64,000 bases of DNA, taken from Elusimicrobiales bacterium (lineage in GTDB: Bacteria > Elusimicrobiota > Elusimicrobia > Elusimicrobiales > UBA9959). Where the stretch lies: the NCBI GenBank assembly GCA_031082205.1, contig JAVHLJ010000008.1, forward strand, positions 1-64,000, in the 5' to 3' direction. Positions 1 to 64,000 of the stretch are shown one piece after another. The position numbers were made by a program, and so were the translations under genes. The number at the start of each line of letters is the position of its first letter. The first letter of the stretch is position 1. Below the pieces are notes generated by a model. The model was given only the letters and a program-made list of their open reading frames with translations, was not told the origin of the DNA and made no database searches.

Positions 1-905
<905 letters not shown>

Positions 906-985
906 AATCCGCAGACAGCTCATAGCAAACATCGCTATTTACCATTAGCAGTTCACGGAGCGCTCTATTGGCTCTTACTTTCATT

Positions 986-1007
986 GCACTGTTCTTTCGA
1001 ACGGTGC
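986..1007 (-). other. rRNA leader hairpin
   Basis: On the minus strand, about 80 bases ahead of the mature 16S 5' end, GCAC-C-GTTC-GAAA-GAAC-A-GTGC forms a stem capped by a GNRA tetraloop with one C/A mismatch. It probably belongs to the pre-rRNA leader (processing or antitermination). No clear boxA was recognised. Confidence 0.5.
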
Positions 1008-1236
1008 AAGGTTTTAACACCATTGGTTTTTTTTAATACACCATTCTACGAAGTCTCAGTTTCTGGCCCGACCTCCGACCGGCTCGCGCCGCTCTGCGAT
1101 CAGGCTTTCCGCTGAAGCTCCGCTTCAGGGTGCCCATTCATACATAATTTTTCAGAGAACAAACCCTTTCCTGTTTTCGTACTTCACAGGTACGGGTGAT
1201 TTGGCTTGTCGCAGCGTGAACCGCGACTGTGTTTAT

Positions 1237-1266
1237 ATCTTACCAAACTCGGGCGAATCTTGTCAA
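1237..1266 (-). promoter_or_regulatory. rRNA operon promoter, proximal
   Basis: Minus strand: TTGACA at 1266-1261, an 18-base spacer, then TAAGAT at 1242-1237. The -35 is a perfect sigma-70 match. Predicted start is about 330 bases before the mature 16S. It forms a tandem pair with the promoter at 1408-1435. Confidence 0.7.
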
Positions 1267-1407
1267 CTGTTTTTTTTCTCGTCGGAGGAACCGTCTTGTT
1301 GAAGCTGACGCTTCAAGGTTTTTTATTTTTTTGTGGCGCGTTTCCTGCGCCGTTTTGAAAGATCGAGACTGCCCGTTTTTGGTACCGCGGTTTCCGACAA
1401 CACGGAT

Positions 1408-1475
1408 ATTATAGCAAAAATTTTTTTCTTGTCAAATATTTTTTTGGGAAAATTTTTTCCTTTTTTCCCGGCCCG
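1408..1475 (-). promoter_or_regulatory. rRNA operon promoter, distal, with A-tract UP-like element
   Basis: Minus strand: a perfect TTGACA (1435-1430), a 16-base spacer and a perfect TATAAT (1413-1408). Upstream, to about 1475, three A-runs of 6-7 bases are spaced roughly by helical turns, as expected of an UP element bound by the RNA polymerase alpha C-terminal domain. Strong consensus plus UP element is typical of stable-RNA promoters. Confidence 0.85.
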
Positions 1476-1653
1476 CGCGGCGCGCGATTTTACGGAGCGC
1501 CGCCAAGCCGCCGCTGAACCGTCGCGGCACAACCGCGACCAGGGAAGTACGCCCCCGCCCGGCACCCGCCAGCAGCCCTGCGGACAGGCCCCGTCCCTCT
1601 TCCGGAACAGGGGCGAATACAGGTATATATTTATAAATTATTTATAAATATAA

Positions 1654-2427
1654 TTATTGCGAGAGCTTTTCAAAGAACTTTTTGGGCCTGCAGCCCTTGG
1701 GGGCCATATTTTTTAACGCCAATTCACGGCAGACATCCCCTCGTGCCACCAGGTCCGCGTAGCTCTTATCGGGGCAGAGCTCGAAAAATTTGGCGTAATC
1801 GGCCGCGGCTTCCTTCAACTGGCCTTTCTCAAAGCGCAATTCACCCCTGCCCTGGTAGGAATACCCGTCCTCCGGGTCCAGCCTGAGCCGCTCTTCGAAA
1901 TCGATAAAGGCGTTCGCGTTATGCCCGTCCTTCTCTCCGGCGGGCGCCTGGCGGGCCAGCAGGCGGTGCACCAGGGCTCTCTGGTAAACGGCGTAGCCTT
2001 TCTCCAGTTCCGGGGCTATCGCCAGGGAAGCGGAGAGGTCCGAGAGCGCCGCAGCGTAATCGCGCATGTTCTTGTAGGCGGTGCCGCGCTTCAGGTAAGC
2101 GTCCGCCGAGGAACTGCTTATGGCTATCTCCTCGGTAAAAACCGCGGCCGCCCGCTCCGGGTGCAGCATCATGAAGCTGGTCCAGGTGAGGCCGCGGCCC
2201 GTCGCCTTGTTGAAGGCCGGCAGGACCCTGCGGCGGAAATTCCTGGCCTCCTCCGACGGAGGCTGCTTTTTTCTGGCGGCCTCCGCCGCGGCGCCCGCGC
2301 GCAGTTCGCCGAGGAAAACGGAAAACAGTTCGGGAGTGGAGAGGTCCCTTATCGAAGGCTCCGGGGCCTGCGCGAAAAGCAGCCCTGGAATGAAAGAAAG
2401 AATCGCCGTAAATAAAATTTTTCGCAT
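1654..2427 (-). CDS. Secreted TPR-repeat protein
   Basis: 257 aa from the ATG at 2427. This start was preferred to an upstream one because it opens directly into a signal peptide (MRKILFTAILSF..., cleavage near LLFAQA). The mature part has degenerate tetratricopeptide helices, for example DAYLKRGTAYKNMRDYAAAL, SYQGRGELRFEKGQLKEAAA and DYAKFFELCP. TPR arrays mediate protein contacts, so a periplasmic scaffold or accessory role is likely; no enzyme motif is visible. It diverges from the POT transporter across a 55-base AT-rich gap. No strong Shine-Dalgarno precedes the start. Confidence 0.8.
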   Translation of the reverse strand: MRKILFTAILSFIPGLLFAQAPEPSIRDLSTPELFSVFLGELRAGAAAEAARKKQPPSEEARNFRRRVLPAFNKATGRGLTWTSFMMLHPERAAAVFTEEIAISSSSADAYLKRGTAYKNMRDYAAALSDLSASLAIAPELEKGYAVYQRALVHRLLARQAPAGEKDGHNANAFIDFEERLRLDPEDGYSYQGRGELRFEKGQLKEAAADYAKFFELCPDKSYADLVARGDVCRELALKNMAPKGCRPKKFFEKLSQ

Positions 2428-2482
2428 GACAGTCTGAAAATTTATATTATCTACCGTAATATTATACCGATTACGGAGAGAT
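2428..2482. promoter_or_regulatory. Divergent promoter region, TPR gene / POT transporter
   Basis: The 55-base gap is AT-rich and has -10-like boxes on both strands, including TATAAT on minus near 2459-2464 and ATTATAC-type sequence on plus near 2460. No good -35 was seen. GGAGAG just before 2483 is the ribosome binding site of the transporter. Confidence 0.45.
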
Positions 2483-3934
2483 ATGAGCATCCACAAAAAC
2501 CATCCTAAAGGCCTTTTCCTGCTCTTTTTCGTGGAGATGTGGGAGAGGTTCTCCTACTACGGAATGCGCGCGCTGCTGGTGCTTTACATGATAAAGGCGC
2601 TGGACTTCTCCACCGAAAAGGCCGGGCAGGTCTACGGCTGGTACACCGGCCTCGTCTACCTCACCCCGCTCCTGGGCGGCTACATAGCCGACCGCTACAT
2701 GGGCCAGCGCAAGGCCATAGTCGTGGGCGGCACCCTTATGGCCCTGGGCCACTTCGCCATGGCCTTCCCGCCGGTCCCCTTCTTCTTCGGCGCGATGATA
2801 CTGCTGATACTGGGCAACGGCTTCTTCAAGCCCAATATTTCAACCGTGGTCGGCTCACTCTACGAGCAGAACGATCCGCGCAGGGACGCCGGTTTCACCA
2901 TCTTCTACATGGGCATCAACCTGGGCGCCATGTTCTCCCCGCTGGTCTGCAGCACCCTCGGAGAAAAGGTCGGCTGGCACTGGGGCTTCGGCGCCGCCGG
3001 CGTAGGAATGGTCATCGGGCTGGCGATGTACCTGTGGGGGAACAAGGCGCTGCTGGGGGACAAGTGCATGAAACCGGCCGCGCCGAAGACCGACTACTGG
3101 GTTCCGATAACGCTGGTGGCCGCCATGACCGGGTTCCTTATACTCAGCGCCATGCAGGTCAACGGCACGGACATAAAGGGCATGATCCCGGGCTGGCTGT
3201 ACTCGACGGCCGCGCTGCTGGTCGCCATCGGCCTGGTCTACGCATACGCGTCGAAGCCGGAAAAATCCAACCTGACGCACGTAGAGAAACAGCGGCTCGC
3301 TGTGATATTCATAATGGTCTTCTTCACCATCTTTTTCTGGTCGGCCTTTGAGCAGGCCGGCAGTTCGCTGACCCTGTTCGCCGACCGCGAGACCGACAGG
3401 TGGATAAACATCTTCGGCTGGAGATGGGAGATGCCGGCGGGGTACTTCCAGTCGCTCAACCCGCTTTTCATCGTGCTCCTCGCCCCCCTCTTCTCCAACA
3501 TGTGGATAAACCTGGCGGAAAAGAACCGGGAACCCTCCAGCCCCATAAAGTTCGCCATGGGCCTGGGACTGCTGGCGATAGGCTTCGTGGTCATGATAGC
3601 GGCCGCCGCCGCCTATCAGCAGAGCGGGCCGGTCAGCATGCTCTGGCTTGTCGCTGCCTATTTCTTCCATACGCTCGGGGAACTTTGCCTCTCGCCGGTA
3701 GGCCTCTCTCTGGTCACCAAGCTGGCCCCGGTGCAGTTCGGCTCGCTCATGATGGGAGTCTGGTTCCTTTCCAGCGTGGCGGCCGGCTTCGTCGGAGGCT
3801 TTTTCGCCGGCAACTACGACACGATAAACCACGTCCATTTCTTCATGATCCCCACGGCCACCGCCCTGGGCGCGGCCGTACTGCTGGTACTCATCACCCC
3901 CAAGCTGCGCAAGTGGATGCACGGCATACACTGA
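2483..3934 (+). CDS. POT/PTR2 family proton-dependent oligopeptide transporter
   Basis: 483 aa, about 12-14 membrane segments, in the size range of bacterial di/tripeptide:H+ symporters (DtpT type). The proton-coupling ExxER motif is visible near residue 18 (EMWERFSYYG). It is followed by the MFS loop motif GGYIADRYMGQRKAIVVGG near 70-90 and the PTR2 signature around FYMGINLGAMFSP near 150. A GGAGAG Shine-Dalgarno lies 4 bases before the ATG. It ends at a strong bidirectional terminator. It probably imports peptides as amino-acid source, which would feed the amino-acid fermentation suggested by IorAB downstream. Confidence 0.95.
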   Translation: MSIHKNHPKGLFLLFFVEMWERFSYYGMRALLVLYMIKALDFSTEKAGQVYGWYTGLVYLTPLLGGYIADRYMGQRKAIVVGGTLMALGHFAMAFPPVPFFFGAMILLILGNGFFKPNISTVVGSLYEQNDPRRDAGFTIFYMGINLGAMFSPLVCSTLGEKVGWHWGFGAAGVGMVIGLAMYLWGNKALLGDKCMKPAAPKTDYWVPITLVAAMTGFLILSAMQVNGTDIKGMIPGWLYSTAALLVAIGLVYAYASKPEKSNLTHVEKQRLAVIFIMVFFTIFFWSAFEQAGSSLTLFADRETDRWINIFGWRWEMPAGYFQSLNPLFIVLLAPLFSNMWINLAEKNREPSSPIKFAMGLGLLAIGFVVMIAAAAAYQQSGPVSMLWLVAAYFFHTLGELCLSPVGLSLVTKLAPVQFGSLMMGVWFLSSVAAGFVGGFFAGNYDTINHVHFFMIPTATALGAAVLLVLITPKLRKWMHGIH

Positions 3935-3951
3935 GCGCGGCGCGGCAAAAA

Positions 3952-3987
3952 AGAAAGCCCGGGGCTCTCCCCGGGCTTTCTTTTTTT
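3952..3987. terminator. Bidirectional intrinsic terminator
   Basis: AGAAAGCCCGGGG-CTCT-CCCCGGGCTTTCT: a 13-bp perfect stem with a T-tract on the plus side and an A-tract on the left, so it can stop the POT transporter (plus) and the outer-membrane protein gene (minus). Confidence 0.93.
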
Positions 3988-3998
3988 GTGGTTACGGC

Positions 3999-4721
3999 TC
4001 AGAAGGTGCGGACGAGCGAAGCGGCCAGGCCGAGGCCGTGGAACTGCGGGCTCCGGCCCGAGAAGGACCTGTAGCCCTCGGCCGTGACATTGGCGCGCCA
4101 GTTCGAATCGGGGAATTGCCACTCATAACCCAGTCCAAGGTTCCAGGCGTTGCGCCAGCCCAGCAGGGGCTCGCCGAACTCGGCTTTCCTTGCGCCGTAG
4201 AAATTATGCAGCGATACTCCTCCCCTTATCAGGACATAGCGGGTATGCGGCGTGCCCAGGGGTATAAGCGCCAGCTCTATGCCGGCCGGGATCTCCAGGT
4301 GCGAAAGCCGCGCGCTGGTGCCGTCCAGCCGGACCTGGCTGTAGCGGCCGTACCTGAGGCCGGAGTAATACCTCACCCAGGAGAAAAGGTGCCCGCCAAC
4401 GAGCAGCCGCGGCCCCAGCCCGGAGGTCTCGTCGGATATCCTGGCGGACGAATCGTCCGCGGAGAGGGACTCCGCGGAAAAACCCAGTGCCGCGTAACGG
4501 GCCTTGCGGACCCGGGCGGAGGCCGACGCGCGGGAGGCCGAGGACTGCGCCTTTACCTGGCCCTGCGGGACCGGCGCCTGGTCGGACCTTATGTATTTCA
4601 GGAATTCCTGCTTCTCTTTATCGGTCCAGCCGGCCTGGCCGCCGAGGTCCGGGAGCTTCTGCGCGGCGGCGGCGCAGGGCAGCAAAAGCAGGGCGGCAAG
4701 GAGCAGCGGGGATGATTTCAC
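3999..4721 (-). CDS. Predicted outer-membrane beta-barrel protein
   Basis: 240 aa from a GTG start at 4721, with a signal peptide (cleavage near PCAAAAQ). A linker of about 80 residues rich in Ala, Ser and Gln follows. From about residue 100, alternating hydrophobic and polar strands run to a C-terminal Phe (ASLVRTF), as in small outer-membrane barrels recognised by BamA. Aromatic girdle residues (YYSGLRYGRY, WNLGLGYEWQF) support a barrel of about 8 strands. No family was recognised. The gene converges on the POT transporter at the shared terminator and diverges from the NlpC gene. Confidence 0.7.
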   Translation of the reverse strand: MKSSPLLLAALLLLPCAAAAQKLPDLGGQAGWTDKEKQEFLKYIRSDQAPVPQGQVKAQSSASRASASARVRKARYAALGFSAESLSADDSSARISDETSGLGPRLLVGGHLFSWVRYYSGLRYGRYSQVRLDGTSARLSHLEIPAGIELALIPLGTPHTRYVLIRGGVSLHNFYGARKAEFGEPLLGWRNAWNLGLGYEWQFPDSNWRANVTAEGYRSFSGRSPQFHGLGLAASLVRTF

Positions 4722-4730
4722 GCGGGAAAT

Positions 4731-4747
4731 TATATTATATTAGCCCT
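4731..4747 (+). promoter_or_regulatory. -10 region of the NlpC gene, apparently leaderless
   Basis: ATTATATTATATTAG immediately precedes the ATG. TATTAT at 4733-4738 leaves 9 bases to the ATG, so transcription should begin within a few bases of the start codon. There is no Shine-Dalgarno. A nearly identical AATTATATTATATTAG occurs at 9417-9432. Confidence 0.5.
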
Positions 4748-5206
4748 ATGCACCGGACCTTCACGCTAATCCTCGCGGCAGCGCTATCGGCGCCGGCCGC
4801 CGCCGGCGCCAAGTCGATCGCCCAGGCCAGGGCCGAAGTGGTGGACGCGACTATGGTCTATCTGAACACGCCGTACCTCTGGGGCGGCATGCACCCGGAC
4901 ACGGGCATGGACTGTTCTGCCTTCGCCAAGCTGGTCTACGGCAGGGCCGGCCTGGAACTGCCGCGCGTCTCGCGCGACCAGTTCGCCGCGTCCCTGCGCC
5001 TGCCGCCGGCCGGCGTGCTGCCTGGCGACCTGGTATTCTTCGCAATGAAAAATCCCGGCACTGCCCGGGTGGACCATGTCGGGATATACGTCGGCAAGGG
5101 CTTCTTCGTCCACGCCTCTTTCACCAACGGCGTGCACATCGATTCCGTCCAGAACCCCTACTACTACCAGCGCCTCGTCTCCGTCCGCAAGTACCGCGGT
5201 TTTTAG
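4748..5206 (+). CDS. NlpC/P60 family cell-wall peptidase, secreted
   Basis: 152 aa with a signal peptide (about residues 1-21) followed by a minimal NlpC/P60 domain. The catalytic triad is visible: Cys56 in MDCSAF, His110 in VDHVGIY and a third His at 122 in FVHAS. YLWGG near 43 and LPGDLVFF near 91 are family hallmarks. Such enzymes cut the D-Glu to diaminopimelate bond of peptidoglycan stem peptides in the periplasm. The ATG was chosen because it starts the signal peptide; there is no Shine-Dalgarno and a -10 box sits 9 bases away. The 3' end overlaps the convergent radical SAM gene by 4 bases. Confidence 0.93.
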   Translation: MHRTFTLILAAALSAPAAAGAKSIAQARAEVVDATMVYLNTPYLWGGMHPDTGMDCSAFAKLVYGRAGLELPRVSRDQFAASLRLPPAGVLPGDLVFFAMKNPGTARVDHVGIYVGKGFFVHASFTNGVHIDSVQNPYYYQRLVSVRKYRGF

Positions 5207-6738
5207 GCCGGGCCAGTCGCGCCCGAGCCTCCTTTTTTATACGCCAGGACCAGCGGCATTTCAAAGCAGAAGGCCCAGAAGCGGAACCTTATCCGAAGAT
5301 TGGCCATGGCCTTGAGGGCCGTCAAAGCCGCCCGCTTAAACAGGCCCGGGCGAAGAGCGTCGATATTGATATTGACGAACTCCATGTAGAAAGCCACCTT
5401 GCGGATAAGCGGTTTATCCTCTATCCATGGCAGGTTTTCCACGCTCTCGAACCCGGTGAGGGGGTCCGTGCCGCCTTCTTCGTCGGTCACGTTCGAACTG
5501 GGCGAATAGCCGTAGACGGACACGCATTCATCGTAAAGCTCTCCGCCGGGATAAGGCCTGAATATCTGGGGGCCTATCACCGACACCCTGTCGCTGAAAG
5601 AACGCAGCCTTTGTATCAGGCGCAGCGTGGCGTTGAGGTCGTCCGGGGTCTCGCCCGGGATGCCCATCATGAAAGAGAAGGTCGCGCCCAGTTCATGCTC
5701 CGTGATGCGCCTGGCCGACTGCACGATCTGCTCCACCGTAATGTCTTTCTTGAGCTTATCAAGGATGCGCTGGGACCCTGATTCGGCGCCGACGGCCAGC
5801 CTATAGAGACCTACTCCGCGCAGCTTTTCCAGCAGTTCGTCGTCCACCAGTTTCCTGTCGAAAGCGTCCGCGCGCATGTTGGTATACCACTGGAATTTCA
5901 GCCCCCGCTTCTTTATCTCGCGCGCGAAATCCTCGGGGTGCGACCGTTTCACGAAAAAATTCTCATCCAGAAAGTCCAGATAATCAACGCCGAACTTCCC
6001 GATCAGGAACTCTATCTCGTCGGCCAGACGGGCGGCGGACTTGGCCCTGTACCCTCCGAAAGCGAGGCGCCTGTTGGCGTTCACGCAGAACGTGCACCGG
6101 TAGGGACAACCCACGCTTGAAACCAGGACGCCGGGGTTGACCCGCATAGTTTCTTTGCCGCGAAAAACCGTGCCGTTCCTGTACCTGGAATAGTCTATGA
6201 GGTCCAGGTTCAGAAAAGGCAGCTTATCAAGGTCGTTGGGGTCCCTGCGCCCGGTAAATACCGCCTCATCGCCTGAAAGCAGGTAGAGTCCCTTGACCGA
6301 GGCGGGCTCCTTTCCTGCCTTGAGCGCCGCCAGGAGTTCCTCGGTGACGTATTCCCCCTCGCCGTGACACACGAAATCGGCCAGGCCCTCGCGCAGCGTC
6401 TCCTCCGGGAAAAGCGAGGGGTGGATGCCGCCCCAGATTATGCGGGTGCCGGGATAACGCCTTTTTATATAGGCGGACATCTCCGCGGCGTGACGGTGCT
6501 GGGCGGTCATGACCGTGAACCCGGCCAGCAGGACCTTGTTCTCCCCGCCTAAATATGAGTCCAGGGCGCGCAGAGGTTCGTCCTCGGTGACCATATCCAG
6601 GACAAAGGGGCTGGCGCCGGCTCTCTTTACCGTGCTGGCTATCGAAAGAAGTCCTGCGGGGATATACGGCGCGGATTTCTGCGCCCTGGAATAATAAGCC
6701 GAACGGGGATTTATCAGAAGACAGTCGCAAGTCGTCAT
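5203..6738 (-). CDS. B12-binding domain radical SAM protein
   Basis: 511 aa from the ATG at 6738 (MTTCDCLLINPRS); the upstream extension is rejected because LLINPRS is the usual beginning of the cobalamin-binding Rossmann domain. Residues 1-145 form that domain, with GGIHPSLFPEE near 113. The radical SAM core has Cys211, Cys215 and Cys218 (CPYRCTFC). The class includes methylases, ring-forming enzymes and HpnP/HpnR-like lipid enzymes; the substrate cannot be told. It lies divergent from a methyltransferase and near a flippase, which hints at cell-surface glycan or lipid tailoring. Confidence 0.9.
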   Translation of the reverse strand: MTTCDCLLINPRSAYYSRAQKSAPYIPAGLLSIASTVKRAGASPFVLDMVTEDEPLRALDSYLGGENKVLLAGFTVMTAQHRHAAEMSAYIKRRYPGTRIIWGGIHPSLFPEETLREGLADFVCHGEGEYVTEELLAALKAGKEPASVKGLYLLSGDEAVFTGRRDPNDLDKLPFLNLDLIDYSRYRNGTVFRGKETMRVNPGVLVSSVGCPYRCTFCVNANRRLAFGGYRAKSAARLADEIEFLIGKFGVDYLDFLDENFFVKRSHPEDFAREIKKRGLKFQWYTNMRADAFDRKLVDDELLEKLRGVGLYRLAVGAESGSQRILDKLKKDITVEQIVQSARRITEHELGATFSFMMGIPGETPDDLNATLRLIQRLRSFSDRVSVIGPQIFRPYPGGELYDECVSVYGYSPSSNVTDEEGGTDPLTGFESVENLPWIEDKPLIRKVAFYMEFVNINIDALRPGLFKRAALTALKAMANLRIRFRFWAFCFEMPLVLAYKKGGSGATGPA

Positions 6739-6849
6739 GCGAACCTTTATTATACCAATGTTGTCCGGCGAAGGCCGCCCCCGGCATCGGGCAGTTTTCA
6801 ATACGTGGCGTTTTTTTGGTTAAATCAATTATCCCGCCCGACGGCGGTA

Positions 6850-7674
6850 ATGCCTATGAAACCGCTGACATCCTGCGATTATTGGGACTCCAAGTACCGC
6901 CCCGGGGAAGCGACACCCCTTATCGACATAACTGATTTCCGTCAGCGCCCGTTCAGGCTTATCGTAGAAAAAATAGAGGCGCTGGGGCTGGACGGCAAAA
7001 AGGTCCTAGAGATCGGAGCCGGGGGCTCGGCGGTGCTGACCCACTTGGCGGAACGGAATAGCCGGCCCGGATCCGAATTTCACGGGCTTGACTACTCCGA
7101 GGCCGGTTGCCGCGGCCTGGAAAAAATCGCGGCCGACAACGGCGTGCGCGTAAAGGTGCACAACGGAGACCTCTTTTACCCGCCGCAGGAACTCCTCTCG
7201 TATTTTGACGTTATATACAGCCTGGGGGTCGTAGAGCATTTCAACGACCTCCCCGGCGTGCTGAGCGCACAGGCCAAGTTTCTTGCGCCGGGAGGCCTCA
7301 TGCTTTCAGTAGTCCCGAACTTAACAGGTCTGCTCGGCAGACTGGTCCGCCATTACAATAAAGAACTTTTTGATATGCACAGGGCATATACCCCGGACGC
7401 TCTTGCGAAAGGACACTCCGAGTCGGGACTTGCCCCCATCTATTCGGGTTACCTGTGCTCCACTAACTTCGGAGTACTTTCTGCTTGCTTCGGGTCGCAG
7501 GAGGCCGCGGGCTGGACCGCTTATCTCTGGCTATCCAGGCTCTCCAAAGCCGTATGGTATATGGAAAATAAAGTGTTTCCCCTGCCGGAGACCAGGCTCT
7601 TTTCCCCATATGTCTGCGTCGTGGCCAGAAAGCCCGAAGGGCCCGCAGGCAACCCTGCCCGTACGCTTCTCTGA
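6850..7674 (+). CDS. Class I SAM-dependent methyltransferase
   Basis: About 274 aa from the ATG at 6850; a further in-frame ATG at 6856 and one at 6805 are alternatives. Motif I is VLEIGAGGSAVL near residue 50, followed by FHGLDYSE and the acidic FDVIYSLGVVEHF typical of Methyltransf_11/12 proteins. The C-terminal half (residues 150-270) is a substrate domain. It is divergent from the B12 radical SAM gene and convergent with the flippase. Such trios often modify lipid-linked sugars, but the substrate is not visible. Confidence 0.85.
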   Translation: MPMKPLTSCDYWDSKYRPGEATPLIDITDFRQRPFRLIVEKIEALGLDGKKVLEIGAGGSAVLTHLAERNSRPGSEFHGLDYSEAGCRGLEKIAADNGVRVKVHNGDLFYPPQELLSYFDVIYSLGVVEHFNDLPGVLSAQAKFLAPGGLMLSVVPNLTGLLGRLVRHYNKELFDMHRAYTPDALAKGHSESGLAPIYSGYLCSTNFGVLSACFGSQEAAGWTAYLWLSRLSKAVWYMENKVFPLPETRLFSPYVCVVARKPEGPAGNPARTLL

Positions 7675-7717
7675 AGGACCGGATCATACTCCGGGCTCTC
7701 CCACGGCGCCTGCGGAC

Positions 7718-9274
7718 CTACTTCCCGATCGACCCGGTTATTTTCCCCTTTAGCCCGGTCCAGACGCGCTTGAAGTCCTCGTTGATCCCGAGGCGCAATG
7801 AAATCCAGGCCAACACCCCGAAATAAAAGATCGCTCCCAGCACGGCGGCGGCCATAGGGGAGGCCGGGAGAAGTCGACCCGACGCTTCCGCCACGAACAG
7901 CAAAATGACGGCATTAATAGCGGTGATCCTGCCAAGATAGCGCACCCCGTTCCAGTATCCCACGTCCGGGAAGTAATGCGCGCACAGAAAACCCGCCGAA
8001 AAAAGGCTGAAGGTATAGAATGCCAGCAGCGCCGATGGGTAGCCCAGTGCCCCGAACCGATCCACGAACAGGACTATAAGTCCGGCTAGCAGCAAATTCA
8101 TCGCTATCTGGTACCAGAAAACCTCCCTCACTTTCTGGGCGGAGAGGAAAAGCCTGGCCACTATCGAATTGGCCGCATAAAGAGGCAGGAGCAACGCGAA
8201 GAGTCTGAAAAAGCCGGAAGCCGACTCTACGGACTCGGGGCCGAAAGCCCCGCGTCCGAAAAGGGCGCCTATGATCTCCCGGGAATAAAAAGCACCGAAC
8301 AAAGCCGCCGGTACTAGAACGAAAGACAACCCTTTTAACGAGGCGACCACCACCCTGTCCACTTCCCCCAGCTGTTTGTTCGCAAAAAGTTCGTTCAGCT
8401 TTATCCCCGCGACTGCGGAGAACTGTTGTGTGATGAAATTGTTAGGGAATTCGGCGGCCTGGCGCCCATAGTTCATGGCGCTTACAGTTCCCCTGTCCAG
8501 GCCGCTGAGCAGGAACATCGGGACATAAGCAGAGACTGCGGTGGCCAACTGGCCCAGTTGGGCGAAGAGCGAGTTCCCCAGCACCTTGCGCGAAGGGAGA
8601 CGCGAAGGCAGACCGAATTCCCAGCCTAGACGGCGCCTGAGCATAAAGAGGAGCAGCACGGACTGTGCCGCGTAAGCGAAACAGAGGCCTAGGAGCGCGC
8701 TGAATACCCCAAGCCTCCCGTGAAAGGCCAGCACGCAAAATAACACGAAGACATTATTCGCCATCGAGGCCAGGATCGGCACCGTAAAATACTTGCGGGA
8801 GGCTAAAACGTCAGCCAGGAGAGTCGAGACCAGGATCAAAGGAAAAAGAGGAAGAGAGGAATAAAGAAGCCTTTCGTTGCCGGCCAGGACCCCCGTGTCG
8901 AACCTGGATATAACCCCGAAGACCTCGGCCGGAGCGGGAATAAAAACGGCGGCTATGCCCAAGCCGGCCGCGGCGTACGCGTATAGAAAAAAATTTACAA
9001 GTTCCTGGCTCTGCCTCTCCCCGGACTGACCCGCGAGACGCATCGACTCGGGGATTATAACCGATGAATTAAGAGCGGAGATGAAAGAAGTGACGAGAGT
9101 GGCGACGAACAGAGAATAAAGATATACGTCCATTTCTCCGCTGGTGCCGAAAAGAGCGGCCAGCACCAGACTGGAAGCGAACGCTATCAGTTTGGCGAGC
9201 AGGCTGAATCCTATGGACAGAGCTATGCCGGACTTATAGGACTCGGTCCTTAGGAAAGACAGGAAATCGGTCAA
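7718..9274 (-). CDS. MurJ/MviN-type lipid-linked precursor flippase (MOP superfamily)
   Basis: 518 aa, about 14 hydrophobic segments. The N-terminal GISLS-like IALSIGFSLLAKLIAF and AALFGTSGEMDVYLYSL match the MviN/MurJ beginning (family: FG.s.e.DAf..A). It flips lipid II or a related undecaprenyl-linked glycan. The start is a TTG at 9274 with GGAGG six bases upstream; no ATG in frame is better placed. The neighbouring methyltransferase and B12 radical SAM genes suggest either lipid II or a surface polysaccharide unit as cargo. Confidence 0.85.
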   Translation of the reverse strand: MTDFLSFLRTESYKSGIALSIGFSLLAKLIAFASSLVLAALFGTSGEMDVYLYSLFVATLVTSFISALNSSVIIPESMRLAGQSGERQSQELVNFFLYAYAAAGLGIAAVFIPAPAEVFGVISRFDTGVLAGNERLLYSSLPLFPLILVSTLLADVLASRKYFTVPILASMANNVFVLFCVLAFHGRLGVFSALLGLCFAYAAQSVLLLFMLRRRLGWEFGLPSRLPSRKVLGNSLFAQLGQLATAVSAYVPMFLLSGLDRGTVSAMNYGRQAAEFPNNFITQQFSAVAGIKLNELFANKQLGEVDRVVVASLKGLSFVLVPAALFGAFYSREIIGALFGRGAFGPESVESASGFFRLFALLLPLYAANSIVARLFLSAQKVREVFWYQIAMNLLLAGLIVLFVDRFGALGYPSALLAFYTFSLFSAGFLCAHYFPDVGYWNGVRYLGRITAINAVILLFVAEASGRLLPASPMAAAVLGAIFYFGVLAWISLRLGINEDFKRVWTGLKGKITGSIGK

Positions 9275-9523
9275 GGAAGCCTCCGGCTCGCCATGAAAAA
9301 CCGGGGGGCAGTGTTTTGCGCGGCGGGGTGATCTGGGCGTGCCGGAATCCGACCTGGATACGCCCGGGGAGTAGGAGTAAAAAGCGGCCGAAACGCAGGA
9401 ATCTGGTTCACGAGTGAATTATATTATATTAGGGTTACGCGGAATCCGTTCATCCGAGGTCCCGGCAAGTTCGCTGCCGGCCGGTCACGGTAATGATACG
9501 GTAAGCGACGCTGGTGATGGGGT
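9275..9523. other. Intergenic region, 249 bases
   Basis: No gene seen. It holds an AT-rich island AATTATATTATATTAG (9417-9432) inside GC-rich sequence, a likely minus-strand promoter for the flippase with a leader of about 140 bases. TTCAC-GA-GTGAA nearby at 9408-9419 is a small inverted repeat. The function is unproven. Confidence 0.4.
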
Positions 9524-10426
9524 TCAGACCGGCAGGACTTCCTTGGCGGCGGCGCGGCGCAGGCGGAACTTGGCCAGTTCCCCGATCAGCATGCCCGATA
9601 CTATCAGAAACCCTCCGGCCGCTTTTATCCAGAAGAATTCCTCGCCGCCAAGCGTCCACGCGAAAGCCGCGGCGAATACCGGCTCCATGGTGAAGATGAT
9701 CCCCACCTTGAACGGCTCGGAATGGCGCTGCGCCAGCATCTGTATGTAGAAAGCGGACAGCGTGGGGAATACGGCGAGGAAGATTATTATCCACCAGCCC
9801 TTCGCGCCCGTCACTGCCAGCGGATAGCCCATCGCGCCGACCAGCAGGAAAGAGACCGCCGCCGTCATCCAGAACTGGTGAAAGGCCAGCAGCAGCGGGT
9901 CGGCGTCCGACTTAACGTAGCGGTCGGTGACTATCAGGTGGCCCGAATAGGCCATCGCGGCTATCAGCGTCAGCCCGTCGCCGAGATTGAAACCGCGGAC
10001 CCCGCCGGTCAGCAGCCACATGCCGGCTATGGCGAGCCCGGCCGAGACTATTTCCATGCGCTTGGGCTTCTCGCCGCGCGCCAGGAACATGAACACCGGT
10101 ATGAAGATGATGAAAAGCCCGGTAATGAAGCCGGAATTGGAAGCCGTGGTAAAGAGCAGGCCGGCGGTCTGGGTCATGTAGAGCACGCAGAGGAAGAAAG
10201 CGAGCCCCAGCCCCTCCTTCATGTGCCTGGTGAAGGAAGGGCGGCGCAGCGCCCAGGGCAGCAGCAGCAGCGCCGAGATAAGGAAGCGTATGCCCACCAT
10301 GGTTATCGGGTGGACATTGTCCAGCGCGGACTTGGTGACGATAAAGGTGGAACCCCAGATGGCGGCGCAATAGAAAAGGCCGAGATCGTAGAGAGCGGCG
10401 GTCTTGGGATCGGCCTTGGCGGTCAT
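9524..10426 (-). CDS. EamA/DMT-family transporter (RhaT-like)
   Basis: 300 aa from the ATG at 10426, about 10 membrane helices in two EamA repeats. Repeat one begins LGLFYCAAIWGSTFIVTKSAL and repeat two begins near GDGLTLIAAMAYSGHLIVTDRY. FKVGIIFTMEPVFAAAFAW is the usual C-terminal signature of drug/metabolite exporters. Eight bases separate it from the upstream U32 gene, so they are probably co-transcribed. The substrate is unknown. Confidence 0.9.
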   Translation of the reverse strand: MTAKADPKTAALYDLGLFYCAAIWGSTFIVTKSALDNVHPITMVGIRFLISALLLLPWALRRPSFTRHMKEGLGLAFFLCVLYMTQTAGLLFTTASNSGFITGLFIIFIPVFMFLARGEKPKRMEIVSAGLAIAGMWLLTGGVRGFNLGDGLTLIAAMAYSGHLIVTDRYVKSDADPLLLAFHQFWMTAAVSFLLVGAMGYPLAVTGAKGWWIIIFLAVFPTLSAFYIQMLAQRHSEPFKVGIIFTMEPVFAAAFAWTLGGEEFFWIKAAGGFLIVSGMLIGELAKFRLRRAAAKEVLPV

Positions 10427-10434
10427 GGGTCCGG

Positions 10435-12231
10435 CTATCGGGCCATCACCCGCATCAAGCAGCGTTCGCAGTCGAATTCCAGGCGGAAGCGGCTGCCGCC
10501 GTCCAGGACCAGGAACAGCGGCTCCGCGGCCCCTTTTCCGGGGCAGATGCCCCTGGCGCGCCGGAGGCAATGTTTAACTGTCATCAGCTCCGCGCCGCGC
10601 AGGTCGGCTCCGCCCTCCGCGGCCGGCGATATCTTTTTAACGCCGTGCCGGCGGTAGAAATCCGCGGCGGCCCGGTTGAGCACGTTCCCCCGGTAATCCA
10701 GCGCCTCCGCGGGATAAGGGAAAGAATTCTTTTCCAGCGGGGCTTCCCCGCGCGCGCCGGCCGGCGGGGCCTTGGCGAGCTTCTCGAGGGCGTCGCGCCT
10801 GAGGGCGTTGAGCGTGGAAACCGGGATGAAGAAGGTCTTTTTCAGAGAGATCTCCATGGCCAGCGGGTAGAAATCCGAACCGCCGGTCTTGCCCAGCTGC
10901 CGGCGCGCGGTCTCGAGCGCCATGGCCGGGTCACGGGCCGGCTCTTTCTTTATCCTCGCCGTGACCGAGGCGGAGCGGCCGGCCTCGTCGACCGCCGTGA
11001 GCGCGATCCCGTCCGGCGTCTCGGAGAGGGTCAGAGCGACACCCAGCAGCCGCGAAGGCTCGGCTTTCTCCAGCGCCCGCAGGAATTCCCTGTCGAGGTT
11101 CCGGCTTACCGGGTCCCCTTCGCGCACCAGCGAGGCCTTGTCGGAATAAACCCGTCTGCCGTTGACCCGGTTCACGGTCAGACCGCTCAGTTCCCCTTTA
11201 GCGTCGAAGAAGCTCAGCCCGTCGCCGCAGCTGACGGCCTTGTCCAGCACGAAAGAATCGCCCCGGCATTCCCGGGCCCGGCCCATCGGCTCGCCCGCGA
11301 ACTTCGGGGTCTCCGGCGAGCCCATGTTCTTGTCCGGGCCGTTCAGACAATAGGCCGTGTAGCCGCGGTTGAAGGTCTTGGAGAGGTCCGGCTCGAAACC
11401 GGGCTCGCAACGGCCGTACGAAGCGCGGGCGTAGCCGCCTTTTGCTATAAGCGCGTCCAGTTTCCTGCGGTAGAAAGCGACGACATTGCGGACATAGTCC
11501 CTGTCCTTGAGGCGTCCTTCTATCTTGAAGGACGTTATCCCGGCGGCGGCCAGGGGCCCCAGCTGCGCGGAATGGTTGAGGTCCTTGAGCGAGAGCAGAT
11601 GGGCCGGGCCGGCCAGTTTCTCCCCGGACCCGCTCTCGAGGGACATTTTCAGCCGGCAGGGCTGGGCGCATTCGCCGCGGTTGCCGCTGCGCCCGCCCAG
11701 GTAGAAGCTCATCCGGCATTGCCCGCTGTAGGAAACGCAGAGAGCGCCGTGGACGAAGCACTCGAGGTCCACCGCGGTCGCCGCGCGTATCTTCTTTATC
11801 TCCGGCAGAGAAAGCTCTCGCGCGAGTATGACGCGCCGGAAGCCCGCCTTCTCCAGGAAGAGGACCTTCTCCGGCGTAGAATTATCGCACTGGGTGCTGG
11901 CGAAAAGAGGTATCGGCGGCAGGGCCTGTTCGAGCAGTCCCATGTCCTGCACGATGGCGGCGTCGGCGCCGGCGTTCCACAGGTCGCGGATAAGCCTTAC
12001 GGCCCTGGGCAGTTCGGCGTCGGTCAGCAGCGTATTGACGGCGGCGTAGACGCGCGCGCCGTACTTGTGGGCGTGGGCGGCCAGCTTTTCCACGTCTTTC
12101 ACCGGGTTGACCGCGGCGCGGCGGGCCCCGAAGGCGTCGGCGCCGATATAGACGGCGTCGGCGCCGCAGTTGACGGCGTCCAGGCCGCAGGCCAGGTCTT
12201 TGGCCGGAGCCAGCAATTCGAGTTTTTTCAT
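10435..12231 (-). CDS. U32 family (RlhA/YegQ-like) Fe-S protein
   Basis: 598 aa, long form. The TIM-barrel half starts LELLAPAKD, as in all U32 members. The U32 signature lies at residues 157-175 (ECFVHGALC...GQCRMS). Cys165, Cys172, Cys188 and Cys192 are placed to bind the [4Fe-4S] cluster known from RlhA, TrhP and UbiU/V. The long C-terminal part ends with more Cys (CLRRARGICPGKG, FDCERCLM). Related proteins hydroxylate rRNA or tRNA using prephenate rather than act as collagenases. An RNA-hydroxylation role is inferred. It is the fifth gene of a minus-strand run. Confidence 0.88.
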   Translation of the reverse strand: MKKLELLAPAKDLACGLDAVNCGADAVYIGADAFGARRAAVNPVKDVEKLAAHAHKYGARVYAAVNTLLTDAELPRAVRLIRDLWNAGADAAIVQDMGLLEQALPPIPLFASTQCDNSTPEKVLFLEKAGFRRVILARELSLPEIKKIRAATAVDLECFVHGALCVSYSGQCRMSFYLGGRSGNRGECAQPCRLKMSLESGSGEKLAGPAHLLSLKDLNHSAQLGPLAAAGITSFKIEGRLKDRDYVRNVVAFYRRKLDALIAKGGYARASYGRCEPGFEPDLSKTFNRGYTAYCLNGPDKNMGSPETPKFAGEPMGRARECRGDSFVLDKAVSCGDGLSFFDAKGELSGLTVNRVNGRRVYSDKASLVREGDPVSRNLDREFLRALEKAEPSRLLGVALTLSETPDGIALTAVDEAGRSASVTARIKKEPARDPAMALETARRQLGKTGGSDFYPLAMEISLKKTFFIPVSTLNALRRDALEKLAKAPPAGARGEAPLEKNSFPYPAEALDYRGNVLNRAAADFYRRHGVKKISPAAEGGADLRGAELMTVKHCLRRARGICPGKGAAEPLFLVLDGGSRFRLEFDCERCLMRVMAR

Positions 12232-12269
12232 ATTTCTATCCGGATCAAGAACTTATTAGGCGTGTCGCC

Positions 12270-12842
12270 TTATTCGGCCGCCTTGTCGAAAACGGCGAGG
12301 TTCGCTTCCAGGTTCCGGCCGCCGAGGGTGTCGGCCAACGCGGACCGGAGCGCTTCGCGCGTAAAGCCCGGGACCAGGCCCAGCGCCGCCAGGCGGCCAA
12401 GCAGCGCCGCGTTCTGCATCCGCGGATCGGCCATCCCATCGACAGATACTCCGACCGCCTTGCCGCCCAGTTCGGCGACCCGCGCCGCCACTGTTTCCGC
12501 GGACGGATAGGCCCGCAGGCCGGTGCGCACGGTCACGGGCTGATAGACGGTGTCGTAATAGACCAGCGTCCCGCCGGGTTTGAGAGCGTAAAGCGCGCCG
12601 CGCAGGCCTTCCAGGCGCTCCAGCGCCAGCACCAGGTCCGCCCGCCCTTCGGGAACGCGCGGGGTAAGCGCGTCATCGCCGAGCCGGAGATGCGAGGACA
12701 CGCTTCCGTGACGCTGAGCCAGGCCGTGCGTATCGCACCCGCGCGCCCTGTGGCCGGCGGCCTCTGCCGCCGAAGCGAGCGCGGCGGCAAGCACTCCTAT
12801 GCCCTGCCCGCCCACGCCGCAGATATAGATATTGAAAGCCAT
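12270..12842 (-). CDS. iorB: Indolepyruvate:ferredoxin oxidoreductase, beta subunit
   Basis: 190 aa, full length. The gamma-type domain of 2-oxoacid:ferredoxin oxidoreductases opens with YICGVGGQGIGVLAAAL, and the characteristic HGLAQRHGSVSSHLR is near residues 39-53. Together with IorA it oxidatively decarboxylates aryl-pyruvates from Trp, Phe and Tyr to aryl-acetyl-CoA while reducing ferredoxin, in the cytoplasm. It begins 1 base after the iorA stop, so the subunits are translationally coupled. Confidence 0.93.
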   Translation of the reverse strand: MAFNIYICGVGGQGIGVLAAALASAAEAAGHRARGCDTHGLAQRHGSVSSHLRLGDDALTPRVPEGRADLVLALERLEGLRGALYALKPGGTLVYYDTVYQPVTVRTGLRAYPSAETVAARVAELGGKAVGVSVDGMADPRMQNAALLGRLAALGLVPGFTREALRSALADTLGGRNLEANLAVFDKAAE

Positions 12843-12843
12843 C

Positions 12844-14724
12844 TTATTTCCCCTCCCCGGGCTTCTCCCGGACTATGGCGGCGGCCGGGCAGGTCTGCAC
12901 GCAGGAGCCGTCGCCTATGCAGAGTTCCGGGTGCACGGTCACGGAGCCGTCGTCGTGCCGCACGAAGGAAGGGCAGGCGAACTCCGCCACGCAGGTATAA
13001 TGCCTGGCGCATTCAGACTGGTCCACCGCGACGCGGGAGGATTTTAAACCGGGATTTTTAGCCTTCGCCTCCCGCATGAACTTCAGCATGCAGGGGTGCC
13101 GGGCTATGACGACGGCGAAACCCTTGTGGTCCATCGCCTCTTTCAGCGCCGCCGAGACCTCGGCCTGCTTATAGGCGTCCACGTCGCGCACGAACCTGAC
13201 TCCCATCGCCTCCAGCAGCCGCGGCAGCGGGATCTTATCCCCTATCTCGCCGGTGCCCGCGCGCGGCTGATGGCCGGTCATGGCGGTGGTCCCGTTCTCC
13301 AGCAATACCAGCGTGATATCGCTGTCCTGCACCACGGCGTTCACTATGCCCGGCATGGCCGCGTGGAAAAAAGTAGAATCGCCCAGGAAGCTCACCACCT
13401 TGCGCGACGAATTGCCCAGGGCAAGTCCCGCGCCGGTGGAAACGGAATGCCCCATGGACAGCAGCACCGTTCCCATCTCGTAAGGAGGCATGAAGCCCAT
13501 CGAATGACAGCCTATATCGGCGACGGTTATGGCGCCGGGCGGCAGGGCCTTTTTTATCGCGTGGAAAGCCGAGCGGTGGCCGCAGCCGGGACAGAGCTGC
13601 GGCAGCCTGGCGGCCGGCTCCTCCGTGGCCGCGCGCGCGGGCGGGGCCTTGAAATGTTCCGGCCAGGCCGAGGCCAGCATCGCGGCCGCCCGCGGAGGCG
13701 TCATCTCGCCCATCAGGTCGGCCGGTCCCTTCCTGGAATGTATCCGGCATTTCAGGCCGCGGTCGAAAGCCAGGGCTTTTATCTCCGTTTCCAGTACGCG
13801 GTCGAGGTCCTCCAGGACGAAGACCTCGTCGCGGGCGGACATGAAATCGCAGAGCTTGTCGGCAGGCGGCGGCCAGGTGCAGCCCAGCTTCAGGACGTCG
13901 AGCGGGGCCCCGGCGGCGGCGACGGCCTCCGCGGCGCACAGGGCCGGCAGGCCGGCTGAAATTATACCGAGCCGGGCCGGACTCTTCGGGCCAGGAAAAA
14001 CCCGGTTCATGGCCGACACTTCCATCAGCCGGCCGAACTCCTCCTGCTTGCGCAGAGCCTTCTCCTTGAGCGGGAAAACCGTCCGGGCGACCGGCACATA
14101 GGGGCCGTTCTTAGTATCGAACTTCGGCTCCCAGCCGGGCAGCCCTTCGGGCAGCGGCCCGAAGTCAACCCTTTCGCGGGCGTGGCAGACGTGAGTCGTC
14201 AGCCGCAGGAACACCGGCATCCTGAGCCGGCGGGATATAGCCGCGGCCTCCAGGAACATCTCGCGGGCTTCGCGCGGCGTCGCGGGCTCGAGCATCGGGA
14301 TATACGACATGCGGGCGAAGTGCCTGTTGTCCTGCTCGTTCTGCGAAGAATTAGCCCCGGGATCGTCGCCCAGTATGACCACCATGCCGCCGACGAGCTC
14401 CATCATGGAAAGCTGTATCAGAGAATCCGCGGCGACATTGAGGCCGACGGACTTGAAGAAGCAGGCCGAGAGATGCCCGTTCATGGACGCCCCCGCCGCG
14501 ATCTCCAGGGCGACCTTCTCGTTGGTCGAGAACTCGAAATAATAAGGCCGCTCCTCCGCGGGAACGCTCAGCAGCGCGGCCCCGATCTCGGGCGTCGGGG
14601 AGCCGGGATAGCTCGTCGCGACCCGAAGGCCGGCCTCGGCCATGCCCCGGGCCAGGGCGTAATTGCCCATCGTAAGGCCGGTGAAAGCGTCCCGCCTGGT
14701 CATCAGTTCGCGCAGCGATATCAT
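12844..14724 (-). CDS. iorA: Indolepyruvate:ferredoxin oxidoreductase, alpha subunit
   Basis: 626 aa, normal length. The N-terminal pyrimidine-binding domain carries YPGSPTPEI near residue 40 and GDDPGANSSQNEQDNR near 140. The TPP-binding domain has CPGCGHRSAF near 375 and GDSTFFHAAMPG near 450. At the C terminus CIGDGSCVQTCPAAAI is one ferredoxin-like Fe-S motif; the more N-terminal cluster motif (CARHYTCVAEFAC) is atypical. It implies fermentation of aromatic amino acids with ferredoxin reduction. One base separates it from the phospholipase D-like gene upstream. Confidence 0.95.
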   Translation of the reverse strand: MISLRELMTRRDAFTGLTMGNYALARGMAEAGLRVATSYPGSPTPEIGAALLSVPAEERPYYFEFSTNEKVALEIAAGASMNGHLSACFFKSVGLNVAADSLIQLSMMELVGGMVVILGDDPGANSSQNEQDNRHFARMSYIPMLEPATPREAREMFLEAAAISRRLRMPVFLRLTTHVCHARERVDFGPLPEGLPGWEPKFDTKNGPYVPVARTVFPLKEKALRKQEEFGRLMEVSAMNRVFPGPKSPARLGIISAGLPALCAAEAVAAAGAPLDVLKLGCTWPPPADKLCDFMSARDEVFVLEDLDRVLETEIKALAFDRGLKCRIHSRKGPADLMGEMTPPRAAAMLASAWPEHFKAPPARAATEEPAARLPQLCPGCGHRSAFHAIKKALPPGAITVADIGCHSMGFMPPYEMGTVLLSMGHSVSTGAGLALGNSSRKVVSFLGDSTFFHAAMPGIVNAVVQDSDITLVLLENGTTAMTGHQPRAGTGEIGDKIPLPRLLEAMGVRFVRDVDAYKQAEVSAALKEAMDHKGFAVVIARHPCMLKFMREAKAKNPGLKSSRVAVDQSECARHYTCVAEFACPSFVRHDDGSVTVHPELCIGDGSCVQTCPAAAIVREKPGEGK

Positions 14725-14725
14725 G

Positions 14726-15934
14726 TCAGCTCCGTTTCACGGCCTTGTATTTGCGCTCCTGGTCGACCGGCTCGACGTAGGGGCCGTTCCACGCCGCTTC
14801 GAAGACGTCCAGGAGAGCCTTGGCCGCGGCCTCGCCGTCCATGGTGACGGCCGCGTCCCGGCTGCCGTAGAAATAGCTCTTGCCCCAGTTGGAGGTGCTC
14901 AGAACCGACACTTTGCCGTCGGCGACCGCGTACTTGCAGTGCTCCACGCGGGCGAAAGGCACGAAGCCGCCGCTGTGCTGCGGCAGCGAGGAGATCTTTA
15001 CGCTGACGTTCTTCGCCTTAGCCAGTTCCTTTATGTACTTGTCGTCCTTCTTGCCCATCGTCCAGTCGGCGAAGATCAGGCGCACTTCCACTCCCCGGCG
15101 GCCGGCCGCGCGCAGGGCCTTATCCAGCTCGAACCAGAGCGTGCCGTCATAGTCCTTGATGGCGTAGCTCATTACCTGGACCGAAAGGGACTTCTTCGCC
15201 TTCTTTATCACCCTCAGCAGCTCCTTGATCTCTACGCCGAAGGACGAAGGCCTGGACTTGACCGGGCTGAAAGACAGGTGATAGGACACCTCGCCGCCGT
15301 GAAAGGAGGCGGTCTCCGGTCTCTTCCGGCTGACCGGCGTGAAATCCGGCTTACCGAATCGTTTGGTCGGCGCGGCGCCGCCGGCTATGGCCCAGTCCTC
15401 CTCGAATATCACCGCAAAGGTCTTCGCCGCCCGCTCGCTCTTTATCCGCAGGCCCAGTTCATGTATGTGCCGCAGCGCGCGCCAGTCGAAGTTCTGGCTG
15501 CCGACGAAGACTTCGCGGCCGTCGACTATGAAGAACTTGGCGTGCTGCACGCCGCCGAAGGCCTTGCGGTAATCTATCACGCGGCCCTCTATATTCTCCA
15601 GGGCGCCCAGCTCCTTCAGCGGGCCGGCGCTCTCGCCCATCATGACCTTGTCCACTATTATCCGCACCTTCACTCCGCGGGCGGCGGCGCGCTTAACCGC
15701 CTCGAGGACCGCCTCGAGCGGCTCGCCGGGCCTATGCGCGATATAGAACTGCTCGATATCCAGCGTCGCGGCCGCGCCGTCTATCATTTCCAGCCAGGTC
15801 TCCACGGGTTTGGCGGCCAGCGCGGAACCGTAGACGGTCTCGTCCGGCACCGTCTGCACCAGCGTTATCTCCGCCGCCCGGGCCGGCGACGATCCGGCCA
15901 GCAGCATTATAAAGGCTAATTTCACTCGGTTCAT
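14726..15934 (-). CDS. Secreted phospholipase D-like protein with two HKD motifs
   Basis: 402 aa from the ATG at 15934, which has GGAGG 5 bases upstream and begins a signal peptide (cleavage near SPARAAE). Both HxK(x4)D motifs are intact: His131/Lys133/Asp138 in HAKFFIVD and His332/Lys334/Asp339 in HCKYAVAD. Each is followed by the expected GSxN-type turn (GSQNFD, STSNWG). Full two-domain enzymes of this kind are phospholipases, transphosphatidylases or nucleases of the envelope. It sits between a symporter and iorA, with no evident functional link. Confidence 0.9.
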   Translation of the reverse strand: MNRVKLAFIMLLAGSSPARAAEITLVQTVPDETVYGSALAAKPVETWLEMIDGAAATLDIEQFYIAHRPGEPLEAVLEAVKRAAARGVKVRIIVDKVMMGESAGPLKELGALENIEGRVIDYRKAFGGVQHAKFFIVDGREVFVGSQNFDWRALRHIHELGLRIKSERAAKTFAVIFEEDWAIAGGAAPTKRFGKPDFTPVSRKRPETASFHGGEVSYHLSFSPVKSRPSSFGVEIKELLRVIKKAKKSLSVQVMSYAIKDYDGTLWFELDKALRAAGRRGVEVRLIFADWTMGKKDDKYIKELAKAKNVSVKISSLPQHSGGFVPFARVEHCKYAVADGKVSVLSTSNWGKSYFYGSRDAAVTMDGEAAAKALLDVFEAAWNGPYVEPVDQERKYKAVKRS

Positions 15935-15960
15935 TCTTCCTCCCCGTTCTTGCAAGCGGT

Positions 15961-17280
15961 TCAAGCCGGCGCCTTTTCGGCGGGCGGCACCATGGAGGGC
16001 TTCCATACGCCCTCGGAGCGGGCCACGAAGACCACCGCGCTTATGTCCCCGTAGACGTTGACGGTAGTACGGCTCATGTCCAGTATCCTGTCCACGCCCA
16101 GCACTATCGCTATCGCCTCGCCCGGCACGCCGAACATCGCCATGATGCCGACCATCAGCGGGATAGAGCCGCCCGGCACCCCCGCGGCGCCTATAGCCGT
16201 GATGACGGCCATCACCACCACGGCGACCATCTGTCCCAGGGTCAGGTCCACCCCGAAAACCTGGCACAGGAAGATGACCGTTACGCCTTCGAAGATGGAC
16301 GTGCCGTTCATGCACATCGTGGAGCCTATCGGCAGCACGAACCCGGCTACCTGCGGCGGCACGCCGAGACCCTGCTCGGCCGACGACAGGGCCGCGGGCA
16401 GGGTGGCGGAGCTGGAGCTTGTCGAGAAGGCCGTTATCAGGGCCGAGCGCACCCTGTCGAAGAAGACCGCCGGGGACAGGCCCACCGCGAAACGCAGGAC
16501 CAGGGACATGTTGACCGCGGCGTGGAAGAGAAGCGCGCCCAGGACCACCAGGATATAGCCGCCAAGCGGGGCGAGCAGCGCCAGGCCGAAACGGGAGGTC
16601 ACGCCGAAGATAAGCGCCGTGACGCCGTATGGCGCCAGCTTCATCGCCATGCCGACTATCGCTATCACGGCGGCGTTCACCGCCTCCAGCAGTTCCAGCA
16701 TCGGCCTGGCCTTGCCCGCGGGGATGAGCGTGAGCGCCGCTCCGAATACCAGCGCGAAGAAAATGAGGCCGAGCAGGTCGCCGTCCGCCGCCGACTTCAC
16801 CGGGTTGCGCGTCACTATGTTGACGAAAGTATCCACGCCGAAGCCGCCGCCTTTGGCGATGGAGACCTTTTCGGAGGCGGCCCCGGAGTAGGCCTCCATC
16901 AGCCCCGCCTTTACCTCGGGGTCCAGCCCCGCGCCCGGCTTCGCCATGTTAACGAAGACGAGGCCGGTAGACGCGGCCAGGAAAGTGGTCGCCAGGAAAT
17001 AACCTATCGCCTTGCCTCCGACACGCCCCACTTTTCGCAGGTCGCCGAGCCCCGCCACTCCCAGCGCTATCGAGGCGAAGACCAGCGGCATGACTATCAT
17101 GAAAAGCATCCGCAGGAAGACCTGCCCGGCGGGATAGGCGAGGTAGCGGTTGACCCAATCGACAAGGGGGTGATGCCCCCCCAGCTGGGTATTGGCCAGA
17201 AGGCCGAGAACGCCGCCTATAAGCAGGCCGGCGAGTATCTTCGTATGCAGGGCGGGGCCGGGGCTTTTACCGGAGGTCAT
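15961..17280 (-). CDS. Dicarboxylate/amino acid:cation symporter (DAACS family)
   Basis: 439 aa, 8 membrane helices plus two re-entrant hairpins. The Ser-rich hairpin STSSSSATLPAAL is near residue 280, GSTMCMNGTSIFEG (the NMDGT region) near 318, and GAAGVPGGSIP (hairpin 2) near 365. It imports glutamate, aspartate or C4-dicarboxylates with Na+ or H+. TATAAT on the minus strand ends 6 bases before the ATG, suggesting a leaderless message. It is probably the first gene of the minus-strand series that includes iorAB, which fits amino-acid catabolism. Confidence 0.93.
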   Translation of the reverse strand: MTSGKSPGPALHTKILAGLLIGGVLGLLANTQLGGHHPLVDWVNRYLAYPAGQVFLRMLFMIVMPLVFASIALGVAGLGDLRKVGRVGGKAIGYFLATTFLAASTGLVFVNMAKPGAGLDPEVKAGLMEAYSGAASEKVSIAKGGGFGVDTFVNIVTRNPVKSAADGDLLGLIFFALVFGAALTLIPAGKARPMLELLEAVNAAVIAIVGMAMKLAPYGVTALIFGVTSRFGLALLAPLGGYILVVLGALLFHAAVNMSLVLRFAVGLSPAVFFDRVRSALITAFSTSSSSATLPAALSSAEQGLGVPPQVAGFVLPIGSTMCMNGTSIFEGVTVIFLCQVFGVDLTLGQMVAVVVMAVITAIGAAGVPGGSIPLMVGIMAMFGVPGEAIAIVLGVDRILDMSRTTVNVYGDISAVVFVARSEGVWKPSMVPPAEKAPA

Positions 17281-17286
17281 CGTTAA

Positions 17287-17317
17287 ATTATAGTTAATAA
17301 ATTAAGTATACTTTCAA
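17287..17317 (-). promoter_or_regulatory. Promoter of the symporter operon
   Basis: Minus strand: TTGAAA (17317-17312), a 19-base spacer and a perfect TATAAT (17292-17287). It lies in the 67-base AT-rich gap divergent from the M20 peptidase gene. Confidence 0.55.
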
Positions 17318-17347
17318 TATTCCAGACTTTCCGCCGGAGGAGCCGCC

Positions 17348-18586
17348 ATGAAAAAACAGATCTTGGAAAAAATAGCTTCCTACCAGGACTACGCCATTGA
17401 GCTGCAGCGCGGCCTGACCGCCATACCGGCCCTGGCGCCCTCCAGCGGCGGCGACGGCGAATACGACAAGGCCAAGTGGCTCGAGGGCGAGCTCAAAAAG
17501 CTCAAGTTCGACTCCATCGAGTGGATAAACGCCCCTCAGAAAGAGGCCAAGAACGGCATCCGCCCCAATGTGATCGCCCGCTACAAAGGCAGGAGCTCCG
17601 CCAGGACCATCTGGTTCATGAGCCATCTCGACATAGTCCCGCCCGGCGAAGCCAAGCTCTGGACCTCGGACCCCTATAAGATGGAAGTGAAGGACGGCAA
17701 ACTCATCGGCCGCGGGGTGGAGGACAATCAGCAGGCGATAGCCTCCAGCATCATGGTAGTCAAGGCGATGATGGAACTCGACTACCGCCCCGAGCACGAT
17801 ATAGCGCTGCTCTTCTGCGCGGACGAGGAGACCGGCTCCGGCTTCGGCGCCGACTATATCTCCGAGAAGCGCCCGGACATCTTCGGCAAGGACGACGTCT
17901 TCTTCGTGCCCGACTCCGGGACCGAGGACGGCGCCATGATAGAAGTGGCCGAGAAATCGATACTCTGGATGAAGGTCGTGACCAAGGGCAAGCAGTGCCA
18001 CGCCAGCCGCCCGTCGCTGGGCGTCAACGCCTTCAAGGCGGCCAGCGACCTGGTGGTCCGCTTCCAGAAGCTCTATAAAAAATTCCCCAAGAAGGACCGC
18101 CTCTACGAGCCCCCGATCAGCACCTTCGAGCCGACCAAGAAAGAGAACAACGTCCCCAACGTGAACACGCTGCCCGGCGAGGACGTGTTCTACATGGACT
18201 GCCGCGTCATGCCGTGCTACCAGCTCGCCGAGGTGAAGGCCGAGATGCGCCGCATGGCCGACGAGGTGGAAGCCAAATACGGCGTGAAGATAGAGTTCGA
18301 GCCTCAGCAGGAAGCGCAGGCGGCCCCGCCCACCGACCCGAAAGCCCCGATAGTTCTGGCGCTGAAGAAGGCCATCAAGGAAGTACTTGGCGTGAAGCCC
18401 AGGGCCTACGGCATAGGCGGCGGCACCGTCGCGGCCTTCTTCCGCAGGCTCAACCTGCCGGTGGTGGTGTACTCGCGCCTCAACGAGAGCGCGCACATGC
18501 CCAACGAATACTGCGTCATCGACCACATGATGGGCGACGCCAAGGTCTTCGCGGTGACCACCCTGCTGCTCTGCAAGGAGAAATAA
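17348..18586 (+). CDS. M20 family metallopeptidase (ArgE/DapE/dipeptidase type)
   Basis: 412 aa. Zinc-ligand motifs are present in order: MSHLDIVPPG near residue 95 (HxD), GRGVEDNQQA near 122 (bridging Asp), DEETGSGFGADY near 160 (catalytic and metal Glu), and PDSGTEDG near 190. A dimerisation lid follows from about 205. Such enzymes cleave dipeptides or acyl-amino acids. GGAGGAG lies 6 bases before the ATG. It heads a five-gene block; the next ATG follows its stop directly (TAAATG). In that setting it may trim or recycle the ligase product. Confidence 0.9.
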   Translation: MKKQILEKIASYQDYAIELQRGLTAIPALAPSSGGDGEYDKAKWLEGELKKLKFDSIEWINAPQKEAKNGIRPNVIARYKGRSSARTIWFMSHLDIVPPGEAKLWTSDPYKMEVKDGKLIGRGVEDNQQAIASSIMVVKAMMELDYRPEHDIALLFCADEETGSGFGADYISEKRPDIFGKDDVFFVPDSGTEDGAMIEVAEKSILWMKVVTKGKQCHASRPSLGVNAFKAASDLVVRFQKLYKKFPKKDRLYEPPISTFEPTKKENNVPNVNTLPGEDVFYMDCRVMPCYQLAEVKAEMRRMADEVEAKYGVKIEFEPQQEAQAAPPTDPKAPIVLALKKAIKEVLGVKPRAYGIGGGTVAAFFRRLNLPVVVYSRLNESAHMPNEYCVIDHMMGDAKVFAVTTLLLCKEK

Positions 18587-19246
18587 ATGAGCGAGGTCTG
18601 GGACAAGAAAGATTACGTCGACCGCTACAACGACATCTACGCCCCCGGCGAGAAGGAACTGATGGCGGCGGCCGACCTGCTGGAGCTCAACGCCGACGAC
18701 GACCTCGTGGATTTCGGCTGCGGCAAGGGCGACTTCATCGCCTCCACGCTGCGGCTGGTGCGCAGCGTAGTGGGAGTGGATTCCTCCCCCCACCAGATCG
18801 ACGAGGCGCGCCGCCGCTTCAAGAACGAGCCGCACGTCGAGATACTGGAATCGGCCTTCCTCGATTTCAACCCGAAAGGCCGGGCGTTCACCAAAGGGTT
18901 TTCGAGGAAAGCGCTGCACCACCTGACAGACGAAGAGAAGAAGGAGTTCTTCGCCAGAATAGGCCCGGGCTTCGCCAAGGGCGCGCTTTTCCTGGTCGAG
19001 GACGCCATATTCAATTTCCCGCGCGCCGAACTGGACGCGAGGTGGGACCGTCTGATGTCCGACGCCGCCGATTTCTACGGCGGGGAATGGGAGCGCAAGA
19101 AAGAGGACGTCATCCGCACGTTCAAGGACGAGTTCGCCACCGGCGAGCCGGAATGGCTGGAGGCCCTGGAGGCCGGCGGTTTCAAGAAATTGCGGCTGGA
19201 GCGGCGGGCCAGTTTCTACGGGCTTCTGCTCGCGCAAAAAAAGTGA
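18587..19246 (+). CDS. Class I SAM-dependent methyltransferase
   Basis: 219 aa. Motif I is LVDFGCGKGDFIAS near residue 40, motif II is VVGVDSSPHQIDEA near 62, and ALHHLTDEEKKEFF near 108 is the usual post-III loop. The ATG abuts the stop of the M20 peptidase gene. Its end overlaps a possible GTG start of the radical SAM gene (GTGA at 19243-19246). The acceptor is not visible. Its fixed position between peptidase, radical SAM and ATP-grasp genes suggests it methylates an intermediate of that pathway. Confidence 0.85.
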   Translation: MSEVWDKKDYVDRYNDIYAPGEKELMAAADLLELNADDDLVDFGCGKGDFIASTLRLVRSVVGVDSSPHQIDEARRRFKNEPHVEILESAFLDFNPKGRAFTKGFSRKALHHLTDEEKKEFFARIGPGFAKGALFLVEDAIFNFPRAELDARWDRLMSDAADFYGGEWERKKEDVIRTFKDEFATGEPEWLEALEAGGFKKLRLERRASFYGLLLAQKK

Positions 19247-19257
19247 CGGCGCCGGAT

Positions 19258-20214
19258 ATGTCCGAAGAAAAGGAGATAGAACTTTTCACGCCCGGCTGCC
19301 TCGGCACCTGCTGGTACGGAAAATATCACTACTTCGAGCCCTGGGCCGGCTGCGGGCACGACTGCCCCTACTGCTACGCCAGGTTCCGCGCGCCGGTCAA
19401 AGTTTCCTTGTCCCGCCTCGGGACTCCGTTCGAGGAACCGAGGACGCTTTATCCCGAAGAAGAACTCCTTCGCCGGACCGCCGAGAGGGCGGCTTCCGGG
19501 GAAATTTCCATCCTGAAGTTGTGCCGCTACACCGACATCTTCACCCCCTCCTTCGTAGGGAGCGGATTAAGCCTTAAACTCCTCGACGCGCTGACCGGCC
19601 CCGCCTCCCGGATCTCCCGGGTGATAATAACTACCAAGGGGCTGCCCGACAAGGACATCATCGACCTGATACGCTCCCGGCCGGCGAAGTTCTCATACAA
19701 CGCGGCGGTACGCCCGGGGACAGCGGTCTCTTTCGACCGGGCCCTGCTGCCCGCCGGGGAGCGCCTGGCGGCCGCGGCGGCCATACAGGCCGGAGGCGTC
19801 CTGACCACCGTACACATGGACCCGTTCGTTCCCGGCTTCGACGACGAGTCCGCCGCGCTCAAGCCGTTCCTCGAAGGCCTGAAGAAGCTGGGCCTGAACC
19901 GGGTCATGTTCTCTTACCTGCTGCTTTCCGGTGAAATGGCGGCGCCGCTGGAAAAGGAACTGCCGCCGGCAGTTTTCGCCGCGCTCAAGGATAATTACGA
20001 CCTGGCCGAAAGCCGCCAGTACCTGCCCAGACAGGCAGATACCGTCTACTGGGCCATAAGGCCGGAGGTCAAGCGGGCGTCGGTGGAGAAGACCGCGGCC
20101 ATGCTGAACGACATGGGCTTCGATTTCGTCCTCTGTTCGCTGAAGAACACGCCGGGCCTGGACACCACAAAGTTCAAGGGCACAAAACTCTGCGACGGCA
20201 AGTTCTATGCCTAG
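19258..20214 (+). CDS. Radical SAM protein, SPL-like
   Basis: 318 aa from the ATG at 19258; a GTG at 19243 that overlaps the upstream stop would add five residues and is almost as good. The cluster motif is Cys32-x3-Cys36-x2-Cys39 (CGHDCPYCYAR). The CxYCYAR form and the mid-protein ITTKGLPDKDIIDL resemble spore-photoproduct-lyase-like and uncharacterised Radical_SAM proteins. Two further Cys (14, 18) lie ahead of the core. No SPASM extension is present. The last 8 bases overlap the ATP-grasp gene. The substrate is unknown. Confidence 0.85.
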   Translation: MSEEKEIELFTPGCLGTCWYGKYHYFEPWAGCGHDCPYCYARFRAPVKVSLSRLGTPFEEPRTLYPEEELLRRTAERAASGEISILKLCRYTDIFTPSFVGSGLSLKLLDALTGPASRISRVIITTKGLPDKDIIDLIRSRPAKFSYNAAVRPGTAVSFDRALLPAGERLAAAAAIQAGGVLTTVHMDPFVPGFDDESAALKPFLEGLKKLGLNRVMFSYLLLSGEMAAPLEKELPPAVFAALKDNYDLAESRQYLPRQADTVYWAIRPEVKRASVEKTAAMLNDMGFDFVLCSLKNTPGLDTTKFKGTKLCDGKFYA

Positions 20215-21451
20215 GCTCTGGGCGCCTAATATAGAAGAAGTCCTGCCGGAGAACGACGTAAACTACAAGTCCGTATTCGTTCCCAAGACGCTGGAGATCT
20301 TCCCCCGTTATCTGCTCTGCCTTTCCCCCGGTGACCGAATACTTTCCCCTCGCCCCCTGCCGGAGGGGTTCTGCGCGTATATCGCCCGTGTCTCCGGCCT
20401 GGGTCCGGTGACATCCTGGCTGATGGAAGTAAAAGGCGGATCCGATCCGTACTCGCTCGCCGAATCGACGCTCGCCGACACGGACGTGATGCGTCAGCTC
20501 AAAGTGATGGGCCGGTCCGGCGGCTGGACCCTGGAGCCATTCATCGAATCCCCCCGGATATTACGACTTTCAAGGGAAACCGGCATCCCCACCGACAAGA
20601 CCAGGCCGGACCTGGTCCTCAACGGTACAGTGACCCGCTTCAACGACAAGGGCTATTTCAAGGACTTCGCAAATAGGCTGGGAGTCGCGACGGTGCCGGG
20701 ATATATCGCGGATTCGATGCCGGCGCTGGAAAAGGCCATAGGCCTTACGACAGGAGGCCATGAGGGGCGCGCGATGCTCCGGAAGACGCTATACGGCGGC
20801 GGACTGGGCAATCTCAGCGGCACACCGGGATCGTTGCTGGAAGAAATACAGATCTGGTACAACGGGGGACGCGTGCTCATCGAGCCTTTCCTGCCGCCGC
20901 ATTCGGTGGCCGGCTCGCTGGCGGCGGTGACGGCGGACGGCGTGAGGTTCCGCGGCGTGGACATCCAGACCTTCGCCGACGGGAAATGGACCGGCTTCGA
21001 CTTCCCCCACCCGGACGCGGCCCTCGCGCGCCGGATAGAAGAACTGACGCTCAGGCTGGCGGAAGCCGCGGCCGCGGAAGGGGCCAGGGGATACCTGAAC
21101 TTCGACTGGGCCTGCTCCGGGGGAGAGCCGCTCTCGCTCGAGTGTAATATGCGCAACAACGGCTTCGCCTATGTGCTTGACTTCGCAGAGGGCTATTTCG
21201 GCGGCCCGCGGCTGATACGCTACCGCGAAGGAGTAAAAACGCGGGCAAAGGATACGCGGGATATCGTGGAAGCGCTCTCCTCCGTAACGGCAGGGGGCCG
21301 GCCGCTGTTGATAGCCGAACGGGGGCAGGAGGAAGGCGCGGTCATCATGACCCCGCCGCTGCGCGGCGCCTGCTCCATCGCCATCTTCGGCAAAACGCAC
21401 GACTACATAAAAGAGGCCACTCTTAAACTGGCCGAGGAGGCCGGCCTATGA
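20207..21451 (+). CDS. ATP-grasp ligase with pre-ATP-grasp domain
   Basis: 414 aa. Residues 1-120 resemble the Rossmann-like pre-ATP-grasp domain. From about 130 there is an ATP-grasp fold: DKTRPDLVLNG, the Gly-rich ATP loop KTLYGGGLGNLSG near 198, and the metal-binding LECNMRNNG near 318 (ExNxR pattern). Members of the family couple carboxylates to amines, for example amino acids into dipeptides. An amide or peptide bond-forming role is inferred. It overlaps both neighbours (8 and 4 bases), so expression is coupled with the radical SAM and MFS genes. Confidence 0.82.
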   Translation: MPRLWAPNIEEVLPENDVNYKSVFVPKTLEIFPRYLLCLSPGDRILSPRPLPEGFCAYIARVSGLGPVTSWLMEVKGGSDPYSLAESTLADTDVMRQLKVMGRSGGWTLEPFIESPRILRLSRETGIPTDKTRPDLVLNGTVTRFNDKGYFKDFANRLGVATVPGYIADSMPALEKAIGLTTGGHEGRAMLRKTLYGGGLGNLSGTPGSLLEEIQIWYNGGRVLIEPFLPPHSVAGSLAAVTADGVRFRGVDIQTFADGKWTGFDFPHPDAALARRIEELTLRLAEAAAAEGARGYLNFDWACSGGEPLSLECNMRNNGFAYVLDFAEGYFGGPRLIRYREGVKTRAKDTRDIVEALSSVTAGGRPLLIAERGQEEGAVIMTPPLRGACSIAIFGKTHDYIKEATLKLAEEAGL

Positions 21452-22644
21452 GGGAAAAACTGGCGATAATATTCTCTTTCGTCCTCATCTTCGCTTTCAA
21501 TACCGCGGACAACGCCATCGCCCCCCTGGTAGGCCCGCTGTCGGAAGCTTTCGGCGTCGGCGCCGGGCAGGCGCTGTGGCTGATAACCGCCTGCACCGCG
21601 GGCACGGTGGCCGGCCTGATCGTCGGGCCCGCCGCGCTCAGGGCGCTGCATCCCGCCCGCTTCCTGCTGCTCTCGGCCGCCGCGCTGGCCGCGACGCAGG
21701 CCCTCTTCGCCTTATCGTCGTCCTTCGCCGCGGCGCTCCTCTTCAGGTCCATATCCGGCCTGGGCGCGGGATTCGCCGCGGTCTTCATGTGGCGGCTGGC
21801 TTTTCACGGGCTTTCCAAACCCGCAATGCCGACGATGCTGGCGGTGCTGATGTCGGCCAGGCCGCTGGCCACGGCGATAGGCGTGCCGCTGGCCGCGCTG
21901 GGAGCCTGGAAGATGAGCTGGCAGACTCCGGTCTGGGCGGTCGCGGCCCTCACCGCCGCCGGGGGACTGGCCCTCTATTTTTCCATGCCGGCGGCCGCCG
22001 CGGAACAGCCTGACGAAAGACCAAAAAGCCTGTTAGGCACCTACGCCTCGGCGCTCTCGGTGCCGCACGCCTTAACCTATTACGCGGGATTCACCGTTAA
22101 CCGCATGGCCTACTTCGGCTTCTACGCCTTCTGCGGGGTGTGGTTCGACGGGCATTACGGCCTGGACCTCAAAAGCATAGGGCTGGCGCTGCTGATCATC
22201 GGGCTCGCCGAGGCGCTTGTGAACTTCGCCACACCCGCGATCATAAAGCGGCTCGGTCACAGGCCCGTTTTCACCATCTCGCTCGGCGCATCGGGCGTCC
22301 TGCTGCCGCTGTTCATATTCGGCCGTCTGCCGCTGCCGGCCGCCATAGCGCTCATCGCCCTGTTCATGCTGCTCGACCGGGTCTACTCGATGGCGCTGGT
22401 GATGACCATCCCGGACATGTTCCCGCACACCGGCGACAAGACGGCCTTCGGCTCGCTCAACACGCTGACAGCCTGGGGCGGTCTTATGATCATCTCCTGG
22501 TTCCAGGGCGCTTTTCTAGGGAAGATAGGAATGACGGGCATCGAGGCCGCGCTCATCGCCGCTTTCCTGGCAGGCTCCGCGATGCTGTATCTGGTCCAGA
22601 AGCGCACCGTACTCCGCGAGCCGGCCCCGGCGGCCCCGCGATAG
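21448..22644 (+). CDS. MFS transporter, last gene of the ligase operon
   Basis: 398 aa, 12 predicted membrane helices, split by a loop near residue 190 (EQPDERPKS). The N-terminal half has the pattern of drug or metabolite exporters (AFNTADNAIAPLVGPL...). It starts inside the ATGA overlap with the ATP-grasp gene. Export of the operon's product is the simplest reading, but MFS polarity cannot be read from sequence. Confidence 0.88.
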   Translation: MREKLAIIFSFVLIFAFNTADNAIAPLVGPLSEAFGVGAGQALWLITACTAGTVAGLIVGPAALRALHPARFLLLSAAALAATQALFALSSSFAAALLFRSISGLGAGFAAVFMWRLAFHGLSKPAMPTMLAVLMSARPLATAIGVPLAALGAWKMSWQTPVWAVAALTAAGGLALYFSMPAAAAEQPDERPKSLLGTYASALSVPHALTYYAGFTVNRMAYFGFYAFCGVWFDGHYGLDLKSIGLALLIIGLAEALVNFATPAIIKRLGHRPVFTISLGASGVLLPLFIFGRLPLPAAIALIALFMLLDRVYSMALVMTIPDMFPHTGDKTAFGSLNTLTAWGGLMIISWFQGAFLGKIGMTGIEAALIAAFLAGSAMLYLVQKRTVLREPAPAAPR

Positions 22645-22649
22645 CGCCC

Positions 22650-23537
22650 CTATAAAGAAAAAAGAGAGCTCTTAAGTTCCTCTGAAGCCCGAACTTCGGA
22701 CCAGGAGCTCATTTCAGAGAGAGAAACTCCCCTTTCGGCGATACTTTCCACCGCCAGGAGCCCGATAAGGTATCCCACCCGGGACGGCAGGCCGCGATAA
22801 CTCCTTCCCCCGTTGAAGATATCCGCCAGGTCCGCGGCCGAAGTCGAAAACAGCGCCGGGGATAATATTTCAAAGAATTCCTTGAACGCGCCGTCCCCGG
22901 CCCCGGCCAGCTCGTCGTCCATCAATATTTCCGCGTCGGTCGCGCCAGGACAGAAAACCCTGGAGGCGATTACGGCCAGGCCTTCGGCCCACAACCATAT
23001 CAGCACCGTCTTTCCGGGCGACTGCCATATCCCCGATTTTTCCCCGTGATAGAGGTGGAACATCTCGTGCGCGGCGGTCAGGCGCAGTTCCCTGTCCCTC
23101 GCGGCGGCGTCGCGGTATCTCTCCGCGATAAAATACTCTACGCCGAAACCGGCGACGGCTTTTCCGCCGATCAGCTTTTCGCGCCCGTTGAATCTGCGCA
23201 GCGAGGGCATGGCGACAAGGGTCATCCCATTACGGCAGCCCGGGAACATCGAGAAGAACTCTTCCGATAACCCCCGCAGGGCCGCCCCCGCGTAACCAAA
23301 AGCCTCCCCCATCGCGTCGCGCTTCTCATAATACTTTTCCGCGATCGCCGACGCGGCTTTCAGCCGCCTCTCCCCGGCGGGGATATCGTCGAACACCAGC
23401 GCCTCGTAATACTCCCGGTTCGGGGACACCACCTCCCGCATAAAAGAAAGAGCCCGCTCTTCCGGCGCGCTCTCCGCGGCAATGCCGGCCCAGCGGGCGA
23501 AATCATCCCCCAGCGAAATTATTTCGACGGAGCCCAT
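22650..23537 (-). CDS. Predicted HExxH zinc protease (DUF2268-like)
   Basis: 295 aa. His157-Glu158-x-x-His161 (AHEMFHLYH) is followed 24 residues later by Glu185 in WAEGLAVIAS, the expected third ligand of a gluzincin. GLSEEFFSMFPGC and TLVAMPSLRRFNG upstream are like DUF2268-type zinc proteases. No signal peptide or membrane segment is seen, so it is probably cytoplasmic. It starts 4 bases after the stop of the 35-residue membrane peptide and is the last gene of the operon headed by the sigma-54-like factor. That points to a role in the same regulated programme. Confidence 0.72.
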   Translation of the reverse strand: MGSVEIISLGDDFARWAGIAAESAPEERALSFMREVVSPNREYYEALVFDDIPAGERRLKAASAIAEKYYEKRDAMGEAFGYAGAALRGLSEEFFSMFPGCRNGMTLVAMPSLRRFNGREKLIGGKAVAGFGVEYFIAERYRDAAARDRELRLTAAHEMFHLYHGEKSGIWQSPGKTVLIWLWAEGLAVIASRVFCPGATDAEILMDDELAGAGDGAFKEFFEILSPALFSTSAADLADIFNGGRSYRGLPSRVGYLIGLLAVESIAERGVSLSEMSSWSEVRASEELKSSLFSL

Positions 23538-23541
23538 GGTT

Positions 23542-23649
23542 TCAGAACAAGTCGTATTTCTCCACCACGAAAGCCAGCATGGCCGACGCGAAAGCGGAAA
23601 TCACGAACGCTATCCCTATCGAATAAATGTACACCAAGCTCTCAGGCAT
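23542..23649 (-). CDS. 35-residue single-pass membrane peptide
   Basis: ATG at 23649, stop TGA at 23544-23542. The product starts MPESLVYIYS, has one hydrophobic helix (residues 7-27: YIYSIGIAFVISAFASAMLA) and ends EKYDLF. GGGAG lies 4 bases before the ATG. It fills the gap between the lipoprotein gene and the protease gene with only 4 spare bases before the protease ATG. This spacing, plus the clean helix, supports real translation. The short size explains why ordinary gene callers may miss it. Function unknown; it could be a regulator or small subunit of a membrane complex. Confidence 0.62.
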   Translation of the reverse strand: MPESLVYIYSIGIAFVISAFASAMLAFVVEKYDLF

Positions 23650-23689
23650 ATCGCTCCCGACACTCGACAACTCGCCGGCATCCAAAGGC

Positions 23690-24112
23690 CTATTTCTTCG
23701 GCTCGACCTTGTAGCGGCGATGGTCCACTATGGAGGTCTTCTTGTAGAGGCCGCCGACGTAGACAGGAGTGAAGATCCCTATCTTGGTGGTCTGCGGGAC
23801 TATGATGCTCTTTTTGAGCGTCAGGGTCCCGCTGCCGGCGGTCAGGTCGTAGCGCTCGGAGTCGATGAACCGGTCGGCGCCGGAGGCGTCCTCGTTCTGT
23901 ATGACCAGGGAGAGCGTGCCTTTTCCGCTCTTCAGGGTGTATTCGACGGCGACGTCCACGTCCAGCCTGTCGTCCACGCGGATGACGGCGTCCTTGGCTG
24001 GTTTTATTGAAACTATCTTCACCGAGCCCTGCTCGGGGCCGGCGGTGCAGCCCGCCAGCAGCATGGCCGCGGCGGCGGCCGCGATGAAACCGGTAACCTT
24101 ATCGTTCTTCAT
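23690..24112 (-). CDS. Small lipoprotein of unknown function
   Basis: 140 aa with a lipoprotein signal (hydrophobic 8-20, lipobox LLAGC with Cys21). The mature part is a single beta-rich domain (VKIVSIKPAKDAVIRVDDRLDVDVAVEY...) like a periplasmic immunoglobulin-type fold. AAGGAG sits 5 bases before the ATG. It is 30 bases downstream of the sigma-54-like gene and reads in the same direction, so it is probably in the same operon and sigma-54 controlled. Confidence 0.75.
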   Translation of the reverse strand: MKNDKVTGFIAAAAAAMLLAGCTAGPEQGSVKIVSIKPAKDAVIRVDDRLDVDVAVEYTLKSGKGTLSLVIQNEDASGADRFIDSERYDLTAGSGTLTLKKSIIVPQTTKIGIFTPVYVGGLYKKTSIVDHRRYKVEPKK

Positions 24113-24142
24113 TTGTTCTCCTTAAAATACCTCTTCAAAATC

Positions 24143-25195
24143 TCAGCGCGCGCCGGAGCAGGCTATGGCCATGTCCTTGCGGTACTGGGTTATGGAGCGG
24201 CGCGAGAGGTCCACGCCGTGGCGGTCGCGCAGTTCCGAGCGGAGCTTTTCGTCGCTGAAGGCGGGATGCTGTTCGGCTATGGCGCAGAGACGCTCCAGGT
24301 TGACCTTCTTGGAACTGGGCAGCAGCGTGACCATAGGGGCTTCCATGCCCCAGGGCATCCGTATGGACTTGTTGGAGACCAGGCGGTTGAGCACGCTGGG
24401 GTGCACTTCGAGATTTTTCGCCAGCGTCTTCTGCGAGAGAGGGCGGCGGCGGCCGGGCTCGCCGGTGCGCAGGTAGTCGGCCTGCACGCTGACGAGTATC
24501 TCGAGGGCGCGGTAGAGGGTGGATTTGCGTTTCTCGGCGAACTCTACGCGCTTGAGCACCTTTTCGACGCCGTCGCGCTCGGACAGCGGCATGTCGCGCA
24601 TCATCTCGGTCAGCTTATCGTTGTCCACCTTATAGCTGCCCTTCCAGATCTCGCGGTGGAAGAAGGCCAGCACCGGGATGCCGTCCTCCAGGTCGATGCC
24701 GGCGACCGCGCTGAAGACGGCCGATTCCGGCCCCTCGGCGGGAGCCTCGAACTCGGCCTGCATATAGACGCGGTTGACGAAGTCGCGCAGGCGGGCGGAG
24801 TCCTCCGCGGAGATGCCGCATTCGCGGGCGCGGGCGGCGTCGCTCATCGCGGCGTCCTTGAGGAAATAATTCTCGAAGTTCTCCTGGCCTATGCCCTGTA
24901 TGAGCGCCACCAGGTCGCCCTTACCGTCGGCCAGCTCGGGCAGTTCGCCCGCGGACAATTTCATGCCGCGGCCGGCGTTGCGCAGCGCGGCGTAACGGGC
25001 GGCCGGGTACTCGGAGACGCGCAGCGCTCCGGAGGTCTTGAGCAGCTGGAAGAAGCGGTTGCCCTCCAGCGCGGCCAGCTGTTTTTCAAATTCCTCTTCG
25101 CTGAGTCCCGCCAGCTGCGCCAGTTTCAGCGCGCCCATGAGGGCCGCCGATGTCCTGGCGCCTGTCGAAAATCCTATTCTTCCCATCCTGGCCAT
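24143..25195 (-). CDS. Short, divergent sigma-54 (RpoN-like) factor
   Basis: 350 aa against 420-500 for ordinary RpoN. The last 20 residues hold a recognisable RpoN box, SRRSITQYRKD (canonical ARRTVAKYRE), which reads the -24 element. Residues 249-280 (RPLSQKTLAKNLEVHPS...SNKSIRMPWG) match the HTH of the core-binding/DNA-binding region (canonical RPLTLKDIAE..HESTVSRVTSNK). Residues 20-55 resemble a reduced region I, which contacts activators. The acidic region II is missing. GGAGA lies just before the ATG. A near-consensus sigma-54 promoter 64 bases upstream suggests autoregulation, and a GAFTGA activator is encoded divergently. Confidence 0.8.
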   Translation of the reverse strand: MARMGRIGFSTGARTSAALMGALKLAQLAGLSEEEFEKQLAALEGNRFFQLLKTSGALRVSEYPAARYAALRNAGRGMKLSAGELPELADGKGDLVALIQGIGQENFENYFLKDAAMSDAARARECGISAEDSARLRDFVNRVYMQAEFEAPAEGPESAVFSAVAGIDLEDGIPVLAFFHREIWKGSYKVDNDKLTEMMRDMPLSERDGVEKVLKRVEFAEKRKSTLYRALEILVSVQADYLRTGEPGRRRPLSQKTLAKNLEVHPSVLNRLVSNKSIRMPWGMEAPMVTLLPSSKKVNLERLCAIAEQHPAFSDEKLRSELRDRHGVDLSRRSITQYRKDMAIACSGAR

Positions 25196-25258
25196 ATCGT
25201 CTCCGGTAACTCGAGGTTTCTTGCTATTCTGGGATTATATCCCTTTGGCAAGGAAAGA

Positions 25259-25273
25259 GCAATTTTAATGCCA
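25259..25273 (-). promoter_or_regulatory. Sigma-54 promoter of the sigma factor operon
   Basis: Minus strand: TGGCAT-TAAAA-TTGC, with the invariant GG (25272-25271) and GC (25260-25259) exactly 10 bases apart. Predicted start near 25247 gives a leader of about 50 bases to the ATG at 25195. The core is almost identical to the element at 30174-30188. Confidence 0.8.
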
Positions 25274-25335
25274 TCATTTTTGCGCCCAGACACCGTCGTT
25301 GCCGGGTTTTAATGCCCCAAAGCCCGCATTTTGAG

Positions 25336-25341
25336 TATAAT
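25336..25341 (+). promoter_or_regulatory. -10 box of the response-regulator gene
   Basis: A perfect TATAAT lies 49 bases before the ATG at 25391; the -35 region is poor. This suggests the activator is made from an ordinary sigma-70 promoter while its targets use sigma-54. Confidence 0.45.
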
Positions 25342-25390
25342 ATCCGGGGGTCCTTTTCAAAAGAAAATATCGGTTTTCCAGCGAGAAGAC

Positions 25391-26782
25391 ATGGAAAAAC
25401 TCAATATACTGGTGCTTGAGGACGATAAGCTCGCCCAGAAGATCATGGCCGCGCAGCTTACCGGCCACAAACTGGACATGGCCGGCGACCTGAAAAGCGC
25501 CCTCGGCTACCTGAGCCGGGAGCGCTACGATATAGGCTTCTTCGACCTTATGCTGGGACCGGACGACGATTATTCCGGCCTCAAGGCCATCAAGGCCGCC
25601 GCTGAGAAGGGACTCTATTGCGTGGTGGTCTCCAGTTCGGATTCGGAGGACGTCATCGACCGGGCCTATGAACTGGGCGCCAGGGACTTCTACGCCAAGG
25701 GCAACGAGGAATCCAATGTCGCGGACATAATCCGCAAGTTCGTCCAGAACCGCAGGCTCGACGCCGGCACCGACGTTTTCGAATCGGCCTTCGTGACCGA
25801 GGACGAGGAGACACGCGCGGCCGTGACCGAGGCGCTGCGCTACGCGCCGACGGACCTGCCGGTCATGATACTCGGGCCTTCGGGCACCGGCAAGACCTCG
25901 CTGGCTCGGATCATACACGACCGCTCGGGCAGGCCCGGCTCCTTCGTCGCGATAAACTGCTCGGCCTATACCGAGGACCTGCTCGAGGCCGAGCTGTTCG
26001 GCCACAAGAAGGGCGCTTTCACCGGCGCCGGCGAGGCGCGCAAGGGGCGCCTGCTGGAGGCGCACAAAGGCACGCTTTTCCTCGACGAGATAGGCACGAT
26101 GAGCCCCAATATGCAGATGAAGATGCTCAAGGCCATAGAGGAAAAGACCTTCCACCCGCTGGGCTCGGAGCGGGCCGAGACCTCGGATTTCCGCATAATA
26201 AGCGCCACGCTCGAGGACCCGAAAGAACTTATCGCGCGCGGCAGGATGCGCTTCGACCTGTTCCAGCGCGTGCAGGGCTATACGCTCAAGCTCAAGCCGC
26301 TGGCGGAGCGGCCCGCCGATCTTTTCCCGCTGATACGTCATTTCACCAAGGGCGGCAGGCGGCTCTCGTTCACGGCCGAGGCCAGGGCGATGATGCAGGA
26401 ATACAAATGGCCGGGCAACGCGCGCGAGGTAAAGAAATTCGTGGACCTGGTCTGCTGCGGGCCCGAGGGGCGGATAGACGGCGTCATCGCCGGCCGGCAT
26501 CTCAAGCCGCGCGGCTTCGCCCCCGCCGTCATAGAGGCCGCCCCGGCCTCGCCGGCGGCCGCCGCGCCGCGGCCTGCCTGCGGGGACGGCGACGAACTCT
26601 ACGCGCTGGCGATGAAGGACGGCCTGCAGGCCGCCCTGGACAAGGTCGCCGAGGAGATCATCCTTCGCAATCTCGCCGGCAACGGCGGCAAGCGGACCAA
26701 AACCATGGCAGACCTTAAAATATCGACCCGGATGCTTTATTCCGTGCTGAAGAAGAACGACGACGGGGGAGCCGATGACTGA
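25391..26782 (+). CDS. Sigma-54-dependent response regulator (REC-AAA+-Fis, NtrC type)
   Basis: 463 aa from the ATG at 25391. The receiver domain (1-120) has acidic Glu10/Asp11/Asp12, phosphoacceptor Asp52 (FFDLML) and Lys103. The AAA+ domain has Walker A GPSGTGKT at 162-169, the sigma-54-contacting GAFTGA at 208-213 and Walker B GTLFLDE at 227-233. The end (EEIILRNLAGNGGKRTKTMADLKIS) is a Fis-type HTH. GAFTGA is diagnostic of real sigma-54 activators. It is divergent from the sigma-54-like gene and overlaps the DHp-like gene by 8 bases. Likely targets are the sigma-54 promoters at 25259 and 30174. Confidence 0.95.
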   Translation: MEKLNILVLEDDKLAQKIMAAQLTGHKLDMAGDLKSALGYLSRERYDIGFFDLMLGPDDDYSGLKAIKAAAEKGLYCVVVSSSDSEDVIDRAYELGARDFYAKGNEESNVADIIRKFVQNRRLDAGTDVFESAFVTEDEETRAAVTEALRYAPTDLPVMILGPSGTGKTSLARIIHDRSGRPGSFVAINCSAYTEDLLEAELFGHKKGAFTGAGEARKGRLLEAHKGTLFLDEIGTMSPNMQMKMLKAIEEKTFHPLGSERAETSDFRIISATLEDPKELIARGRMRFDLFQRVQGYTLKLKPLAERPADLFPLIRHFTKGGRRLSFTAEARAMMQEYKWPGNAREVKKFVDLVCCGPEGRIDGVIAGRHLKPRGFAPAVIEAAPASPAAAAPRPACGDGDELYALAMKDGLQAALDKVAEEIILRNLAGNGGKRTKTMADLKISTRMLYSVLKKNDDGGADD

Positions 26783-26957
26783 CGAGAGATCTTCAAAACT
26801 GCTGCATGACCTTCGCTCCAAATGCTCCAGCCTCAAGAGCGCGGCCGAGCTCTACAAGGACTGTTCCCCCGCGGAGAAGAAAGAAATGCTCGCGCTGATG
26901 AAGCAGGCCGCCTTCGAGATATCGGCCGCGCTCGAAAAGCTCGGGTCCGGCGCCTGA
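26775..26957 (+). CDS. Stand-alone DHp/HisKA-like mini protein
   Basis: 60 aa, wholly helical in appearance. The first helix reads LLHDLRSKCSSLKSAAELY, which follows the H-box of histidine kinases (HDLRxPLxSIxxxAELL) with the acceptor at His11. A second amphipathic helix (EKKEMLALMKQAAFEISAALEKL) would close the two-helix hairpin. There is no sensor and no ATPase domain. The ATG lies within the last 8 bases of the response-regulator gene, so the two are made together. It may pass or hold phosphate, or dimerise with a full kinase encoded elsewhere. The His role is inferred. Confidence 0.7.
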   Translation: MTDERSSKLLHDLRSKCSSLKSAAELYKDCSPAEKKEMLALMKQAAFEISAALEKLGSGA

Positions 26958-26966
26958 CGCCCGGCC

Positions 26967-27010
26967 AAAAAAGGACCGGAACGCCGCCCTACCCTGCCCG
27001 GCGCCCGGTC
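26967..27010 (-). terminator. Intrinsic terminator of the radical SAM/M50 operon
   Basis: Minus strand: GACCGG (27010-27005) with inner GCGCC pairs back to GGCG and CCGGTC (26979-26974), followed by C and TTTTTT (26972-26967). It lies 18 bases after the M50 stop. Confidence 0.65.
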
Positions 27011-27022
27011 ATTCTCATCGAA

Positions 27023-27037
27023 GCAATTTAAGTGCCA
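27023..27037 (-). promoter_or_regulatory. Third sigma-54-like element, over the M50 stop codon
   Basis: Minus strand: TGGCAC-TTAAA-TTGC, an exact match to the -24/-12 consensus with GG and GC 10 bases apart. It spans the last codons and stop of the M50 gene. The predicted start (about 27011) falls at the edge of the terminator hairpin, so any product would be an RNA of about 45 bases. It could be chance; see findings. Confidence 0.4.
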
Positions 27038-28158
27038 GCCCCGCCCCGCAGTTCCAGCCACTCCTGGCGTCCTTCCTTGAACCGGTTGAGCCCGCCCGCC
27101 AGGCCGACGAAGACGAAGTAAGCCCAAAGTATTATTTTATAGCCCCCGTCGAAGAAATAGCCGGGGGAGCGCCATAGTTCCCCCAGCCCGTTCCATATAT
27201 ATCCCAGGCGCATGTAGACGAACCACAGGAAGTACAGAGTGAATACGGCGAAGGCCAGCAGATAGACATGATGTACCGCCCGCATCAGGCGGCTGTGACG
27301 CAGCTCGGAATAGGTGTCCTTGTAGAGCCAGTAGCCGTCGGTGCGGAAGAGCGGGTTGAGATTGAAGAATATTATCAGCATTATCCAGCGCACGGCCTCG
27401 GCGGCGCTTGGGCTGCCGGTCAGAAAGAGAACGAGCAGAAGTCCGAGCAGGAAGACCGACTGGAGAATGAAGCCGCCGCAGTCTATGAGCGCTTTCTCCC
27501 GCAGTTTAAGTTTGTCTATGCCGGAGACGTTGGTGTAGAAGACCGGGTAGATCAGGTATACCGAGAAGCCGATGGGCCGCAGGCCTATGCCGGCCGCGGC
27601 GGCCGCCATGGAATGTCCCAGCTCATGCACCAGGCTGGCCGCTATCACTATGGCTATGACCAGCGGGCCGCTGGCGGCGCCGGGCGGAGCCGGCGGGGCG
27701 GCCAGCGAGGGCGCGGCGGAATAGAGAAGTCCCCAGGCCAGCCCGGCGGCGGCCGGCCAGGCCAGAAAGCGCAGGGCCTTATCGAAAACGCCGGGGCCGA
27801 TCCCGAAAAGCGAGAAGAATCTTTCCTGCGCCCTGGAGGGCAGCAGGCGTATCCTGGGCGACACGACGGCCCGGAAGACATCCCCGGCGGTGCGGCGCGC
27901 GGCTTCGCGCAGCGCCCCTATGGACAGCAGCCTGTCGAATATCCGCGCGGGGTCCTCTATGCCGAGCCCGGACATCGCGCGCAGAAAATCCTCCCTGACG
28001 CCCCGCTCCGGGATATTGCCTGTCAGCCAGGCCGTCTCTTCCGCCAGGGTATAGCAGGATGTATCCGTTATCGCCAGGACCTTGTCCCCGCTGGGGACGG
28101 AATACGCCCCCTTCAGGTGGTTCTCGTAAACCCGGGCGTCCGGCGCGGCGTCAGCCAT
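27028..28158 (-). CDS. M50 (site-2 protease-like) membrane metalloprotease
   Basis: 376 aa. Residues 1-125 are a soluble domain. About six membrane helices follow, the second holding HELGH (178-182). NPLFRTDGYW at 268-277 supplies the third zinc ligand Asp274, the standard M50 NPxxxxDG pair. The domain order (soluble N-terminus, M50 core) is like M50 proteins encoded with radical SAM/SPASM enzymes in peptide-modification loci. It overlaps the radical SAM gene by 8 bases and ends at a terminator. Cleaving the leader from a modified peptide at the membrane is the likely job. Confidence 0.88.
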   Translation of the reverse strand: MADAAPDARVYENHLKGAYSVPSGDKVLAITDTSCYTLAEETAWLTGNIPERGVREDFLRAMSGLGIEDPARIFDRLLSIGALREAARRTAGDVFRAVVSPRIRLLPSRAQERFFSLFGIGPGVFDKALRFLAWPAAAGLAWGLLYSAAPSLAAPPAPPGAASGPLVIAIVIAASLVHELGHSMAAAAAGIGLRPIGFSVYLIYPVFYTNVSGIDKLKLREKALIDCGGFILQSVFLLGLLLVLFLTGSPSAAEAVRWIMLIIFFNLNPLFRTDGYWLYKDTYSELRHSRLMRAVHHVYLLAFAVFTLYFLWFVYMRLGYIWNGLGELWRSPGYFFDGGYKIILWAYFVFVGLAGGLNRFKEGRQEWLELRGGAGT

Positions 28159-29566
28159 GAGTCGAGACCAGGTCCGGCTCGCTCCGGCCGCTTTCGGCGG
28201 CCGCGCCCGAGGCGCTGCGCTGGTAGGCGAGCTTCACGGATTCGAGTATGACCTTCTTCGTGTCCTCGCAATGCGGCTTGAATATGTCGCCGGTCCTGGC
28301 CCGGCACTTCGCCCCGCACTGCCCGCCGCAGGCCAGGGCCACGGAGCATTCCAGGCATTCGGGCATATTGGCGATATGCCTGGTCTTGTATTTATCGTGC
28401 AGGGGGAAGAAATCGACGCCCTCGCGCGAGACACGGCCTACCCGGTGCTCCGGGTAGCCGGCCTCTTCGAAGCAGGCGTAAAGGTCGCCGAAAGGGTCCA
28501 CTACCAGCGTGCGCTGCATGGTCTGCATGCAGAAGCAGGTCTTCATCAGGCCGAGTCCCTTCTTCAGGCCGAAAAGACGGCTCAGCTCGTTGGCGCGCAG
28601 GCTGACGGGATGCTCCAGGTCTATCCCCAGGTCGAAGACGCGGGAGGAGAGGTCCGTCATGTCCATGAAATCCGTGGCGTCCACCCTGGCGATATTGTCG
28701 TGCAGCGGGCTGGCGTATATCGTGGCCAGTTTATTGCCGAGTATCTTCTTTTCCTTGAGGTCCTTCACCAGCGCCGGCACCGACTCCAGCGTGCGCCTGT
28801 CGAGGTTGAGCCTGATGCTGACGCGGGTCCCGCGCTCCAGCAGCATGGCCATGTTGGAGAGCATCCTGTCGTAGGTGGCCTCGCCGGAAGCGGGCACGCG
28901 CGAGGCGTCGTGAAGGGGCTTGTCCCCGTCGAGCGACACCTGCACCTGGCTGACCAGCCCGGGGGCGGGACCGAAGATCTCGGGCATGGCGTCCACCATC
29001 GTGGCGTTCGAGATGGCGGTGGCGGGCATCCCGTATTTCGCGGCGTAGCCCAGCGCCTTGCGGATAACGGGCAGGTTAGCCGGCAGGAAAGGCTCTCCGC
29101 CGTAGAAGGAGACGCTGCAGTTCTTTAGCCCGGCTCCGGGGATGATCGAAGCGAGGTGACGGTCGAAAACATTGTCCACCATCTCTTCGCTCATGACCGC
29201 CTTCGATTTGCCGGGCCGGTGCTCCTGCTGGTAGCAGTACTTGCAGGCCAGATTGCAGTTATAGCTCATCAGCAGCATTATCCCCGCCGCCCCGGACTCC
29301 TTCGCCTGCCTGTCGTAAAGGGCGGCCACGAACGTCTTGAAGCGGGCCAGCTCCTCCGCCGGAGGAAGGGTCGTGATATGGCCGCGCTTGAGAAGAGCCG
29401 CGGCGTCTTCGGAGGAAAGTTCTCCCAGCCGCTCCCGGGCGCCGGAGAGGAAGATCTCCGCCGGCGCGCCGGATATTTCATCCAGGCAGCCGTTCACGCC
29501 GTTGAAGAGAAGCGCGGACCCGCCCAGGTCTATGACGTTAAGGTAGCGGCTGATGTTGTAGCTCAT
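28151..29566 (-). CDS. Radical SAM/SPASM peptide-modifying enzyme
   Basis: 471 aa. Residues 1-95 form a small N-terminal domain (ISRYLNVIDLGGSALLFNGVNG...) like those that bind leader peptides in this class. The radical SAM motif is Cys104, Cys108, Cys111 (CNLACKYC). The C-terminal SPASM domain has Cys404, 407, 413, 417, 421 and 433 plus Cys near 345-365, enough for two auxiliary Fe-S clusters. Such enzymes install thioether or C-C links in ribosomal peptides, or act as maturases. AAAGGAAAG before the ATG is the ribosome binding site. The Cys-rich peptide encoded upstream is the evident substrate candidate. Confidence 0.93.
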   Translation of the reverse strand: MSYNISRYLNVIDLGGSALLFNGVNGCLDEISGAPAEIFLSGARERLGELSSEDAAALLKRGHITTLPPAEELARFKTFVAALYDRQAKESGAAGIMLLMSYNCNLACKYCYQQEHRPGKSKAVMSEEMVDNVFDRHLASIIPGAGLKNCSVSFYGGEPFLPANLPVIRKALGYAAKYGMPATAISNATMVDAMPEIFGPAPGLVSQVQVSLDGDKPLHDASRVPASGEATYDRMLSNMAMLLERGTRVSIRLNLDRRTLESVPALVKDLKEKKILGNKLATIYASPLHDNIARVDATDFMDMTDLSSRVFDLGIDLEHPVSLRANELSRLFGLKKGLGLMKTCFCMQTMQRTLVVDPFGDLYACFEEAGYPEHRVGRVSREGVDFFPLHDKYKTRHIANMPECLECSVALACGGQCGAKCRARTGDIFKPHCEDTKKVILESVKLAYQRSASGAAAESGRSEPDLVSTHG

Positions 29567-29804
29567 GTTCTTTCCTTTTCTCTATTCCGCGGGCGCGCAG
29601 GCCCGGGGCTGCAGCGATCTTTTGGCAAGTATCCGGCAGATCTCCGGCCTGTCGGAGACGGCGGAGCCTGTCGGAGACGCCCTCGACATCGTTCTCGAAA
29701 GTGGAGGCGTCCAGCTCCATAGGTACGGACATCTCCTCCTTCTCCCGCGGCTCTATCGCGGCGAAGGCGGGCGCGGCCGCCAGGATCATTATTATCGCTT
29801 TCAT
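29538..29804 (-). CDS. Small secreted protein, C-terminal frame probably shifted
   Basis: As read, 88 aa: signal peptide (MKAIIMILAAAPAFA), then an acidic stretch (EPREKEEMSVPMELDASTFEND). AGAGGA lies before the ATG at 29804. The frame runs 29 bases into the radical SAM gene. A 14-base direct repeat with 19-base offset (29647-29679) falls mid-gene. Removing one repeat unit shifts to a frame encoding VSDRPEICRILAKRSLQPRA and then CAPAE and TAG at 29582-29584, ending just before the next ribosome binding site. I think that is the ancestral C terminus. It may be a second peptide substrate or an export/immunity factor. Confidence 0.62.
   Translation of the reverse strand: MKAIIMILAAAPAFAAIEPREKEEMSVPMELDASTFENDVEGVSDRLRRLRQAGDLPDTCQKIAAAPGLRARGIEKRKEHELQHQPLP
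29647..29679. repeat. 14-base direct repeat, 19-base offset
   Basis: GCCTGTCGGAGACG occurs at 29647-29660 and 29666-29679 (plus-strand sense). The 19-base offset is not a multiple of three, so gain of one unit shifts the reading frame of the small secreted protein gene. It could be slippage in nature or an assembly artefact. Confidence 0.8.
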
Positions 29805-29828
29805 CTGGTCCTCTTAAAATATACCAAT

Positions 29829-30077
29829 TTAACCCTTGTACGGGTGGCAGTTTATGTAGCCTGAGGGGCCGTCGCAGTCGCAGGGACTAAGGATGCTGCT
29901 GCAAAGCGACGGGCAGTTCGGGCAATCGAAGCAGTCTATGTGTATATGGATGACGCACTGGTCCACGCCGCCCGTCTTCTCCATTCCGGCCACAGGAGAA
30001 AGGGCCTGGAAATCCATGCGGTCGTTTAGCTTTTCCAGCGTCAGGACCTCCCCATCGGTCAGGTTCAGGGACTTCAA
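29829..30077 (-). CDS. Cys-rich RiPP-like precursor peptide
   Basis: 82 aa from a TTG at 30077. Residues 1-37 look like a leader (LNLTDGEVLTLEKLNDR) ending in Gly36-Gly37. Residues 38-82 are a core with eight Cys (41, 49, 52, 55, 59, 66, 68, 77) and three His/Ile alternations (VIHIHID). An ideal start exists upstream: AAGGAG (30108-30103), 7 bases, ATG (30095), but the frame then reads ATG AAC TAG AAA AAC ATA TTG. So UAG is the third codon of what looks like MN-x-KNILKSLN. It lies directly ahead of the radical SAM/SPASM and M50 genes and has a sigma-54 promoter. A metal-binding protein is an alternative. Confidence 0.75.
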   Translation of the reverse strand: MKSLNLTDGEVLTLEKLNDRMDFQALSPVAGMEKTGGVDQCVIHIHIDCFDCPNCPSLCSSILSPCDCDGPSGYINCHPYKG

Positions 30078-30173
30078 TATGTTTTTCTAGTTCATTGTGT
30101 TACTCCTTGTATCCTTTCTTGATCCGGCCGGCCTTTGCTTTGCGGCCGCATCCTACCCTCGAAAGCAAGTGAA

Positions 30174-30188
30174 GCAATTTTAATGCCG
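30174..30188 (-). promoter_or_regulatory. Sigma-54 promoter of the Cys-rich peptide operon
   Basis: Minus strand: CGGCAT-TAAAA-TTGC (followed by TT). The invariant GG (30187-30186) and GC (30175-30174) are 10 bases apart. Twelve contiguous bases (GGCATTAAAATT) plus GCT are shared with the element in front of the sigma factor gene. Predicted start near 30162, 67 bases before the ATG at 30095. Confidence 0.82.
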
Positions 30189-30432
30189 TTAAAAACGCGC
30201 TTTTAAGCTCTTTTATCGCCAGAAAAATCCTTATCATGGCTCATTCCGGGTGCTATATTTTCATATGAAAAAAAATTTCACTCCCACCCGACACCCTGAT
30301 TTTACACGAAGGCCTGCCCCTCAGCCGTCCCGAGGCCCCCGCCCAGCCCACGCCCCGTTCGCGCGTGACTTAACTTGGTATAATTAGGCGCTGGTTTTCC
30401 CGCTGGAGAGCCCGCTGTCTATGGAGGAAACG
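30189..30432 (+). promoter_or_regulatory. Intergenic region with extended -10 promoter for the M16 genes
   Basis: The gap between the divergent peptide operon and the M16 genes holds no convincing gene. TTGG-TATAAT at 30375-30384 is an extended -10 (TG-n-TATAAT) without a good -35. GGAGG at 30424-30428 is the ribosome binding site for the ATG at 30433. Upstream activator sites for the sigma-54 promoter may lie here, but no clear inverted repeat was seen. Confidence 0.5.
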
Positions 30433-31977
30433 ATGAATCTTTCCGCTCTTCTGCCGGGGCTGCTGCTCCTGGCCGCGCCTCTGTCGGTCAAAGCCGCCGA
30501 CGCCAGGGCACTGGAAAAAATGGGCGCGACGGTCGAGACCGATCCGAAATACCCGCCGGTGGTATCCCATACGCTCAAGAACGGGCTTAAAGTGCTGGTG
30601 CTCGAAAAGAAATTCGCGCCCACGGTCTCCTTCGCCATGACCTTCAAGGTCGGCAACGTGGACTGCCCCTCCGGCAAGACCGGCCTGGCCCATGTTTTCG
30701 AGCACATGGCCTTCAAGGGAACCAAGACCATGAACACCAGGAACTACGCGAAGGAAAAAAAGGTCCTGGACAGGATAGAGGCGGCGGCGCGGGAACTGAT
30801 AGCCGAGGAATCCAAAGGCTCCGGCGCCGGCAAGGCCAGGGTGGCGGAGCTGACAAAGAGGCTCAACGACCTGGAAAAAGAGGCGGACGGACTTTCCATC
30901 TCGGGCGAATTCTTCGGCACCTACGAGAAGCTGGGAGCCAACGGCCTCAACGCGGCCACCGCCGTGGACTACACGGTGTACCAGGTCTCGCTGCCGGCCG
31001 ACCGCGCCGAGGCCTGGATGATAATGGAATCCGACCGGTTCAAGAACCCGGTGCTGCGCGAGTTCTACAAGGAGCGCAGCGTGATAATGGAGGAACTGCG
31101 CATGGGCGAGAGCAAGCCCGGCAATATCCTCTTCGAGAACCTCTCGGCCGCCGCCTTCAAGGCCCACCCCTACCATAATCCCACGATAGGCTGGATGGAC
31201 GACCTGAAGAAGCTCACCCGCACAGACGCCGAGGAATTCTACGCCCGCTTCTATATCCCCAACAACGCGACGCTGGCCATAGTGGGCGACGTGGACGCCG
31301 CCGCCATGCTGCGCATGACCGAAAAGTATTTCGGGGACTGGAAGAGAGGCTCCCTGCCCTCCGACGCTTACACGGTGGAGCCGGAGCAGAACGCCGAGAG
31401 GCGCGTGAACGTCTTCTTCGACGCCCAGCCCGCCTTCTACATGGGCTTCCATAATCCCGGCGAATCCCACCCGGACACCCCGGCGCTGATAATGCTCAGC
31501 GAGGTCCTCTCCAACGGCAAGACGGGGCGGTTCTACAGGAACCTGGTGGAAGGAAAGAGCCTCGCGCTCTACGCCGGCTCCCATCACTCGCTGCCCGGCA
31601 GCCGCTATCCCTCGCTTTTCCTGGTCGTCGGCTACCCCAAGGCCCCGCACACCAGCGCCGACCTGGAGGCCGCCGTCTGGGAAGAACTGGACGCGGTCAA
31701 AAAAACCCCGCCCACGGAATGGGAGATGGGCAAGATAATCAACAATTACGAGTCCGAGATGGTCCGGGGGCTGGAGAACGACCTCAATTTCGCCAAGAAC
31801 ATGTCGCATAACGACAGGATCATGGGAGACTGGAAATACGACTGGGCGCTGCTGGAGAGGCTCAAGCGCGTCAAGCCGGCCGACGTCTCCGCCGCCGCGG
31901 AAAAATATCTCAAGCGCTCCAACTACACGATAGTGTCGCTCGCGTCAGCGGGTGCAGCCGGAGGGGCCGGCAAATGA
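30433..31977 (+). CDS. M16 family zinc peptidase, active subunit, secreted
   Basis: 514 aa from the ATG at 30433, preceded by GGAGG; an earlier in-frame ATG at 30421 lies upstream of that site and is rejected. Signal peptide 1-21. The inverted zinc motif HxxEH is intact (His87, Glu90, His91: HVFEH), with the third ligand in RSVIMEELRM near 215-224. A second M16 domain follows from about 270. Processing peptidases of this family form two-subunit clams that degrade or trim peptides in the periplasm. The next gene encodes the probable partner. Confidence 0.92.
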   Translation: MNLSALLPGLLLLAAPLSVKAADARALEKMGATVETDPKYPPVVSHTLKNGLKVLVLEKKFAPTVSFAMTFKVGNVDCPSGKTGLAHVFEHMAFKGTKTMNTRNYAKEKKVLDRIEAAARELIAEESKGSGAGKARVAELTKRLNDLEKEADGLSISGEFFGTYEKLGANGLNAATAVDYTVYQVSLPADRAEAWMIMESDRFKNPVLREFYKERSVIMEELRMGESKPGNILFENLSAAAFKAHPYHNPTIGWMDDLKKLTRTDAEEFYARFYIPNNATLAIVGDVDAAAMLRMTEKYFGDWKRGSLPSDAYTVEPEQNAERRVNVFFDAQPAFYMGFHNPGESHPDTPALIMLSEVLSNGKTGRFYRNLVEGKSLALYAGSHHSLPGSRYPSLFLVVGYPKAPHTSADLEAAVWEELDAVKKTPPTEWEMGKIINNYESEMVRGLENDLNFAKNMSHNDRIMGDWKYDWALLERLKRVKPADVSAAAEKYLKRSNYTIVSLASAGAAGGAGK

Positions 31978-33380
31978 AAACGCGAATATCCGCCATGTTT
32001 TTATCAGGAGCAATCATCATGACCGCAGCAGCTTCTTTCGCAGAACACCCCGTACTCTCCAAATTCGGCTCCCTGGATTTCAAGCCGGGAAAGCCGGAAC
32101 GCTACGTCCTGGAGAACGGCCTGACCGTTTACATGCTCAGGGACAATACGCTGCCCGTCGTGCATCTCTCCGCTTTTATCGGGGCCGGCAACGCCAGCGA
32201 CCTGCCGGGCAAGGCCGGCATGGCGCAGATGACCGCCTACCTGGTCAAGGACGGCGGCAGCGCGCGCTACAAGGCCGACGAGATAGACAAGGAACTGGAA
32301 TACCTCGGCGCCTCGATATCCGGCGACGCCTTCTCCGAGGAGATCCGCCTGGACATGACGGCGCTCAGAAAAGACCTCGGCAAGGTCCTGGACATCTACG
32401 CCGACGTGCTGATGAACCCGGCTTTCGAGGAAGAAAAGGTTAAGATCGCGCGCGACGCGGAGCTGGAAGTGATCCGGCGCCGCAACGACAAGCCCGACGA
32501 GAGCGCGGTGCGGGAAGCCAAGCGCATGTTCTACGGCCCCGCCCACCCTTACGGCGTCCGGACGGAAGCGGCGACCGTCGGCTCCATAAACCGCGGGGAC
32601 CTGCTGGCCTTCCACGGCGCTTTCTACCGTCCCAACAACGCGATACTCGCGGTCAGCGGCGACTTCCCCTCTGACGAGGCGATGCTCGACATGCTCCGGG
32701 AAAAGTTCGGCGTCTGGAAAAGGGCGGAGGTTGCCGCGCCCGCGATACCTCCGGCGCCGGAACTGTCCGGACGCAGGGCGTACCTGATAGACAAGAAAGT
32801 GCCGCAGGCCTTCCTGGTGGTGATGCAGAAGGGCACGGACTACCTGAGCCCCGACAATTACCCCCTCGCCGTCATGACGGACATACTTGGCGGCGGCTTC
32901 CAGTCGCGGCTTTTCAGGGAAGTGCGCACCGGCCGCGGCCTGGCCTATTCCGTCTATTCCGCCAACGCCCGGCGGAAGGGCGGCGGGTTCCTGTTCAGCT
33001 ACTGCGGGACCAAGCCCGAGACCTATTCGCAGGCTCTCTCGGAAATGCTCCGGCAGCTGGAGCTGGCCGGCGAGGCGCCGCCGGCGGCGGACGAGGTTTC
33101 GCGCAGCAAGGGTTCGATAATCAACCCCTTCGTGTTCAAGTTCGCCACGCCGCACAAGCTGGTCTCCGAGCGCGCGCTGGAGGAGCTATACGGCTTCAAG
33201 AAAGGATACCTGGACTCCTTCGTGGCCGACGTCTCGGCCGTGTCCGCGGAGAGCGCGATGAAGGCGGGTAAAAAATATTTCGACCCGTCGAGGGCCGTGA
33301 TATTCGTCATCGGCGACAAGTCGAAGTTCGACAGGCCCCTCTCCGACTTCGGCCCGGTGACCGAACTCAAAGAGGATTGA
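31974..33380 (+). CDS. M16 family protein, inactive partner subunit, secreted
   Basis: 468 aa with a signal peptide (to about ASFAEH). The fold is M16 (ENGLTVYMLRDNTLPVV near 45; ARDAELEVIRRRNDKP near 155), but where HxxEH should be it reads GMAQMTAYLV, so no zinc ligands remain. The C-terminal GGGFQSRLFREVRTGRGLAYSVYS is the conserved R/Y pair that binds substrate in the non-catalytic subunit. It overlaps the active subunit by ATGA. The pair matches the known active/inactive M16B heterodimer arrangement. Confidence 0.92.
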   Translation: MKTRISAMFLSGAIIMTAAASFAEHPVLSKFGSLDFKPGKPERYVLENGLTVYMLRDNTLPVVHLSAFIGAGNASDLPGKAGMAQMTAYLVKDGGSARYKADEIDKELEYLGASISGDAFSEEIRLDMTALRKDLGKVLDIYADVLMNPAFEEEKVKIARDAELEVIRRRNDKPDESAVREAKRMFYGPAHPYGVRTEAATVGSINRGDLLAFHGAFYRPNNAILAVSGDFPSDEAMLDMLREKFGVWKRAEVAAPAIPPAPELSGRRAYLIDKKVPQAFLVVMQKGTDYLSPDNYPLAVMTDILGGGFQSRLFREVRTGRGLAYSVYSANARRKGGGFLFSYCGTKPETYSQALSEMLRQLELAGEAPPAADEVSRSKGSIINPFVFKFATPHKLVSERALEELYGFKKGYLDSFVADVSAVSAESAMKAGKKYFDPSRAVIFVIGDKSKFDRPLSDFGPVTELKED

Positions 33381-33389
33381 GCCGGCCTC

Positions 33390-33773
33390 TCAGCGCAGGC
33401 GGCCGGAAAGCTCGGGCGACATCTCCCTCATCCTCAGGTCCGGGCCGACGCAGACCATGTCGGTGACCGCGTTCGCCAGCAGGCGGCCTTCCTGGTTCTT
33501 CAGGTCGTATTCGAAGCGCGCCCGGAAAGGCGTGACCTCCGTCACGCGGGTGTCTATGTCCACCGTGTCGCCGTACCGGGCGGGGAACTTGTAATCTATC
33601 TCCTGGCGCTTGACCACGAAGCCGTAGCCGGCGTCGAGCAGCGCTTTCACCGAAAGCCCGCGCTCCTCCATGTAATCGGTGCGGGCCTCTTCCAGGAACT
33701 TGAGATAGTTCCCGTAGTACACTACGCCGGCGCAGTCCGTATCGTGATAGTAAACGCGTCTCTTCATTTTCAT
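33390..33773 (-). CDS. ybgC: YbgC-type acyl-CoA thioesterase (hotdog fold)
   Basis: 127 aa, standard length. [22 protein letters not shown] near residues 10-31 carries the catalytic Asp and the family signature. [18 protein letters not shown] is the central strand. Such enzymes hydrolyse short or medium acyl-CoA and in many bacteria sit beside tol-pal genes, which are not present here. It overlaps yjbQ by 4 bases. Confidence 0.9.
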
Positions 33774-34186
33774 TCCCCTATTATCTTGACCATGACCCGC
33801 TTCTTCCGGCGGCCGTCGAACTCCCCGTAGAAGATCCGCTCCCAGGGCCCGAAGTCCAGGCGGCCCCCGGTGACCGCCACAACGACCTCCCGGCCCATTA
33901 CGGTGCGCTTGAGATGGGCGTCGCCGTTGTCCTCCCCGGTACGGTTATGGTTATAGCCGTCCCGGGAATACGGGGCCAGCCGCTCCAGCCACTCAAGGAA
34001 GTCCCGGTGGAGGCCGCTTTCATCGTCGTTTATGAAGACGCTGGAGGTTATGTGCATGGCGTTGACCAGGCACAGGCCCTCTTTTATGCCGCTCCTGGCC
34101 AGTTCCTCCTCGACCTCGCCGGTTATGTCGACCATGGCGCAACGGTCGGGGGTGTTCATCCAGAGGTGGGCGGTATGGGATTTCAT
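33770..34186 (-). CDS. yjbQ: YjbQ/UPF0047 family protein
   Basis: 138 aa, full length. The family core is visible: [25 protein letters not shown] near 39-63, [19 protein letters not shown] near 80-98 and [18 protein letters not shown] near 108-125. E. coli YjbQ has weak thiamine-phosphate synthase activity, but the true role is unsettled. The start is 48 bases from the divergent L28 start. TAAAAT six bases ahead hints at a leaderless message. Confidence 0.92.
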
Positions 34187-34194
34187 GCCCCTAT

Positions 34195-34225
34195 TTTACA
34201 AAGAGGCGGGGGTTTTTGCTATAAT
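34195..34225 (+). promoter_or_regulatory. Promoter of rpmB, leaderless
   Basis: TTTACA (34195-34200), 19-base spacer, perfect TATAAT (34220-34225), then 9 bases to the ATG. The message should start within about 3 bases of the start codon; no Shine-Dalgarno exists. Confidence 0.65.
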
Positions 34226-34234
34226 AGGTGCACT

Positions 34235-34429
34235 ATGGCATTCAAATGTGAACTTTGCGGCAAGGCCCCCAAGGCGGGCAACTCCTACAGCCACTCCCAC
34301 GTGGCGACCAAGAGGCTCTTCAAGCCCAACCTGCAGAAGCAGAAGGTCGTCCTCAAGGGCGCCGTCAAGTCGGTCTACGTCTGCACGACCTGCATAAAGA
34401 GCGGCCGCGCGGTAAGACCGGCCCGCTGA
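34235..34429 (+). CDS. rpmB: 50S ribosomal protein L28
   Basis: 64 aa. MAFKCELCGKAPKAGNSYSH is the standard start, with the zinc-ribbon form of L28: two CxxC pairs (CELC and CTTC). SHVATKRLFKPNLQ is the rRNA-binding loop. A monocistronic gene with its own promoter and terminator. Confidence 0.97.
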   Translation: MAFKCELCGKAPKAGNSYSHSHVATKRLFKPNLQKQKVVLKGAVKSVYVCTTCIKSGRAVRPAR

Positions 34430-34460
34430 AAAGCCTCTCCCCGGGCGCCCTGGCGCTCCA

Positions 34461-34485
34461 GCCGGCCGCGAGGCCGGCTTTTTTT
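34461..34485 (+). terminator. Intrinsic terminator of rpmB
   Basis: GCCGGCC-GCGA-GGCCGGC perfect 7-bp stem followed by seven T. Confidence 0.95.
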
Positions 34486-34546
34486 GTCGCCCGGGCCCGC
34501 CTCCCCTAATTAACAACTATTCAATATTTCCTCAACACGCCGCCTG

Positions 34547-34609
34547 TATAATTATCCTTGAATCGGGCGGCGCAGTCTGCTATTTTATCCGTTGGGCCCC
34601 CGGGGGCCC
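34547..34609 (+). promoter_or_regulatory. -10 box and GC palindrome ahead of the coiled-coil genes
   Basis: TATAAT at 34547-34552 is a likely -10. Between it and the ATG at 34649 lies the perfect 16-base palindrome GGGCCCCCGGGGGCCC (34594-34609) in the presumed leader. It could fold in RNA or bind a protein; no T-tract follows. Confidence 0.45.
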
Positions 34610-34648
34610 TATCGTTCGTTTTCAAAGTCAGCGGAGGACGCTAAAAAA

Positions 34649-37600
34649 ATGGAACAAGAGCCTAAGCTCGACCCGGCGGCGATAAACGATATCGAGACCG
34701 CCAAACTGGCCCTGCGCTGGGCTGTGGAGAAGATCCACACCCTGCAGGACGACAATTCCCGCCTGAAAGAGGACGCGCGGAACAAGACCTCCGCGGTCCG
34801 CTCCCTGACCGCACAGATAGAGCAGAAGGAGGAGGTGCTCAAGAAGTGGCAGGGCACCATCCGGACCTGGGAGGAGAACTGGAAGACCCAGACGGCCATG
34901 GAGGCCGACCTCCGGGCCAAGATCCGGGAGCAGCTTCTCAACGAGGAGACCGCCAACTGGCGCCAGGCCAGGGCGCAGCTGGAGAAGGAGATACAGGCCC
35001 TCAAGCAGGAGCTCTCCGAGAAAGAAGCCGAGATCGGCCGGATAAAGCTTTCCGCCATAGAAGAGTCGCGCAAGACGCAGGAGCTCAAGCAGGAGGAGCT
35101 CGAGGCGGTGCTCAAAAAGCACGAGGACAATTTCGCGGAGCGCGAGAACGCGCTGCGGCTCAGGTACGAGGCTCTGGAAAAGGAGCTGGTGGAGAAATCC
35201 AGGATCGAGGCGGAGCGGGCCGACCTGGAGGCGCGCGGGCGCCTGGAGCTGCGCGAGCGGGAGATCTCCGCGCTGCACAAGGCCAAGGAGGAGCAGCTCG
35301 AGAAGTTCCGCCGGCAGCTGGAGGACGAGCACCTCGCCAGGATGGCCGAGGTATCCGAAAAAGAGGCCGTCGCCGGGCGCGAGGCGAGGCTGAGGCTGGA
35401 GGAGGAGCGGACCCGCCTCCTGGAGGGACTGGAGAAGGAACACGACGAGCGACTGAAAAAGATAGAGGAGCTTTTCGCCGGCCGCCACGAGGAAGCGCTT
35501 AAGCGGCTGGAAGAGCGCGAAAGGGACCTGAAGCAGGAAAAGGAAGCCGAGATGGAGGCCCTGAAGGCCGCCAATCAGCGCGAACTCTCGGAGATCCGCG
35601 ACCGGCTCCAGGGCTATATCCGGCAGCGCGAGCAGGAGTACGTGGAGATGCGGCTGGAGATGGAGCGGCAGGTGGTGGAGCTGGTAAAAAAGCACGACGA
35701 GGAGACCAACGCCGCCTACGAGAAGGCGGTGGAGGAGAGCCGGGAGAAGTGGCGCGAGACCGCCCTCTCCCAGCGCAAGGAGATGGAGTCCGCCGTCGAG
35801 GAGAACAACCGCCGCTGGGAGGCCGACTGGCGCAAGCGCGAAAAAGAGGCGGAGGCGGCGGCGGAGGCCAGGCTCAGGGCCGAGGCCGACAGGCTGCGCC
35901 AGGAGAACAGGCTCAAGGAAGAATCGCTCCGGGGCGCTCTGCTGCGCGAGCAGAACGAGTGGATGCAGCAGCAGGCCCAGGCGCAGGAGGATTCCCGCCG
36001 GGAGCTGGAGATGCATTACGAGGAGCGCCTGCAGTCCGCCCGCCGCTCTCTGGAAGACTCCTACAGGGCGAAGGAGAAGGCCCTCGAGGAACGCGCGGCC
36101 TCCGAAGCAAAACGCTCGGCCGCCGCCTGGCAGGCCAGGGAAGAGGAATGGCTGCTGGAAAAAGAGCGCCTGATCATGTCGGAGAAGGAGCGCCTCAAGG
36201 ACGAATTCCGCAAGTACCGCGACGTGCTCAAGGAGAAGTACGGCCATTTCGAGGACGAGCTCCGGCTCAAGTACGCGCAGCAGGAGCTGGAGGCGGCGGC
36301 GGGCCTCAAGGAGCAGCTCGCGGCCAGGTCCGCGGAGCTGGAGGAAGCCGCCAGACAGGAGAGGGAGAAGACAAGGGCCGAACTCGACGCGCAGCGCCAG
36401 GCCCTGCAGGCCCGGGAGGCGCGGCTGGAGGAGACGCTCAAGGACGTGCGCCGCGGTCATCAGCAGGAGCTGCTCGCCGCCGAGAAAGCGGCCGCGGAGA
36501 AGCTCCGCGCCTGGAAGGAAGAACAGGAGAGGCTTTTCGCCGAGAAGCTGGCGCAGCGCGAGGAAATGCTGAAAGGCGAATATTCCGACAGGGCCGCCCG
36601 CCTTGAGGACGAGAAAGCGTCCTTCCTGCGCGACCTCGCCGGCAGGGAGAAGGACCTGGACGCCCGGCTGGAGCAGGCGAAGGCGGAATACGCCCGCCGG
36701 CTGGCGGAGGAGAAGCGCCGCCTGGAGGACTCGCTCAAGCCCCGGGAACTCGCCGTGAAGAACCGCGAGGCAGAGATAGACGCGGCCAAGGCCCGCCTGG
36801 AACAGGAGCTGGGCGAGGCCAAGATAAAGCTGCTGCAGGAAGCGCAGGTCAAGGATCACGAGAATTTCGAGAAGCTGGCGCGCGCCAGGGAGGAGATGTA
36901 CAGGGCCCTGGACTCCCACCGGGCCTCCCTGGAACAGGAACACGACAAGCGCCTGGAGGAGCTGCGCGGCAAGGAAGCCGCGATGCAGAAACACTTCGAG
37001 GAGAAAACGGCGGAACTCTCCGCCGCCATGCGCCGGCAGCGCGACGAAGAGCGGGAAAAGGCCGCCCTGGAGGCCGAGGCCCGCAAGGCCGAACTGGAAG
37101 CCTCCTTCCAGGACAAGATAAAGAAGATCGAGGCGGACTTCGCGGACAGGACGGCCCGCCTGGAGGCGTCGTTCGACGCCAGGGCCAGGGAGCACCTGGC
37201 GGCCCAGGAGGCCTCCCTCAACCGCCGCCGCGAAGAGCTCGAGGCCGCGGCCCGGCAGAAAGAGATGGACCTGGAGCGCCGCTACCTGGAGCTGGGCCAG
37301 AAGATATCGGCCGACAGCGAGAAGGACCGCACGGCCTGGGAGGCGCAGAAAACCGAACTGATCAGCCGGGAGCGCCAGGCGCTGCGGGCCGAGTTCGAGA
37401 AGAAGGAAGCCCTGCTGGGCCAGAAGCTGGACGACGAGCTCTCCCGCTCCAAGCAGGCGCGGCTCAAGCTGGAGGAGGAATTCTCCAAGCGCAAGGACGA
37501 GCTGGAGCGCCACTACCACTCGGAACTGGAGAAGTCCCGCGCCGCCATGGACAAGCTGCGCAAGGAGCTGGAGGACGCGCTGCGGGCCAGGCTGAAGGAA

Positions 37601-37771
37601 GCGGAAGAGGAGAAGAACCGGCTCACGCTGATGGCCTGCCAGAAAGAGGAAGAGTATCTGGACCGTTACCAGAAGAAAGAGGAAGAACTGATGGCCTTCT
37701 GGGGCAAAAAGCAGAAAGAACTGGAAGAGCGCTACGACAGACTGAAGAAGGAGAAGGGCGGGGCGGCCTGA
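34649..37771 (+). CDS. Giant coiled-coil protein 1 (1040 aa)
   Basis: 1040 aa from the ATG at 34649 (GGAGG 11 bases upstream). After a short N-terminal part (MEQEPKLDPAAINDIETAKLA), almost the whole length is Glu/Lys/Arg/Ala/Leu-rich heptad-repeat sequence with almost no Pro or Gly and no membrane segment or known domain. The predicted rod is on the order of 1000 residues, like bacterial cytoskeletal or scaffold coiled coils. The C terminus (FWGKKQKELEERYDRLKKE) is the only distinctive end. The gene is 16 bases from a second protein of the same style; they probably form one complex. No closer family recognised. Confidence 0.88.
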   Translation: MEQEPKLDPAAINDIETAKLALRWAVEKIHTLQDDNSRLKEDARNKTSAVRSLTAQIEQKEEVLKKWQGTIRTWEENWKTQTAMEADLRAKIREQLLNEETANWRQARAQLEKEIQALKQELSEKEAEIGRIKLSAIEESRKTQELKQEELEAVLKKHEDNFAERENALRLRYEALEKELVEKSRIEAERADLEARGRLELREREISALHKAKEEQLEKFRRQLEDEHLARMAEVSEKEAVAGREARLRLEEERTRLLEGLEKEHDERLKKIEELFAGRHEEALKRLEERERDLKQEKEAEMEALKAANQRELSEIRDRLQGYIRQREQEYVEMRLEMERQVVELVKKHDEETNAAYEKAVEESREKWRETALSQRKEMESAVEENNRRWEADWRKREKEAEAAAEARLRAEADRLRQENRLKEESLRGALLREQNEWMQQQAQAQEDSRRELEMHYEERLQSARRSLEDSYRAKEKALEERAASEAKRSAAAWQAREEEWLLEKERLIMSEKERLKDEFRKYRDVLKEKYGHFEDELRLKYAQQELEAAAGLKEQLAARSAELEEAARQEREKTRAELDAQRQALQAREARLEETLKDVRRGHQQELLAAEKAAAEKLRAWKEEQERLFAEKLAQREEMLKGEYSDRAARLEDEKASFLRDLAGREKDLDARLEQAKAEYARRLAEEKRRLEDSLKPRELAVKNREAEIDAAKARLEQELGEAKIKLLQEAQVKDHENFEKLARAREEMYRALDSHRASLEQEHDKRLEELRGKEAAMQKHFEEKTAELSAAMRRQRDEEREKAALEAEARKAELEASFQDKIKKIEADFADRTARLEASFDARAREHLAAQEASLNRRREELEAAARQKEMDLERRYLELGQKISADSEKDRTAWEAQKTELISRERQALRAEFEKKEALLGQKLDDELSRSKQARLKLEEEFSKRKDELERHYHSELEKSRAAMDKLRKELEDALRARLKEAEEEKNRLTLMACQKEEEYLDRYQKKEEELMAFWGKKQKELEERYDRLKKEKGGAA

Positions 37772-37787
37772 ACGCCCCGCGGCCCTT

Positions 37788-40697
37788 ATGTCCGGAAGCG
37801 GCGACTACGAGGAAATACTGAGGGAGACCGAGCTCGACTCGGCCAAGATGATCCTCAGGCTCACCTCCGAACTCAGGGAGAAGGAGGCGGAACTCTCCAC
37901 CCTGCGGTCGCGCTCTTTCGAGGAGATACAGCGCAGCAACAAGGCCAAGGACGCGGAATACGAGGCGCTGATGCGGGGCCACGAGGACCGCATCAAGAAA
38001 CGGGAGCAGGAGGTGGCCCAGCTCCTGGTGGAGAAGGAATCCTCCCTCTGGCAGAAATACCAGAAGATGCTCGACGAGGCGATCTCCCTCCACCGCGCCG
38101 AGCTCGAAGAAGAACGGGACAGGCTCAGGGCCGAGATAGCCCGCAAGGAAGAGGAGATCTCCGAGCAGAAGCGCAGGCTGCGCGCGGAGATGGAGCAGGT
38201 CTTCCGCCAGTGGCAGGGGGAGCGCGAGTCGGAATTCAAGGCCGAAAGGGAAACTTTCATAGAGCAGATGAAGCTCGGCAGGGAAATGGCCAGGAAAGAG
38301 GCGGCCGAGCAGACCAAAAAGCTGGAAGCCATCTGGGAACAGCGGCTCCTGCAGGCCCGGGAGGAGCAGGACGCGCGCCACCGCCTGGAGACGGAGGCGG
38401 CGGCCAGGGACCTGGGCGAAAAGCACCTGGCCGCGATCAAGGACCTTTCCGAAAAGCTCTCCGCCGAATTCGCGGAAAGGGAAAGGCAGCTTTACGCCAC
38501 TTATTCCGCCTGGCTCGAAGACAATAAAAAACTTTCCGACAAGACGCTCTCGGAGCGGCTGTCCCAGGTGGAAGCGGATTTTTCCTCGCGGCTATCCAAA
38601 ACGGAAGAGCTCCTGGCCGAAGCCGGCCGTGAGCTCGCCCGCAGGCAGCAGGACTGGGCCGCGGAGAAGGAGCAGCTGCGCAGGCGGCAGGAAGAGCGGG
38701 AGCTGGAACTCCTGGCCCGTCAAAAAGAGCTGGAGGAAGAGGCGAGGGCCGCGGAGAAGGCCCTGGCCGAAAAGGCGGCCAGGCTGGAGGAAGAATCCCG
38801 CCGCGCCACGGCCGCCGCCAGGGCCGAACTGGAGGCCAGGGAGAAACGGCTTACCCGGGAACTGGAAACCCGCAAGAACGAGTTCCGCTCCGAAATGGAG
38901 AAAGCCGAAGCGGAAGCCGCGGAAAAGAAACGCGAGCTGGCCGCGGAACAGGCCAGGCTCCAGTCCTACAGGGCGCAGATGTCGGAACAACTGCGCGCGA
39001 GGGAGGCCGAGCTTTCGGCCTCTTTCGAGGAACAACTGGCGCTGCACAGGGCCTCGCTGGAAGAAGGGCTGGCCATGAAGGAAAAAGCCCTCTCCGCCAG
39101 GTACTCCGAAATAGAGCGCCGCAGCGTATCGCTGAAAAAGCAGCTGGAGGAGCGCGCGGCCGAGAACGAAAAGCTCAAGAACGACAACCTCTTCCTGGCG
39201 GCCCAGATAGCGGAAAGAGAGAAGGCCTTCGAGTCCTTCTCCGCCGCGGAAAAAGCCAGGATAGAGGAAGCCAGGAGGAAGCTGGAAGACTCCTACCGCT
39301 CCCGCGCCGCCGAACTGGAAGCCGCCTTTTCGGCGCGGGAGAAGGCCGCGGCGGAAGAGTTCTCCCGCAGGCTGGCCGCGGAGCAGGCGCGCTTCGAGGC
39401 GAGGGACCTCAACCGCGAACAGGCTTTCAGGGCCCGGCAGGAAGAGCTGCTGGCCAGGGAAGCCGGCTTCGAAAAACGTTTCATCGAAGAGGTGAAGGAC
39501 CGCGAGGCCCGGATAGAGGCGGGGTTCAAAGGCGTGGTCCAGGACCTCAACCGGAAGATCAGGGAAAGCGCCGAGGAGGCCGACCGGGCCCTGGCGGAGG
39601 AACGGGCCTCCGCGCGCGCGGAGCTGGAGGGCCTGCGGTCCCGCTACGAGGCCCTGCTGCAGGAGCGGGCGTCCGCGCAGGCTTCGGCCATGCAGTCGGC
39701 CCGCGACGAGGCGGCGAAACGGGCCTCCGAGCAGGCGGAGATAGAGAAGCAGACCCTGAAAGAACGGCTCGAGGCCAGGGCGGAAGAGGCCCTGTCCAGG
39801 GCCCGCGCCCTTGAAGAGCAGGCCAGGCTGGCGTCAAAGGGCCGGGAGCAGGCCATGGAGGCCGCCAATCTGGCCAAGCAGGAGCTGGAGACCGCCAGCA
39901 TCCGTATCGAGGAACTCGAGCACGAGAAACAGCTTCTCATACAGGAGAACATAAACAAGTCCCGCGACCTGAGGCAGGTCATGGAGAAGGACTATCTCCA
40001 GAAACTGGAGACGATAGAACAGAATTACCTGCGGCAGATGGCCGAGGTGGTAAAGAACTCCGGCGTGACGGAGAAATCACAGCAGGAGGACTTCTTCGGC
40101 AAGATGGAGTTCCTGCGCAAAGAGCTGGCGGCCCGCTACCAGGCACAGGCCGCGGACCTGGAGAAAGCCTACCTGGAGCGGGAGCGCAAGATAGCGTCCT
40201 CGCTGGAAGGGACTTTCGCGCTCAAAGAGAAAGCCCTGCAGACCCGCTACGAGCAGCTCGAGAGAAGCTACCAGTCCATCATGTCCGGGAAGCTCATGGA
40301 GATAGAGAAGGACCGCGCCGCGGCCGAGAGCGTGGCCAGGCTGCAGGCGGAGCTGGAGGAGAAGAACCGCGAGCTGGAAGAAAAAGTGCGGACGCAGGAC
40401 GAAAAACTGCGCGGCCTCGCCGAAAGGCTCGAGGCGGCGTTCGCGGAACGGCAGAAAGAACTGGAGTCCTCCCTCAAGCTCAAGGTCGCGCAGGCGGAGA
40501 CCGACAGGGCCAAGCTCAAAGCCCTCATGGAGCAGGAGCAGCAGATAGTTGCCAACCTGCAGAAGCGCGAGGTGGCGCTGCAGGACGCCTACGCCCGCAA
40601 GGAAGCGGAAATGGCCAAAGAGTTCAAAGAGACCCGCGAGCGCCTGGAGAAGGAATACCAGCGCAAGCTCGGTGAAAGCAAGCCCGGCGGGGGCTGA
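37788..40697 (+). CDS. Giant coiled-coil protein 2 (969 aa)
   Basis: 969 aa. The N terminus (MSGSGDYEEILRETELDSAKMILRL) parallels DIETAKLALRW of the first protein: a short head with an acidic/AK motif, then a continuous heptad rod. Composition is dominated by Glu, Ala, Lys, Arg and Leu. Weak interruptions occur near 740-790 (NYLRQMAEVVKNSGVTEKSQQEDFFGK). There is no transmembrane helix and no signal peptide. Similar length, style and head suggest the pair arose by duplication and may co-assemble. No strong Shine-Dalgarno is seen, so coupling to gene 1 is likely. Confidence 0.88.
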   Translation: MSGSGDYEEILRETELDSAKMILRLTSELREKEAELSTLRSRSFEEIQRSNKAKDAEYEALMRGHEDRIKKREQEVAQLLVEKESSLWQKYQKMLDEAISLHRAELEEERDRLRAEIARKEEEISEQKRRLRAEMEQVFRQWQGERESEFKAERETFIEQMKLGREMARKEAAEQTKKLEAIWEQRLLQAREEQDARHRLETEAAARDLGEKHLAAIKDLSEKLSAEFAERERQLYATYSAWLEDNKKLSDKTLSERLSQVEADFSSRLSKTEELLAEAGRELARRQQDWAAEKEQLRRRQEERELELLARQKELEEEARAAEKALAEKAARLEEESRRATAAARAELEAREKRLTRELETRKNEFRSEMEKAEAEAAEKKRELAAEQARLQSYRAQMSEQLRAREAELSASFEEQLALHRASLEEGLAMKEKALSARYSEIERRSVSLKKQLEERAAENEKLKNDNLFLAAQIAEREKAFESFSAAEKARIEEARRKLEDSYRSRAAELEAAFSAREKAAAEEFSRRLAAEQARFEARDLNREQAFRARQEELLAREAGFEKRFIEEVKDREARIEAGFKGVVQDLNRKIRESAEEADRALAEERASARAELEGLRSRYEALLQERASAQASAMQSARDEAAKRASEQAEIEKQTLKERLEARAEEALSRARALEEQARLASKGREQAMEAANLAKQELETASIRIEELEHEKQLLIQENINKSRDLRQVMEKDYLQKLETIEQNYLRQMAEVVKNSGVTEKSQQEDFFGKMEFLRKELAARYQAQAADLEKAYLERERKIASSLEGTFALKEKALQTRYEQLERSYQSIMSGKLMEIEKDRAAAESVARLQAELEEKNRELEEKVRTQDEKLRGLAERLEAAFAERQKELESSLKLKVAQAETDRAKLKALMEQEQQIVANLQKREVALQDAYARKEAEMAKEFKETRERLEKEYQRKLGESKPGGG

Positions 40698-40741
40698 AAA
40701 AGCCTCCGCCGAAGAACGTCCCGCCTCCCCCCTCTTCTTTC

Positions 40742-40770
40742 TTGACTGCCGTTATGAAATTTTAAATAAT
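40742..40770 (+). promoter_or_regulatory. Promoter of arginine decarboxylase, leaderless
   Basis: TTGACT (40742-40747), 17-base spacer, AATAAT (40765-40770), then 7 bases to the ATG with no Shine-Dalgarno. Confidence 0.6.
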
Positions 40771-40777
40771 AATCCCC

Positions 40778-41326
40778 ATGTCAACCCTCGTTCCCAAAGA
40801 AGTTTTCCTTACCAAAGGCCTGGGCCGCCACAAGGAGAAGCTCGCCAGCTTCGAAGAGGCCCTCCGGGACGCCAAGATAGCCAAGTACAATCTTGTCCAC
40901 GTCTCCAGCATCTTCCCCCCTCACTGCAAGGTCATACCCAGGCATAAGGGCGTAGAGAAGCTCAAGCCCGGCCAGATACTGCACTGCGTGCTCAGCCGCA
41001 ACACGGTCAACGAGAACCACCGGCTCATCGCCTCTTCCGTCGGCCTGGCGCTGCCCAAGGACAAGAGCCACTACGGCTACATCTCGGAGCACCACTCCTT
41101 CGGGGAGACCGACGAGCAGACCGGGGAATACGCCGAGGACCTGGCCGCGCTCATGCTCTCGACCATACAGGGCATAGAGTTCGGCTGCGAGACGACCTGG
41201 GACCAGAAGGAAGAGATCTGGAAGCTCAGCGGCAAGATAGTGAAGACCACGAACATCACCCAGTCCGCCATAGGCTCGGAAAACGTCTGGACCACCACGG
41301 TGGCCGCGGCCGTATTCCTGTTCTGA
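40778..41326 (+). CDS. pdaD: Pyruvoyl-dependent arginine decarboxylase
   Basis: 182 aa, usual size. The proenzyme cuts itself at Ser43-Ser44 in HVSSIFPP; Ser44 becomes the pyruvoyl cofactor. GLALPKDKSHYGYISEHHSFGET near 89-111 and GIEFGCETTWD near 131 are family blocks. It converts arginine to agmatine. The agmatinase gene follows after 92 bases, giving the route arginine to agmatine to putrescine. The enzyme class is typical of archaea and some bacteria such as Chlamydiae. Confidence 0.95.
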   Translation: MSTLVPKEVFLTKGLGRHKEKLASFEEALRDAKIAKYNLVHVSSIFPPHCKVIPRHKGVEKLKPGQILHCVLSRNTVNENHRLIASSVGLALPKDKSHYGYISEHHSFGETDEQTGEYAEDLAALMLSTIQGIEFGCETTWDQKEEIWKLSGKIVKTTNITQSAIGSENVWTTTVAAAVFLF

Positions 41327-41357
41327 CAAGGGGCCGACGGCGCGTACCGGGCCGCCC

Positions 41358-41389
41358 GGGGACACCATGCTGCATGGTGTCCCCTTTTT
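41358..41389 (+). repeat. REP-like hairpin, copy 1, also acting as terminator
   Basis: GGGGACACCATGC and its complement GCATGGTGTCCCC form a 12-bp stem (41358-41384), followed by TTTTT. It sits between pdaD and speB. The same core occurs at 57515-57540 and, with changes, at 61789-61815. Confidence 0.85.
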
Positions 41390-41418
41390 ACTCGACAGGG
41401 ATTTAACGGAGCCGAACC

Positions 41419-42294
41419 ATGAAGATACGCCCCAACAAAGTCCAGTTCGTGACGGCCGACAGCGCGCCGCTGGAGAACGCCCGCTTCGCGGTGGTACCGG
41501 TGCCGTGGGAAAAAACCACCTCTTACGGCCACGGCACCGCCAGGGGCCCGGCCGCCGTTATAGACGCCTCCTGGCAGCTCGAGTTCCTGGATGAAGAGAC
41601 CGGGCGGGAAACCTGGAAGGAAGGGATCTTCACGGCGGCCCCGGCCGACTGCTCCCTCAGCGAGAAGAAGTTCTTTCCCGAACTGGAAAACTACGTCGAA
41701 CGGCTGCTCGGCTCGACCCGGGCCGTTCCGTTCTTCATCGGCGGGGAACACAGCGTGACCCAGGGGCTCCTCCCCCCTTTCCAGAAGAGATACAAGGACC
41801 TCTCGATACTGCACTTCGACGCGCACGCCGACCTCCGGCCGGAGTACGAAGGGACTCCCCGCAGCCACGCTTCCGCGCTTTACCCCGCGTCGAGGACCAC
41901 GCCGACCGTACAGGTGGGCATACGCAGCGTCTCTCACGACGAGAAGGTCTACATGAACGCCGGCAAGGTGAAGACGTTCCTGGCCCACGCGCACCGCGAC
42001 AACCAGGCGCTGATACGCAAGGTCCTGGCCTCGCTGACCGGCACGGTATACATCACCATAGACGTGGACGGGTTCGACCCGTACGTCATGCCCGCGACGG
42101 GAACGCCGCAGCCGGGCGGGTTCGGCTGGTACGAGGCGCTCGACCTCTTCCGGGCCGTATGTTCAAAAAAGAATGTGGTGGGCGTGGACATAGTGGAAGT
42201 GGCGCCCCGCAAGGCCGACACCGTCACGGAATTCAACGCCGCCAAGCTGGCCTACCGTCTCATGGGCTACATCTCCGCCGGGGACCGCCGGTGA
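41419..42294 (+). CDS. speB: Agmatinase
   Basis: 291 aa of the arginase/ureohydrolase family. Mn ligands are all visible: His111 in GGEHS, Asp134/His136/Asp138 in DAHADLR, Asp215/Asp217 in DVDGFDP. It yields putrescine and urea from agmatine, directly after the arginine decarboxylase gene. The 3' end overlaps the next gene by GTGA. Confidence 0.95.
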   Translation: MKIRPNKVQFVTADSAPLENARFAVVPVPWEKTTSYGHGTARGPAAVIDASWQLEFLDEETGRETWKEGIFTAAPADCSLSEKKFFPELENYVERLLGSTRAVPFFIGGEHSVTQGLLPPFQKRYKDLSILHFDAHADLRPEYEGTPRSHASALYPASRTTPTVQVGIRSVSHDEKVYMNAGKVKTFLAHAHRDNQALIRKVLASLTGTVYITIDVDGFDPYVMPATGTPQPGGFGWYEALDLFRAVCSKKNVVGVDIVEVAPRKADTVTEFNAAKLAYRLMGYISAGDRR

Positions 42295-42851
42295 CGGGGT
42301 CCGCGAGGCCGCTGCTGCTGGCCTGCGCCGCGGCGTTCCTTTCCGGCTGCGCGGCCCCGGCGTTCATCAAGGGAGCCGGCGGCCTGGAATACTATCACGG
42401 CCGCACGCGGTTCTTCTCTCCGGACGGCAGGCTTCCCTATGGCGGCAGCGATTCGGCCCTAAAGAGGGAGATAGTAGAGGGAGGAGGCATGATAATAGAG
42501 ACCTTCACCCAGCCCGGCGTTTCCCCCGGCATGCCGCCCGAGGAGCGGGTGACAACCCTCACCAGGATAGGCCGGTCGCTCTCCTACAGCGTTTCCGAAT
42601 ACGGCGGCGCGGTCAGTGGAACCGTCACATTTTCAGGCCGCGGCCTGGATAAATGGAGATACGATCTGACCATCGAAGGCGAAGGCTACCTTACCGGCTA
42701 CGGCGAAATAAAGGACGACGAGCTGTTAACCGAAAAGAAACTGGAGCAGCCCGGCCGGCCGATGCTGGTCAGGGACGAACTGAAAAAAGTTTCCAGGAAG
42801 CACTACCATCTGCAGGTGGAGGGGATGAAGCCCCTTCCGGGAACGGAGTAA
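42291..42851 (+). CDS. Lipoprotein of unknown function
   Basis: 186 aa from a GTG at 42291 overlapping the speB stop. The signal peptide ends in the lipobox LSGC (Cys20). The mature domain is rich in beta strands and Gly (YYHGRTRFFSPDGRLPYGGS, AVSGTVTFSGRGLDKW). No domain recognised. Its coupling with speB is positional only. Confidence 0.72.
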   Translation: MTGSARPLLLACAAAFLSGCAAPAFIKGAGGLEYYHGRTRFFSPDGRLPYGGSDSALKREIVEGGGMIIETFTQPGVSPGMPPEERVTTLTRIGRSLSYSVSEYGGAVSGTVTFSGRGLDKWRYDLTIEGEGYLTGYGEIKDDELLTEKKLEQPGRPMLVRDELKKVSRKHYHLQVEGMKPLPGTE

Positions 42852-42864
42852 GGCCGGCCCCTCT

Positions 42865-44049
42865 TTATTCCAGGACGGACAAAGTGTCAAGGGCCGCTGC
42901 CGCCAGGGCCGTCCAGCCTCCTGGGGCGCGCCTAGCCAGCCAGTCCGCCGGGGCCAGGGCCGCGGCGTCCGCGACCGCCGCTTCCAGGTCAGCCGCTCCC
43001 GCGCGGCCGCCCCGGGACAGGGCGAGCGGCAGGAACCGGCCCGCCAGCCTGTCTAAACTTCCGTACGGCTCCGGCCTGAAAAGCGCACCCTCCCTCGTCC
43101 AGAAACCCGCTCCCTCAGCGTCCGCGCCCAGCCAGCGGGTGAATATTTCTTTGTCCAGGCCGGTTATGAACGCAGGGGTCAGGGTCCCGGCGGCGGCCGC
43201 CGCCGACGACTCCTCCTCGAATTCCAGCACGGCGGGGACGAGCAGGAAATCTTCCGCCAGGCGCGGCAGCCGGTCGAAGGCCAGTTCGGACGCGGCATGG
43301 GGTCCCGCCCCCGCGATCAGTCCGGACCAGGCCAGTTCCTCGAAGAAATGACCGATCAGCCCGGCGAAAACAGGGCGGAATTCCCCGTCGCCGCCGGCGC
43401 GCGAGGCGATGTCGGATTGCACGGCGCGGCCGAGCTCATGCGCTATTACCGGCAGGTCGGAGGGATAGACCCCCCTGAAACTCTCCGGCAGGCGGACAAT
43501 GGCCGGCGAAGAGGGATCGGGCCGCAGACAAAGAGGGACGTCCCCCTCAAGCAGCAGCCGGTTTCCGGGGAAAAATTCCATTATCAGGCCGCGTCCGCCC
43601 TCCACCGCCCCGTCCAATATCAGGCCGAGACGCCGCAAAGCCTCGGCCAGGGGCATCTGCGCGTCCGCCGGGGCCGGCAGCCTGGCACGGAGGTCGCGGC
43701 AGCTGAAGCCGGAAGCCCCGACCCTTCCGGCCTTCAGTTCGAGGGCCCTCAGGAGCGGCCCGCGCAGGGAGGCGGCGGCCGCCAGCAATGCGCCGCTGTC
43801 CATTGCCGGCGCGGCCGCGGCGGCGCGGGCCTGTCTGGCCGACAGGGCGCGGCCGAGCAGGGCAACCAGCGCGTCCTCCGCTCCCGCCCGTCCTCCGCGC
43901 AGCATCTCCCACGCCCGCGCCCGCTCGAAAGGGTCGGGAGAACGCAGAAGTTCCTCAGTCTCCTCGCGCGAATACTCCCGTCCGCCGGACAGGTACCGGA
44001 TCCCGTCCCGTATCCTTACGTATTCCTCGAATATCCCGTCGCTGGTCAT
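42865..44049 (-). CDS. M3 oligopeptidase-like pseudoenzyme
   Basis: 394 aa from the ATG at 44049. Around residues 196-215 the sequence reads SDLPVIAHELGRAVQSD, which aligns with the M3 motif (TLAHELGHAVH) but has Arg208 where the second zinc His belongs; a Glu-rich FFEELAWSGLIAG follows at the usual distance. So zinc binding should be lost. The N-terminal third is Ala/Arg-rich and helical. It could be an inactive scaffold or regulator, or a divergent enzyme. Low similarity makes the family call moderate. Confidence 0.6.
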   Translation of the reverse strand: MTSDGIFEEYVRIRDGIRYLSGGREYSREETEELLRSPDPFERARAWEMLRGGRAGAEDALVALLGRALSARQARAAAAAPAMDSGALLAAAASLRGPLLRALELKAGRVGASGFSCRDLRARLPAPADAQMPLAEALRRLGLILDGAVEGGRGLIMEFFPGNRLLLEGDVPLCLRPDPSSPAIVRLPESFRGVYPSDLPVIAHELGRAVQSDIASRAGGDGEFRPVFAGLIGHFFEELAWSGLIAGAGPHAASELAFDRLPRLAEDFLLVPAVLEFEEESSAAAAAGTLTPAFITGLDKEIFTRWLGADAEGAGFWTREGALFRPEPYGSLDRLAGRFLPLALSRGGRAGAADLEAAVADAAALAPADWLARRAPGGWTALAAAALDTLSVLE

Positions 44050-44190
44050 AAATAATTCCCCAATAAGGAGACAGCCGGGGGAGGCGCGAGCATCGTAAGC
44101 GCGAGCGCCGAGAGCCGAGGACCGACGCGCTATGCGCGCGAGTCCGTGTCCTGCGTGCTGGCACGCAGGCATCCCCGTGTAGTTCTCCTT
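44050..44190. other. Intergenic region with hairpin
   Basis: 141 bases. CCTGCGTGC-TG-GCACGCAGG (44150-44169) is a perfect 9-bp stem, perhaps ending fhs transcription on the minus strand although no T-tract follows. A second small inverted repeat, GCGCGCATAGCGCG in minus sense, is near 44125-44140. No gene seen. Confidence 0.4.
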
Positions 44191-45858
44191 TTAGAACAAC
44201 CCCGTAACGCTGCCGTCGGCGTCTATGTCCATTTTCTCCGAAGCCGGATGCTCCGGCAGGCCGGGCATGCGCATGATGTCGCCGGTGATCGGGATCAGGA
44301 AGCCCGCGCCCGCCGCCACCTCTATCTCCCGCACGGTCACCACGAAATCCTTGGGCCGGCCGATGAGCTCCGGGTTGTCGGAGAGCGACTTCTGGGTCTT
44401 GGCTATGCAGACCGGCAGCTTGTCCAGCCCCAGGCCGGTTATCTTCTCAAGGTCCTTCTTCGCGCGGGGAGTGTAGTCGATGTGCTTCGCCCCGTACATC
44501 TTCCCGGCTACGGCCTCTATCTTCTTCTCCACCGGCCAGTTCCAGTCGTATATCGGCTCGAAGCCGGGGCAGCAGTCCGCGGCCTTGAGCACCATGCGCG
44601 CCAGCTCCTCGGCGCCGCGCCCGCCCTGGCCCCACACGTCGGCCACCGCGACGGGCACGCCCAGCGCCGCGCAGCGGTCCCTTACGACCGATATCTCCTC
44701 GTCCGTATCGTCCGCGAACTTATTTATGGCTATTACCGGAGAGACCTTGAACTGCTTCATGTTCTCGACGTGTTTCTCCAGGTTCTCCAGCCCCCTGGCC
44801 ACGCGGGCGGGGTCCGGCCGCTTTATCTCCTTCAGGTCGGCGCCGCCGTGGTACTTGAGCGCGCGCACGGTGGCCACCAGCACCGCCGCCGACGGCGCTA
44901 TGCCGGCGTAGCGGCACTTGATGTCGAGGAACTTCTCGGCGCCCAGTTCGAAAGCGAAACCCGCCTCGGTCACCACGTAATCGGAAAGGCTCATGCCCAT
45001 GCGCGTGGCTATTATCGAATTGCAGCCGTGCGCGATATTGGCGAACGGCCCGCCGTGTATGATGGCGGGAGTGCCCTCGCTGGTCTGCACCAGGTTGGGC
45101 ATCAGCGCGTCCTTGAGCAGGGCCGCCATCGCGCCGCTGGCCTTGAGGTCGCGGGCGTAGACCGGTTTGCGGTCGTAGGTGTATCCGACGAAGATGTTCC
45201 CCAGTTTCTCCTTGAGGTGGACGAAATTCTCGGAGAGGCAGAGTATGGCCATCACTTCCGACGCGGCCACTATGTCGAAGCCGGTCTCGCGCGGGACCCC
45301 GCTCATCGTGCCGCCCAGGCCCACTATGATCTTGCGCAGCGACCTGTCGTTCATGTCCATCACGCGCCGCCAGGCCACGGTGCGCGGGTCGATGCCGAGG
45401 TTGTTCTTCTTGTTCTGGATATTGTTGTCTATCATCGCCGCGAGCAGGTTGTGGGCCTTCTCGATGGCGGCGAAATCGCCGGTGAAGTGCAGGTTGATGT
45501 CCTCCATCGGCAGGACCTGGGACCAGCCGCCGCCCGTAGCCCCCCCCTTGACGCCGAACACCGGGCCCAGCGAGGGCTCGCGCAGCACGACCATCGTCTT
45601 TTTCCCGATACGGTTGAGCCCCAGCGACAGGCCGATGGACACGGTGGTCTTGCCCTCGCCGGCCGGGGTAGGGGAGATGGCCGAGACAAGGATAAGCCGG
45701 CTGCGCTTCGCTTTTTCCCGGTCGATGAGACGCAGCGGGAGCTTGGCCTTGTATTTGCCGTAGTAGTGGAGATCGTCCTCCGGCACGCCGAGCCCGGCCG
45801 CGATGTCGCGCACGTGCCTGAGACTTATCTTCCTGGCTATTTCGATATCGGTAGGCAT
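44191..45858 (-). CDS. fhs: Formate--tetrahydrofolate ligase
   Basis: 555 aa from the ATG at 45858 (MPTDIEIARK, the conserved start; GGGGGA just upstream). The ATP loop PTPAGEGKTT is near 64-73, and the family hallmarks REPSLGPVFGVKGGATGGG near 95 and LHFTGDFAAI near 124 follow. It makes 10-formyl-THF from formate and ATP, for purines or for C1 flow. No other Wood-Ljungdahl gene is in the window. Confidence 0.97.
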   Translation of the reverse strand: MPTDIEIARKISLRHVRDIAAGLGVPEDDLHYYGKYKAKLPLRLIDREKAKRSRLILVSAISPTPAGEGKTTVSIGLSLGLNRIGKKTMVVLREPSLGPVFGVKGGATGGGWSQVLPMEDINLHFTGDFAAIEKAHNLLAAMIDNNIQNKKNNLGIDPRTVAWRRVMDMNDRSLRKIIVGLGGTMSGVPRETGFDIVAASEVMAILCLSENFVHLKEKLGNIFVGYTYDRKPVYARDLKASGAMAALLKDALMPNLVQTSEGTPAIIHGGPFANIAHGCNSIIATRMGMSLSDYVVTEAGFAFELGAEKFLDIKCRYAGIAPSAAVLVATVRALKYHGGADLKEIKRPDPARVARGLENLEKHVENMKQFKVSPVIAINKFADDTDEEISVVRDRCAALGVPVAVADVWGQGGRGAEELARMVLKAADCCPGFEPIYDWNWPVEKKIEAVAGKMYGAKHIDYTPRAKKDLEKITGLGLDKLPVCIAKTQKSLSDNPELIGRPKDFVVTVREIEVAAGAGFLIPITGDIMRMPGLPEHPASEKMDIDADGSVTGLF

Positions 45859-45889
45859 TTTTCCCCCTGTGAGCGGCCGCAAGGCCGCG

Positions 45890-46999
45890 TCAGAAAGTGT
45901 CGAGGCGGTCGAACTCTGAAACCGCTTTTTTCGAGAACAGCTCCGGCGCGTCGCGGTGATAGGCGAAAGGCCCCTTAGGCCATTCCATGCCCAGTTTCAT
46001 CGCCGTCTCTATGTCGTATTCGGAGGCCATGATCTCGGAAGCCAGCAGCCTGGCCTCCTCTATGACCGGGGCCATCAGTTCCCTGAATATCTCCGCCTTC
46101 TCCACCTTCCGCAGCCCGAGGTATTTAAGGATGTTGCCGAGTATGGGATTCTCGCCCGCTATGACGCCGTCCTCGTAAATATAAAAACCGATGGTGGACT
46201 TGCGGCCGAGCTGGCCGTACTGCACCAGGCGCGTCTCTATCGGGGAGGGGGCCAGCCGGTCCGGCCGGCCCAGGGCCTCGTACACGGCCTGGGCGGCCCT
46301 GACGTCGGCGTCCAGGCCCCGCCGGTCCAGCGCCTCGAAGGGACCGCGGACCGCTCCCGACATCTCCCGGAACGCGGAATCTATTTCGTGCGGACAGCCC
46401 TTGCCGGTCTCCAGCGCCCGCAGGGCGGACAGCGTGAAAACCCGGGAAAGACGCTCCAGTATCTGGCCCGGATTGTCCTTTACCAGCACTGGAGTGCGGC
46501 CGAGGCGGCGCATGAGTGCGGCGCAGGATTCCACGGCCGCGTCGGGCGTCTTTTCCCCGCGCGCTATCTCTACCAGCGGGTTCTCCCGCACGGGGGAGCC
46601 GAAGCGGAACCCGACCACCCCGTCCTCCGGGAGCTCGGTGGCGCGGAGGATCTCCTTCAGCGTGCGCGTCGAAGTGTTGACGGCGGTGAGAGGGGGCTTT
46701 CCGAGCTTCTTGAGCATCCTGGCGAAGCCGGCCCGGCGGTCCTCCATCTCCCGGTCGGGAGCCTCGATGAGCAGGTCGGCACCCTCGAATGTGGCGTAAT
46801 CCTGGACGGGTTCTATATTGGCCAGCAGCCCGCTCTTCCCGTCCCGGGACAGGGACCAGCTTATCCTGGCCATCGCCTGCGCCAGGGCGTCCTTGAAATC
46901 GTCGTAAAGCCGGACCTGCAGGCCGTTGCGCGCCAGCAGTTCCGCCGCGCCCGCCCCGTTGCTGTCCGCGCCTATCACTCCGACAGCGTTTATTTCCAT
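45890..46999 (-). CDS. 3-hydroxyacyl-CoA dehydrogenase-like protein, altered active site
   Basis: 369 aa: Rossmann domain (1-180), first 3HCDH C-terminal domain (185-280, QILERLSRVFTLSALRALE) and a partial second. Two key sites differ. The dinucleotide loop reads GVIGADSNGAG with Asp12 where Gly is expected. The catalytic segment GxHFFNP reads GFRFGSP, with Arg132 in place of the His. It may be a non-catalytic relative or act on another substrate. It is 31 bases upstream of fhs in the same direction. Confidence 0.75.
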   Translation of the reverse strand: MEINAVGVIGADSNGAGAAELLARNGLQVRLYDDFKDALAQAMARISWSLSRDGKSGLLANIEPVQDYATFEGADLLIEAPDREMEDRRAGFARMLKKLGKPPLTAVNTSTRTLKEILRATELPEDGVVGFRFGSPVRENPLVEIARGEKTPDAAVESCAALMRRLGRTPVLVKDNPGQILERLSRVFTLSALRALETGKGCPHEIDSAFREMSGAVRGPFEALDRRGLDADVRAAQAVYEALGRPDRLAPSPIETRLVQYGQLGRKSTIGFYIYEDGVIAGENPILGNILKYLGLRKVEKAEIFRELMAPVIEEARLLASEIMASEYDIETAMKLGMEWPKGPFAYHRDAPELFSKKAVSEFDRLDTF

Positions 47000-47019
47000 G
47001 TATTGCGTCCGGGAGCGGT

Positions 47020-48567
47020 TCAGGCCGCCCGGACCTCCTCCATGCGCACGATCCCTTCCTTGTTGAGGACCACGCGTATTCGCTCGCGGTTGACGCGCGT
47101 GGCGCCGTCGCGGCCGCGGTAGGAGTAGCGCAGCACCAGGTTGAGCCGGTAGACGCGCGGGCAGGAGGAGGAGAGCAGCGTCCCGTCCGGCGCCACCCGG
47201 GTGTAATCGGCCCTCGTGTCGTCCGCCTGCTTGACGAATTCGGTTATATTGAAACGGATGATATCGTTCAGGTCCTTGCGGCGGTCGTGCAGTTTCCCTA
47301 TCAGGCGGGGCTTCAGGATCATCTCCTTCTTGTACTTGAAGACCCTCTCCGGCTTGCCGTCCTCGTCTATGGAGGTGATATTGTCTATGTTCCTGAGGTC
47401 CAGTATGTCCGCCGGGACGTCGCCCGGCTTGAGGAAGGTGAACGCCTCGCGCATCTCGCCTATCCTTATATCGTCGCGCGGGGTGAGTATCTCGCTACTG
47501 CGGTCGTAGAGCCACTTCGCCATGCTGCGAGAGAAGAAGACCTTCAGCCAGTCCTTTATGCGGTCCTTGAAAATATAGCTCACCACGACTATCATGACGA
47601 AGGCCGCGCTGTTGAGGGCGTAACGGCTCTGCGCGTAGATGGTGGCGGCCACGGCGAAGAGCATGGCCACGCCGGCGGCTATCCCGGGGCCCAGCTGGGA
47701 CATGGTGGTCCACTCTTCGACCTCGGCCTTCAGGTAAAGAGCGCTGGAGATGAACTTCTTGAGCACGCCGCGGCGGTAGATGAGGGTCTCCCCGCCGTCG
47801 GCTTTTTCGTAGACCGAAGGGTAGCCCATCGCCCGCCGGTAACCTTCCTGCTCGGCGGCCAGCCCGGCGAGCTGCTTCTCCGCGGCGGACAGCTTCGGGT
47901 CGCACGAAGGAGTCCCCACCCCGGCTCTGCGCAGGGCGGCGACCAGGGCCGCCAGGTATTCCTCCAGCGTCAGGCTGCGGTACTCGTCGAAATAGGCGGC
48001 GGTCTCCCGGATCCTCAGCGGCACCGAGGAGTCGGTCACCTCTCGCTTGAGAGAGGAGAGCGCCGAGGAAAGCGAATGCAGGTCCATGACTAAATTATCC
48101 AGCCCCTCGGCGAGAAAGACCCCGGGCCGCGGGTTCTCGCCCCTGCCCAGCACGGAGATGAAGAGCCTGGCCCCGTCGCGGAGCTCGCCGCGTATTATGC
48201 AGCCCAGCAGCTTGAACTCGTCGTAGAGAAGGGGGACCAGGCCCGGGTCCCGCTCTCCCGCCCGCAGCCGGGACAGCGCGGCCCTTATCCGGTATAGAGG
48301 CGAGAGAGCGTTGGAACCGTCGGCTATCTTGGCCAGCGACATGCGCGGGATCTGGAAGCGGACGTAGCGCTGCATGTCGCCGTAGAAGCGCTCCTTGGAA
48401 TAGGTCTGCGGGGAGATGTTCAGGGCCTTGGGGACGAAAAAGTAGGCCTCCATGTCGAACTCGGCCTTCGGAACGTCGGCCAGGTCCATCTCGAGCTTTA
48501 TCTCGAAGCGGTGCCGGTCGTGGAACTTCACGCTGGCGTCGAATATGTCTTCCGAATCCTCTATCAT
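47020..48567 (-). CDS. Two-helix membrane protein of unknown function
   Basis: 515 aa. A soluble N-terminal half (1-290) precedes two adjacent membrane helices (about 295-340: GIAAGVAMLFAVAATIYA and SAAFVMIVVVSYIF), then a cytoplasmic C-terminal domain (345-515) ending in a beta-rich part (YRLNLVLRYSYRGRDG). No catalytic motif or family recognised. It lies 20 bases upstream of the dehydrogenase-like gene. Confidence 0.75.
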   Translation of the reverse strand: MIEDSEDIFDASVKFHDRHRFEIKLEMDLADVPKAEFDMEAYFFVPKALNISPQTYSKERFYGDMQRYVRFQIPRMSLAKIADGSNALSPLYRIRAALSRLRAGERDPGLVPLLYDEFKLLGCIIRGELRDGARLFISVLGRGENPRPGVFLAEGLDNLVMDLHSLSSALSSLKREVTDSSVPLRIRETAAYFDEYRSLTLEEYLAALVAALRRAGVGTPSCDPKLSAAEKQLAGLAAEQEGYRRAMGYPSVYEKADGGETLIYRRGVLKKFISSALYLKAEVEEWTTMSQLGPGIAAGVAMLFAVAATIYAQSRYALNSAAFVMIVVVSYIFKDRIKDWLKVFFSRSMAKWLYDRSSEILTPRDDIRIGEMREAFTFLKPGDVPADILDLRNIDNITSIDEDGKPERVFKYKKEMILKPRLIGKLHDRRKDLNDIIRFNITEFVKQADDTRADYTRVAPDGTLLSSSCPRVYRLNLVLRYSYRGRDGATRVNRERIRVVLNKEGIVRMEEVRAA

Positions 48568-48601
48568 GGCCTGCCCATATTTTACCTATTATTACCGTCG
48601 G

Positions 48602-49498
48602 TCAGCCCTCCGGGTGGAAGCGCTTGTGGGCCTTCTTGAGGCCGGAGCGCTCCACGTGGGTGTAAATTTGCGTGGTATTGAGGCTGGCGTGCCCCAGCAT
48701 CTCCTGTATCGAGCGCAGGTCCGCGCCGGATTGCAGCAGGTGGGAGGCGAAGGTGTGGCGCAGGAGGTGCGGATGCAGCGGGGCCGCCACGCCGGCCCTG
48801 CGGCCCAGCGCCAGCAGGTCCTTCCACATCTGGACCCGGCTCAGCTTTCCGCCGGACTTGTTGAGGAAGAGCTCGCCGGCGGGCGAAAGGCCGCCGAACT
48901 TGAGCTGGCGCAGCTCCATGTAGGAGCGCAGCGCGTCCAGCGCCCGCGCGTGAACCGGGACTATCCGCTCCTTGCCGCCCTTGCCGAACACCCGCACCCA
49001 GCCCTGGTCGAGGTTGACCGACTCGAGCCGCAGCGCGAGCAGTTCGGAGACCCGCAGCCCGCAGGCGTAGAGAAGTTCGGCCGCGGCCAGCGCGCGCGTC
49101 AGCGCGAAATCCTCCCCCGGCGGGTAATCCAGCAGCTTCTCCATGTCCTCCCGGCTGACCGAAGGCGGTATGCGGCGCTCGATACGGGGAGAGCGGAAAT
49201 TGGCCGTCGGGTCCTTCTTTATCCTGCCTTCCAGCAGCAGGAAGCGGTAGAAGGACCGGATGGCCTCCGTCTTGCGGAAGATGCTGGAAGCCTTGAGGCC
49301 CAGCTGCGACTTGAGCCGCCAGAGATAGGCCTCCACCGCCTCGGCGCCGGCGGCCAGCGGGTCGGCCTTGCGGCTTTCCAGCCAGGCCAGCCAGGCCGAC
49401 ACGTCGCCGGCGTAGGACTTGCAGGTGTTGCCGGCCAGCCCCCTCTCCGCCGACAGGTGGCGGAAGAAGGAGGCGGCCAGCGGGTGGCGCTTCGCCAT
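48602..49498 (-). CDS. xerD: Tyrosine recombinase XerD/XerC
   Basis: 298 aa, the size of Xer proteins. SAM-like N-terminal domain (1-105); catalytic residues Arg149 (CGLRVSE), Lys173 (GKGGKER), His244 and Arg247 (HPHLLRHTFA), His270 (LGHASL) and nucleophile Tyr279 (TQIYTHV). It resolves chromosome dimers at dif with FtsK. Its ATG shares one base with the recA stop. With no phage genes around, this is the housekeeping Xer. Confidence 0.93.
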   Translation of the reverse strand: MAKRHPLAASFFRHLSAERGLAGNTCKSYAGDVSAWLAWLESRKADPLAAGAEAVEAYLWRLKSQLGLKASSIFRKTEAIRSFYRFLLLEGRIKKDPTANFRSPRIERRIPPSVSREDMEKLLDYPPGEDFALTRALAAAELLYACGLRVSELLALRLESVNLDQGWVRVFGKGGKERIVPVHARALDALRSYMELRQLKFGGLSPAGELFLNKSGGKLSRVQMWKDLLALGRRAGVAAPLHPHLLRHTFASHLLQSGADLRSIQEMLGHASLNTTQIYTHVERSGLKKAHKRFHPEG

Positions 49499-50565
49499 TA
49501 CTTACGGGCTGAAGCTTTCTCTTTTTTCGCCGCCGGCTCGGCGCCGCCGGCGGACTTGTCCATCTGCCCCGTCCCGGTCAGGAATCGCCCGCGCAGCGCG
49601 GCTTCCAGTTCCGCGGCCTTGTCCTTGTTCTGTTTGAGCCAGGCCTTGGCGTTCTCGCGGCCCTGGCCGATGCGCGCGCCGCCGTACTCGAACCAGGTGC
49701 CGCTCTTCTCAACCAGCCCGGTCTCGACGCCCATGTCCAGCAGGCAGCCCTCGGTGGAGATGCCCTCGCCGTTGACCATCTCGAACTCGGCCTGCCGGTA
49801 GGGCGGGGCGACCTTGTTCTTGACGACCTTGACGCGTATGCGCGCGCCGGTCACGATGTCGCCCTGCTTGAGCGTCTCTATCTTGCGTATGTCCATGCGC
49901 ACGGAGGAGTAGAACTTGAGCGCGAGGCCGCCCGTAGTGGTCTCGGGACTGCCGAACATCACGCCGATCTTGTGGCGGATCTGGTTGATGAAGACGACGG
50001 TCGTCTTGGTGGAGGCGACTATCGAGGTCAGCTTGCGCAGGGCCTGGCTCATCAGGCGGGCCTGCAGGCCGACGTGCGAATCGCCCATCTCGCCCTCTAT
50101 CTCGGCCTTGGGCACGAGGGCCGCCACCGAGTCGATGACGATGATGTCCAGCGCGCCGGAGCGCACCAGCTTCTCCGTGATCTCCAGCGCCTGCTCGCCC
50201 GAGTCGGGCTGGGAGATAAGGAGATTATCTATATCCACGCCCAGGCGCTTGGCGTAGACCGGGTCCAGCGCGTGCTCGGCGTCGATGAACGCGGCGGCGC
50301 CGCCCTTCTTCTGCGCTTCGGCCAGTATGTGCAGCGTCAGCGTGGTCTTGCCGGAGGCCTCCGGGCCGTAGATCTCTATGACGCGCCCGCGGGGCAGGCC
50401 GCCCACGCCCAGCGCCAGGTCGAGGGAAAGCGCGCCGGTCGGCAGAGTCTCCACCTTCATCCTGGCGGAGCGCTCGCCCAGCTTCATGATCGCTTCCTTG
50501 CCGAAACTCTTCTCTATCTGCGAAAGCGCCGCTTCGAGCGCCCGCGCCTTGTCTTCTTTCACCAT
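49498..50565 (-). CDS. recA: Recombinase RecA
   Basis: 355 aa. Walker A GPEASGKT at 67-74; [20 protein letters not shown] near 140-160 (Walker B and loop 1); loop 2 [21 protein letters not shown] near 190. The C-terminal tail is Lys/Ala-rich rather than acidic as in E. coli. GGAGGT lies just before the ATG. It is expressed from the promoter at 50664-50692 with a leader of about 90 bases that contains a hairpin. No LexA box was identified with confidence. Confidence 0.98.
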
Positions 50566-50613
50566 GTTACCTCCGTTGTACCGCGTTTACCGTCATCAAT
50601 ATCCTACGGGACC

Positions 50614-50637
50614 GGTGCGACAGCGTAGTGTCGCACC
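50614..50637. repeat. Inverted repeat in the recA leader
   Basis: GGTGCGACA-GCGTAG-TGTCGCACC: 9-bp perfect stem with 6-base loop, 49 bases ahead of the recA ATG. It resembles REP-type hairpins; only one copy seen. Confidence 0.7.
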
Positions 50638-50663
50638 CCCCTTGAAATATTATGTTAACCGAG

Positions 50664-50692
50664 ATTATAGTATATGACGCGGACGGCGTAAA
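50664..50692 (-). promoter_or_regulatory. recA promoter
   Basis: Minus strand: TTTACG (50692-50687), 17-base spacer, perfect TATAAT (50669-50664). Confidence 0.7.
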
Positions 50693-50710
50693 GCGGCGGC
50701 ACAAAAGAAG

Positions 50711-50734
50711 GACGGCGCCCTCGCGGGCGCCGTC
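50711..50734 (-). terminator. Terminator of the Lys-rich protein gene
   Basis: GACGGCGCCC-GCGA-GGGCGCCGTC (10-bp stem in minus sense) followed by CTTCTTTTG; 27 bases after the stop at 50762. Confidence 0.8.
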
Positions 50735-50761
50735 TTACTGATTTTTTCCGGGGACCGGAAA

Positions 50762-50857
50762 TTACTTCCGCTTCCCTTTCTTCGCCTTCTTGACCGCTTT
50801 CTTGGCGACTTTCTTCTTGGCCACTTTCTTAGCGGCCTTCTTCTTGGCTTTAGGCAT
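50762..50857 (-). CDS. 31-residue Lys/Ala-rich basic protein, histone-H1-tail-like
   Basis: ATG at 50857, TAA at 50764-50762. The product is MPKAKKKAAKKVAKKKVAKK and then AVKKAKKGKRK: 18 Lys of 31 residues in KKxxAKK repeats, as in the tails of bacterial H1-like proteins (Hc1, AlgP) and short SWIB-associated peptides. AAGGAG lies 11 bases upstream. A promoter (50896-50924) and a terminator (50711-50734) bracket it exactly, which supports a real monocistronic gene too short for normal calling. It probably binds DNA or RNA. It is adjacent to recA. Confidence 0.75.
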   Translation of the reverse strand: MPKAKKKAAKKVAKKKVAKKAVKKAKKGKRK

Positions 50858-50895
50858 TTTTCAGTTTTCTCCTTGGCCCATTAGGGCTCGCATAG

Positions 50896-50924
50896 ATTGT
50901 AGATGATGGAAATTGAAAATGCAA
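50896..50924 (-). promoter_or_regulatory. Promoter of the Lys-rich protein gene
   Basis: Minus strand: TTGCAT (50924-50919), 17-base spacer, TACAAT (50901-50896). Each box differs from consensus by one base. Leader of about 30 bases. Confidence 0.72.
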
Positions 50925-50972
50925 TACCTTTCTTGAAATATTTTCCGTAATTTTTCCGCGGCGCCCATTTTA

Positions 50973-50978
50973 TATAAT
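50973..50978 (+). promoter_or_regulatory. -10 box of the ChaN-like gene, leaderless
   Basis: TATAAT with 9 bases to the ATG at 50988 and no Shine-Dalgarno, the same geometry as rpmB. The -35 region is T-rich without a clear hexamer. Confidence 0.55.
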
Positions 50979-50987
50979 CCTTAAATC

Positions 50988-51956
50988 ATGAAAACGACAT
51001 GCGCAACGCTGATCCTATCTCTCGCCGCGGCCCCGCTCGCGGCCCAGGGGACCGGGTATCCGTCCCTCGACGGCCCCCCTTCCTTCGACGAGGGGCCGGG
51101 CTTCGCGGTGCTCAACCCCTCCGCCGGGACCCGCCTCAGGACCGAAGCCTTCGCCGACATGATCGCCGAAAGCGACGTCGTCTACGTGGGAGAATCCCAC
51201 GACCAGAAATTCGCGCACCTGGCGCAGCTGGAAGCCCTGAAGATACTGGCTTTCGCGAAAAAGAACAAGGTGGTGGTCGGATTCGAGATGCTCAACTCCG
51301 GCCTTCAGCCGGTCCTGGACCGCTACGCCGCCGGAAAGATCACGGAGCAGGAATTCCTTTCGCAGGCGGACTGGAAGAAAGAGTGGGGCTTCGACTTCGG
51401 CCTCTACAAACCGCTTTTCGACTACATAAGGAAGAATAAATTAAAGGCGGCGGCGCTCAACGTCCCGCGCCCGGTGATAAGGAAGATCGCCCGCGGCGGC
51501 GTCGGCGCGCTTTCGCCGGAAGAAAAAAAGTTCCTTCCGGAGAAAGTGGAGATAAATCACGATCCCGTCTACGTCGCGTATCTGCGCTCCACCTACGGCG
51601 CCCACGGGGACAACCCGATGGCCAAGGTCATCACCTGGGACAATTACCTGCTCTCGATGGCCGCCTGGAACGAGGGCATGGGCGACGCCGCCGTAAAGGC
51701 CATGAAAAAGCACAAGGGGCACGCGATGCTGGTGATAGCCGGCAACGGCCATGTCGTTTACAACGCGGGCATCCCCTTCTCCGTAAGGAACAGGGCGCCG
51801 GGACTGAAGCATCTCTCGGTCTACACGGAGGACGCGGAGAAGATAGAGGAGTTCCGCGCGAAGCCCTCCCCCCTGGCCGACCTGGTCTGGTTCGTCAAGC
51901 ACGAACGTCCGGCCGCGCCTCCCGCGGTCTCGACCGCCCCGGCCGGAACGCCGTAA
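50988..51956 (+). CDS. ChaN family (DUF399) secreted protein
   Basis: 322 aa with signal peptide (to about LAAQG). The ChaN/TIKI-fold signature VVYVGESHDQKFAHLAQLEAL is near residues 65-85, with VGFEMLNSGLQPVLDRY after it. HAMLVIAGNGHVVYNAGIP near 245 supplies the second His motif. ChaN of Campylobacter binds haem, and related TIKI-fold proteins are metal-dependent proteases; an envelope haem/iron or protease role is inferred. Confidence 0.88.
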   Translation: MKTTCATLILSLAAAPLAAQGTGYPSLDGPPSFDEGPGFAVLNPSAGTRLRTEAFADMIAESDVVYVGESHDQKFAHLAQLEALKILAFAKKNKVVVGFEMLNSGLQPVLDRYAAGKITEQEFLSQADWKKEWGFDFGLYKPLFDYIRKNKLKAAALNVPRPVIRKIARGGVGALSPEEKKFLPEKVEINHDPVYVAYLRSTYGAHGDNPMAKVITWDNYLLSMAAWNEGMGDAAVKAMKKHKGHAMLVIAGNGHVVYNAGIPFSVRNRAPGLKHLSVYTEDAEKIEEFRAKPSPLADLVWFVKHERPAAPPAVSTAPAGTP

Positions 51957-51971
51957 GCGCGGCAAGGGACC

Positions 51972-53960
51972 ATGAACGCGAAAAAGGCGGCCGCCCCCCT
52001 CCTGCTGCTGGCGCTCTTCGCCGCCTTTTCGCTGATCAAGGTCCGGCTGTTCTCCCTCTCTCCCGGCTTCGACCCCTCCGACGACACGGCCTTTTTCTGG
52101 TCCGAATCCGCTTTCCAGTACCGCTACGCGAAAATGGCGGCGGAAGGCGTTACGATACCGGAGACCGACGCCGCCGCGCAGTTCCCGGAAGGCGCCCGGC
52201 CCCGGGAGGAATTCACGCTGGGCATGGAACTGCTGAGCGGAGGGCTCTACCGCCTGCTCTTCGGCGGCGGCCAGGGCCCGCCCTTCCACGTCTACCTGAC
52301 ATGGGTCATCTCCTTCTACACCTCGCTGACGCTTCTGTCGGTTTACGCCCTGGGCCTGGCGCTGGGAGGGGGCAGGGCCGGGGCCCTGCTCGCCGCGCTC
52401 TTCTATGTCTCCGCCCGGGCGAGCTGGGCCCGGACCGTCAACGGCTTCAATTACGAGGACTTCGCCCTGCCGATGCTGTTCGGCGGGCTCGCTTTTTTCA
52501 TCGGGGCGATGAAAGAGGAAGGACGGAGGCGGACGGCCTATTCCGCTCTCTGCGCGCTGCTCACGGCTGCGGCGCTGGCCGGCTGGCATTTCTCCCGGTT
52601 CTATCTCCTGGTCTTCGCCGCCGCTGCGGCGGCCGTTACGCTGGCCAGGCGCGACGGGGACAGCGCCCTGGTCCCCCTGGCCGCGCTGCTGGCCGGGTCG
52701 GTCGCGGCGGCTCTCTCGGTGCCCGTGCTGAGGGCCGGCGGACTGCTGCTCTCGCCGCCGCTCATACTGCTGGCGGCGCTGGCCGCCGCGCTTTACGCCG
52801 GCCGGATTTTCGAGCTCACGCCCGGGCGCAGGGCGCTGGTCTTCCTCGGCTCGGCGGCGCTGCTGGCCGCGGCGGCGGCGGTCATGCCCGGGGCCGACGC
52901 GCGGGAATACTCGCACGTCTATTCTCTTTTAACGGAGAAGCTCCGCTTCATGCTGGTCAAACCGGACGACCCTCTGCTGCTGCCTTTTGAGGCCAGGGTC
53001 CTTTGGGTGGAGGCCCTGGAAACGCCCGGCCCGCACGACTGGTTCACCTGGCTCTCGGTGCTGCTGCCGCTGGGACTGCCCCCCTTCCTCCTCGGCGCCT
53101 GGCGGCTGCGGGGCGGCGCTCCCCTCCACCGCGCGATCTTCTTCGCGCTGGCCGCGGCTTTCCTGCTCGCTTCTTTCTTCGCCGTCAGGATGTTCCTCTT
53201 CAGCGCTTTCTTCCTGGCGGTCTGCGCGGCGGTTTATCCCGCGATGATAAAGGAGCTGGCCGCCTCGATGGGAGGCAAGAGGGCCGCGGCCCTCGCCGCG
53301 GCGGCCCTGTTCCTGGCCTTCGCGGCCGACCTGCTCGCTTTCGGGCTCAGGCCGCGCCCGGAGTCCCCGCCGACTTTCTACCGGGAGGACGTAAAGACGC
53401 TGGTCGAATGGGCCAGGGCGGGAACGCGCGATGATGAAGTATTCCTGGGCAACCTCGGGGCCTCGGCCGCGCTGCTGGCCTACGCCGGCAGGCCGACGGT
53501 CGTCAATCCGAAATTCGAGACGAAAAGGCTCAGGGACAAATTCGAGCGCTTCGCCCGGGCGATCTTTGAAAGCGAGCGGGAACTTCACGCGCTCTGCCTC
53601 GAATACGGCGCGGACTACTTCGTCCACGAAAATCATTTCGTCCTGGACCGGTCGGACAAGTCTTTCCGGTACCTGGCGGACAAGCTGCGGCTGCCCACGG
53701 GGTCGGCGGCGTACCTGATGCAGTTCGCGCCGGACAGGCTGAAATTATTCGCCCCCGCGCACCAGACCTCCACTTTCCGCGTCTACAGGGTCCTGCGTCC
53801 CGGCGAAAAGCGTCCGGCCCCCGGCTCTTTCCCGTACGACCCCATGTACGACCCGCGCGTCTTCGGCGCGGACCGCGGCGGGGAACTCTTCGACGACGCC
53901 CCCGTGAGGCGGGCGGCTCTGCGAATACTTATCGGGAAGGAGACCGGGCGCGGGAACTGA
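51972..53960 (+). CDS. STT3-like GT-C membrane protein
   Basis: 662 aa. N-terminal anchor, then an acidic first loop (PGFDPSDDTAFFWSESAFQYRYAKM) like the first catalytic loop of GT-C glycosyltransferases. WARTVNGFNYEDFALPMLFGG near 152-172 mirrors the STT3/AglB helix 4-5 region (RT.aG..D.e). About 11-12 helices run to residue 455, and a soluble C-terminal domain (VEWARAGTRDDEVFLGNLGA...) recalls STT3. WWDYG is not visible, so this is not a standard oligosaccharyltransferase. Probable role: glycan transfer at the outer face of the inner membrane. Confidence 0.62.
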   Translation: MNAKKAAAPLLLLALFAAFSLIKVRLFSLSPGFDPSDDTAFFWSESAFQYRYAKMAAEGVTIPETDAAAQFPEGARPREEFTLGMELLSGGLYRLLFGGGQGPPFHVYLTWVISFYTSLTLLSVYALGLALGGGRAGALLAALFYVSARASWARTVNGFNYEDFALPMLFGGLAFFIGAMKEEGRRRTAYSALCALLTAAALAGWHFSRFYLLVFAAAAAAVTLARRDGDSALVPLAALLAGSVAAALSVPVLRAGGLLLSPPLILLAALAAALYAGRIFELTPGRRALVFLGSAALLAAAAAVMPGADAREYSHVYSLLTEKLRFMLVKPDDPLLLPFEARVLWVEALETPGPHDWFTWLSVLLPLGLPPFLLGAWRLRGGAPLHRAIFFALAAAFLLASFFAVRMFLFSAFFLAVCAAVYPAMIKELAASMGGKRAAALAAAALFLAFAADLLAFGLRPRPESPPTFYREDVKTLVEWARAGTRDDEVFLGNLGASAALLAYAGRPTVVNPKFETKRLRDKFERFARAIFESERELHALCLEYGADYFVHENHFVLDRSDKSFRYLADKLRLPTGSAAYLMQFAPDRLKLFAPAHQTSTFRVYRVLRPGEKRPAPGSFPYDPMYDPRVFGADRGGELFDDAPVRRAALRILIGKETGRGN

Positions 53961-53975
53961 GCGCCCGGCGGACGG

Positions 53976-54965
53976 TCAGATCGAGTCGGAGTTGCGCGAG
54001 CGGCCGGCGGAGGCGTAGGAAGCGTCGATATTGTAGTAGCCGTAGGTAAGCTTGGCCATGCGGGCTATGAACGTCTTGGCGCTGGCGTAGCTGGGCACGT
54101 CGCCGGTAAGCACCGCTATTATGTAATCCCCGCGCGGCGAGAACACCACCCCCACGTCGTGGCAGGATCGCCTCAGCAGCCCGGTCTTGTGCCCTATCTC
54201 CCAGCCTATCGGCAGCCCCTTGCGCAGGCGCGTGCGCCCCTTGTTGTGCTTCATCAGGTCCAGCATCAGCTGGCTGGACCCGCTGTCTATCATCGCGCCG
54301 GCGTAGATCCTGTCGAGCAGCAGAGCCATCTCGCGCGGCGTGGTGTAGTTCTCGCGCGCCACCCGGCCGGAAGTGAGGCTCATGCCCTCGGGGGTTATGT
54401 TAGTGTAGACCATCCCTATCTTGCGGAAAGCGTGCTCCAGGTACGAATAGCCGACATGATCGATGATCATCTGCGCGGCCGTGTTGTCGCTCTCCGTGAT
54501 CATCTTGTAGAGCAGTTCCATTACGCTGAGGCTGGTGCCCTCGCGCGCCCATTTGAGCGAGCCGGAGCCGCCGCGGCGGTCCTTGCCCGTCAGCCTTATG
54601 CGGGCCTCCAGGGACATTTCGCCGCGCGCGATCTTGTCGAAGACAGCGGCCATGATGGGGACCTTTATGAGGCTGGCCGACGGGAAGAGCCGGTCGGGCT
54701 GGTAGGCCCAGGTCCGGCCCGTGCGCAGGTCCTTGAGGTAGATGCCGACGCGTCCGGGGTAGGCTATGGAGGCCTTGGAGAGGGCGGAGATCATCGCGTC
54801 CCATTCCAGGTCGCTCAGCGGCGCCTCGGGGCTGTCGGCCTGAACGGCCCCCGACGGAGGAAAGCCGGCCGAGGAGAACCGGCGGCCCGCCGCGCCGCCG
54901 AGGAGGTAGGCCCCCCACATAGCGGCGGCCAGCAGTAAAAGCGCCGCCAGAGCCCGCTTCTTCAT
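53976..54965 (-). CDS. Class A beta-lactamase-like serine hydrolase
   Basis: 329 aa with N-terminal signal/anchor (4-24). Catalytic motifs: Ser98-x-x-Lys101 (SLIK), Ser159-Asp160-Asn161 (SDN) and Lys260-Thr-Gly (KTG), in class A order and spacing. The deacylating Glu166 of the omega loop is not obvious (RVARENYTTPREM), so it may be a carboxypeptidase or transpeptidase-like enzyme rather than a resistance enzyme. It follows clpC with 7 spare bases. Confidence 0.85.
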   Translation of the reverse strand: MKKRALAALLLLAAAMWGAYLLGGAAGRRFSSAGFPPSGAVQADSPEAPLSDLEWDAMISALSKASIAYPGRVGIYLKDLRTGRTWAYQPDRLFPSASLIKVPIMAAVFDKIARGEMSLEARIRLTGKDRRGGSGSLKWAREGTSLSVMELLYKMITESDNTAAQMIIDHVGYSYLEHAFRKIGMVYTNITPEGMSLTSGRVARENYTTPREMALLLDRIYAGAMIDSGSSQLMLDLMKHNKGRTRLRKGLPIGWEIGHKTGLLRRSCHDVGVVFSPRGDYIIAVLTGDVPSYASAKTFIARMAKLTYGYYNIDASYASAGRSRNSDSI

Positions 54966-54972
54966 CGCCGCG

Positions 54973-57456
<2,484 letters not shown>

Positions 57457-57498
57457 GTGCGGTCTCCTTCGTCGGATGAAAAGCGAAATCCGTAAAAG

Positions 57499-57562
57499 CC
57501 CGGCCGCATCGGCGGGGGACACCATGCTGCATGGTGTCCCGGTACCATCCGCTCCGCCGGCC
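57499..57562. repeat. REP-like hairpin, copy 2
   Basis: The core GGGGACACCATGC...GCATGGTGTCCC is at 57515-57540 between clpC and nfeD. Flanks (GGCCGCATCGGCGG left, GGTACCATCCGCTCCGCCGG right) match, in reverse complement, the flanks of copy 3 inside yceH, so the mobile unit is about 60 bases. Confidence 0.85.
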
Positions 57563-57644
57563 GGATTGAATCTATATGAATATTATGACACAACGGGGGC
57601 GGGGGTTTCAATTTTCCCCCGCGGAAGGGCCGGCGCGCGGGCGG

Positions 57645-58982
57645 TCAGGGCTTCCTGACGGTGATATGGAAGCCGTCGACTTTCTGCACCACCAGCTCCT
57701 CTCCGGCCTCGGCGGAGCCGGAGGCCAGCTCGGCGTCCCAGAGCTCGCCCTCGACCAGGACCTTGCCCTTGGGAGAGAGGGCCGTCTTGGCCAGGGCCCG
57801 CTTCCCCTCCAGGCTCTCTATGCCGGTTACGACCTTGCGCATCTGCGCCTTGACCACTATCCAGGCCAGCAGCGCGGTGACCGCGACCACCCCTATCACG
57901 TTGGCGAGTATGGTTTCCATGGATATCGACAGACCTCCCAGCGACGGCTGCCTGAACAGCATCAGCGAACCCAGCGTCATGGAAATGACGCCGCCGACGG
58001 TCAGCAGGCCGTAGCTCATCACCTTTATCTCGGCTATGAAGAATATGAAAGCCAGCAGTATGAGGCCGACGCCCGCGAAGCTGGCCGAAAGCGTCTGGAA
58101 CGAATAGAAGGCCAGCAGCATCGAGATGCCGCCGACGACGCCCGGCAGTATCAGGCCGGGGTTGTAAAGCTCTATGAACAGGCCGGCCGCGCCCAGGCTC
58201 ATGAGTATCATCGCGATGTTCGGATCCGTGACGGCCGCCAGGAACTTCTGCCGGCGCGTCTGCTCGAAACGGGTCACGGCGGGCTTCTTAACCGACAGCT
58301 TGCCGAATTCGCCCGCCTTGAAGCCGTCGGCCTTGGCGAACAGCTCGTCGAGGTCCGCGGCCATGAAATCGGCCACGCCGGCCTTCACGGCCTCCTCGGC
58401 GGAGATCGAGTCGCTTTTCTTGACCGCGTCCACCGACCACTTCACGTTGCGGCCGGTCTTCTGCGTGATGGATTTTATGTAGGCGGAAGCGTCGTTGAGG
58501 ACCTTGTCCTCCAGGGGGCTGCTCTTCTTCTTGCCCTTCTCGTCCTTGGAGCCCATGTCCGACGGCGAGGGCACTGACCCCAGCATCACGGGATGGGCCG
58601 CGCCGATATTGGTGCCCGGCGCCATCGCCACCAGCGGCGAGGCCATGGCGATGAAGACGCCGGCCGAGGCCGCGCGCGCGCCCTGCGGCGAAACGTAGAC
58701 GCCGACGGGTTTTTTGGAGGCCAGCATCTCCTTTATGATCTCGCGCATGGAGGCGTCCAGCCCGCCGGGCGTGTCGAGGGCGATGACCAGCAGGTCGGCG
58801 CCGCCTTCGGCGTTGAGCCGCCGGACCGCGTCGCCCAGGAACTCGGCCGCCACCGGCGTTATCGGGCCCGAATAAGGCGCGACGGTCACGCTGCGGACCT
58901 CGTAGGTTTTGGCGGGCGCCGCGTGGGCCGCGGGCGCCAGAGCGGCGGCCAGCAGCAGTAAGAATGCGGAATTAGTCGTCAT
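57645..58982 (-). CDS. nfeD: NfeD family membrane serine protease (long form)
   Basis: 445 aa with signal peptide. ClpP-class protease domain (30-230): LDTPGGLDASM, then ARAASAGVFIAMAS with the nucleophile Ser, and a Lys in the KVLNDASAYIK helix as the general base. Four to five membrane helices (245-370) and a C-terminal OB-fold NfeD domain (ALSPKGKVLVEGELWDA). Usually partnered with a stomatin gene, absent here. TATAAT on the minus strand at 59030-59035 may be its -10. CGGGGAGA precedes the ATG. Confidence 0.93.
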   Translation of the reverse strand: MTTNSAFLLLLAAALAPAAHAAPAKTYEVRSVTVAPYSGPITPVAAEFLGDAVRRLNAEGGADLLVIALDTPGGLDASMREIIKEMLASKKPVGVYVSPQGARAASAGVFIAMASPLVAMAPGTNIGAAHPVMLGSVPSPSDMGSKDEKGKKKSSPLEDKVLNDASAYIKSITQKTGRNVKWSVDAVKKSDSISAEEAVKAGVADFMAADLDELFAKADGFKAGEFGKLSVKKPAVTRFEQTRRQKFLAAVTDPNIAMILMSLGAAGLFIELYNPGLILPGVVGGISMLLAFYSFQTLSASFAGVGLILLAFIFFIAEIKVMSYGLLTVGGVISMTLGSLMLFRQPSLGGLSISMETILANVIGVVAVTALLAWIVVKAQMRKVVTGIESLEGKRALAKTALSPKGKVLVEGELWDAELASGSAEAGEELVVQKVDGFHITVRKP

Positions 58983-59130
58983 TTATTCTCCCCGGAGGCG
59001 GGACCGGCCCGCGCTCACGTTTAAAGGTAATTATACATTTTGGAGGCCCCCGGGGGTGACAGCCCCCGGCGCGATTTTGTACCATTCATGCGAAGCGATA
59101 AAGTTTACCGGAAATACAAGGGGGTCGATC

Positions 59131-59448
59131 ATGAAAAAATCCACCAAAGCCATAACCACCGGAGTGGGCATAGCGGCCCTGGCCGCCCTCGGCGCCTACT
59201 TCCTCACCGGCAAGCGCGGCGAGAAGAACCGCAAACTCATCGCCGGCTGGACGCTGAAGATGAAGGGGGAGGTCCTGGAGAAGGCCGAGAAGCTCAAGGA
59301 GCTCAACAAGGAAGCCTACGAGAAGATCGTGGACGACGTCACCCGCCGCTACGAGCGCGTGGGGCGCGCCAGCTCCGCCGAGCTCAGGAACATCAAGTCC
59401 GAGCTCAAGGACGCCTGGAAGCATATCGGCAAAGCGGCGCTGAAGTAA
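59131..59448 (+). CDS. YtxH-like small membrane-anchored helical protein
   Basis: 105 aa from the ATG at 59131 (AAGGGGG upstream). One N-terminal helix (ITTGVGIAALAALGAYFLTGKRG) ends in the small-residue turn GKRGEKNRK typical of YtxH/gas-vesicle-GvpP-like proteins. An amphipathic helical tail follows (KAEKLKELNKEAYEKIVDDVTRRY). Function unknown; the style fits stress-related envelope proteins. Confidence 0.75.
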   Translation: MKKSTKAITTGVGIAALAALGAYFLTGKRGEKNRKLIAGWTLKMKGEVLEKAEKLKELNKEAYEKIVDDVTRRYERVGRASSAELRNIKSELKDAWKHIGKAALK

Positions 59449-59469
59449 AGCCGGGAGCCGGTAAAAAAA

Positions 59470-59502
59470 GGACGGCCGGGTATTCCCGGCCGTCCTTTTT
59501 TC
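59470..59502. terminator. Bidirectional terminator
   Basis: GGACGGCCGGG-TATT-CCCGGCCGTCC with T-run after and A-run before: stops the YtxH-like gene and the convergent lipocalin gene. Confidence 0.93.
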
Positions 59503-59515
59503 ATCCCCCCCGCCC

Positions 59516-60025
59516 TCAGCCCGGGTAGATGAGTTTTTCCGTCTCGAAACCCAGCTCCGCGGCGCGGGCCTTCAGGCGCTCCAGCGTCTCCGGAGCCAGC
59601 TCCGGCGTCCGGGCGAGTATCCACAGGTACGACCTGTCCGGCCCGCAGACCAGCGACCATGAATAGTTCTCCCTGTCCAGTTCCATTATATTGTAGCCGC
59701 CGTAGAAAGGGCGGAAGAAGGACACCTTCAGGCTGCCGACGGAACTGTCGCCGGTGAAATAAGCGCGTCCCTCGGCCTCCTTCCACTCGTCCTTCCCGGC
59801 GTCGTAGCCGCGGTTGATCACGCGCACGCCGCCGTCGCCGCGCATCGAATACTCGGCGGTCACCTTCGACAGCCCGCGTTCGAAGCGGTGGTCGAGCCTG
59901 GCTATCTCGTGCCATTTGCCCAGGTAGCGTTCCAGCTCGAAGCCCGCGACCGGGGTCACCCCCTCGGGCGCGCCCGTCGCGCAGCCGCACAACCCCAGCG
60001 CCAGGGCGGCCAGGATCTTTTTCAT
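59516..60025 (-). CDS. blc: Lipocalin lipoprotein (Blc family)
   Basis: 169 aa. Lipobox in LALGLCGC, mature N-terminus near Cys15. The lipocalin GxW motif is YLGKWHEIARLDHRFERG at about 34-51; VINRGYDAG and YNIMELDRENYSWSLVCGPDRSYLWILAR complete the barrel. Outer-membrane lipid-binding role. Its ATG overlaps the stop of the DUF4404 gene. Confidence 0.93.
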   Translation of the reverse strand: MKKILAALALGLCGCATGAPEGVTPVAGFELERYLGKWHEIARLDHRFERGLSKVTAEYSMRGDGGVRVINRGYDAGKDEWKEAEGRAYFTGDSSVGSLKVSFFRPFYGGYNIMELDRENYSWSLVCGPDRSYLWILARTPELAPETLERLKARAAELGFETEKLIYPG

Positions 60026-60354
60026 ATGCCCATCCGGGCCAGTATCATGCAGATCTCGTTGACCACGCCGGTCAGCGTCGGGTGAGTGGCCTCGAAACCC
60101 TTGACCGCCTGCTCCACTCCCTCTATCGAAAGCTCCTTCAGGCGGCCGCTGGAATCGCCGCGGGTGGCCTCGTGGGCCGCGGCCTCGGTGAATCTCCCCA
60201 GGCTGCGGGCTTCCTCTATGCGCTCCGGGGGCAGCGCCGCCAGCTCGGACTTGAGCTTGTTGAGCAGCGCGACCAGTTCGGCCTTGTCTTTCGAACCGCC
60301 GGCTTCTATCCTGGCTATCGCCGACTCTATCCTCGCCAGAGTGTCCTTTATCAT
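60022..60354 (-). CDS. DUF4404-like small helical protein
   Basis: 110 aa from the ATG at 60354. Helical hairpin (MIKDTLARIESAIARIEAGG...ELVALLNKLKSELAALPPE), then an IEGVEQAVKGFEATHPTLTGVVNEICMILARMGI tail, which fits DUF4404. It overlaps the lipocalin start by ATGA and is overlapped by the small membrane protein gene upstream. Confidence 0.75.
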   Translation of the reverse strand: MIKDTLARIESAIARIEAGGSKDKAELVALLNKLKSELAALPPERIEEARSLGRFTEAAAHEATRGDSSGRLKELSIEGVEQAVKGFEATHPTLTGVVNEICMILARMGI

Positions 60355-60644
60355 TTTTCCTCCAGTCCTCTCCTGAAAAGGTAATACATCCTGCCCACGC
60401 AGAAAAGCAACGCCAGGCCGTTGACGGCCTTCCAGGCCAGCAGCCAGACCGGCGCCCACCAGGCCCCCGTCCTCATTTCGGCCAGGTCGGACAGCCCGAA
60501 CAGCATAAAAAGAGCGGAGGCGGCGGCCGTCAGCCTCTTCATCCGGGAGAACGGCTCCCCGCTCCGGGCCCCGGCCAGGGCCAGTCCCGCCGCGAACCAC
60601 ACGGCCGCCTCGGCCAGGTTGAAGGCCCTCTCAATATCCACGGC
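60351..60644 (-). CDS. Small three-helix membrane protein
   Basis: 97 aa if started at the GTG at 60644 (GTG GAT ATT GAG: MDIERAFNL). An ATG at 60665 would add seven residues but overlaps the divergent arfB ATG on the shared CATG. Three hydrophobic segments (LAEAAVWFAAGLALAG, LTAAASALFMLFGLSD, APVWLLAWKAVNGLALLFCVG). Family not recognised. Co-directional with DUF4404 and lipocalin genes (4-base overlaps), so one operon. Confidence 0.65.
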   Translation of the reverse strand, partial: AVDIERAFNLAEAAVWFAAGLALAGARSGEPFSRMKRLTAAASALFMLFGLSDLAEMRTGAWWAPVWLLAWKAVNGLALLFCVGRMYYLFRRGLEEK

Positions 60645-60663
60645 TATATGATAATATTTTGGC

Positions 60664-61080
60664 ATGGAAGGCGAAAGGAAGTCTTTCCGGGTGAACCCCG
60701 GCTCCATCGAGGAACGCTTCATACGCAGCGGCGGCCACGGCGGGCAGAACGTCAACAAGGTGGCCACCGCCGTGCAGCTGCGCTTTTCCCCGGCCCTCTC
60801 CGGCCTGCCCCCCTGGGCGGAGGAGAGGCTAAAAGTTCTGGCAGGCTCCCGCCTCACCGACGGGGGAGAGGTGCTGATAGAGGCCAGCGAACACCGCACG
60901 CAGGAGCAGAACCGCCGCGCGGCCCGCGCCAGGCTGGACTCTCTGATAGCCGAGGCGCTGCGCCCGCCGAAACGCCGCCGGGCGACGAAGCCCACCTACG
61001 GTTCCAAGCTTCGCAGGCTGGACGAAAAGAAACGCCGCTCCGGCATCAAGCGGGAGCGGCGGCCCGGCTGCGACGATTGA
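60664..61080 (+). CDS. arfB: Alternative ribosome-rescue factor ArfB (YaeJ-like)
   Basis: 138 aa. RF-1-type domain with the peptidyl-hydrolase motif GGQ at 26-28 (RSGGHGGQNVNKV). The Lys/Arg-rich tail (PPKRRRATKPTYGSKLRRLDEKKRR) enters the empty mRNA channel of stalled ribosomes. No codon-recognition domain, hence rescue. The ATG is 8 bases from GATAAT, with no Shine-Dalgarno. Confidence 0.93.
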   Translation: MEGERKSFRVNPGSIEERFIRSGGHGGQNVNKVATAVQLRFSPALSGLPPWAEERLKVLAGSRLTDGGEVLIEASEHRTQEQNRRAARARLDSLIAEALRPPKRRRATKPTYGSKLRRLDEKKRRSGIKRERRPGCDD

Positions 61081-61083
61081 ATT

Positions 61084-61587
61084 TCAGCCCTTCGGATAAT
61101 CCACGGAAATTATTTCCAGGCCCATATCCCCCTGCCGGCGCTTCCAGACCACCCGTTCCCCGGCTTTGGCGCCCAGCAGGGCGTTGGCGAGAGGCGAGGC
61201 CCAGTTTATGAGGCCCGACGGGGCGTCGGCCTCGTCCTCGCCCACTATCATGTAATCCTTCATGTCTCCCCCGGCCTCCCGCACGCGCACCGAGGCGCCG
61301 AAACGCACGTCCGGATGAGCGGCGCCGCGGTTGTCTATCAGTATCGCCCGCTTCATCTGACCTTCATAATAAAGCAGGTCCAGTTCCGCCTGCCTCAGCT
61401 CCAGTCCGCGTTCGGCGTCGCCTTTCTCCTGGAGAAGAGCGTCGCGGTGACGGGCGAGCCCGTCCACTTTCTCCTCCAAAGACCTGAGCCCCGCGGCCGT
61501 GACATAGTTGGGCCGCCCGCTGGGCCGGCGCTCGACCGGTTCGGCGGGGGCGCTCTCGCCCTCGTTCTTGACGAATGCTCTGCTCAT
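61084..61587 (-). CDS. GreA/GreB family transcription elongation factor
   Basis: 167 aa from the ATG at 61587. The N-terminal coiled coil spans 40-95 (LRSLEEKVDGLARHRDALLQEKGDAERG), then the FKBP-like C domain (FGASVRVREAGGDMKDYMIVGEDEADAPSGLINWASPLANALLGAKAGERVVW). The start MSRAFVKNE is GreB-like. Reactivates backtracked RNA polymerase. Converges on arfB with 3 spare bases. Confidence 0.88.
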   Translation of the reverse strand: MSRAFVKNEGESAPAEPVERRPSGRPNYVTAAGLRSLEEKVDGLARHRDALLQEKGDAERGLELRQAELDLLYYEGQMKRAILIDNRGAAHPDVRFGASVRVREAGGDMKDYMIVGEDEADAPSGLINWASPLANALLGAKAGERVVWKRRQGDMGLEIISVDYPKG

Positions 61588-61698
61588 TGAAACACCCCCG
61601 TAAAACGAATGCGCCCCTGGCGCGGGGGCATACGATATTGTAACCCGTCCCCGCCGCGAATTCAAGGCCTTACGGCTCAAGTCGCGGCGATAAAAGGC

Positions 61699-62328
61699 CT
61701 ACGACGGATCCTTGAGGGCGGCCACCGCGGCCTCCAGGGCCGCGACCCGCGCCTCCAGTTCCGCCAGCCTGTCCGGCCGGAGCGGTACGGGGACACCATG
61801 CGGCACGGCGTCCCCCGCCGATACGGCGGGCGCGCCGGAGAAAAGATGCGCGAAGCGGGTCTCTTTCTGGCCGGCCTGGCGCGGCAGGCGCGCCACCATC
61901 GGCTCGGGCCTGGCCGCGAGCTCCTGCAGCAGTCCTTCCACCTCGGCCGGGCCGGCGAACTGGCAGAGCCTCTCGCTCCTGCCCTTTATCTCGCCGGGAG
62001 TCTGCGGCCCCCGCAGCAGGAGAACTATGAAAGCGCCGGTGACCTTGGGATCGTCGGTGCCGAGCAGGGCGCTTATGCGGTGGCGGAACTTGGGCACGCG
62101 GTCGCCGGGGGCCTGAACCCTCTCGGCCAGCCCCTTGTCGATCAGGGACTGCACGGCCCGTCCCATGGTGTCGAGGTCCAGGGTCATCACCGGTTCCCGG
62201 CTGGTCTTCTGGTTGCAGGCGGCCTGGAGCGAGTTGAAAGTGAGCGGGTACTGCTCCCTGACGGTGAGGGATTTTTCGGCAAGCGCGCCCAACACCCTGG
62301 CCTCGGCTTCATCGAGCTGTATCGGCAT
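61699..62328 (-). CDS. yceH: YceH/DUF480 family protein
   Basis: 209 aa from the ATG at 62328. Two winged-helix domains: LDEAEARVLGALAEKSLTVREQYPLT and FNSLQAACNQKTSREPVMTLD..., the DUF480 signature, then LLLRGPQTPGEIKGRSERL. Residues about 166-186 (AVSAGDAVPHGVPVPLRPD) are encoded by a REP-like repeat. A short coiled coil (LAELEARVAALEAAVAALK) ends it. Confidence 0.93.
   Translation of the reverse strand: MPIQLDEAEARVLGALAEKSLTVREQYPLTFNSLQAACNQKTSREPVMTLDLDTMGRAVQSLIDKGLAERVQAPGDRVPKFRHRISALLGTDDPKVTGAFIVLLLRGPQTPGEIKGRSERLCQFAGPAEVEGLLQELAARPEPMVARLPRQAGQKETRFAHLFSGAPAVSAGDAVPHGVPVPLRPDRLAELEARVAALEAAVAALKDPS
61773..61831. repeat. REP-like hairpin, copy 3, inside yceH
   Basis: The core GGGGACACCATGCGGCACGG then CGTCCCC at 61789-61815 keeps most of the stem with compensating changes. 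The flanks match copy 2 in reverse complement over about 60 bases. It lies in frame in the yceH linker between DUF480 and coiled coil. Confidence 0.82.
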
Positions 62329-62339
62329 GTTCCCCCCCG

Positions 62340-62954
62340 CTATTCTTTCCATCCGGTCACCGAGGCGATGAGCAGCCGCAGCTTGCGCTCTATTTCCTCC
62401 TCGCGTACCGAGCCGGCCGGCGAGGAGGCGGCGTGCAGCATCGCCCCGAAAAGCGAATCCTGTATGAGCGCGGCGGCCGCGTCCGGATCGGATACGCTGA
62501 AGAGCCGCTCCCGCCCGCCGGCCAGCAGGTGGGCCTTTATGCGCTCGCGCCCCCCCGCTATCATGCCGGAAAAAAGAGAGGCGAAGTCAGCCCCTCTCCC
62601 CGCCAGGTAGTAGAGAAGTATCAGGACCTGCGCGTCGCTATCCCGGTAGCGCAGGGCCCAAAGAACATTGCCCAGGCAGTGCTTGAGCAGGCGGCGGCCG
62701 GAATCGTCGGCGATGTCGGACAGGGCGTCCACCGTCTCGTGATTATGGCGGACTATGGTCTCCACCATGCCGCGGAAAAGAGAGTTCTTGTCGGGGAAAT
62801 GGTACATTACGGCCGACTGACTGAGCCCGAGCTCGTCGGCTATCATCTGGAAGCTCATATCGGCGAAACCGCGGTCCGCGGCCAGTTTTATGGCGGAATG
62901 CAGTATCCTGCCCCTGGTCGCTTCCCCTTTGGTAGTCTCCGGCCTGGTCTTCAT
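62340..62954 (-). CDS. TetR/AcrR family transcriptional regulator
   Basis: 204 aa. HTH at 15-60: RGRILHSAIKLAADRGFADMSFQMIADELGLSQSAVMYHFPDKNSLF. The C-terminal ligand domain is unassigned. It is 11 bases upstream of yceH in the same direction. Its promoter boxes touch the start codon. Confidence 0.93.
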   Translation of the reverse strand: MKTRPETTKGEATRGRILHSAIKLAADRGFADMSFQMIADELGLSQSAVMYHFPDKNSLFRGMVETIVRHNHETVDALSDIADDSGRRLLKHCLGNVLWALRYRDSDAQVLILLYYLAGRGADFASLFSGMIAGGRERIKAHLLAGGRERLFSVSDPDAAAALIQDSLFGAMLHAASSPAGSVREEEIERKLRLLIASVTGWKE

Positions 62955-62961
62955 ATGAGGA

Positions 62962-62990
62962 ATTCTACATTTAGTTTATATAGGTGTAAA
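62962..62990 (-). promoter_or_regulatory. Promoter of the tetR gene, leaderless
   Basis: Minus strand: TTTACA (62990-62985), 17-base spacer, TAGAAT (62967-62962), then 7 bases to the ATG. The AT-rich spacer may overlap the regulator's own operator. Confidence 0.6.
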
Positions 62991-63016
62991 TACAGGACCA
63001 AAGGACCCATAAGAAA

Positions 63017-63066
63017 AGGGGCCCAGGGGCCCCTGACCTTAAGCCCGGAATAAAATACAATGTATT
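63017..63066. promoter_or_regulatory. Hairpin and 13-base palindrome between tetR and the secreted protein gene
   Basis: AGGGGCC-CAGG-GGCCCCT (63017-63034) is a short GC hairpin. AATACA-A-TGTATT (63054-63066) is a perfect palindrome that overlaps a possible -10 (TACAAT) of the gene at 63109 and could be an operator for the divergent TetR protein. Confidence 0.4.
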
Positions 63067-63108
63067 ACACGGTTTTAGCAGGGCAACGAGGTTAATCCGG
63101 GAGGAAGA

Positions 63109-63525
63109 ATGACTTTCAAGGCGATAATGGCGGCGATAGTTATGGCGGGCATCTGCGCGGTACAGCCCGCGAAGGCCGCCCTTAACCCCTCGGCCCAGGA
63201 CTTCTTCGAGACCGCCTACGGCTACCGCAGCAAGAAGAACGCCCCCGCGGCCGCGGCCAAGCGCCCCGCCCTGCGCGACGCCGTCTCCTCCCCCGTAAAA
63301 GGCGGGGCGGAGAGGGTCTTCGTCCGGATACTTCCCAAAACCTCCGATTACCGCCCGCTGCTGGCCCTGCTTTCCGACGCCGGCGATTTCGTCTTCGGCG
63401 GAGAGATAACGATACACGCCGACGGCGCCAGCCGGGTCTATATCTTCGGCTGGGCAAGGCCGGGCAGCCTGGCCTCCATAAAGGAAAACCCCGGCGTGGC
63501 CGGGGTTTTCGAGGAAGCGCGCTGA
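63109..63525 (+). CDS. Small secreted protein of unknown function
   Basis: 138 aa with signal peptide (cleavage near AKAALNP). A disordered Ala/Pro/Lys linker (25-60) precedes a compact alpha/beta domain (RVFVRILPKTSDYRPLLALLSDAGDFVFGG...) that resembles a ferredoxin-like or BON-like fold. GGAGG before the ATG. Divergent from the tetR gene and possibly under its control. Confidence 0.7.
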   Translation: MTFKAIMAAIVMAGICAVQPAKAALNPSAQDFFETAYGYRSKKNAPAAAAKRPALRDAVSSPVKGGAERVFVRILPKTSDYRPLLALLSDAGDFVFGGEITIHADGASRVYIFGWARPGSLASIKENPGVAGVFEEAR

Positions 63526-63535
63526 ACCGCGGGGA

Positions 63536-63883
63536 TCATTCCACTCCGAGCAGTTCGACTTCGAAATACAGCGTGGCGCCGGGAGGGATCACATTGCCCG
63601 CCCCGCGCTGGCCGTAGCCCAGGTCCGGGGGTATCACCAGCAGCCGGCGGCCGCCTATGCGCATTCCGGCCACGCCCTCGTCCCAGCCCTTTATGACCAT
63701 GCCCGCGCCCAGCCTGAATTCGAAAGGCTCGTCGCGGTCCCTGGAGCTGTCGAATTTCTTGCCGTTGGCCAGGGTCCCGGTATAATGCACCTTAACCGTC
63801 TTGCCGCTGACCGCGGCCGCACCCTCGCCCGCCTCCAGGTCCTTGTATTTAAGTCCCGACTTAAGAGTCATCTCTTCGCTCAT
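63536..63883 (-). CDS. FKBP-type peptidyl-prolyl isomerase
   Basis: 115 aa from the ATG at 63883 (GGAGGGA upstream). Complete FKBP domain: [18 protein letters not shown], then [50 protein letters not shown]. No signal peptide, so cytoplasmic. Confidence 0.95.
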
Positions 63884-63931
63884 TGTCCCTCCAGGAACCG
63901 AGATCGCACGAAGGAGATGGTACAAAAAAAA

Positions 63932-63957
63932 CCCGGCCCGCGGTGAGGCGGGCCGGG
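63932..63957 (-). terminator. Intrinsic terminator for the next minus-strand gene
   Basis: CCCGGCCCGC stem (10 bp, 6-base loop) with eight T after it on the minus strand (A-run at 63924-63931). Confidence 0.88.
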
Positions 63958-63979
63958 CGTCGTCTCGCGGACGGGAGAA

Positions 63980-64000
63980 TTACTTCGTGTTCTCCTCTAT
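63980..64000 (-). CDS. C-terminal end of a gene running off the window
   Basis: The minus-strand frame ...IEENTK ends in TAA (63982-63980), 23 bases before a strong terminator. Only seven codons are visible, so the product cannot be named. Confidence 0.4.
   Translation of the reverse strand: MEENTK

Follow-up and report, generated by a model that had tools for sequence, protein, structure and literature searches.

Systems in which a radical SAM/SPASM maturase is encoded beside a Cys-rich precursor, as modelled by TIGR04463 (rSAM_vs_C_rich), and ordinary recent pseudogenes or nonsense alleles of accessory natural-product clusters are the closest described counterparts of the locus reported here, which lies on the minus strand of a 64 000-nucleotide stretch (hereafter the window) of contig JAVHLJ010000008.1 from an Elusimicrobiales bacterium (genome G000). 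The locus resembles the former in that a conserved leader precedes a Cys-rich core and a maturase gene adjoins, but its cassette also encodes an M50 peptidase and a TPR protein whose start is signal-like. The maturase (28151–29566, minus strand; 471 residues, intact; Pfam Radical_SAM, 1.5e-11) aligns over most of its length with the maturase models TIGR04463, geopeptide, PapB and SCIFF, but scores far below all of their curated cut-offs; its best NCBIfam match, TIGR04463 (5.5e-36), reaches 124.2 bits against a cut-off of 525. Its best solved relative by sequence is the radical SAM domain protein 5wgg, which we take to be the thioether-forming maturase CteB. The M50-family membrane metallopeptidase (27028–28158, minus strand; 376 residues, intact; Pfam Peptidase_M50) is related to RiPP-associated HExxH proteases. 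Judged from these matches, the cassette is predicted to work like a radical SAM/SPASM RiPP system, while falling outside every curated model by score.

As in ordinary nonsense alleles, the locus carries a lone early stop with its Shine–Dalgarno site and reading frame retained. Direct reading of the minus strand gives AAGGAG, TAACACA, ATG AAC TAG and AAA AAC ATA TTG, followed by a frame that is open to TAA, in agreement with the initial annotation, which had reported an in-frame amber codon at this position. The Shine–Dalgarno-like AAGGAG (30103–30108) is separated by a 7-nt spacer from the ATG, and a site resembling AGGAG/GGAGG occupies this position in most relatives. The segment 30087–30095 holds the ancestral start (ATG, 30095–30093), codon 2 (AAC, 30092–30090) and the premature amber at codon 3 (TAG, 30089–30087), and the TTG of codon 7 (30075–30077), a possible weak reinitiation codon, lies past the stop. 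What remains of the precursor gene (codons 4–88 plus the stop, 29829–30086) comprises 85 codons and closes at TAA 29831–29829; the translation past the TAG is KNILKSLNLTDGEVLTLEKLNDRMDFQALSPVAGMEKTGGVDQCVIHIHIDCFDCPNCPSLCSSILSPCDCDGPSGYINCHPYKG, in which the leader KNILKSLNLTDGEVLTLEKLNDRMDFQAL is followed by the Cys-rich core.

The precursor is 88% identical to that of a same-genus relative, G017 (UBA11179, DNQL01000308.1), and its leader is conserved across 22 aligned relatives. Aligned to the window copy, a leader profile with Met1 included runs across the TAG with exactly one stop inside; this alignment, together with the match of the downstream frame to 28 other leader genes, indicates that the start and frame are more than chance. 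With the TAG excluded, dN/dS against G017 is ∼0.10 over the 85 codons after the stop and ∼0.03 over leader codons 4–34, so that the frame past the stop shows strong purifying selection in comparison with its nearest relative.

Homologous precursors were found in 13 of the 59 genomes searched from the family. Their alignment defines a common leader, M[NK]xx.IIKSLN[LM]TxGExLTLEKAxDRMEFEAL; the Cys-rich core behind it is variable. Neither this copy (against Pfam) nor any of the 22 members (against NCBIfam) gave a match, and the precursors would accordingly represent an Elusimicrobia radical-SAM precursor family that is uncatalogued in the libraries searched; a literature search on Elusimicrobia with radical SAM or RiPP found nothing relevant. 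The named source records of the homologues are Elusimicrobia metagenome assemblies with one exception, an Oligoflexia bacterium (JADGAM010000086.1, locus L053), which has a precursor and a maturase of this type while lying outside Elusimicrobia, pointing to either transfer or a mis-binned contig. Tandem precursors, two or three with near-identical leaders and differing Cys-rich cores served by one maturase, occur at G034:C81:25266-26154 (L035), G019:C15:126218-126642 (L040) and G025:C10.

When the leader profile was run over 235 genomes of the class, 29 matches were obtained in 15 genomes, and only the window copy contains a stop. Among the other 28 copies, 27 begin with ATG, mostly behind a Shine–Dalgarno-like site, and continue with sense codons; the exception, on contig C9 of G044, has no recognizable start. 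This last copy (L148, G044:C9:9242-9517) is Cys-rich and precursor-like, with a leader that opens with KPLNFTDGE inside a 448-codon open frame, and is possibly another damaged copy. Two apparent parallels to the window stop were rejected: a TGA in G034 is where the precursor there naturally ends, and a TAG in a distant maturase match from G029 lies just past the natural C-terminus.

The comparison of codon 3 among relatives that the initial annotation had called for is thereby available. The precursor of G017 reads ATG AAC TCA AAA AAC ATC TTA (MNSK), sharing the ATG but encoding serine at codon 3 and having TTA in place of TTG as its seventh codon. The initial annotation had also allowed that relatives might all begin downstream with no homology upstream; instead, they start at this ATG. 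Since they do so, and since codon 3 is a sense codon in the nearest of them, the ATG can be taken as the ancestral start and the TAG as derived; on this comparison, the TAG and the TTG are each confined to this genome.

The second gene of the operon is also broken. In G017 the operon order is precursor, TPR protein, radical SAM maturase and M50 peptidase, and the TPR gene (L033:4486-5217) is intact, encoding a 243-residue protein with a signal-like start. Alignment with this homologue shows that the window retains an 88-residue remnant (29538–29804, minus strand) with a signal-peptide-like start, frameshifted by a deletion. Overlapping blastn ends and the alignment place the junction of this 506-nt deletion at a CCGCCGT heptamer (29658–29664, minus strand), and in G017 the stretch that is missing here has this 7-nt repeat at either end. 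Because the 506 nt do not make up a whole number of codons, equivalents of G017 residues 1–51 and 217–243 survive in different frames. Most related cassettes carry a TPR gene at this position, and its loss here is thus derived. That the operon has also suffered an inactivating deletion between short repeats is a further likeness to ordinary recent pseudogenes; the difference is that here two of the four genes have been struck while the maturase and peptidase genes are open.

The maturase gene is 93% identical to its G017 counterpart, with a dN/dS of ∼0.07–0.13. When the second G017 cassette serves as outgroup, synonymous and nonsynonymous changes in the maturase number 32 and 15 on this branch versus 22 and 17 on the G017 branch, and neither relaxed constraint nor a lesion was seen in the maturase on this branch. 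This argues that the inactivation was very recent or that the enzyme still has a job on another substrate. A candidate for the latter is an orphan precursor on contig C18 of this genome; a second cassette lies on contig C61, where the contig stops within the maturase gene and the precursor is hence not visible.

Taken together, these observations make it probable that codon 3 of a RiPP precursor gene in a decaying accessory cassette has become TAG by nonsense mutation. This reading draws on the sense codon 3 of the relatives, on the intact homologues that share the start and on the second lesion next door, and of the options listed in the initial annotation, nonsense mutation is the one that the comparisons favour. 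The ribosome would load at AAGGAG, start at the ATG and make Met-Asn, upon which RF1 would release the dipeptide at the UAG. Full-length precursor would be abolished or strongly reduced, and reinitiation at TTG 30077 could supply at most a small amount of a product with a leader six residues shorter, making the allele leaky. The locus would then be an accessory one in early decay, with the substrate and the TPR gene lost ahead of the maturase, and the open radical SAM and M50 genes would reflect either erosion yet to come or service to other substrates, such as the orphan precursor or that of the second cassette. Two observations tell against decay: the unrelaxed maturase and the precursor frame itself, inspection of which revealed no lesion besides the TAG. 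The event itself would be an ordinary one, in which an accessory peptide cassette carries a nonsense allele, and not a new genetic code. It has a practical side, in that gene callers will start the gene at TTG 30077 or miss it altogether, and a shortened leader would mislead substrate predictions.

The same perfection of the remaining frame, with TTG, leader and core all kept, could instead mean that the stop arose as an error in sequencing or assembly, or that the consensus took up a minority strain variant, with a sense codon as the true codon 3. The assembly is fragmented (98 contigs), as this explanation would have it. However, the window codon differs from the TCA of G017 at two bases, and a base-call error would leave the independent 506-nt deletion in the neighbouring gene unexplained; we regard an error of this kind as unlikely.

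Improbable, in our estimation, is a working gene of low output, in which ribosomes that stop at the UAG reinitiate at TTG 30077, by luck or as a throttle, to yield an 82-residue precursor. The TTG is in frame only 9 nt past the stop, the leader that would be kept (KSLNLT...LTLEK...DRMDFQAL) holds all of the nearly invariant residues except Met1, and the maturase and M50 genes are intact and constrained. Against this stand the lack of conservation of both codons, the absence of such a device from all 28 other leaders and the breakage of the TPR partner gene as well. The initial annotation had gone further in raising a deliberate two-codon ORF, that is, a minigene with an ideal ribosome site that throttles output by permitting it only through reinitiation at the downstream TTG. 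Comparison lends this no support, the nearest relative having TCA and TTA at the two positions, and we consider it quite improbable; as a conserved regulatory minigene it was rejected, both codons being private to the window copy.

Translation of the UAG as an amino acid, by a suppressor tRNA, pyrrolysine or a recoding signal, would account for an ideal start that runs through the codon into a conserved frame, but the genome encodes RF1 (above the curated cut-off), none of the 43 tRNAs found reads UAG (a set that is nearly complete, although Asn and Trp tRNAs were likewise not found), PylS is represented only by a subthreshold match of 23.5 bits against a cut-off of 178 inside a 706-residue frame, and no relative carries the TAG. 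Gene ends agree. The initial annotation had judged general reassignment of UAG unlikely by citing three normal TAG stops in the window; those at 5204–5206 (NlpC/P60) and 22642–22644 (MFS) do close genes with real domains, whereas that at 20212–20214 is shaky, as it ends a 666-residue ORF that lacks a match in Pfam and overlaps genes for an M20 peptidase and a methyltransferase. TAG also exchanges with the other stops between species: in a table of orthologous gene ends, many of whose ORFs are shadow frames, the M20 gene at 18584 ends in TAA here and the sigma-54-like gene at 24143 in TGA, and both end in TAG in G019. The judgement on reassignment is thus borne out; UAG as a sense codon was rejected, decoding at this site is on these grounds very unlikely and we attach next to no weight to it.

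A derived nonsense allele would fit the wider distribution of the cassette. A small precursor with a conserved leader beside a radical SAM maturase recurs across genomes, as in other radical SAM RiPP cassettes, and precursor, TPR protein, radical SAM maturase and M50 peptidase appear to form a recurring Elusimicrobia RiPP cassette. In two other members of the genus, G018 and G019, comparison of 26957–30421 of the window with loci L125 and L126 revealed an empty site, the response-regulator side and the M16 peptidases being adjacent with no cassette between them. The cassette is dispensable in these genomes, given its absence between the same flanking genes. The M16 flank of the window is ∼92% identical to that of G019, ∼91% to G018 and ∼87% to G017, and nucleotide identity between G000 and G017 is ∼90% in the maturase/M50 part versus 83% in the M16 flank. 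Flanks nearer to G019 and G018 combined with a cassette like that of G017 suggest a history of horizontal exchange or differential loss.

Elsewhere in G018 (G018:C11:177-1586, L127) there is a maturase whose 5′ region closely resembles that of the maturase on contig C176 of G017. Its precursor is gone, the TPR gene is reduced to its last few codons and a methyltransferase-like frame is joined in front, an arrangement that is possibly a mis-assembly. Within the genus, two of four genomes thus retain a maturase whose neighbouring substrate gene is damaged or absent, and in these two members the substrate and TPR genes seem, from their sequences, to have been lost before the maturase. Four more radical SAM matches (29–37% identity) lie together on one contig of the window's own genome (G000:C44:2967-19859) and perhaps mark another peptide-modification cluster.

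Follow-up and report, generated by a model that had tools for sequence, protein, structure and literature searches.

Paired hendecad coiled-coil rods of Elusimicrobiota as candidate scaffolds of a non-flagellar envelope machine

Two adjacent genes, here called A and B, lie in a 64,000-nucleotide stretch of DNA (the window) from the 2.75-Mb genome of an uncultured Elusimicrobiota bacterium and very probably encode members of a new family, conserved scaffold rods that form hendecad coiled coils. We further propose, at a probability of roughly 45%, that these rods serve a force-generating, non-flagellar and proton-driven envelope machine. This proposal is made because the promoter element of A also stands before a kinase operon, a MotA–MotB operon and a GYF-like/TolQ operon; such promoter sharing is the one observation that points to a motor role.

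A conserved pair of long rod genes

The initial annotation described two neighbouring genes of 1040 and 969 residues, and the coordinates (Table 1) and codon counts agree. The genes are separated by 16 nt, and their immediate neighbours are housekeeping genes. On the upstream side, rpmB lies 350-653 bp 5' of A, with the order rpmB–A kept in 25 of 26 orthologous loci; on the downstream side, B is followed by what we take to be a pyruvoyl-dependent arginine decarboxylase gene and then, presumably, an agmatinase-like gene.

Among 61 sampled genomes, 34 gave a match to A and 29 to B. Every match fell within the window's own family (f1); in the same sample, f2, the gut-type sister family, yielded neither gene in any of its 24 genomes. 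Nor was B detected outside f1 among 26 genomes tested. Full-length orthologs with 24-90% identity occur across nearly the whole Elusimicrobiota family with the adjacency of the two genes kept, many of them aligning end to end over ~1000 aa, and a few genomes keep A with B missing or undetected. Measured against two sister species, the dN/dS of A and B is 0.09-0.15, which denotes strong purifying selection and falls within the range of neighbouring enzymes (the M16 peptidases nearby and what we take to be formate-tetrahydrofolate ligase, encoded at 44191-45858). The dN/dS values and the full-length conservation together indicate that A and B are real genes rather than long open reading frames produced by GC bias.

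Table 1. Positions of the features discussed; coordinates refer to the window unless a locus (L) is named.
Feature	Position	Strand	Remarks
rpmB (ribosomal protein L28)	34235..34429	+	identified from its translation; kept neighbour 5' of A
Intrinsic terminator, rpmB/A intergenic	34460..34485	+	8-bp stem and T run
Conserved promoter element AATATTTnnnnAACAnnCCnnnTGTATAAT	34523..34552	+	conserved 5' of A across several genera
16-bp GC palindrome	34594..34609	.	not conserved, probably incidental
GGAGG ribosome-binding site of A	34633..34637	+	from sequence
Gene A	34649..37771	+	1040-aa coiled-coil rod protein, ATG at 34649
A head motif D-x-E-T-A-K-L-A-L-R-W-A-V-E-K	34688..34732	+	residues 14-28; predicted helix start at residue 15
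A heptad segment	34694..34948	+	residues ~16-100; spectral peak 3.50, power 9.2
A hendecad rod	34949..37708	+	residues ~101-1020; peak 3.66-3.68 in 27/27 orthologs
Gene B	37788..40697	+	969-aa coiled-coil rod protein, ATG at 37788
B head motif E-L-D-S-A-K-M-I-L-R-L-T-S-E-L-R-E-K-E-A	37830..37889	+	residues 15-34
B hendecad rod	38088..40637	+	residues ~101-950; peak 3.64-3.66 in 25/25 orthologs; predicted break at residues 754-763
Giant head-rod-histidine kinase (f7/f8; 2057-2859 aa)	L107 2586-11165	-	
Giant head-rod-histidine kinase (f7/f8; 2057-2859 aa)	L124 3207-11006	-	
Giant head-rod-histidine kinase (f7/f8; 2057-2859 aa)	L109 3652-9825	+	
Giant head-rod-histidine kinase (f7/f8; 2057-2859 aa)	L134 3264-10052	-	
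FliF_C-FliG fusion adjoining MotA/MotB	L196 3491-4942		bacterium without flagellin
FliF_C-FliG fusion adjoining MotA/MotB	L143 2609-4024		bacterium without flagellin
FliF_C-FliG fusion adjoining MotA/MotB	L195 9284-12322		bacterium without flagellin

The rods are built on 11-residue repeats

The proteins were at first read as nearly uninterrupted heptads. Their hydrophobic periodicity, taken as mean windowed spectral power in a sliding analysis, instead peaks at 3.68 in A and 3.64 in B, and every ortholog repeats this behavior (Table 1). At 3.50, the power of A is 0.86 against a shuffled mean of 1.01 and that of B is 1.46, compared with 3.84 for the heptad control, the MukB coiled coil, which peaks at 3.44-3.48. 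The rods of A and B are thus hendecad (11/3), not 7-residue, coiled coils, and the heptad description holds only for a short segment of A that follows the start of its helix (residues 16-100, peak 3.50, versus 3.66 for residues 11-100 of B). The sizes of ortholog indels cluster at 4, 7, 11, 15, 18, 22, 26, 29, 33 and 40 residues, all multiples of 11/3, as counted in ortholog pairs of at least 42% identity that are not independent of one another. These indels correspond to whole turns of the 11/3 stripe, which lends the hendecad reading independent support and shows selection on the register of the rod.

AlphaFold2 models computed from ortholog alignments place helices at residues 15-330, 340-493 and 516-1035 of A (pLDDT 66) and at residues 8-753 and 764-960 of B (pLDDT 73); these are single-chain models, and their pTM of 0.23-0.25 is low, as expected for lone rods. 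Both proteins are almost wholly helical, and a full rod would measure ~150 nm at 0.15 nm per residue. The monomer models contain no globular or folded domain, and neither protein has a Pfam or NCBIfam match, in line with the earlier statement that no other domain is present. The proposal of a soluble rod or scaffold pair is likewise supported by proteins that are all-helical, domain-free, conserved at full length and distinct from SMC/SbcC. The word pair requires a distinction: it stands for the conserved gene pair, but a full-length, in-register A–B heterodimer is unsupported and was rejected, because where one protein has a large indel the other lacks a counterpart, and the lengths of the two are uncorrelated (r = 0.20). 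An asymmetry of the charges flanking the stripe, considered as evidence for a parallel dimer, was also discarded, as it arose with a register fitted to all residues and vanished with a hydrophobic-only register.

A class-wide head family with kinase-linked members

The short heads DIETAKLALRW and ELDSAKMILRL had been noted as similar, and this similarity is kept in the orthologs, where D, A and L are invariant. The invariant residues are D14, T17, A18, L22 and W24 in A, and D17, A19, K20, L25, S27, E28 and L29 in B. Besides A and B, the window's own genome encodes C (1285 aa), D (882 aa) and E (913 aa). The heads of A, B and C can be aligned, and those of A, C, E and the kinase-linked proteins match one another. 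A profile of the A and C heads detects the family in 93 of 295 Elusimicrobiota genomes, all belonging to the window's class and often carrying several copies; restriction of the family to Elusimicrobiota was assessed inside the phylum and by one narrow peptide scan. Phyletic distribution, put forward at the outset as a check, separates A and B, matched only in f1 among the 61 sampled genomes, from a head family that is class-wide. The accompanying claim that such rods are rare in bacteria must be qualified, given this class-wide family and at least five such proteins in one genome. No head-family member was found in the listed gut-type f2 genomes (1.3-1.7 Mb) of the 295-genome phylum sample, which suggests loss of the family with host association in f2.

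A tree of the heads separates four groups: B, C, the kinase-linked heads, and A, which is joined by A-like genes from five other families. B diverges most, and the position of E is uncertain. At L119 6810-10251 (contig C1 of the window's genome) and at L108 and L110, E is a rod of 913-2006 aa with the same head, and next to it comes a coil protein of 232-244 aa that is itself conserved; in the window's genome, polysaccharide export genes adjoin E.

Immediately 3' of C lies D, with a response regulator next in line (L098 5349-13013, contig C23 of the same genome); D is a heptad coiled coil that ends in HisKA and HATPase_c domains. A pilin gene lies 3' of these three genes, with ftsQ, ftsA and ftsZ further downstream on the same contig. 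In families f7 and f8, head, hendecad rod (up to ~2500 residues) and kinase are united in one protein (Table 1), and a response-regulator gene lies 3' of it in three of the four loci examined. The kinase domain of D is 37-39% identical to those of the one-piece kinases, and the regulators are 39-42% identical along most of their length. The giant proteins are the fused counterpart of the C–D pair, and because head, rod and kinase are fused in f7 and f8, C and D likely function together. These data show that at least one branch of the head family places a kinase on a long rod; A and B may do likewise with another partner.

A promoter element shared with motor operons

Allowing at most 3 mismatches, AATATTTnnnnAACAnnCCnnnTGTATAAT has four matches in the window's own genome and its reversed pattern none, where ~0.002 would be expected from base composition. 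The four sites precede A–B, the C–D–regulator operon, a MotA–MotB–kinase–regulator operon, and a GYF-like coiled-coil gene followed by TolQ/ExbB, and those not belonging to A each carry 3 mismatches. The element found 5' of A–B, C–kinase, motAB and GYF–tolQ is also written AACAnGCCnnnTGTAnnAT. Across 41 genomes of the family, 62 sites were found, compared with 7 of the reversed pattern. A accounts for 23 of the 62, GYF-type genes in three genera for 11, the C operon in two genera for 6 and MotA in five genera for another 6; the remaining 16 precede unrelated or uninspected genes, and sites within one genus are not independent. In g4, the element lies ~1.4 kb upstream of C.

Two other placements were also observed. 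At L183 (1152-1181) and L152, the element is flanked by genes for a putative lipoprotein and a YceH/DUF480-like protein, with a leader of 400-500 nt, and carries 0 mismatches in G005 and 3 in G016; a YceH/DUF480-like gene is also present in the window (61699-62352). At L186 (1445-1474, reversed) and L187 (1554-1583), it precedes a histidine kinase–regulator operon and Flp/Tad-type pilin genes.

The leader of A does contain the perfect 16-base GC palindrome that was first pointed out, which is single-copy in the genome, although the window contains five perfect palindromes of 16 bp in all. We rejected it as a regulatory or mRNA element, as it is absent in the sister species G002 and its stem does not exceed those of shuffled leaders; a consensus fold of the leaders found no base pairs.

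In the window's genome, a FliF_C–FliG fusion adjoins the MotAB operon, and in three genomes of other genera such a fusion lies 3' of MotA, with MotB downstream in two of the three. Flagellin is absent in 57 of 59 genomes of the family, the window's own included, and the fusion with MotAB in bacteria devoid of flagellin would be a possible non-flagellar rotary motor. The GYF-like gene is followed by TolQ/ExbB in the window's genome and by ExbD next in a sister species; here, the GYF-like call comes from a 49-residue alignment, 33% identical, with a relative whose own GYF_2 match is sub-threshold. The idea that GYF_2 and the head family co-occur phylogenetically was considered and dropped, since GYF_2 also occurs in gut Elusimicrobiota that have no heads.

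Proposed function and alternative explanations

We propose that A and B are paralogs that act as scaffold rods in the cytoplasm. In each, one long predicted helix begins at a short N-terminal element, D-x-[ED]-[TS]-A-[KR]...L-R, whose D would cap it, and continues, after a short heptad zone in A, as a nearly straight hendecad coiled coil of ~850-920 residues and ~130-140 nm, which most likely self-pairs or packs laterally into bundles. Heads of this family recur several times per genome, and the rod of one paralog bears a histidine kinase. A–B would then serve as track or structural scaffold for a trans-envelope machine that is non-flagellar and proton-driven, with surface (gliding-type) motility or envelope polarity as its most plausible purpose. 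The analysis demonstrates the helices, the hendecad stripe, the conservation, the head family, the link to a kinase and the shared promoter element; from these we infer that A–B oligomerize and form filaments, that a single factor co-regulates the operons and that A–B have a motor role, and the cytoskeletal or scaffold role first suggested for the pair would be sharpened by its co-regulation with motor genes. In its widest form, which we consider rather unlikely as a whole, a superfamily of heads and hendecad rods, specific to Elusimicrobiota and not described before, would scaffold a flagellum-free rotary machine in which MotAB and the FliF–FliG fusion work with TolQR and with adaptors of the GYF type. 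A histidine kinase borne on a rod as long as ~2600 residues would control this machine, which would drive a surface motility distinct from Agl–Glt, T9SS gliding, type IV pili and flagella.

A scaffold for shape, polarity or division, analogous to Scy, FilP or crescentin and acting with no motor, is possible, if on balance doubtful; the shared element would then mark a growth-phase or envelope regulon. Scy and FilP have this layout of an N-terminal motif followed by a hendecad rod of >800 aa (PMC9858780), DivIVA is absent in the phylum sample, and C lies near ftsA/ftsZ and pilin genes. That the element recurs, across several genera, 5' of operons for MotA, GYF-type proteins and kinases argues instead for the motor-linked scaffold.

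It is improbable that A and B are not coiled coils but amphipathic 11-mer proteins that coat membranes or granules in the manner of apolipoproteins, perilipins or synucleins. The 11-residue periodicity is shared, and the PDB profile search with A matched nothing but apolipoproteins A-IV and E (best E 9e-7), whose repeats are 11/22-mers. In A and B, however, hydrophobic residues occupy ~2-3 of 11 positions with charged residues elsewhere, and prolines are almost lacking (3 in A, 1 in B); because the apolar stripe is so narrow, lipid-surface coating is kept at low weight. We regard as very improbable that the rods are single stable α-helices of the ER/K type, serving as spacers that do not pair, a reading raised as a challenge to the original proposal. 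Their E/K/R content is very high and opposite charges from i to i+4 are enriched 1.4-1.5x in both directions, but a lone helix would have no need of the 11/3 hydrophobic stripe found in every ortholog or of register-preserving indels. The other challenge raised, an SMC/SbcC-like family with its ATPase heads elsewhere, shares long coiled coils, with weak coil-level SMC matches only in paralogs outside the window, and is rejected for A and B, which have neither ATPase nor hinge, no Pfam or NCBIfam match and no globular domain in their models, and are hendecad as against the heptad coil of MukB.

Comparison with known systems

Like crescentin-type proteins, A and B are soluble rods with short ends and no other domain. 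They differ in being hendecad and in showing no sequence relation detectable in Pfam: power at 3.5, the measure of a heptad rod of the crescentin or intermediate-filament kind, is at chance in the rod of A and well below the 3.64 peak in that of B. Crescentin is also about half the length of the A and B rods.

AglZ has an N-terminal pseudo-receiver domain before its coiled coil. A and B, by contrast, have no Response_reg match in Pfam, and their helices begin at residues 8-15. The likeness lies in the partnership proposed, that of a long coiled-coil protein with a TolQR/MotAB-type proton motor: in Myxococcus xanthus, AglZ is located at focal adhesions with the AglRQS proton motor (PMC3169522). 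The A promoter element is common to MotA–MotB and TolQ–ExbD operons; unlike in Agl–Glt, this shared element is the only motor link of A–B, and the motor set includes a FliF–FliG fusion.

Compared by description only, Mad20, Mad23, Mad25 and Mad26 of magnetosome chains are likewise coiled-coil proteins that organize a cellular structure in deep-branching bacteria (PMC12748827). A magnetosome (Mad/mae) role for A and B was rejected, again by description only, as the head family is class-wide and the chain-forming Mad proteins are reported to be missing from magnetotactic Elusimicrobiota (PMC12748827).

The closest architecture is that of Scy and FilP from Streptomyces, in which an N-terminal motif and heptads precede an almost entirely hendecad rod, of >1000 residues in Scy (PMC9858780). 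A appears to repeat this order of motif, heptads and long hendecad rod, and the 11/3 peak is present in 52 of 52 A and B orthologs. The head is different and Elusimicrobiota are unrelated to Actinobacteria. The RGYDxxEVD-type motif (searched as GY[DN]xx[QE]V[DN]) occurs in 0 of the 52 orthologs, and the DivIVA Pfam family matches neither A nor B, with PF05103 above cut-off in 0 of the 295 phylum genomes; in view of these absences, A and B are analogous to the Scy/FilP family and not members of it. Such long hendecad rods behind a lineage-specific head are known mainly from the polarity protein Scy, and the class studied here, unrelated to that of Streptomyces, has hendecad rods of its own in several paralogs, some copies of which are fused to a histidine kinase (2000-2860 residues). 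With DivIVA nearly absent phylum-wide and flagellin nearly absent in the family, these rods may fill a polarity or motility role in a different way, and the promoter element would place A–B in a small, testable regulon with proton-channel motors, a concrete target for the cell biology of Elusimicrobiota.
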